Positions 1-24,897 of a DNA stretch of 24,897 nt are shown here, piece after piece. Origin of the DNA: a virus. The position numbers were made by a program, and so were the translations under genes. Under the pieces are notes generated by a model, which saw nothing but the letters and a program-made list of their open reading frames with translations, was not told where the DNA came from and made no database searches. The DNA lies in IMG/VR virus record IMGVR_UViG_3300044637_000688, positions 1 through 24,897 of that record. One strand, written 5' to 3'. The stretch's first letter is position 1. The number at the start of each line of letters is the position of its first letter.

Positions 1-32
1 ACAGCCAAAATTGAAGTTGGTTGAGAATTGAA

Positions 33-1451
33 ATGCAGCTCACTTTACCAAGACCTTATGCTTCCTGGCAGCAGCATCTCATCACTGAGAAGACACGGTT
101 GATTGTTCTCGCACTTGCTACAAAGTGCGGGAAAACCTTAGGCGGTGCTGGTCGCATTGCGAACTTCAGTTTTCAGGCACCACGCGAACAAGCAGCACTT
201 TATCGCATCATTGCTCCGACGTATCAGCAAGCCAGCATCACTTACAAATACCTTGACAGATTGTTTCCACAGCAATTGCCTCCACAGCCTGGATTGACGC
301 CTGAACAATACAAAGCCGCGCAACATCAATGGTCGCAGCTTACGCCAGACCGCAGCGAATCACGCATGCGAATGAAGTGGAATCACAACGCTGGCATCAT
401 TCAGTGCGTTCACGCTCAAGATCCAGAACGCAGCATTGAAGGTGAGCGAACACACGGAAACCTTATTGACGAGGCTGCCAAGTGTTCAGCTCAGACGTTC
501 GCATCGGTCATGTCAACAACATCTCAAACTGGCGGCTGGATTGCTTGCACATCAACGCCTCGTGGAAAGAATTGGTTCTATGATCTATACCGCCAATGCC
601 AGGAACACATGGCTTGGGCCGAAAAGCATCAGAAACCTTACGAGCAGTTCTGTGCCACCGCGAGAACGATTGACTCGCCTTTTGTTGACAAGCGCGTGGT
701 CGAACAGGCGAAGCTATCATTGCCTGATAGATTGTTCCGCCAGCTTTACCTTGCTGAGTTCATGGATGACGGCTCAGTGTTCATGGGCCACCGCGATTGC
801 GTTGAAGGCGAACTGATTGACGTTCACGGCAAGATGCAAGCCTGGCAGGTTCCAGATGCTAAGACACGCAAGGTTGTCATTGGTGCTGACTGGGCCAAGC
901 GAACTGACTACGGCGTCTTTGTTGCCTTTGAAGTTGGAACCTCAAGACCAAGAGTCGTTGGCTTTCGCCGATTCCAAGGCTTGGATTACAAAGTGGCCAT
1001 TCGAGAGCTGTACCAGTTCACCGAGCAGTTCAATGAAGTCCTGCTCATTCGTCATGACCGCACTGGTATCGGTGACGTCATCAACGATATGCTTTCAAAC
1101 TTCAGTTGCCCAATTGACCCGGTCGTGTTCACCAATGAAAGCAAGTCCTCAATGGTTGATGCCTACATGGTGGCCATCGAGACACGGAACCTTGTGCTGC
1201 CGAACTGGCTTGACCTTATCAAAGAGCATGACAACTACGACGTGAAGATGAGCGTCCTTGGAAAGCCGACCTATTCAGCACCGCCTGGATTGCATGACGA
1301 CATCGTGACCGCCTGCTTCTTGGCTTGGTCAGCCGTCCTTGAGACTCAAGACCGTGTATTTGATGTTCGTTTCTTGGAAGACCTGCCAAAAACTGCGCTT
1401 TCCGTGGAGTCGTGGTACGCTAACCTCGCCGATGAAAACGATGACTTCTGA
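33..1451 (+). CDS. terL: Terminase large subunit (packaging ATPase and nuclease)
   Basis: This is the DNA-packaging motor that pumps the genome through the portal and cuts concatemers. Residues below are numbered from an in-frame TTG at 21, four codons upstream of the ATG at 33. A Walker A-like ATKCGKT lies at 33-39, a Walker B NLIDEA at 147-152 and a coupling-type TSTPRG at 177-182. The C-terminal RNase H-like nuclease has acidic residues in GADWAK (D290), RHDRTGIGD (D346) and GLHDDIVTA (D426/D427). An in-frame stop at 12-14 rules out a start before 21. I prefer ATG 33, although its ribosome site is weak. The length (472 aa) is normal for the family. A small terminase gene would be expected just upstream of the window. 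The csrA-like gene follows after 32 nt. Confidence 0.95.
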   Translation: MQLTLPRPYASWQQHLITEKTRLIVLALATKCGKTLGGAGRIANFSFQAPREQAALYRIIAPTYQQASITYKYLDRLFPQQLPPQPGLTPEQYKAAQHQWSQLTPDRSESRMRMKWNHNAGIIQCVHAQDPERSIEGERTHGNLIDEAAKCSAQTFASVMSTTSQTGGWIACTSTPRGKNWFYDLYRQCQEHMAWAEKHQKPYEQFCATARTIDSPFVDKRVVEQAKLSLPDRLFRQLYLAEFMDDGSVFMGHRDCVEGELIDVHGKMQAWQVPDAKTRKVVIGADWAKRTDYGVFVAFEVGTSRPRVVGFRRFQGLDYKVAIRELYQFTEQFNEVLLIRHDRTGIGDVINDMLSNFSCPIDPVVFTNESKSSMVDAYMVAIETRNLVLPNWLDLIKEHDNYDVKMSVLGKPTYSAPPGLHDDIVTACFLAWSAVLETQDRVFDVRFLEDLPKTALSVESWYANLADENDDF

Positions 1452-1483
1452 CGCAATCCATCACCAACCGGAGCAGAGACAAG

Positions 1484-1702
1484 ATGGCCTTGGTCGTGCA
1501 GCTCAAAAAAGGCGAAGCACTCAGAGTCGGTGACCAAGTGTTGATCGTAAGCGCAAGCCGTGGTGCTCGCATTGTCCTGGACGCTCCAAAAGATGTGAAG
1601 ATTGAACGGCTCGGAGTCTTGCACGATGAGGAACAACGAGATGCGGAACGACAAGGAGCGGTCATCGTCAAAAGAGCGAATGAGGCGAAAGCCAAAGAGT
1701 GA
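1484..1702 (+). CDS. CsrA/RsmA-like RNA-binding regulator
   Basis: This 72-aa protein looks like a carbon storage regulator, a dimeric protein that binds GGA motifs in mRNA leaders. From memory of E. coli CsrA, the matches are the GE-x-L-x-x-GD segment (here GEALRVGD, residues 10-17), five following beta-type residues, then APKDV (34-38; APKEV in CsrA) and R42, which aligns with the essential CsrA R44. Strand 1 (LVVQLKK) differs from the usual LILTRK, so RNA contacts may have changed. A charged tail from residue 45 to 72 (EEQRDAERQ) replaces the usual short C-terminus. The SD is GGAG at 1470-1473, 10 nt before the ATG. It sits between terL and portal, and its 3' end overlaps the portal start, suggesting coupled translation. 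The targets are unknown. Confidence 0.7.
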   Translation: MALVVQLKKGEALRVGDQVLIVSASRGARIVLDAPKDVKIERLGVLHDEEQRDAERQGAVIVKRANEAKAKE

Positions 1703-3884
1703 TTACTCGCTTCGCTACATCGATCCAAACGGAATGCCTTCAGATGAACCTTTCAACTCGGCATGGTCGGTTGAAACCAAGGCGTTCCTGACAAGCCAGA
1801 ACCTGAAGGCTTTGTTCTTCAGCGAGGATTGGGTTTTCATCTGCGTCGATGCTTACGCTCAACCGATTTCGTCATTGCCGTTGCAGGTTGTTCGCAAGAC
1901 CTCCGAAGATGGACAAGCTGTCGAGAAGCCAGTGCAGTTCCATCCAGTGTCTCAGCTTCTTGAGAATCCAAACCAGTTCGTTGATGGCGTGGCTTTGAAG
2001 TATTCACTCGCCTGCGACTACGTTCTCGGTGGCAACTCGTTCCTGTATCATGCCAAGCAAAACAAGCAGGCTTATCACATCAGCTTTGACCGCGTGCAGT
2101 ACAAGCTCGATGGCAACGGCTTGCCTGAAAGTTACATCGTCTATCCAGACAATGAAGAAATCATTCCAAACGTGACCAAAGGCATCACCATCCAGCTTTC
2201 CGAGATGGTGCACGTTCGCAGGCCGAATCCAAGCTCACCAATCTGGGGACTTTCGCCATTCGTTCCAGGCAGACGGTCTGTGCTGTTCAATCGGTATAGC
2301 CAAGACTACCTGAACAGCTTCTACCTTAAAGGCGCGACTCCTCAAGGCATCCTTGAGATGGAACAATCAGCCAATGAGCAGTCTGTTCTCCGCTTGCTGC
2401 GATCGTTTGAGTTGGCTCACACAGGAAGACGAAACCAACGCCGCACAATGCTTTTGCCAAAAGGCGTGAAGTGGTCTGCTGCCGACCATAAGATTGCCGA
2501 CCAGCAAATCACTGAACTCGTGCGCATGAACCGCGAGACAATTCTCAACACGCTTCACATTCCAAAGCACGTCGTGTCTCTTCAAGAAGCTGGCTCGCTC
2601 GGCTCAGAAGAACACAAAATGGCGCTTAAGTATTTCTGGACAGCGGCTCTGCTTCCAACGGCAAACGCTTTGGCTGCATCTTTGACCAAACACTTCCGTC
2701 AAGCCGGAATGCTGGCAGTCAATGAAGAGCTGCGATTCGACACGTCCGAAGTCGCAATCTTGCAAGATGACCTCAAGGCCAATGCTGAGACGGCAAACCT
2801 TCTTCTTCAGACACACACGCTCAATGAAGTTCGTGCTCAGGTCTTCGGTCTGCCTCCACTACCAGAAGGCGACTACACGCCAGGTGTTGCTCAGCCGTTG
2901 CCAACGCTTGGTTTGACATCAGCAGAACCAATGCCTCAGCCGGAACTGCCGAAGCTGGAGGTCATCGAAGCAGTTGAACCTCAGCCAGTACCAGAAGAAC
3001 AGCCGGCGCAAGTTGAGATGCCTCAAACCAAGGAACTTGGCCGCTATGCCTCACAGGTCAAAGCAAACGAGGACAGCCTGGACGCTTACCTGAAGAAAGA
3101 GCTGCCAACAGTGACTGAAGCCGCTTTGGACTTCCTTGCTCTTGAAGCTGAGACCGCGGTCAAGACGCTGCGCTCAAGCAAAGGCATCAAGGCAGACCTT
3201 CCATCAGCAAAAGAATACAAAAAGCGTTTGGATAAGGCGCTCAAGAGCCTTCAAAAGCAATACAATGAGAAGTTCGACGAACCGCTTGAAGCCTCAATGA
3301 GCCTTGGATACGACCTCCAAGCGAACATGATATTCGACAAGCCAAGCCGTGACGCACTGCTCGCTGCCAAGCAAACAGATGCCAAAGGTCGCGCTGCTGC
3401 TTTGGAAGCTCGCAACATCGAAACATTCAAGAACGTCAGCAAGACAACCACTGACCGCGTGATGAAGATTGTCCAAAAAGGTATTGAAGATGGCCTTTCA
3501 GTCGATGACGTGGCAAAGCTGATTGTCGAGGACTCAATCAAAATTGGTGCAAGCCGCGCTCAGACGATTGCCAGAACAGAAACGCTTACAGCCGTTTCAC
3601 TTGGACAGGCATCAATGATGGAACTTGCTGCCAAGGCGATTCCTGGCCTCAAGAAGAGCTGGATTACATCACAAGATGAGGACGTGCGTGAATCGCACAG
3701 AGCTGTAAACGGTGAGATTCGGGATACTGACGAAAAGTTCAGCAATGGTTTAATGTATCCAAGAGATCCGGACGGAGATGCCGCCTCCAATGTGAACTGC
3801 CGATGCGTCCTAGTGACTCTGGCTCCGGAAGACCTTGAAGATTATCGTGCTGAACTCGAAGCACTGAAGGAGAATGCAGAATGA
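1641..3884 (+). CDS. Portal protein fused to a MuF head-morphogenesis domain
   Basis: The N-terminal part is an HK97-type portal, the dodecameric channel at the capsid vertex. It shows a W-V-x-x-C-V-D-A-Y-A-x-x-I-S-S-L-P-L segment, LLENPNQF and the VRRPNPSSPIWGLSP region. A proline/glutamate-rich linker (roughly 2890-3030) leads to a C-terminal MuF domain with ARTET, W-I-T-S-x-D-x-D-V-R-x-S-H and a closing NCRC (about 3797-3808). MuF proteins are minor head proteins, and fusion to the portal is known in other phages. The start is uncertain. ATG 1641 has GAGGA at 1628-1632 with an 8-nt spacer; ATG 1626 has GGAG at 1613-1616; ATG 1680 would reduce overlap with the csrA-like gene to 23 nt but has a poor SD. 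From 1641 the protein is 747 aa. Confidence 0.92.
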   Translation: MRNDKERSSSKERMRRKPKSDYSLRYIDPNGMPSDEPFNSAWSVETKAFLTSQNLKALFFSEDWVFICVDAYAQPISSLPLQVVRKTSEDGQAVEKPVQFHPVSQLLENPNQFVDGVALKYSLACDYVLGGNSFLYHAKQNKQAYHISFDRVQYKLDGNGLPESYIVYPDNEEIIPNVTKGITIQLSEMVHVRRPNPSSPIWGLSPFVPGRRSVLFNRYSQDYLNSFYLKGATPQGILEMEQSANEQSVLRLLRSFELAHTGRRNQRRTMLLPKGVKWSAADHKIADQQITELVRMNRETILNTLHIPKHVVSLQEAGSLGSEEHKMALKYFWTAALLPTANALAASLTKHFRQAGMLAVNEELRFDTSEVAILQDDLKANAETANLLLQTHTLNEVRAQVFGLPPLPEGDYTPGVAQPLPTLGLTSAEPMPQPELPKLEVIEAVEPQPVPEEQPAQVEMPQTKELGRYASQVKANEDSLDAYLKKELPTVTEAALDFLALEAETAVKTLRSSKGIKADLPSAKEYKKRLDKALKSLQKQYNEKFDEPLEASMSLGYDLQANMIFDKPSRDALLAAKQTDAKGRAAALEARNIETFKNVSKTTTDRVMKIVQKGIEDGLSVDDVAKLIVEDSIKIGASRAQTIARTETLTAVSLGQASMMELAAKAIPGLKKSWITSQDEDVRESHRAVNGEIRDTDEKFSNGLMYPRDPDGDAASNVNCRCVLVTLAPEDLEDYRAELEALKENAE

Positions 3885-5197
3885 TTAAGTCAATGAAGGA
3901 AGCCAAGTTCAAAGCACTTGGCCAAAAGGCAGCAGACAACGCAGTGGTCATCGAAGGCTACGCGAATCGGTTCCTAAGCGATGCTTACAATGAGCGCATG
4001 GATCCATTGAGCGTCAAACTCGAACGCTATAAGCAAAACCCGATTCTTCTTTTCAATCACGACATGAACTATCCTGTTGGCAAGGTCATTGCCGTGGAAC
4101 CTCGTGAAGACGGCTTGTTTGTCAAAGCTGCCGTCAGTCATGCCGACCACGAAAAGGTTGCCTATGTGCGCGAGCTGGTTGCCGATGGTACGCTCTGCAC
4201 TTTCTCTGTGCGTTTTGCTGGCGAACAAGTGGTCGAAGACCCAGAAGTCGCTGGTGGTAAGCTCATCAAAAACTGGGAATTGCAGGAGGTATCAATCGTG
4301 TCCATTCCAGCGCAACCGGATTCAACATTCTCATTGGCCAACGCCAAGTCACTTGGCGAAGCTCGTCAGATGGTTCTCAAAGCCAAAGGCGCAATGGTCG
4401 CTCAGGTGGCTGCTGAACACATCGCCAAGCTCGAAGAAGCAGGCGAGAAGAAAGAAGACCTGCTTGAGAAGATTTCCGAGCAGTCTGGCAGTGAGCCTGG
4501 ACAGCTTGCCGAGGTTCTCGCAGGCAACGTGACTCCAGTTCCAGAGCCTGTGCTTTCGGCACTCGCTTCGGTTCTTGGAATTGACGCTTCCGTTTTGGCT
4601 GAACACAACGCACACGACGTTGAGGCTCAGAAGAAGATGGACGCTGAGAAGCCTGAAGAAAAGATGGAAGACAAGCCTGAAGAAAAGAAAGAAGATGAGA
4701 AAGCAGAATATCCTCCGCTGTCCCAGGCTGTGCAAGAATGCGTCTCGGAGAAGATCCCAAAGCTCATCCAAGAAGGCAAAGAGCAAGAGCAGGCTGTGGC
4801 CATTGCAATCTCGATGTGTTCAAAGGAAAAAGGCTGTTCAGAGTTTCAACCAACTCGTGAAATGATGGCGAAGTGGCTTGATGATTGCGACAAAGTGAAG
4901 CAAGCTGAACAAGAAGGCACACCTCAAGAATCGGTCGCTGTACCGAACAAGGAACCAGAAGGCATGAACGACAACGCACTTTTGATGTTGATGAAGTCTC
5001 AGCTTGAGATGCTCGGTGCAATCTCCGTCAAGCTCGACAAGCTGGCTGAAGTGTTCATGGCCGCGGCTGAAAAGCCAAAGGTTGAAGTTGAAGTGGAAAA
5101 AGAAGAGCCTGAAGCGGAAATGCCAGCAGAGGCAGCCGAGCAAATGAAGGCCATTCTTGACCGCTACGAGGCCAAGCTCAAAGGCTTGCTCGCTTGA
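3881..5197 (+). CDS. Prohead protease (HK97/S78-like) with long charged C-terminal extension
   Basis: The N-terminal 150 residues match the HK97 prohead protease family: catalytic His in LLFNHD (H60), GKV at 67-69, nucleophile Ser in TFSVRF (S109), and the WELQEVSIVSIPA strand (132-144) with E136. The enzyme cleaves the capsid and scaffold inside the prohead. Residues 150-438 are an unusual extension. They hold a helical part, a Lys/Glu-rich stretch (249-275), a Cys-bounded element with KIPKLIQEGK and QAVAIAISMC (287-313), further cysteines C319 and C336, a predicted helix (365-395) and an acidic tail. No separate scaffold gene is visible, so I infer that the extension may act as an internal scaffold. 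The start overlaps the portal stop (ATGA), with AAGGAG at 3867-3872, 8 nt upstream. Confidence 0.9.
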   Translation: MIKSMKEAKFKALGQKAADNAVVIEGYANRFLSDAYNERMDPLSVKLERYKQNPILLFNHDMNYPVGKVIAVEPREDGLFVKAAVSHADHEKVAYVRELVADGTLCTFSVRFAGEQVVEDPEVAGGKLIKNWELQEVSIVSIPAQPDSTFSLANAKSLGEARQMVLKAKGAMVAQVAAEHIAKLEEAGEKKEDLLEKISEQSGSEPGQLAEVLAGNVTPVPEPVLSALASVLGIDASVLAEHNAHDVEAQKKMDAEKPEEKMEDKPEEKKEDEKAEYPPLSQAVQECVSEKIPKLIQEGKEQEQAVAIAISMCSKEKGCSEFQPTREMMAKWLDDCDKVKQAEQEGTPQESVAVPNKEPEGMNDNALLMLMKSQLEMLGAISVKLDKLAEVFMAAAEKPKVEVEVEKEEPEAEMPAEAAEQMKAILDRYEAKLKGLLA

Positions 5198-5220
5198 AAA
5201 TTCTGTCCGTGTGATACACT
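5194..5220 (+). promoter_or_regulatory. Putative promoter of the capsid gene
   Basis: An extended -10-like TGATACACT lies at 5212-5220 (TGn followed by TACACT), with a -35-like TTGAAA at 5194-5199 and a short 15-bp spacer. The ten bases GTGATACACT recur almost exactly before the tail tube gene (GTGATACGCT, 13093-13102). Both copies are 54-64 nt before the start codon of a high-copy structural gene and both are followed by a small stem-loop. Promoter function is inferred from repetition and position, not from a strong consensus match. Confidence 0.5.
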
Positions 5221-5230
5221 GTTACTCGGA

Positions 5231-5245
5231 GCCTCATGACGAGGC
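5231..5245 (+). other. Leader stem-loop 1 of the capsid mRNA
   Basis: GCCTC (5231-5235) pairs with GAGGC (5241-5245) around the loop ATGAC. If the element at 5212-5220 is a -10 box, transcription would begin a few bases before this hairpin, placing it at the very 5' end of the message. 5'-terminal hairpins are known to protect mRNAs from decay. The tail tube leader has a hairpin of the same size with loop AAGAC. Confidence 0.55.
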
Positions 5246-5255
5246 GTTTAACTTT

Positions 5256-5275
5256 GCGGCAGTCAGCCGCTTTTT
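5256..5275 (+). terminator. Terminator-like hairpin directly before the capsid ribosome site
   Basis: GCGGC (5256-5260), loop AGTCA, GCCGC (5266-5270) and TTTTT (5271-5275) form a short, GC-only intrinsic terminator shape. The SD GGAGG starts on the next base. It may stop read-through from the protease gene, act as an attenuator for transcripts from the promoter-like element upstream, or simply hold the ribosome site open. The 5-bp stem makes efficient termination uncertain. Confidence 0.5.
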
Positions 5276-5284
5276 GGAGGAAGT

Positions 5285-6667
5285 ATGTCGAATTTTGAGA
5301 AACGGCTGGCTGAGTTTGAAAGCAAAGTTCAGTCTGCTGTCGGTGAAATTGAAAAGGCCAAGTCGGCTGGTATCGTTGGTGGAGCAACCAGCTTCAGCAA
5401 CCGTAGCAACAGCGACGAGCAAAAACTTCTCGCTTCTTTCGGCGCTGCAAACGTCAAGCAGCTCCTTGAAGTGAACGTTGCTCATCCTCGCTTTGCACAC
5501 GTCAACGACAATCTGAAGTCTGCTGTTATGCAGCTCAAGAAAGACATGGACATCGCTCGCATGTCGGCTCAGATCTTCGGTGGCCAACCTCAAGACCGTG
5601 GCGACGAAGACCGCGCTGCTCACGTCAAAGGCGTTCTCGAAACTCCTTTCGCTCGCATGGTTGACCTCAAAGCTCGCTTGAAGAGCTTCGGTTCCACAGT
5701 TGCTGGCGACGGCGATGAGTGGGTTCCTACAGCAATCTCGGCTTCCTACATCGAAGAGTATGAGCTTGAGAAGAAACTGGCTGCTGCATTCCGCGAAATC
5801 CCAATGAGCAGCAATCCTTTTGAATTGCCTGTTCAGTATGGCGTGACCAAAGCTCGCTTGATTGGCGAAGGCGCTGCTGCAACCGACGCAAACTTCGGAA
5901 CTGAGAAGATTCAATTCTCGGCACCTAAATTGGTTGAATATTACCTACTGCCAGAAGAACTAAACGAAGATAGCGCCCCAGCCATACTGGAATTGGCACG
6001 AGCCGACGTTCTTACAAGCCAAATTAGGAGTGTAGAGGACTGCATCATCAACGGTGACACAACTGGAACACACATGGACAGCGATACAACTGCTGCAAGC
6101 AGCAACCGTAAGGCTTGGAAAGGCCTCCGTAAGCTCGCTCTCGAAGCAAGCTCGACTGTTTCCTTCTCTGGCGCTGGTGTTACCAAGGCTGGCTTGGACG
6201 CAATGCGCAAGCTGATGGGCAAATACGGCACGAATCCAAAAGAACTCGCATGGGTTGTTGGCCCAAGTGCTTACGCTCAACTCCTAAACATCGACGAAGT
6301 TGCTACTGTTGAGAAGTTTGGCCCACAGGCTACTATCCTCAGCGGTGCTCTCGCTGTGTTCCGCGGTATCCCAATCGTTGTTTCTGAGTTCATCCGTGAA
6401 GACGTGAACGCTGCTGGTGTGTACGATGGCTCGGTTGTCAACCGCACTGTGTTGCACCTCGCTAACGTCCGTCGTTTCTACCTCGGTCGTCGTCGTCCAA
6501 TCCGCGTCAAGGTTCAGCAAGACGCTCGTGCAGAGTACGATCGTTGGCAGTTGGTTTCTTATCAGCGCGTGGACTTCAAAGGCCACAAACAAGCTGGTCA
6601 GACCTACGCTGGTGGCGAAAGCTCAACTGAGCGTTCATCGATTCTCGGAATCAACATCCTCGCTTGA
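5285..6667 (+). CDS. Major capsid protein, HK97 fold
   Basis: This is the 460-aa shell protein. The N-terminal roughly 115 residues are helical and charged, like the delta domain that HK97-type capsids use as a built-in scaffold. The rest follows the family pattern: an EYELEKKLAAAFREIP region, an E-loop/P-domain, IINGDTTG, the A-domain signature WVVGPSAYAQLL followed by LNIDEV, GIPIVVSEF, and a C-terminal YLGRRRPIRVKV segment. The SD GGAGG (5276-5280) lies 4 nt before the ATG. Codons are strongly biased (GCT, CTC, CGT, GTT) as expected for high expression, except for an island at about 5935-6042 rich in rare codons. The gene is isolated between its own promoter-like element and a strong terminator. 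Maturation by the upstream protease is expected but no cleavage site was identified. Confidence 0.93.
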   Translation: MSNFEKRLAEFESKVQSAVGEIEKAKSAGIVGGATSFSNRSNSDEQKLLASFGAANVKQLLEVNVAHPRFAHVNDNLKSAVMQLKKDMDIARMSAQIFGGQPQDRGDEDRAAHVKGVLETPFARMVDLKARLKSFGSTVAGDGDEWVPTAISASYIEEYELEKKLAAAFREIPMSSNPFELPVQYGVTKARLIGEGAAATDANFGTEKIQFSAPKLVEYYLLPEELNEDSAPAILELARADVLTSQIRSVEDCIINGDTTGTHMDSDTTAASSNRKAWKGLRKLALEASSTVSFSGAGVTKAGLDAMRKLMGKYGTNPKELAWVVGPSAYAQLLNIDEVATVEKFGPQATILSGALAVFRGIPIVVSEFIREDVNAAGVYDGSVVNRTVLHLANVRRFYLGRRRPIRVKVQQDARAEYDRWQLVSYQRVDFKGHKQAGQTYAGGESSTERSSILGINILA

Positions 6668-6682
6668 TGACCTCAAGCAAGG

Positions 6683-6688
6683 TATGAT
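6683..6688 (+). promoter_or_regulatory. Putative -10 element overlapping the capsid terminator
   Basis: TATGAT matches the sigma-70 -10 box at five of six positions and is part of TATGATGAGAGC. The near-identical TATGATAAGAGC occurs at 14456-14467, after the tail tube gene. Initiation here would start inside the 5' arm of the terminator, so the new transcript could not form that hairpin. It would serve the gene at 6744. No good -35 box is present at normal spacing (TTGATG at 6664-6669 is only 13 bp away), so confidence is low. Confidence 0.3.
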
Positions 6689-6689
6689 G

Positions 6690-6719
6690 AGAGCAGCTTA
6701 ACCGCTGCTCTTTTTTTTT
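6690..6719 (+). terminator. Strong intrinsic terminator after the capsid gene
   Basis: AGAGCAGC (6690-6697) pairs over 8 bp with GCTGCTCT (6704-6711) around loop TTAACC. The T run extends from 6711 to 6719. It lies 23 nt after the capsid stop codon and isolates the capsid message from the genes downstream. Confidence 0.9.
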
Positions 6720-6743
6720 GCCTTTACAAACTGAGGTTCAGAT

Positions 6744-7994
6744 ATGGCTGTGGTCAATCTGCCGCTTGTTCAAATCAAAGAGTTTGAGACAAGAGAGCTG
6801 TTTCCATTGCGTGAGGTGTCTCCTGGCACCTATTACATTCCTTTGCAAATTGAAGGCAACTCGATTCTGTCGAGCTTGCTTGTCACAGCAGTTGAAACAG
6901 ACGCTTCCATTGAGGTTAATTATTTTCAAACGACAACAGGCGATGAAACTGAAGAAAGAACGCCACTAATAAGTCATCAAGCCAGAGCATCAGCTTCTAA
7001 TGCTGCCGACACCATCATCGTTGCTCGTGTGCATCTTAAGCCTGTCTGCGAAGTCGTCGTCAGTGGCGGAAATGTTACCTTCGGCCTTATGGTCACGATG
7101 GTTTCCGCATTTGCGTCAGACATTGAAAGCTCTCTGTTTAAAGACGATTACATGGTCGTTGGAACTGAGCGCGGCATTCCATTGATGACTATTGATGATA
7201 ATACTGGCCGAATGAAGTTTATGCGCTCCAAAGAAGGCCAGCTTATCATGCGTGAGTCTTCTGAAGGAACGCCTCTTCATCTGACTCACTCAGACCGCTT
7301 GCTTCCGTTCCAGCGCAAGGTCTGTCTGGCGCATCAGCTATTCGACAAGGCGATGAAATTCAGTCGGTTCAGCGTCGTCTCTGCAAGTGACTACCGCGTG
7401 ACTGTGCAGGTCAACGGCTCTCTGGCATTGAGCGCAAGAACATCCAAGTATCAACCAACCACTGAGCTGAATCTGGATCCTTACAAGATAGCGCCAACTG
7501 GTTCTCTGATTACCATTGAGGCACATCGTTTTTCTGAAGAAGATGACGGTACATTCGATGTGTACTTGCGAGGCTATGAGTTCATCAACGAAGACGAGGA
7601 AACTATGAGCAGCTTGACGAAGGTCGTTTACAACAAGAGCGGTGCGCTCATTCTGCCGTTTAAGGCGGTGGCTTGGGAAGATGACAACTCGGTCAATTTG
7701 GCTGACTCAGACGGCCTTGGATTGGACGATTTCGCTGGTGTCACTCAAGACGGTATTGCGCACCTCGGCTATGGAATCATTCACAAGATTGGAGAAGTGC
7801 CGAATGCGCTCATTGGACTTGGTGCCATTGCAGGTCAACCGGTCTTCCTCGGCAGCGTTCCAGGCCAGTTGACGCTCACGCCTCCAACAAGCGGCACAAT
7901 CTTCCGCATCGGTCGTGCAGAGCCACCAAGTGGAGCGCACACTGGCGAAGCAACATCACTGTTCATCGATCCACAAATCATCTCAGAGGCATAA
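6744..7994 (+). CDS. Head-module protein of unknown function with C-terminal beta module
   Basis: I do not recognise this 416-aa protein. It is rich in predicted beta strands and lacks a signal peptide or membrane segment. Residues 1-130 look like one beta domain (LPLVQIKEFETRELFPL at the start). A middle part includes HSDRLLPFQRKVCLAHQLFD, and residues from about 290 form a module built around LILPFKAVAWEDD, a G-L-x-x-I-A-G-Q-P-V-F-L-G step and IFRIGRAE near the end. That last module resembles the C-terminus of the fibre at 8196 and a segment of the fibre-like gene at 23536. The SD GAGG (6733-6736) is 7 nt before the ATG. Position between capsid and fibre suggests a capsid-surface or decoration role, which is inference only. 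Confidence 0.8.
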   Translation: MAVVNLPLVQIKEFETRELFPLREVSPGTYYIPLQIEGNSILSSLLVTAVETDASIEVNYFQTTTGDETEERTPLISHQARASASNAADTIIVARVHLKPVCEVVVSGGNVTFGLMVTMVSAFASDIESSLFKDDYMVVGTERGIPLMTIDDNTGRMKFMRSKEGQLIMRESSEGTPLHLTHSDRLLPFQRKVCLAHQLFDKAMKFSRFSVVSASDYRVTVQVNGSLALSARTSKYQPTTELNLDPYKIAPTGSLITIEAHRFSEEDDGTFDVYLRGYEFINEDEETMSSLTKVVYNKSGALILPFKAVAWEDDNSVNLADSDGLGLDDFAGVTQDGIAHLGYGIIHKIGEVPNALIGLGAIAGQPVFLGSVPGQLTLTPPTSGTIFRIGRAEPPSGAHTGEATSLFIDPQIISEA

Positions 7995-7995
7995 A

Positions 7996-8193
7996 ATGAG
8001 TGATTCACAACGTCAGATATTCATCGACGGAATACCGATTGAATCAGTAAAAGATGACCAAAAATTGGTAACCTTCTTTGAAGAATTTGATGATACTATT
8101 TACCAATCTGCAAACAGGAAGTTCGAGCAGTTGTGCGAGAAATACGACAAGAAGGCGACGTTGACCATTCTTGTTAAATTTGAGGAGTCGTGA
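7996..8193 (+). CDS. Small acidic protein of unknown function
   Basis: This 65-aa product starts MSDSQRQIFIDG and ends ILVKFEES. An AGAGG ribosome site at 7985-7989 sits 6 nt before the ATG, which begins one base after the upstream stop codon. The in-frame extension to 7915 has no ribosome site and lies inside the upstream gene, so I chose the short form. It contains a beta-type start, a charged helix (FEEFDDTIYQSANRKFEQL) and a closing beta strand. Its stop lies 2 nt before the fibre gene, so the two are probably co-translated. It could be a small accessory or assembly factor for the neighbouring fibre; the sequence does not show which. Confidence 0.75.
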   Translation: MSDSQRQIFIDGIPIESVKDDQKLVTFFEEFDDTIYQSANRKFEQLCEKYDKKATLTILVKFEES

Positions 8194-8195
8194 AT

Positions 8196-10511
8196 ATGAC
8201 CACGCAGAATTTTCAGTTGATTCACTGGGATGGTACGAAGCAAAAACGTGTCGAATCCCAGACTATGGAACTCAAGCTCGGCAAGTTGGCCATTGGCTCG
8301 CTTGCTGACATCAAAGAAGTTGGCGGAAAGCTCGACGTCGGTGGAATTATTATCACTAATGTTGGCGCTCCTGCTGATGCTTCTGATTTGACCTCAAAGT
8401 CCTATGTCGATTCAACCGCTGCGACCGTAGCGTCTGCTGCTGTTGCTCCAACTCAAGCTGATCTGGATACACTTGAGGCGTCTTTCGCTCAAGAACTTCT
8501 TGATCGCGCCGCTGGCGATGCAAGCACATTGTCCTCTGCTCAAGCATACGCCGATCAAAAAGTCGCTGACTTGGTAAACTCAGCTCCAGCAGTGCTCGAC
8601 ACTTTGAAAGAGCTTTCTGATGCTCTTGGTGGAGATGCAAACTTTGCCACAACAATCACAAACTCTATCGCCTCTGTTCAAGCTGAAGTCGACGCAGAAG
8701 AGACAAGAGCCATTGCCGCTGATGCTGCGCATGACTCAAGACTCGATGCAATCGAAGAAAATCTTGAAACACAGATTACAACTGTATTTGAAAATACCGC
8801 TGGTGTTTATGCTGATGGCTTTCCTGGCACACAAGACACTTCTTTCCGCGAAGGCTGGTACTTCAAGAACTTGGTCAAAGGCAACAAGATCAACTGGTAC
8901 TTCTTTGATGGAGCTGCTGAAACGGCGACTGTTGCCAGCTTTGGTGCATACGCAGTTGTGACTTTTGATTCTGCTGTAAGCAAGCCGCACTTGGCTTTCT
9001 ACACGAAGCCAACTGGTTCCGGTGACGTAGGTGGATGGTATAAGAGCCGTAAGGTTTATGTTGCTTCTGGCTCTCCAGTCGTCGGCGTCAAGTATCTCAT
9101 GTACTTCGGAACAGAACCAAAAGTTCATCCAGAATTACCTCGATTGACAATGATTGCTGCCGAAAACTCGGTTGGGCCATTGGCTCCATCTGAAGAGATC
9201 ATGACAGCAGTTCTTGGTTCAGATAGCGGATCGAACGCGAACAATGTTCAATTCGTTTGCGAAGCTGTTGGCGTCAACGACTCCAACATCAAACGCAAAT
9301 TGCAGCTCAAAATTCGCAAGGCTTCTGAAGCTGCTTTGCAGGCTGAAATTTCACGCGCACAAGCTGCTGAGGCGGCATTGCAGTCCAGCGTTTCAACAAA
9401 TGCTTCTGCAATCTCTGCCGAGACAACTCGCGCAACAAATGCCGAAGCGAGCCTCACTGCTTCCTTGAACGCATTGAGTTCGACTGTTTCTTCTTTGTCT
9501 TCTGGTTCTGCCGCTGACATTGCCGCTGAAGAAGCTCGTGCTCTCGCTGCTGAGGCTGTTCTTCAAGGTGAAATTGATGCCGTCGAAGCAGACCTTGCAC
9601 AAGAAATCCTCGACCGCGCCGCCGCTGTTTCTGCTGAGCAATCACGAGCTGAAGCTGCTGAGCTTGCACTGCAAGGCGAAGTGGACGCTGTTGAAGCTGA
9701 TTTGGCTCAGGAACTCCTGGATAGAGCTGCTGCTGATACAACTCTTCAAGGCAATATCGACGCCGTTGCTGGCGACTTGGCACAAGAGCTTCTCGACAGA
9801 GCGGCTGCCGACACAGCGTTGCAAGGTGAGATTGATGCGGTTGAAGCTGACCTCGCTCAAGAGCTTTTGGACAGAGCCGCAGCCGTTGCAGCGGTTCAAG
9901 CTGAAGTTGATGCCGAAGAAATTCGTGCGGCTGCTGCTGAGTTGGCCCTTCAAGGTGAGATTGATGCCGAGGAAACTCGCGCATTGGCCGCTGAAGCTGC
10001 AATCCAAGCTGAAGTGGATGCTGAAGAACTCGCTCGTGCGGCAGCAGATACTGCTTTGCAAGGTGAAATCGACGCTGAAGAAAGCCGCGCACTTGCCGCT
10101 GAGTCGGACTTGCAAGATGAAATCGACGCCCTGGAAGTGGTCGTTTCTGAACTCAACCTCATCAGCAAGACTGCCGACGCTGCAATCTCTGCTGGCAAAG
10201 TCTGCTATATCAAGTCGAATGGCAACATCGACCTCGCTGACGCTGACTTGGATATGAGCGACTCTGCTCTCGTGATTGCTTCTGAAAGCATTGCTTCAGG
10301 CTCTTTTGGCAAGGTCGTCATCAAGGAAGGAACCGTTGTCGGTGGCTTCTCTGGACTTGTTCCAGGCAAGAAGTGCTTCGTTTCCAAGACCGCTGGTGAA
10401 GTGGTTCAGGCTTTGACAGGCTTCGAGTCAGGCAACTCAGTGTACTGTGTTGGCCGTGCTATCTCTGCAACAGAGATTGCGTTCCAGCCTGTCTATGAGT
10501 TTGAATACTGA
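8196..10511 (+). CDS. Fibre protein with coiled-coil repeats, located in the head module
   Basis: The protein is 771 aa. The N-terminus has hallmarks of phage fibres: NVGAPADASDLTSKSYVDS (about residues 54-72), then APAVLDTLKELSDALGGDAN near 130-150. A globular beta-type domain follows at about 195-375, containing YADGFPGTQD and KINWYFF (231-237), a pattern I associate with fibre domains of environmental phages. A long Ala/Glu-rich coiled coil of repeats (9561-10127) leads to a C-terminal beta module (about residue 650 to the end) with LVPGKKCFVSK and VYCVGRAISATEI. Trimerisation is likely. The ATG at 8196 is chosen over GTG 8190 because GAGGAG (8182-8187) is 8 nt upstream. Its site between the capsid and connector genes suggests a head fibre, although a tail or side fibre cannot be excluded. 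Confidence 0.85.
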   Translation: MTTQNFQLIHWDGTKQKRVESQTMELKLGKLAIGSLADIKEVGGKLDVGGIIITNVGAPADASDLTSKSYVDSTAATVASAAVAPTQADLDTLEASFAQELLDRAAGDASTLSSAQAYADQKVADLVNSAPAVLDTLKELSDALGGDANFATTITNSIASVQAEVDAEETRAIAADAAHDSRLDAIEENLETQITTVFENTAGVYADGFPGTQDTSFREGWYFKNLVKGNKINWYFFDGAAETATVASFGAYAVVTFDSAVSKPHLAFYTKPTGSGDVGGWYKSRKVYVASGSPVVGVKYLMYFGTEPKVHPELPRLTMIAAENSVGPLAPSEEIMTAVLGSDSGSNANNVQFVCEAVGVNDSNIKRKLQLKIRKASEAALQAEISRAQAAEAALQSSVSTNASAISAETTRATNAEASLTASLNALSSTVSSLSSGSAADIAAEEARALAAEAVLQGEIDAVEADLAQEILDRAAAVSAEQSRAEAAELALQGEVDAVEADLAQELLDRAAADTTLQGNIDAVAGDLAQELLDRAAADTALQGEIDAVEADLAQELLDRAAAVAAVQAEVDAEEIRAAAAELALQGEIDAEETRALAAEAAIQAEVDAEELARAAADTALQGEIDAEESRALAAESDLQDEIDALEVVVSELNLISKTADAAISAGKVCYIKSNGNIDLADADLDMSDSALVIASESIASGSFGKVVIKEGTVVGGFSGLVPGKKCFVSKTAGEVVQALTGFESGNSVYCVGRAISATEIAFQPVYEFEY
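9561..10127 (+). repeat. Coiled-coil repeat array in the fibre gene
   Basis: Units begin with LQGEIDA or a close variant and start at 9561, 9669, 9744, 9819, 9894, 9948, 10002, 10056 and 10110. Unit lengths are 36, 25, 25, 25, 18, 18, 18 and 18 residues, with a truncated last unit. The longer units carry DLAQELLDRAAA, the shorter ones AEExRALAAE. The lengths fit sums of heptads and hendecads (18=7+11, 25=14+11, 36=14+22). Confidence 0.85.
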
Positions 10512-10518
10512 TTGACCT

Positions 10519-10548
10519 GGCGAGGTGGAGAAATCTGCCTCGCCTTTT
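10519..10548 (+). terminator. Intrinsic terminator after the fibre gene
   Basis: GGCGAGG (10519-10525) pairs over 7 bp with CCTCGCC (10538-10544) around a 12-nt loop that contains GGA, followed by TTTT. It lies 7 nt after the fibre stop. The large loop and short T run suggest partial termination. The next gene's SD, AAAGGA (10552-10557), is immediately downstream. Confidence 0.75.
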
Positions 10549-10564
10549 ATCAAAGGATTGACCA

Positions 10565-11368
10565 ATGACTCAGCGACTCATTGCGGTCGATGACCAAACA
10601 GGAAAGCGCAGTCTTATCGCTGTGCCTTCCGGTGGTGGCATTGATCCAGACGTTCAAACATTCGCAGCCGATGGAACTTGGACAAAGCCAAACGGCTGCA
10701 AGCAAGTGCGAGTCATTCTGATTGGCGGTGGCGGAGGCGGAGGTTCTGGTTCTTACGGAACAACAGGCACTCAATGCGGTGGCGCAGGAGGCTCTGCTGG
10801 CCAGGTTGTCATCAAAGACCTCGTGGCAAGCGACTTGGCTTCAACCGTTGCCGTGACCATCGGAGCAGGTGGCGCAGGCGGAGTTGCTGTCTCAACCAAC
10901 GGCTACAACGGCAAGGATGGAACGGACGGTTCGCTTACTTCATTCGGTACACATGGCAAGGCATTTGGTGGTAAAGCTGGCGCAGGCGCAGGCAAGTTCT
11001 TATCTGGACGCATTACCATTCAATTCGCAGAAGGTGGCGCTGCAAGACCTGGTGGAACACGAGGCGCAGGCGGAAGAACGACTGCCGGAGAATCGGCTGC
11101 TGACACAACCGAAGCACCAGGCTCAGGAGGCGCAGGCGCAGGCATCACGACAACTGGACTTTCTGGCGGTTCCGGTGGAGTCAATCAAGCTGGTCTTGGT
11201 GGCAACGGCGGCAACGGTGGCGCTTCCAAGGCAACTGGCGCAGGTGACGCTGGTGTCGCAGGCTCAGGCTATGGAGCAGGCGGTGGAGGTGGTGGCGCGT
11301 CAAAAGGAACGGCTTCCGGTGCTGGTGGTAATGGCGCATCCGGCTATTGTGTCGTAATCTCGTACTGA
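10565..11368 (+). CDS. Glycine-rich adhesin-like protein
   Basis: This 267-aa protein starts with a short leader, then the familiar FAADGTWTKPNGCKQVRVIL strand region (about 33-52), followed by long glycine runs and repeated G-A-G-G, G-G-N-G-G and G-S-G-G blocks, and ends in GYCVVISY. Proteins of this design in phages and bacteria often form compact polyglycine packing and act as fibre-tip adhesins or surface proteins. The SD AAAGGA is 7 nt before the ATG. It lies directly after the fibre gene, separated by a terminator, so it may be a tip or partner of that fibre. GGCGCAGG-type DNA repeats recur through the gene, for example near 10978, 11061 and 11127. Function is inferred from composition and position. 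Confidence 0.8.
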   Translation: MTQRLIAVDDQTGKRSLIAVPSGGGIDPDVQTFAADGTWTKPNGCKQVRVILIGGGGGGGSGSYGTTGTQCGGAGGSAGQVVIKDLVASDLASTVAVTIGAGGAGGVAVSTNGYNGKDGTDGSLTSFGTHGKAFGGKAGAGAGKFLSGRITIQFAEGGAARPGGTRGAGGRTTAGESAADTTEAPGSGGAGAGITTTGLSGGSGGVNQAGLGGNGGNGGASKATGAGDAGVAGSGYGAGGGGGGASKGTASGAGGNGASGYCVVISY

Positions 11369-11379
11369 AGGAGAATCCT

Positions 11380-11589
11380 ATGAAACTGAAACTTGTTGAA
11401 CTCGACCATCTCGTTGTCTTCCTTGAGCCGAAATACGTTCTCATTGAAGGCGAAGTGGAAGTCTCTGACGCTGAAGGTCACAAGCTGCTTGCTCAATACG
11501 CTGGCAAGCTCGAAAAGGTCGAAGAAAAGAAAGCAGTCGCTGCCAAAGCCAAAGTGCTGCCAGAGGTAAAGGATGAGCCTAAACTCTAA
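11380..11589 (+). CDS. Small head-module protein before the connector gene
   Basis: This 69-aa protein has a beta-type N-terminal half (MKLKLVELDHLVVFLEP, then EGEVEVSDAEGHKLL) and a Lys/Ala/Glu-rich tail. The SD AAGGAG (11368-11373) is 6 nt before the ATG, and part of it could pair in AGGA-GAA-TCCT, a weak 4-bp hairpin ending next to the start codon. An in-frame upstream start at 11347 lies inside the glycine-rich gene and has no ribosome site. The 3' end overlaps the connector gene by 17 nt. Many phages have a short protein of this type, with a loop-forming x-x-G-E-x-V-x-V core, just before the connector gene. The function is not known to me. Confidence 0.75.
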   Translation: MKLKLVELDHLVVFLEPKYVLIEGEVEVSDAEGHKLLAQYAGKLEKVEEKKAVAAKAKVLPEVKDEPKL

Positions 11590-12202
11590 TGCGCTGTGTA
11601 CCATTGCACAGTGCAAAACTTATCTCGACATCGCATCTGCTGATACTTCTCAGGATGCAAAAATAGAACAGCTCATCAACGCTTCGTCGTCGATGATTGA
11701 AAACTATCTTGACCGAAAACTTATCTATAATCAGTATATTGAACTGCACGATGGTCGAGTCAATGACCGCTTGCTGCTGAAGGAATGGCCTGCTGAAAAG
11801 CCTTCGGAGATTCTTTCTGACACGCTATGGTCATTTGACAACACCACCATCATGCCTCCAGAAAATTATGAGATGGATCAGCAAACGACCGTTGTCCTCA
11901 AAGGCTATTTCTTTCCAAGAGGCAACCGAAACATCAAGGTGACCTATTATGCCGGATATGCGAGTCCTGTTTTTGGTGGCGGAGGTTTTCCGTTGCCGAC
12001 AGAACTCAACCAAGCCTGCATTATGCTCGTCGCATGGCAATACCAGCTACGAGCTGACAGACGCCTCGGCATTGCTTCAAAGGGCAAGCAAGGCGAGTCG
12101 ATCTCTTATGTCAAAGGTCTTCCGACTGAAATCTCACTGATGCTTGATTTGCATATGCGCATGGAATTGCCATTCACCTCAACAGGAATCGGCAACGGAT
12201 GA
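11573..12202 (+). CDS. Head-tail connector, gp6-like adaptor
   Basis: The 209-aa product begins with the helical pattern seen in HK97 gp6-like adaptors: CKTYLDIA, then D-A-K-I-E-Q-L-I-N-A-S-S, S-S-M-I-E-N-Y-L-D-R-K-L. A central beta part has LKEWPAE, ENYEMD and NIKVTYYAGY (about 121-130). A final helical segment, LNQACIMLVAWQYQLRADR, follows, which is also typical. These adaptors form a ring under the portal that prevents DNA leaking out and provides the docking site for the neck. The ATG overlaps the previous gene by 17 nt; AGAGG (11562-11566) is the ribosome site. The stop overlaps the next start as ATGA. It is somewhat longer than a minimal gp6 (about 100 aa), as in the phiE125 gp8-like group. 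Confidence 0.85.
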   Translation: MSLNSNALCTIAQCKTYLDIASADTSQDAKIEQLINASSSMIENYLDRKLIYNQYIELHDGRVNDRLLLKEWPAEKPSEILSDTLWSFDNTTIMPPENYEMDQQTTVVLKGYFFPRGNRNIKVTYYAGYASPVFGGGGFPLPTELNQACIMLVAWQYQLRADRRLGIASKGKQGESISYVKGLPTEISLMLDLHMRMELPFTSTGIGNG

Positions 12203-12651
12203 TTCGCTCAGACGCCAAAGCACTTGAAGCTCGCATTATGGCAAAGCTCGAAAAGTTCTTGCCACAAAGCGAGAAGATTCCTCCTGTCTTACACAGGATT
12301 GGTGCTTTGCTGCGCACTGAAATGATTATGAACGCCACAAGGAAGAACATCGTTGACACTGGTGCTCTGAAGAACTCAATCAACTATGAGATTGAAGGCA
12401 CGACCGTTTCGGTTGGTTCTTTCGGCGTTCCTTATGCCAAGTATCACGAGTTTGGTGCGAACCTTGGGCCTGCTGGAATGAGGGCCATGTTTGCAGCAAT
12501 GCGAGCAAGACGAGCAGGTTCTGCGAAGCGATACAGAGACAAGAACGTCGTGGTCAATGAAACATTGAAGCCTCGACCATTTGTCAGACCAGCCTTTCAA
12601 AGTAAACTGAGTCAGGTGAGAAGAATCCTTGCAGAATACGGAGCACTGTGA
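12199..12651 (+). CDS. HK97 gp10-like neck/tail completion protein
   Basis: The 150-aa protein shows the family core: an N-terminal helix pair, VDTGALKNSINYEIEG (about 52-67), VSVGSFGVPYAKYHEFGAN (70-88) and KPRPFVRPAF near the C-terminus. HK97 gp10-type proteins act in joining the head and tail or completing the tail. A positively charged insertion (MRARRAGSAKRYRDK) lies between the HEFG and KPRPFV segments. The start overlaps the upstream stop as ATGA, with a modest AGGA about 11 nt upstream, so coupled translation is likely. The stop overlaps the next gene. Confidence 0.88.
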   Translation: MIRSDAKALEARIMAKLEKFLPQSEKIPPVLHRIGALLRTEMIMNATRKNIVDTGALKNSINYEIEGTTVSVGSFGVPYAKYHEFGANLGPAGMRAMFAAMRARRAGSAKRYRDKNVVVNETLKPRPFVRPAFQSKLSQVRRILAEYGAL

Positions 12652-13091
12652 TGCCAGTTGCATATGACTCAGACATTCTTGACGCGCTGGAGACTCAGCT
12701 CAAGACTCTTACCTGGGCAAAGGTTGTTGAGACTGAAAATATACGTCTGGCTTTTTCAGAACTTGGCGAGCACGAAGTTCCTTACATTCAAGTCTATGAC
12801 AACGGCCAGGTCTTTGAGCATCAGCGAGGCGAAGTGCTGACACGCTGGCAGGTGGCTGTTGAGCTTGTCCTTCGGTCGGCTTCAGAGAACCAAGTCAACA
12901 TGAGAACACTCTTGGATAAGCGCCAAGAAGTTGAACAGTGCATCGGTTCCAAGGTGAACCTCGGCATTCCAGGCGTGGTCAATGTGCTATACCTTAGCAA
13001 CACGCCAGACATTCAGATTGTGAAGCCGTTTTATGTGACGACTATGCTCTTTGAGGTGGTTTACCGGAAACGGTATGTGTCTGATTGTTGA
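12651..13091 (+). CDS. Putative tail terminator/completion protein
   Basis: This 146-aa protein has the length, position and alternating beta/helix pattern of tail terminator proteins, which cap the tube at its head-proximal end. It starts with a helix (DILDALETQLKTL), has VPYIQVYDNGQVFEHQRGE (about 40-60) and ends with a beta hairpin, FYVTTMLFEVVYRKRYV. There is no strong family-defining motif, so the call rests mainly on gene order: it lies between the gp10-like gene and the tail tube gene. The start is ATG 12651, sharing TGATG with the upstream stop, with GGAG at 12640-12643. A GTG at 12648 is also in frame but spacing favours the ATG. Confidence 0.7.
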   Translation: MPVAYDSDILDALETQLKTLTWAKVVETENIRLAFSELGEHEVPYIQVYDNGQVFEHQRGEVLTRWQVAVELVLRSASENQVNMRTLLDKRQEVEQCIGSKVNLGIPGVVNVLYLSNTPDIQIVKPFYVTTMLFEVVYRKRYVSDC

Positions 13092-13092
13092 T

Positions 13093-13102
13093 GTGATACG
13101 CT
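13093..13102 (+). promoter_or_regulatory. Putative promoter of the tail tube gene
   Basis: GTGATACGCT differs at one base from GTGATACACT before the capsid gene. It contains an extended -10-like TGATACGCT. No convincing -35 box is visible at 15-18 bp upstream, so it may rely on the extended -10, or on a phage-encoded activator. The start codon is 54 nt downstream. Confidence 0.5.
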
Positions 13103-13116
13103 CTCAAATGAACTTC

Positions 13117-13131
13117 GCTCAAAGACTGAGC
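13117..13131 (+). other. Leader stem-loop of the tail tube mRNA
   Basis: GCTCA (13117-13121) pairs with TGAGC (13127-13131) around loop AAGAC. Stem and loop sizes equal those of leader stem-loop 1 of the capsid gene (loop ATGAC), and it starts 14 nt after the promoter-like element (10 nt in the capsid leader). TTTTGGAGGA, also shared with the capsid leader, follows at 13143-13152. Confidence 0.5.
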
Positions 13132-13156
13132 TTCGCCTTATGTTTTGGAGGACAAA

Positions 13157-14395
13157 ATGTCGAAGAATTATGCTTCAATCTATGCAAACACTGGTGACAG
13201 CTCGGCGCTGAACCAACGCTTTTATCTCAAAGAAGAAGTCATCAAAGGAACGATGGCTATTCCAGCAGCATCGGATTACTTCTTTGCATTGTCTGGCGGC
13301 TCCATCAGCTTCAGCCAGCCAATCACTTCCTCGCCTCACCGTTCTGGACGCCACAACAACAACACCATCAAGGAAAAGAAAGCTCTTGAATGGTCGCTGC
13401 CAACGATGGTCAACATCGACACTGCTGCGGCACAAGGCACCGGCGCTCTTGAGTCTGCGCTGCGCGTCCTTTGGAAATCGCTGCTTGGTCGTGAAACGGT
13501 TCCAGGCGCGGTGCAATATGACTCCGCTCAAGATCCAAGCGTCACGTTCAGCCTTTTTGAAGTGGGCGATAGATGGGCAAAACAGTCCTTTGGGAATTTT
13601 GTGGACGCTTGCGAAATCTCTCTTCCAGGCGACGGCCAATCGCAGTTGAGCTGGTCTGGCATGGGCGTTGAATCCTACTTGGTCGGCATCGGCAAATCGA
13701 CAATCAGCAACGATGGCGGTCAGACAGTCACAGTTCAGGCTGGCGAAGGCAAACGCTTTCCAGTTGGCGCTCGTGTCATGTTGGTTGAAGCTGACGGCTC
13801 GACTCGTTCCGCGGACACACCTTCTGGCTCGGCTCGTAAGGTTGTCTCTGTCTCTGGCGACGTTATCACTCTTGATGGCGTTGCTCTGGCTGATGCTGAC
13901 GGCTCATCGACTCCTGTTTATCTGTGCTACTTCGAGCCTGTCCTTGCAGGAACCGAAGGCATCGACAATCCGCAAACTGGCTTGCAAGGTACTTTCACAA
14001 GCTCCAGCATTCCAGGCAATCCTTGCATCCGTTCGGCAACCATCTCTGTCGCCAACGGCCATGAGATTGTGAACTACTGTTGGGGAACCGACGCAGCTTC
14101 TGGCTCAATCTTTGTTCCGGCAAGCCGTTTGGAAGTCAGCGTTTCAATCGAGCTGAACCTGAACCATGAGTTGGTTGAGTTCTATAACGCAGTGCAGTCT
14201 TTCGAGGCTCAAGACCTGAACTTCAAACTCGGCGACACAGCGTTGCGCTTCTTGGAAATCGACTTGCCAAAGGTCATCTTCCAAGTGCCTTCAATCGACG
14301 TGCCTGAAACTGGTTCGATTCCTGTCTCCTTCGAAGGAACCGCTTACCAGAGCGCACTTGACGCCGCTGATGAAATCGTGGTGTCATACCAGTAA
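13157..14395 (+). CDS. Major tail tube protein
   Basis: At 412 aa this is a long tube protein. It starts MSKNYASIYANTG, has an early YLKEEVIKGTMAIPAASDYF segment (23-42), a charged loop with HNNN (66-69), an EISLPGDGQSQLSWSGMG strand region (153-170), and ends with GSIPVSFEGTAYQS and DEIVVSYQ, as expected for tube subunits. Residues about 188-258 look like an inserted small beta domain (GKRFPVGARVMLVEADGS, ARKVVSVSGDVITLDG). It lies before the chaperones and tape measure, and no second tube or sheath gene is present. The SD GGAGG (13147-13151) is 5 nt before the ATG; an in-frame TTG at 13145 overlaps that SD and is rejected. Codon use is biased as in the capsid gene. The gene is insulated by a promoter-like element and a terminator. 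Confidence 0.85.
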   Translation: MSKNYASIYANTGDSSALNQRFYLKEEVIKGTMAIPAASDYFFALSGGSISFSQPITSSPHRSGRHNNNTIKEKKALEWSLPTMVNIDTAAAQGTGALESALRVLWKSLLGRETVPGAVQYDSAQDPSVTFSLFEVGDRWAKQSFGNFVDACEISLPGDGQSQLSWSGMGVESYLVGIGKSTISNDGGQTVTVQAGEGKRFPVGARVMLVEADGSTRSADTPSGSARKVVSVSGDVITLDGVALADADGSSTPVYLCYFEPVLAGTEGIDNPQTGLQGTFTSSSIPGNPCIRSATISVANGHEIVNYCWGTDAASGSIFVPASRLEVSVSIELNLNHELVEFYNAVQSFEAQDLNFKLGDTALRFLEIDLPKVIFQVPSIDVPETGSIPVSFEGTAYQSALDAADEIVVSYQ

Positions 14396-14421
14396 GCAAC
14401 GAGAGGACGGTATCCTTTCTG

Positions 14422-14452
14422 ACTCGATGGCCTTTGGCTGTCGAGTTTTTTT
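14422..14452 (+). terminator. Strong intrinsic terminator after the tail tube gene
   Basis: An 11-bp stem (14422-14432 with 14436-14446, two G-T wobbles) closes a TTT loop and is followed by a T run to 14452. The outer arms are ACTCGA and TCGAGT. It begins 27 nt after the tail tube stop codon. Confidence 0.9.
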
Positions 14453-14455
14453 GTT

Positions 14456-14461
14456 TATGAT
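14456..14461 (+). promoter_or_regulatory. Putative -10 element before the tail chaperone gene
   Basis: TATGAT lies just after the terminator T run and belongs to TATGATAAGAGC, an 11/12 match to the element at 6683-6694. A -35-like TTGGCT at 14434-14439 (four of six) is 16 bp upstream, inside the terminator stem. Transcription from here would restart expression for the chaperone and tail genes; the ATG at 14502 is 40 nt downstream. Confidence 0.4.
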
Positions 14462-14501
14462 AAGAGCGCACAGGAGTGCATCAACCAAGAAGGAAGTCAT
14501 C

Positions 14502-14954
14502 ATGGCAATCAATTTGTCTGCTATTCAGGACTCTGTTTTCACATTCATCTCATCCAAAGATTCGGCTATTGGCAATCCGCAAAACTATGCGGCATACTTG
14601 GAATCGCTTGATGAGTCGCTGCTGGCGCTGAATGGCGAACCAACACGATTCCATCTCGCGGTTTCGTCAAAGCTCAAGGACGTGCTCGCTGCGAAAGATG
14701 GTCTGACCTCAATCGCAATGAAAGCCAAGGATGGCGGTGACATTCCACTTTACTCGCTGATGTATCAGCAAGTTCGGGTTTCTCTCAAAGACATCAAAAC
14801 TGGCGCTGAATCAATGTTCCGCAAAGGTGCCGACGGTCACGCTGCCGATGACCTTATGGCTGCCTTGGCTGCGAACGACATCTTGCCTGAGCTGTTTGCT
14901 GCATTGCAGAACAAACAACAAAACCGGAGTCCTGAAATCGCAAAAAAAGACTAA
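14502..14954 (+). CDS. Tail assembly chaperone (G-like)
   Basis: This 150-aa, mostly helical protein lies between the tail tube and tape measure genes, the standard place of the G chaperone. It begins MAINLSAIQDSVFTFIS and ends SPEIAKKD. The SD AAGGA (14490-14494) is 7 nt before the ATG; the open frame continues upstream to 14358 without a ribosome site, inside the tube gene and terminator. Its last codons hold a slippery A-AAA-AAA, and a -1 shift there joins it to the following frame to give a GT product of 304 aa. In lambda-type phages the G and GT proteins coat the tape measure and recruit tube subunits. The identification rests on gene order plus the frameshift signal. Confidence 0.85.
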   Translation: MAINLSAIQDSVFTFISSKDSAIGNPQNYAAYLESLDESLLALNGEPTRFHLAVSSKLKDVLAAKDGLTSIAMKAKDGGDIPLYSLMYQQVRVSLKDIKTGAESMFRKGADGHAADDLMAALAANDILPELFAALQNKQQNRSPEIAKKD

Positions 14955-15000
14955 GCGCACTTCTTGAGTTGACCTTTGCCGACCATGCAAAGCTCAAGAA
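14942..15000 (+). promoter_or_regulatory. Programmed -1 ribosomal frameshift site with stimulatory stem-loop
   Basis: The slippery heptamer A-AAA-AAA occupies 14942-14948 in zero frame (GCA AAA AAA GAC TAA). The -1 frame has a stop at 14933-14935 and then stays open to 15415. Twelve bases after the heptamer, TTCTTGAG (14961-14968) pairs perfectly with CTCAAGAA (14993-15000), and inside it CTTTGC (14974-14979) pairs with GCAAAG (14987-14992), leaving a 7-nt loop and a 5-nt bulge. The slippery site, stem-loop and frame relation together match a classic programmed frameshift. Confidence 0.85.
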
Positions 15001-15415
15001 AGAAGGACGCAACTTTGATTGCAATGGATGCAAGGTCGCCAAGCTCAGACGCTGCCAAGAAGACAGATGGGATTTCACCGACAAGGATGCGAACATCTTT
15101 CCGATGTACGTTCAGCAAGGCGGTGAACTTTACGGTTTCTGTCCTGCCAAGGCGACTTGGGATTCCTGGACAGTGACAATGTACCGCGCTCTTGTCTGTG
15201 CTGTGGCCACTGGCGCACAATGGAACTCTGGAGGCATCTCGGAACAACCAGAATGGTGGATTGACCTGCTATCATGGTTCTCGACGCGCTATGATATGAG
15301 CAACTTCAGCCACAAGGCTAGAATGGTGCTAGGTGATGGCGACAAAGCCAAGACTCAAGGAGTGAGCAAGAATGGCAATCAGCAAAGACCAATTAACCGT
15401 CGAGGTCGTTCTTGA
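14948..15415 (+). CDS. Tail assembly chaperone T part, made by -1 frameshift as GT fusion
   Basis: This frame has no credible start of its own: the first candidate is a TTG at 14969 without a ribosome site. It is read by a -1 shift at 14942-14948, adding 155 residues to the G protein, starting RLSALLELTFADHAK. The T part has a Cys-containing segment, C-N-G-C-x-V-A-K-L-R-R-C (metal binding is possible but unproven), several Trp residues (ATWDSWTV, PEWWIDLLSWF) and a basic tail. The Trp-rich helical pattern after position 15150 is common in T-type chaperones. The 3' end overlaps the tape measure gene by 44 nt. In lambda the minor GT product is needed for tail assembly at a fixed ratio to G. Confidence 0.8.
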   Translation, partial: RLSALLELTFADHAKLKKEGRNFDCNGCKVAKLRRCQEDRWDFTDKDANIFPMYVQQGGELYGFCPAKATWDSWTVTMYRALVCAVATGAQWNSGGISEQPEWWIDLLSWFSTRYDMSNFSHKARMVLGDGDKAKTQGVSKNGNQQRPINRRGRS

Positions 15416-18400
15416 TTCCTCCGGTGCCATCAAAGGCATAAAAGACCTCGAAGGCCAGTTTCTTGCCTTTGACAAGGTCGTAGCACAAAGCTCAAAGACG
15501 ACAGACAAAGCCAATCAATCCACTGGCAAGGTAGGCGATGCGTTCGCTGGCTTGTCAGCAACGCTTTCCAAGGCTGCGTTGCCATTGCTGGCAGTTCAAA
15601 CAGCAGTTGCAGGAGTGACACAGGTCTTTGGCGTACTTTCAAACACGCTTGGTTCATTCGTCAATGACTTTGCTGCTGCCGAACGCGCTCAAACTCTTCT
15701 GACGCAGGCTATCGAGAACTCAGGTGGTCGCATCCAGAACAGTGCTGATGCCTGGGGCGCTTACCTTGATCAGCTTCAAGAGGTCAAAGCCGTTGATGCT
15801 GACGTTCTCCGAGGACTTGTCGCACAAGCCGTCCAAATGGGCTTCAGTGAAACGCAAATCAAGTCATTGGTAGAAGCATCCATTGGCTTGTCAAAAGTGA
15901 CTGGTGACTCTCTTGATGGTTCGTTTCAAAAGCTGATTGGTACCACGCGAGGAATGGCTCGTGGCTTGTCGGCCATGATTCCAGAACTTCAGAATCTTAC
16001 AGATGAGCAACTGCGCTCAGGCGATGCCTTTGCCATCGTTGCAGGCAAGTACAAATCCGCTGCTGATGGTGCTGGTTCATACACATACTCGGTCAAACAA
16101 GCTAGCTTGGCGGCCGGAGAACTGAGCGAAGACGTTGGTCGCTTGATTGTCGAGTCTGTGAACCTTCGAGGCGCAATGGACGCTGCAACAAGCGTCATTA
16201 ATGGCGTCCGAAACGCAATCGCTGCTGTCGATATGGAAGCGTTATCCAAGAGCTTCAAAGAGTTCATCTCAGTCGCTGGCCCAATTGCCTTGGTCATTGG
16301 CGCTGCCGTTGCAGGCTTCACTGGATTGACCGCTGCTGCTCATGCTGCCGTGATTCCAGTGGTGCTTCTCATTGGAAAGTTCGCCTTGATTGCTGCCGGA
16401 ATCGCTGGCGTGATTGCTGCCATTGAAATCTTGGTGAGAAACACCGATCTTCTCGGCAATGCTTTTGCAATCGTCGCCAACGCAATAGGAATGCTGCTGC
16501 TCAATCCGCTTGAGAATGCTGCTTTTGCGCTGAGAGATTTCTTCGGACTGTTTGGCGATAACGCGATGACGAAGGCGGCAGATCAAGTCTTCAAAGGTCT
16601 TGAGAAGGCAGTCAACTCTCTGAAGGACAATGTTTCCAAGAACTTCTCCACGATCAAGAACAACATCGACACAGGTTTCTCTGGCCAGGTCATCAAGCAA
16701 GCATCAAATCTGATGAATGGATTCTCTGGTGAGACAAAGAAGGCTGATGTTGCTCTCAAAGCACTTGGTGAGACTGGCGCACGAGTCAAAGTCATCGACG
16801 AGAAGGCCATCGAAAAAGCCAACGCAGCTTTGAAAGACATTCAAAAGCAGACAGACGCTTTGAAGTTGTCGGCTGCGCTGACTGGCCAAGACGAAATCAC
16901 GCAAATCAAAGCAAAAGCTGAAGAGCAGATGCGCGTCATCGACTTGAAGCGGAAAGAGTTGGCTGACCAAGGCATCTTGAACAGCAAACACAAAGAGGCG
17001 CTCGAAGCTCAAAAGCAAGCCGTGATTGAGAATCGCAACGCCTCCATTCAAATGGAATATCAAAAGAAGATTCTCGAATCACAGAAAGAACCATTGGCTT
17101 CCTTGAAGAACATGGTGGAAGAAACCAACAAGCAATACCAGCAAATCGAAGACTCGAATCAAGGCACTTTTGAAATCATCGACAAACAAACTGCTCGCGA
17201 ACTGGACAAGATTGCAGCATTGGAAAAGCAGCTCGAACTGACTGGCGCTTTGACAGAAGAGAATCAAGCAGCTTTGGACAAGGCCAAGGAAGCGATCCTT
17301 GAGATGCAAAGCGAGAAGACAGGCGCAGCCATCATGTCTGGCATCAACAGCGCAATCGCAGCAGCTCAAGGTGGTGCAGATGCGTTAGTTGGCAACCTGA
17401 TCAACCAGATTGGCAAAGCGTTCGGGCCTAAAGGTGAAATGATTGCTGGTGTGGTCAACTTGCTACGCAAAGGAAAAGAGTTCACAAAGCAACTTGGCCA
17501 AGACCTAGTTGCCATCATTGCTGACTTGCCACGCATGATAACAGAAGGCGCTGTTGGCTTAATTGAAGGATTGGTTGAAGGCCTTAGCAAGCTGCTTGGC
17601 GATCCAAAGGCTGTGCAGGCCTTCGTTCAGAGCCTTGTGAAGATGATGCCAACCGTCATGGCTGCGCTGGTTCGTGCGGTGCCTCAGCTTGCAATCGCAT
17701 TGTCGCGTCCATCGTTCTGGATTGGCGTTGTAAAGGCTTGGGTCACTGCCACCATTGATGGCTTCGGCGAGGTCTTCAAATCAATCGGTGATGCACTTGG
17801 AACCATTGGCCGTGAACTTGGCGATGCCATTGGAAAGGCACTCACTGATGGACTCAAGATCTTCGAGCAAGTCGGAACAATCGTCTGGAACGGCCTCAAG
17901 CAAGCCTTCACATGGCTTGGTGATTCATTGGCTTCCATTGGCGATATGCTCTGGAACGGCATCAAAGGCGCGTTCGAGAAGGTCGGAAACTTCTTCGAGG
18001 AGTTGTTCCGATTCGAAGGCGGTGGAACTGGCGCAGTTGAAGACTTCTTGGGCTTTGACTTTCCTTGGTTCGCATTCGCAGAAGGCGGTGTGGTTCCTGG
18101 AAAAGCCACTGTCTTTGGCGATTCTTACAAGAACGACACTGTGCCAGCTTTGCTTTCTCCTGGCGAAGTGGTCATTCCTCGCAGCAAGATGCAAGATCCG
18201 GCCAATGCGCGACTCGTTTCAGCCATCATGAAAGGTGAAGAGGTTGGCATGCACGCTCGCGGCTTGATTGGCAACATCAAGGACGTGTTCTCTGGCAAGA
18301 AGAGCGTAGGTGATGCACTGAAAGACGCTGGAACAGCTATCGTCGATGGTGTGAAAGAAGGCTTTCGTGCAATTGGTGACGTGCTCACGCCTGACTGGAT

Positions 18401-18989
18401 TGCTGACCTGTGGGATTCATTGAAGCGGTTCATCAGCAACATCGACCTGAAGAAGCTCATTTCTGATCCGTGGAACACCATCAAAGGCGCAATCAAGGCA
18501 TCTCTCGACTTCTTGTCAGAGCCATTCAAGAAGATGATGTCGCTCGATAACAAAGGCAAAGGCGGTGGACGAGCTGATAACTACAAAGGCTCGAACCGTC
18601 CTGAAGCAATGCTCGGCCAGATTGACGTATCCGAGGTTCTAAAAAACATCAGAATTGAGCTTGGTGCGATTGGACGTGCAAACGGTGGTTTCATTCCTGG
18701 AACTGGAAACACTGATTCCGTTCCTGCACTGCTGACACCAGGAGAGTTCGTCATCAACAAAGCAGCAGCTCAGAGCCTTGGAAGTGGCTTGCTCAACCAA
18801 CTCAATGCTGGTCGCATTCCGATGCAAGAATCTGCTCCAGTTTTCAACATCAATCTCAACATCGAGACAAAAGATGCTCTGGATGCTAATTTCATCCGAA
18901 GCACTTTGATTCCAACAATTAAAAGCGAATTGAAAGCAAGCTCTCTGCGTGGTGACTTTGTTCTCAGTGCGAAAGGAGTTCGCTCGTGA
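15372..18989 (+). CDS. Tape measure protein
   Basis: At 1205 aa this is the longest gene in the window and sets tail length. It starts inside the T frame with AAGGAG at 15357-15362, 9 nt before the ATG. Visible parts are an N-terminal helical region, a hydrophobic segment at about 300-356 (IALVIGAAVAGF, then a second Ala/Val-rich stretch), a long coiled coil at about 477-653, further hydrophobic helices near 755-800, and two copies of a Gly-Gly-V/I-P-G ... S/T-P-G-E-V/F-V-I motif (residues 904-936 and 1104-1125). No lysozyme or peptidase motif is evident. Using the roughly 0.15 nm per residue known for tape measures, the tail would be near 180 nm. The stop overlaps the next gene's GTG start. 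Confidence 0.92.
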   Translation: MAISKDQLTVEVVLDSSGAIKGIKDLEGQFLAFDKVVAQSSKTTDKANQSTGKVGDAFAGLSATLSKAALPLLAVQTAVAGVTQVFGVLSNTLGSFVNDFAAAERAQTLLTQAIENSGGRIQNSADAWGAYLDQLQEVKAVDADVLRGLVAQAVQMGFSETQIKSLVEASIGLSKVTGDSLDGSFQKLIGTTRGMARGLSAMIPELQNLTDEQLRSGDAFAIVAGKYKSAADGAGSYTYSVKQASLAAGELSEDVGRLIVESVNLRGAMDAATSVINGVRNAIAAVDMEALSKSFKEFISVAGPIALVIGAAVAGFTGLTAAAHAAVIPVVLLIGKFALIAAGIAGVIAAIEILVRNTDLLGNAFAIVANAIGMLLLNPLENAAFALRDFFGLFGDNAMTKAADQVFKGLEKAVNSLKDNVSKNFSTIKNNIDTGFSGQVIKQASNLMNGFSGETKKADVALKALGETGARVKVIDEKAIEKANAALKDIQKQTDALKLSAALTGQDEITQIKAKAEEQMRVIDLKRKELADQGILNSKHKEALEAQKQAVIENRNASIQMEYQKKILESQKEPLASLKNMVEETNKQYQQIEDSNQGTFEIIDKQTARELDKIAALEKQLELTGALTEENQAALDKAKEAILEMQSEKTGAAIMSGINSAIAAAQGGADALVGNLINQIGKAFGPKGEMIAGVVNLLRKGKEFTKQLGQDLVAIIADLPRMITEGAVGLIEGLVEGLSKLLGDPKAVQAFVQSLVKMMPTVMAALVRAVPQLAIALSRPSFWIGVVKAWVTATIDGFGEVFKSIGDALGTIGRELGDAIGKALTDGLKIFEQVGTIVWNGLKQAFTWLGDSLASIGDMLWNGIKGAFEKVGNFFEELFRFEGGGTGAVEDFLGFDFPWFAFAEGGVVPGKATVFGDSYKNDTVPALLSPGEVVIPRSKMQDPANARLVSAIMKGEEVGMHARGLIGNIKDVFSGKKSVGDALKDAGTAIVDGVKEGFRAIGDVLTPDWIADLWDSLKRFISNIDLKKLISDPWNTIKGAIKASLDFLSEPFKKMMSLDNKGKGGGRADNYKGSNRPEAMLGQIDVSEVLKNIRIELGAIGRANGGFIPGTGNTDSVPALLTPGEFVINKAAAQSLGSGLLNQLNAGRIPMQESAPVFNINLNIETKDALDANFIRSTLIPTIKSELKASSLRGDFVLSAKGVRS

Positions 18990-20410
18990 TTGAACTGATT
19001 CAGTATGGATACTTGGAGACTCCTTATCTAAGCGAGTTTCCGTATCTTCAGCCAGCAGCAGAGCAAGGCTTGGCTTTACAGACCGAGTATCGCCTTGGCA
19101 CAGACCATCCAGTCGCGTTGCAGTTCCTTGGCACACTGGTCAAAGACAAACCAATCGGGACACAGTTCTCTGGTCTGATTGAGAACTTTGAGAAACCTCT
19201 TGGCTTGCAGACCACATATGACATTGGCGTCGACCATCCAGTCGCATTGCAAACTGAAGTCATCAACACGCAGGACAAGGCACTTGCAACTCAAGGCACG
19301 TTGACCATTCAAAAGGAAAACATCGCTGGCTTGCAGTTTGATGCTTTCATCACTCAAGACAAAGTTCTCGGCCTTCAGACAGAAAGGCTGTTTGACGGCA
19401 AAGAGAAAGCCAAAGGCGTTCAGTTCCGTGCAAGCAAGGTGTTGCCTCACTACGAATGCCCTGGACTTGGCTACCTGAACGACGTTCCTTACTTGACACA
19501 GTATCAATATCTCGCACCATTCTACTGCGTTCCTTGGGGTATACAGTTCACGGCAGTCAAGGAAGAAGCACGAGCATTCCAGTTCCGTTCGGCACTGTAC
19601 AACACGACCAACTTGCGCATCTTGGTTGATTTCCCAAGCCGTGGAACAAGTGGCACGAACTGGACAGTGACAAGCACACAAGCAAGCTCAACCAACAGCT
19701 TCTCGGTGAACAACCTAAATACCGACATCGTTGAGCAGTATTGGCGCTCGGCAACTGGTGTTCTATCTGCGACAATCACTTGCGACACTGAGTTGCCTCA
19801 AGGTGTGTACCTCGACACGATGGCCATCTTGAATCACAACCTGTCAGGCTCTGCGACCATCATCCTTGAAGGTTCAAACGATCCGAGCTTTGGAACGATT
19901 CCAGTCAACATTGAGCTTCAATACGAAGCGAACAACATGTACTACATCGCACCAACGCTGCCATTGAATCCATATCGTTACTGGCGCTTGAACGTGAGCG
20001 ATCCAGGTTCAGCAGATGGCTTCCTGCGCATTGGCACAATCGTCTTTGGTGCAGCAGTCATCTTCACAAACGAGAGCTTTGTTGACCGCGTTCGCTTTGG
20101 TCAGAAGCAGTTCATCGACAAGGTGTACACAGAAGGCTTCACGAACGTCAGCAACGACCGTGGCAAGAAGAAATACCTCGGTCTTGAGTTTCGCAATCTG
20201 GCGTACGGCAAGGCCAACTTCCAGTCTATGCGTGAAATCTTCGACTATGCAGGCGTGACCTTGAAGTGCCTCTATATTCCAGTGCCTCAGCAGGCAAGCC
20301 GCTTTGCAGTGTTCGGTAAGCTAGCAGACATTCCAGCAGAGGAGCACAACTACAAAGGCGCTGATGCCGACTATGTGGACTTTTCAATCGACGTGGATGA
20401 ATCGCTATGA
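18986..20410 (+). CDS. Distal tail-like protein with 14-residue repeats and a galactose-binding-like domain
   Basis: The 474-aa protein lies directly after the tape measure, where distal tail proteins are encoded. It uses a GTG start overlapping the previous stop (GTGA), with AAAGGAG (18972-18978) 7 nt upstream. Residues 1-28 include YLETPYLSEFPYL. Residues 29-150 are about nine repeats of 14-15 residues on the pattern x-G/A-L-Q-T/F followed by D-K/H-P. A second YL-N-D-V-P-YL-T-Q-Y-Q-YL copy lies at 163-176. Residues about 207-358 resemble a discoidin/F5-8C sugar-binding fold (DTMAILNHNLSGSATIILEG, RYWRLNVSD). The rest (360-474) looks like a tail-ring domain ending in DYVDFSIDVDESL. A hub or receptor-contact role is inferred. 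Confidence 0.75.
   Translation: MIELIQYGYLETPYLSEFPYLQPAAEQGLALQTEYRLGTDHPVALQFLGTLVKDKPIGTQFSGLIENFEKPLGLQTTYDIGVDHPVALQTEVINTQDKALATQGTLTIQKENIAGLQFDAFITQDKVLGLQTERLFDGKEKAKGVQFRASKVLPHYECPGLGYLNDVPYLTQYQYLAPFYCVPWGIQFTAVKEEARAFQFRSALYNTTNLRILVDFPSRGTSGTNWTVTSTQASSTNSFSVNNLNTDIVEQYWRSATGVLSATITCDTELPQGVYLDTMAILNHNLSGSATIILEGSNDPSFGTIPVNIELQYEANNMYYIAPTLPLNPYRYWRLNVSDPGSADGFLRIGTIVFGAAVIFTNESFVDRVRFGQKQFIDKVYTEGFTNVSNDRGKKKYLGLEFRNLAYGKANFQSMREIFDYAGVTLKCLYIPVPQQASRFAVFGKLADIPAEEHNYKGADADYVDFSIDVDESL
19070..19435 (+). repeat. 14-residue peptide repeats in the distal tail-like gene
   Basis: Successive units are LALQTEYRLGTDHP, VALQFLGTLVKDKP, IGTQFSGLIENFEKP, LGLQTTYDIGVDHP, VALQTEVINTQDKA, LATQGTLTIQKENI, AGLQFDAFITQDKV, LGLQTERLFDGKEKA and a partial KGVQFRAS. 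The invariant feature is Gln at position 4. Units are 14 or 15 residues, suggesting a regular beta-hairpin or solenoid element. A related GIQFTA and AFQFRS pair appears later, at residues 185-202. Confidence 0.85.
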
Positions 20411-22362
20411 GTTCATCGAATCGCAAGCCATATCTCACGGCCACCAGCATTGACCAGGCATTGCTTGACGCTGCTGGTGACAACCTTAGCAACCAGATTG
20501 AGCTGATTGTGGACATCGAAGCGCCAGATGGTTCAATCATCCGCGCGTCTGACAGAAACAAGTACGTTGGTGAGCATTTCTACGAAGCATTGACCAACTT
20601 TCCAGACGTCATCAGAACGGTCGGTGAATGGCTCAATGGCGGTCTTGTCTTTTCAGAGATGAGCTTCGAGCTGTCCAACGCTGATGGTCGGTTCAACAAG
20701 TTCCTGCCAGGTGGTGATGACTTTGCCGGATGGATTGGCAGACGCATCACCGTCAAGATTGGCCTGCGAGATGTTGAGTCGAGCTTCTTTCAAATCTTCC
20801 GTGGTGAAGTGACAGACGAGGCTGGCTTCGGAAGAACGGTCAAGTCAATTACCATTCGCGCTCGTGATGTTCTTGAAAAGACCAATGCCACATTTCCTTC
20901 AGCCGTGTTCAACATCACAGACCATCCAAAGGCTCTTGATGAGCTTTATGGCCAGACGATTCCAATCATCTATGGAGACTGGTCTGAAAGCGTCACAACA
21001 AACACGGCTTCAGTGCCAGCGTATGCAATCAACGCAGCCGACATCTTCGTGAACAATGAAGAACTGACCGTGACGATTGCCTTGGGAACTCCTGCTGTGT
21101 TTACAGCTCCAGGTCATCGGCTTGAAGCAAATGACCAAATTGATCTGATGACAGAAGGAACGCTTCCGACTGGAATAAATCAAGGAAAACACTACATCAA
21201 GACCGTGTTGTCTTCTTCGACTTTTACAATCTCAACAACACTTGGTGGGCCAGCCTTGAACGCTTCCGGCACTCAAAGCGGTCGGCATTATGTGACAAAG
21301 CATTCAAATGAACCGCACGAGAATGTGAAATGCGTCATTGCTGCAAACACGCTCTCGTTGTTCGACTCTTCAAACGTGTATATCAGACGTTCTGGTGCTT
21401 ACTACCGCATTCCTTCCACTGAGATTCAAAACATCTCAATTACCAAGAATTATTTCGAGATTAGACAAGACAACGGAACTTGGTTCGATGGTGCAAAATA
21501 CTTCTTCAACAAGACCGATGAAATCTTTGTTCGCTGCAAAGGCAAAAGCCTTGCTGGATATGACGACAACGCTGTGGCGATTGCTCAAGATATTCTGACA
21601 ACATATGCAGGAGTCGTGTCTGGCGACTTGGACGCTTCTTGGTCGACTTACAAGAACAAAGCAACTCCAAGCACTGGAGCAATCTCGACCTGGAAGGCCA
21701 GAGCGTGGATTGGAGAACCTACGCTTGCGATGGAATACGCGGTAAATCTGCTTCAGCAGGTCAGGATTCAGTTGTTCCAAAACAAAAGTGCAAAGCTCGA
21801 TCTTCATGCTCTGCATTGGGATGAATTTGATGACACGCCGAGCTTCATAGCCAAGAACTGGGATATTGAACGCGAATCTCTCAAGCCGACTCTGGATGTG
21901 CAGAACAACTTCAATCGTTCAAGAGCCGTGTATGGTTACTCGCCTGAATCGAGAGAAAGCATCTTCTCGACAGCCTGGTACATCAACTCAGCAGCCATCA
22001 GTCAGACAGGTCGAACGCTGACACGCGAGCTGTCTTATCCGAACTTGTATCGCTTGGCGGATGTTGAGATTCAGGTAAAGGAAACGCTGAAGCTGGCTTC
22101 TGGATATCGCGAAGTGATTGAACTTACGCTTACAAACAGAGCAATCTTGCAGGACATTGGAGAATGGATTCTGCTTGATGTTCAAGTCGGCTCTGTTCAG
22201 CTCAATGGCGTTCCATGCCTTATCCGCGAAATAGGCTATTCTCCTGATGGATTGAAGCTGCCTGTCAAACTATGGTCATTCGCAATGCTACCGTTCGGTT
22301 CTTGGAATCCTGGTTTTGCTGGTATTGTTGGAGGTGAGTCGGCCACCATTTCAGCCGAATGA
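20407..22362 (+). CDS. Tail hub/baseplate-like protein with inserted beta module
   Basis: This 651-aa protein probably forms the tail hub to which the tip attaches. Its N-terminal third has the strand pattern of hub proteins (FSEMSFELSNADGRFNKFL at 82-100; FFQIFRGEVTDEAGFGRTVK at 127-146; ITIRARDVL at 148-156) and an IPIIYGDW segment (185-192). Residues about 219-296 form an insertion with HRLEANDQIDLMT, LPTGINQGKHYI and STFTISTTLGGPALNASG, a module that I recognise from many phage proteins and that databases label an E1 FCCH-like domain. The C-terminal half contains VEIQVKETLKLASGYREVIE and GEWILLDVQV, typical of hub beta domains. The start overlaps the upstream stop (ATGA). Confidence 0.78.
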   Translation: MSSSNRKPYLTATSIDQALLDAAGDNLSNQIELIVDIEAPDGSIIRASDRNKYVGEHFYEALTNFPDVIRTVGEWLNGGLVFSEMSFELSNADGRFNKFLPGGDDFAGWIGRRITVKIGLRDVESSFFQIFRGEVTDEAGFGRTVKSITIRARDVLEKTNATFPSAVFNITDHPKALDELYGQTIPIIYGDWSESVTTNTASVPAYAINAADIFVNNEELTVTIALGTPAVFTAPGHRLEANDQIDLMTEGTLPTGINQGKHYIKTVLSSSTFTISTTLGGPALNASGTQSGRHYVTKHSNEPHENVKCVIAANTLSLFDSSNVYIRRSGAYYRIPSTEIQNISITKNYFEIRQDNGTWFDGAKYFFNKTDEIFVRCKGKSLAGYDDNAVAIAQDILTTYAGVVSGDLDASWSTYKNKATPSTGAISTWKARAWIGEPTLAMEYAVNLLQQVRIQLFQNKSAKLDLHALHWDEFDDTPSFIAKNWDIERESLKPTLDVQNNFNRSRAVYGYSPESRESIFSTAWYINSAAISQTGRTLTRELSYPNLYRLADVEIQVKETLKLASGYREVIELTLTNRAILQDIGEWILLDVQVGSVQLNGVPCLIREIGYSPDGLKLPVKLWSFAMLPFGSWNPGFAGIVGGESATISAE

Positions 22363-22407
22363 GTTTTGTTGTATCTTTTAGCAAGTCACTATCGAAAGGA
22401 ATTTCTC

Positions 22408-23103
22408 ATGGCTGTTATTTTGACCGTTTCGGAAACTCTCGGAGGAAGCGAAGTTGCTGACTCATTGGCAGGCTCTGGCACAGGCGTTGACCTTGGACAG
22501 GTCGTTAACGGTCAGTATGCGCCAATTATCGACCAGACGCTGAACACTGGCGCTCAGGTGCTTTACCTGCGTCACAATGCAGTGGTCGATCCAATCACAA
22601 ACCTGAAAATTTACCTCGACAGCTATTCACGCACTGGCTTCACCTATGGTGGTGCAGCTACGGCATCTGGAGACTACAACAGCCTCAAGGCTGAAGGTTC
22701 TGCTTCGGACGTGACAGCGGCAGCCAAGAACAACTCGAACGGTCTGGCAGGCGGCATCTGGATGGAGCAGCAATACGACGTTGCTACATCGAACCAGTTC
22801 GACATCGCCACAGCTCGCGGTTCAGATCCTGGAACCAAGTTCGTTCAAATCTTCGGCAAGTCTGCACAAGGCATCGACGAGGCTACTGCTTATGGCGTCA
22901 TAAAAGAGGCTTGCCTTTACACGCCAGACAACTTGGCAGAGAACGCTCCATCGGCTCCGGTTGATGGCAAGATTGGCGTTGAAACAGACAACGTGCTCGG
23001 AAACCGCGCTAAGCTGCGCTTCCGCATCTACCTGCGTGAGGCTTTTGCAGATGGTGGTATCTTCCAGGCAGCTTTGATTGCTCGCTTCTCATACACAGCT
23101 TGA
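22408..23103 (+). CDS. Tail-tip protein of unknown function
   Basis: The 231-aa product starts MAVILTVSETLGGSEVADSL. I chose ATG 22408 because AAAGGA (22395-22400) is 7 nt upstream; the in-frame TTG at 22366 has no ribosome site. The sequence is glycine/alanine-rich and beta-type, with LYLRHNAVVDPITNLKIYLD (about 51-70) and a C-terminal AKLRFRIYLREAF segment followed by a strand ending RFSYTA. Conserved family motifs were not recognised. Its position between the hub and fibre genes suggests a tail-tip or baseplate component that may bind fibres. Confidence 0.72.
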   Translation: MAVILTVSETLGGSEVADSLAGSGTGVDLGQVVNGQYAPIIDQTLNTGAQVLYLRHNAVVDPITNLKIYLDSYSRTGFTYGGAATASGDYNSLKAEGSASDVTAAAKNNSNGLAGGIWMEQQYDVATSNQFDIATARGSDPGTKFVQIFGKSAQGIDEATAYGVIKEACLYTPDNLAENAPSAPVDGKIGVETDNVLGNRAKLRFRIYLREAFADGGIFQAALIARFSYTA

Positions 23104-23124
23104 TGACAGGTGGAGCGTAACAAG

Positions 23125-23532
23125 ATGTTGCCTCTTATGCAGCCAAAAGAACCATTCAGAGCCTTGCGGTGGAAGTTCGAGTACGCCGACAAGGCTGCTC
23201 GTGTTGGTGCTTGGGATGACTCAGCACCAGAGGAATCTGCTAAGGACTGGAAACAACCACGGCAAGGTTTGCTGTTTGCCTGTATCGAAGCCAAGGATCA
23301 CTACGGTGTGATTCATCGCGTCTTTGAATGTGCTGGGCCTGATTTCTGCAACTTGCAATGGGAAATCGCTGCACAGTTGAATACGAAAGGACAGCCAGGC
23401 AGGTATCGAATCATTGGCTTGACGCTTGTCTCACGCTATCATCGCGCTACTTTATTCCACAAAGGACAAACGTCGGTTGAGAAACGCGACGCTGACGACT
23501 TAGACAATCATTACTCTTACGGAAAGGTGTAA
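23125..23532 (+). CDS. Tail-region protein of unknown function
   Basis: This 135-aa product begins MLPLMQPKEPFRALRWKFEY. ATG 23125 has GGAG at 23112-23115, 9 nt upstream; an in-frame GTG at 23110 overlaps that SD and is less likely. The protein is Trp/Tyr/His-rich and mixed charged, with GLLFACIEAKDHYGVIHRVFECAG near the middle and SRYHRATLFHKGQ near the end. It has two Cys residues in that central segment and one further on. I do not recognise its family. The neighbours are an unknown tail-tip gene and a fibre-like gene, so it may be a tip or chaperone component. Confidence 0.7.
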   Translation: MLPLMQPKEPFRALRWKFEYADKAARVGAWDDSAPEESAKDWKQPRQGLLFACIEAKDHYGVIHRVFECAGPDFCNLQWEIAAQLNTKGQPGRYRIIGLTLVSRYHRATLFHKGQTSVEKRDADDLDNHYSYGKV

Positions 23533-23535
23533 CGT

Positions 23536-24897
23536 ATGCCAAATCCAACATCTCCATACGGTCGTCAGCAGCTTGATTGGCCCGACCTTGGATCAGATCC
23601 AGGCTCAACGCTTCATACGCAAATCACAACTGCGATTGGAATCTTGAGCAATCAAGTCAATAGCCGCTGGTCTGGTGAACAGACACTTTCCGATGGTTCA
23701 ACTTACGATATAGAACACAACTTCGACGCAGTGCTTGCAAACTTGAAGATCTTTGTCATTGAATCCGGCGTGGTTCTTAGCAAAGCCTTGCAAGACGCTT
23801 CTTATGAGTTCACCTTTGTTGATAACAACACAGTGCGCGTTGAAAACATTTCCGGCGGTTCAAAGACCTTTCAGGTTTATGTTTTCCCAAGTCACCTGAA
23901 CATTCGCGCTACTGACCTTGATGCGGCTATCGACATTGACACCACTGGAAAGCTCTCAATCGGTGGACGATTCGCAGCAGCTCAGACAGCAAACGTGCAA
24001 AGCGGTTCAAACGTCACACTTGGCGATCCTGACTCGATGGCAGTCACGCTTTCTGGAGCTGGATTGGCTTCAGTTGATGGAATTACCGCTCCGGCTGATT
24101 CAAAAGGCAAAGTGGTCATCTATCACAACAACAGCGGTGGAACTGTTCAGTTCAACGACCAAACTGGTACAGCAGCGAACCAGATTTATACAGGTACAGG
24201 CGCTCCATTGCAGCTTGCTGATAAAGCATCGCTGATTGTTCGCTATGACACAGTTCTTTCCAAATGGCGTGTTATCGGTTCGACCGGAGGCGGTGGAGCA
24301 GAACTCACGGTGACTCAGGCAAATACCTTTGTCGCTGGTGAAGCTCTGTACTTCAACGGAACTGTATGGGCCAAGGCACAAGCCAACGCTCTCGGAACCG
24401 TGGCAATCGGTATCATCAAGTCCAGAACGGCATCAAACTTCATTCTGACGCTTCTTGGTGAGATTACTCTTTCCGGTCTGACTCCAGGAGCATTGTATTA
24501 CCTTGATGCTGCAACGGCTGGCGCTTTGACTATCGTTCAACCATCGGCACCGAACTTCTCTCAGCCAGTCGGTATTGCTCTCTCGGCAAGTAAGTTCCTC
24601 GTTGGTATCCAGAGAGCACTGGACTTGCGTGGGCCAGCGCCTACGGTTTCAACTGCAACGTCACTCACGGCTGGTGGAACAATCACTCTGTCCGTGGCAG
24701 CGCATGAAGAACAGATTCTCGTTGGTACAGCGGTCGTTGGTGGAGTGACTTTGGCAGCAGCGGCATTTGGCTCAACGGCTCCAGTGAACGGTAAGAAGGT
24801 CATTCTCATTGGTAACTCGGATGACAACACCATCAGCTTGACTGCTGACATTACGCCAATCGCCAAAGGCTTGTGGTTGAATGGTGACATTCAGCTT
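23536..24897 (+). CDS. Fibre-like receptor-binding protein, partial (runs off window)
   Basis: The frame is open from ATG 23536 to the last base without a stop, giving at least 454 codons; the 3' end is outside the window. The SD region GGAAAGG (23521-23527) is 8 nt upstream. The N-terminus has LHTQITTAIGILSNQVNSRW, which looks like a short attachment helix, then FDAVLANLKIFVIESG. Two related beta modules follow: one with GKVVIYHNNSGGTVQFND and LIVRYDTVLSKWRVIG, a second with NGKKVILIGNSDDNTISLT near the window end. Between them lies a module with GEALYFNGTVWAKAQA and GLTPGALYYLDAATAG that resembles the C-termini of the 416-aa and 771-aa head-module proteins. A tail-fibre or receptor-binding role is likely but the tip domain is not in view. 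Confidence 0.8.
   Translation, partial: MPNPTSPYGRQQLDWPDLGSDPGSTLHTQITTAIGILSNQVNSRWSGEQTLSDGSTYDIEHNFDAVLANLKIFVIESGVVLSKALQDASYEFTFVDNNTVRVENISGGSKTFQVYVFPSHLNIRATDLDAAIDIDTTGKLSIGGRFAAAQTANVQSGSNVTLGDPDSMAVTLSGAGLASVDGITAPADSKGKVVIYHNNSGGTVQFNDQTGTAANQIYTGTGAPLQLADKASLIVRYDTVLSKWRVIGSTGGGGAELTVTQANTFVAGEALYFNGTVWAKAQANALGTVAIGIIKSRTASNFILTLLGEITLSGLTPGALYYLDAATAGALTIVQPSAPNFSQPVGIALSASKFLVGIQRALDLRGPAPTVSTATSLTAGGTITLSVAAHEEQILVGTAVVGGVTLAAAAFGSTAPVNGKKVILIGNSDDNTISLTADITPIAKGLWLNGDIQL

Follow-up and report, generated by a model that had tools for sequence, protein, structure and literature searches.

The window analysed here is the entire 24,897-base virus record IMGVR_UViG_3300044637_000688, whose genes include a terminase, a portal and tail genes. 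The terminase resembles those of Tunturiibacter and Thermus phages distantly (about 31% or less), and close homologues were found neither in 50,697 phage genomes nor in GTDB genomes. Two overlapping open reading frames, designated G and T, sit between the tail tube gene and the tape measure gene, and a candidate recoding signal lies near the end of G. The features of the locus are listed below.

13145..14395, plus strand: tail tube protein gene, the upstream neighbour of G; phrog_290 (labelled minor tail protein), with Phage_tube_2 below its cut-off
14502..14954, plus strand: G ORF, putative short tail assembly chaperone of 150 aa, lying between the tail tube and tape measure genes, with homologues in 38 junctions
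14926..14929, plus strand: GGAG core of a Shine-Dalgarno (SD)-like CCGGAG, a possible 5' stimulator 12 nt before the heptamer (duplex -6.1 kcal/mol)
14936..15415, plus strand: T ORF in the -1 frame, adding 155 residues after the predicted slip to give GT (304 aa)
14942..14948, plus strand: A_AAA_AAA slippery heptamer, in phase with G and conserved in 38/38 junctions
14952..14954, plus strand: zero-frame stop TAA ending G, 3 nt past the heptamer
14955..15010, plus strand: predicted downstream hairpin with a 6-nt spacer (helices 14955-57/15008-10, 14960-65/15000-05, 14969-72/14994-97 and 14974-79/14987-92)
14961..15000, plus strand: alternative stem proposed by an earlier note (14961-68/14993-15000 plus 14974-79/14987-92)
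15372..18989, plus strand: tape measure protein gene (phrog_58), the downstream neighbour, overlapping the end of T

The zero frame of G runs from the ATG at 14502 to the TAA at 14952-14954 and reads GC_A AAA AAA GAC TAA across the slip site. The -1 frame opens at 14936, directly following a TGA at 14933-14935, and ends at 15415. A shift at the heptamer would join 149 residues of G to 155 residues of T, generating a 304-aa GT fusion with the predicted junction A-K-K-R-L-S. The earlier note on this DNA had given these same product sizes (150 aa for G, 304 aa for GT) and the same junction, in agreement with the ORF geometry; the stop codon that it placed six bases from the heptamer actually begins after 3 intervening nucleotides. 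The run at 14942-14948 is the only A7 on the plus strand of the 24.9 kb, and only two other in-phase X_XXY_YYZ heptamers are present in the predicted genes of the window.

Comparisons with uncultured viruses provide evidence that this arrangement is maintained. Relatives were gathered by profile searches and by a DNA pattern for a T motif, followed by HMM confirmation and removal of duplicates, which yielded 38 distinct G-T junctions, the window's own included, forming 25 clusters at 75% T identity. First, T lies in the -1 frame relative to G, with an in-phase A_AAA_AAA/G within the overlap, in all 38 junctions (in L047 the heptamer is A_AAA_AAG), as the -1 slip at A_AAA_AAA in tail chaperone genes that the earlier note proposed would predict for relatives. 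Other long ORFs from the same loci contain 3 in-phase A_AAA_AAR sites among 40,224 codons, a background rate that predicts about 0.04 such sites for the 510 codons of the overlaps. Second, the G stop codon falls 0 or 3 nt past the heptamer in 34 of the 38 junctions. Third, a tail tube homologue lies upstream of G in every junction, and downstream a tape-measure homologue is present wherever one can be detected, which is the case for the window and for many relatives. Fourth, 37 of the 38 junctions contain no T-frame start codon ahead of the slip, and conservation of T sets in right at the slip. Frame, heptamer, stop, synteny, absence of start codons and conservation of T, taken together, show that the frame transition is under selection. 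Suppression of synonymous changes near the slip is not evident in the comparison of the window with L004.

Neither G nor T has a match in Pfam, PHROG or PDB sequence searches, and the family has none by tblastn in 50,697 phage records or in the bacterial genomes searched. The AlphaFold model of G (pLDDT 72) has no PDB match in a fold search; its best BFVD match is an uncharacterised Caudovirales protein (E 9.6e-8, TM 0.69), and its matches to annotated tail chaperones in BFVD are weak only. The model of T is poor (pLDDT 56). Position, ORF geometry and the conserved slip point to G and T as putative tail assembly chaperones, with no recognised chaperone homologue by sequence. The T domain also contains four cysteines (residues 25, 28, 36 and 65; 15020-15142) in the arrangement FxCxxC...RRC...FCP, which are invariant in 26 aligned relatives as well and form a possible metal site.

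The MFE fold of the RNA after the slip is a long hairpin of -22.7 kcal/mol (z -4.0 versus dinucleotide shuffles; codon-permutation p = 0.005-0.023), and its predicted spacing of 6 nt falls within the dnaX-type range of 5-9 nt. This excess of folding supports the general proposal of a downstream stem-loop as stimulator. The particular two-part structure put forward by the earlier note fares less well: its 8-bp and nested 6-bp stems are indeed perfect and begin 12 nt past the heptamer, but together they reach -13.6 kcal/mol, against -22.7 kcal/mol for the MFE fold, and overtake it only when the 12 nt immediately past the heptamer are unavailable. In L004 and L005 (82% identity), the 8-bp stem loses two of its eight pairs, with an energy of -6.5, while the long hairpin retains 18 of 19 pairs and the sequences fold to -24.1; the 8-bp stem was rejected as a conserved stimulator on these grounds. 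Because that stem is not upheld and the best fold begins 6 nt past the heptamer, the usual distance, a 12-nt spacer that tunes the G:GT ratio is unsupported. The long hairpin is kept throughout L002-L005. No compensatory double changes in it were found among five closely related sequences, and its exact pairs are predicted from retention and energy, not covariation. An Rfam scan of the window returned no match.

Across the family, the folding excess peaks directly past the slip, where the mean z of -1.02 +/- 0.29 over the 25 clusters is the lowest of 29 positions (t-test p 0.0005 versus codon-permuted T genes; window z -3.17). Of the individual members, no more than about a third to two fifths have significant downstream structure, and both hairpin strength and the structures themselves vary by clade; a GCAATCA/TGATTGC helix about 8 nt past the slip, for example, is present in L025, L028 and L030.

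A second candidate stimulator, overlooked in the earlier note, is the SD-like CCGGAG, which precedes the slip by about 12 nt and whose pairing with the anti-SD sequence (-6.1 kcal/mol) has a codon-permutation p of about 0.03 in the window, L002 and L003. Among cluster representatives, the excess of anti-SD affinity over the codon-permuted control is greatest at a spacing of 9-10 (z -3.9 at 10 and -3.3 at 9, among 38 positions; z -3.4 and -2.8 when the window clade is left out). The element is absent in several family members, and the family-wide excess is suggestive when the 38 positions are allowed for.

G/GT frameshifting of the lambda type is a widely conserved feature of long-tailed phages (PMC5009743), and we consider a -1 ribosomal frameshift of this type, producing G and GT, to be the most probable reading of the signal, with a probability of about 0.87. 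Ribosomes translating G would arrive at A_AAA_AAA, where in a minority the tRNA-Lys pair in the P and A sites would slip back one base, aided by the hairpin 6 nt downstream and probably also by the SD-like sequence. Slipped ribosomes would read on in the T frame to complete GT, and the remaining ribosomes would add Asp and stop at once to release G. If the proteins act as in lambda, the tape measure protein would be coated by G together with the G portion of GT, whose T portion would recruit tail tube subunits. In E. coli, A_AAA_AAA is less shifty than A_AAA_AAG (PMC5009743). Reporters have given 6-7% for phage tail chaperones and 10% for one A_AAA_AAA case (PMC3711429), values which suggest that GT may amount to a few percent here.

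An identical product would arise if RNA polymerase stuttered on the A-run, so that mRNAs with one extra A were decoded normally into GT. Such slippage is documented for A-runs of more than 7 (PMC3711429) and for 9 As (PMC5009743), and A8 or A9 runs are present in 32 of the 38 junctions, for which polymerase slippage is a serious rival. The window and its clade have A7 only, short of a homopolymer of 8-9 or more, and there the explanation is weak. It does not require an in-phase A_AAA_AAA/G, yet the run always holds one, and the RNA structure excess is strongest in the two A7 lineages; stuttering on an A-run would not call for a 3' hairpin at this position. Overall, polymerase slippage appears improbable as the account of the window signal. 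Both A7 lineages (the window clade and L079, which are independent and lie apart on the tree) carry strong hairpins, as would fit a compensation between run length and stimulator; with only these two lineages, the trend across clusters has the expected sign but is not significant (Spearman 0.34, p 0.09; for a longer span, 0.20, p 0.33). A more speculative and rather unlikely extension is that the mechanism of the shift drifts within the family, A7 members using ribosomal slippage with strong stimulators and A8-A9 members, needing little or no hairpin, perhaps using polymerase slippage. If true, the family would be a natural series in which one recoding mechanism replaces another while product geometry stays constant.

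Ribosomal frameshifting also accounts for the locus better than two remaining explanations. T could be a separate protein begun by translational coupling at an internal start in the G/T overlap, e.g. the in-frame TTG at 14969, 14 nt past the G stop codon. This is very improbable: a T-frame start ahead of the slip is almost universally missing, the first internal starts occupy differing codons among relatives (the first ATG of the window is codon 53) while T is conserved from the slip onward, and the heptamer would be left unexplained. Homopolymer runs are prone to error in some sequencing methods, but the possibility that the A7 is fortuitous, or that a broken gene was misassembled, can practically be dismissed, as the same frame relation and heptamer recur in all 38 junctions from many metagenomes and T is still under protein-level constraint.

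The window also contains several terminator-like sites. A strong intrinsic terminator (12-pair stem, 3-nt loop and T-run) lies at 14421-14452, between the tail tube gene and G, and was likewise missed by the earlier note. A hairpin and T-run of differing sequence occupy the same position in about 25 of the 38 junctions. These sites suggest that transcription may be attenuated downstream of the gene for the abundant tube protein, as a possible second layer of stoichiometry control beside the frameshift. Elsewhere, a strong terminator-like site at 6689-6719 (9-pair stem, then T9 at 6711-6719) directly follows ORF 5285-6667, which encodes 460 aa and is in the major capsid gene position. Another terminator-like site, at 10519-10544, follows a 773-aa ORF (8190-10511) in which degenerate, coiled-coil-like repeats of the type 'ALQGEIDAVEADLAQELLDRAAADT' are numerous. 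The 267-aa ORF at 10565-11368 has a very glycine-rich C-terminal part (GGGGGASKGTASGAGGNG).

In long-tailed phages, both the mechanism and its role in tail assembly have long been known. The novelty lies in a G/T family that Pfam, PHROGs, PDB sequence searches and tblastn of 50,697 phage records do not recognise, together with the four invariant cysteines of T. Identification of the putative tail chaperone genes and the predicted GT fusion would allow correct annotation in an uncultured phage group in which G and T lack Pfam and PHROGs matches. The 38 natural variants, with A7, A8 or A9 runs and strong or weak hairpins, offer material for studying how run length and RNA structure affect frameshift rate.

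The slippery sequence of lambda is G_GGA_AAG, unlike the A_AAA_AAA here. In other respects the layout is that of lambda gpG/gpGT, with two ORFs between the major tail protein and the tape measure, T in the -1 frame and a slip near the end of G (PMC5009743), although G and T have no detectable sequence homology to the lambda proteins, and the window additionally has a predicted hairpin on the 3' side of the slip and, on the 5' side, a candidate SD-like element. The tail chaperone clusters of the HK97 type share a -1 frameshift, measured there at about 6-7% (PMC3711429), but neither G nor T matches them at the level of sequence families. Another parallel is the E. coli dnaX cassette, where a lysine-codon slip site likewise comes with a hairpin on its 3' side; it also has an SD-like element upstream, for which the window clade carries a candidate. 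The dnaX heptamer is A_AAA_AAG instead of A_AAA_AAA, the proteins are unrelated, and the outcome is the reverse, since at this locus reading in the zero frame ends immediately and it is the -1 frame that is long.
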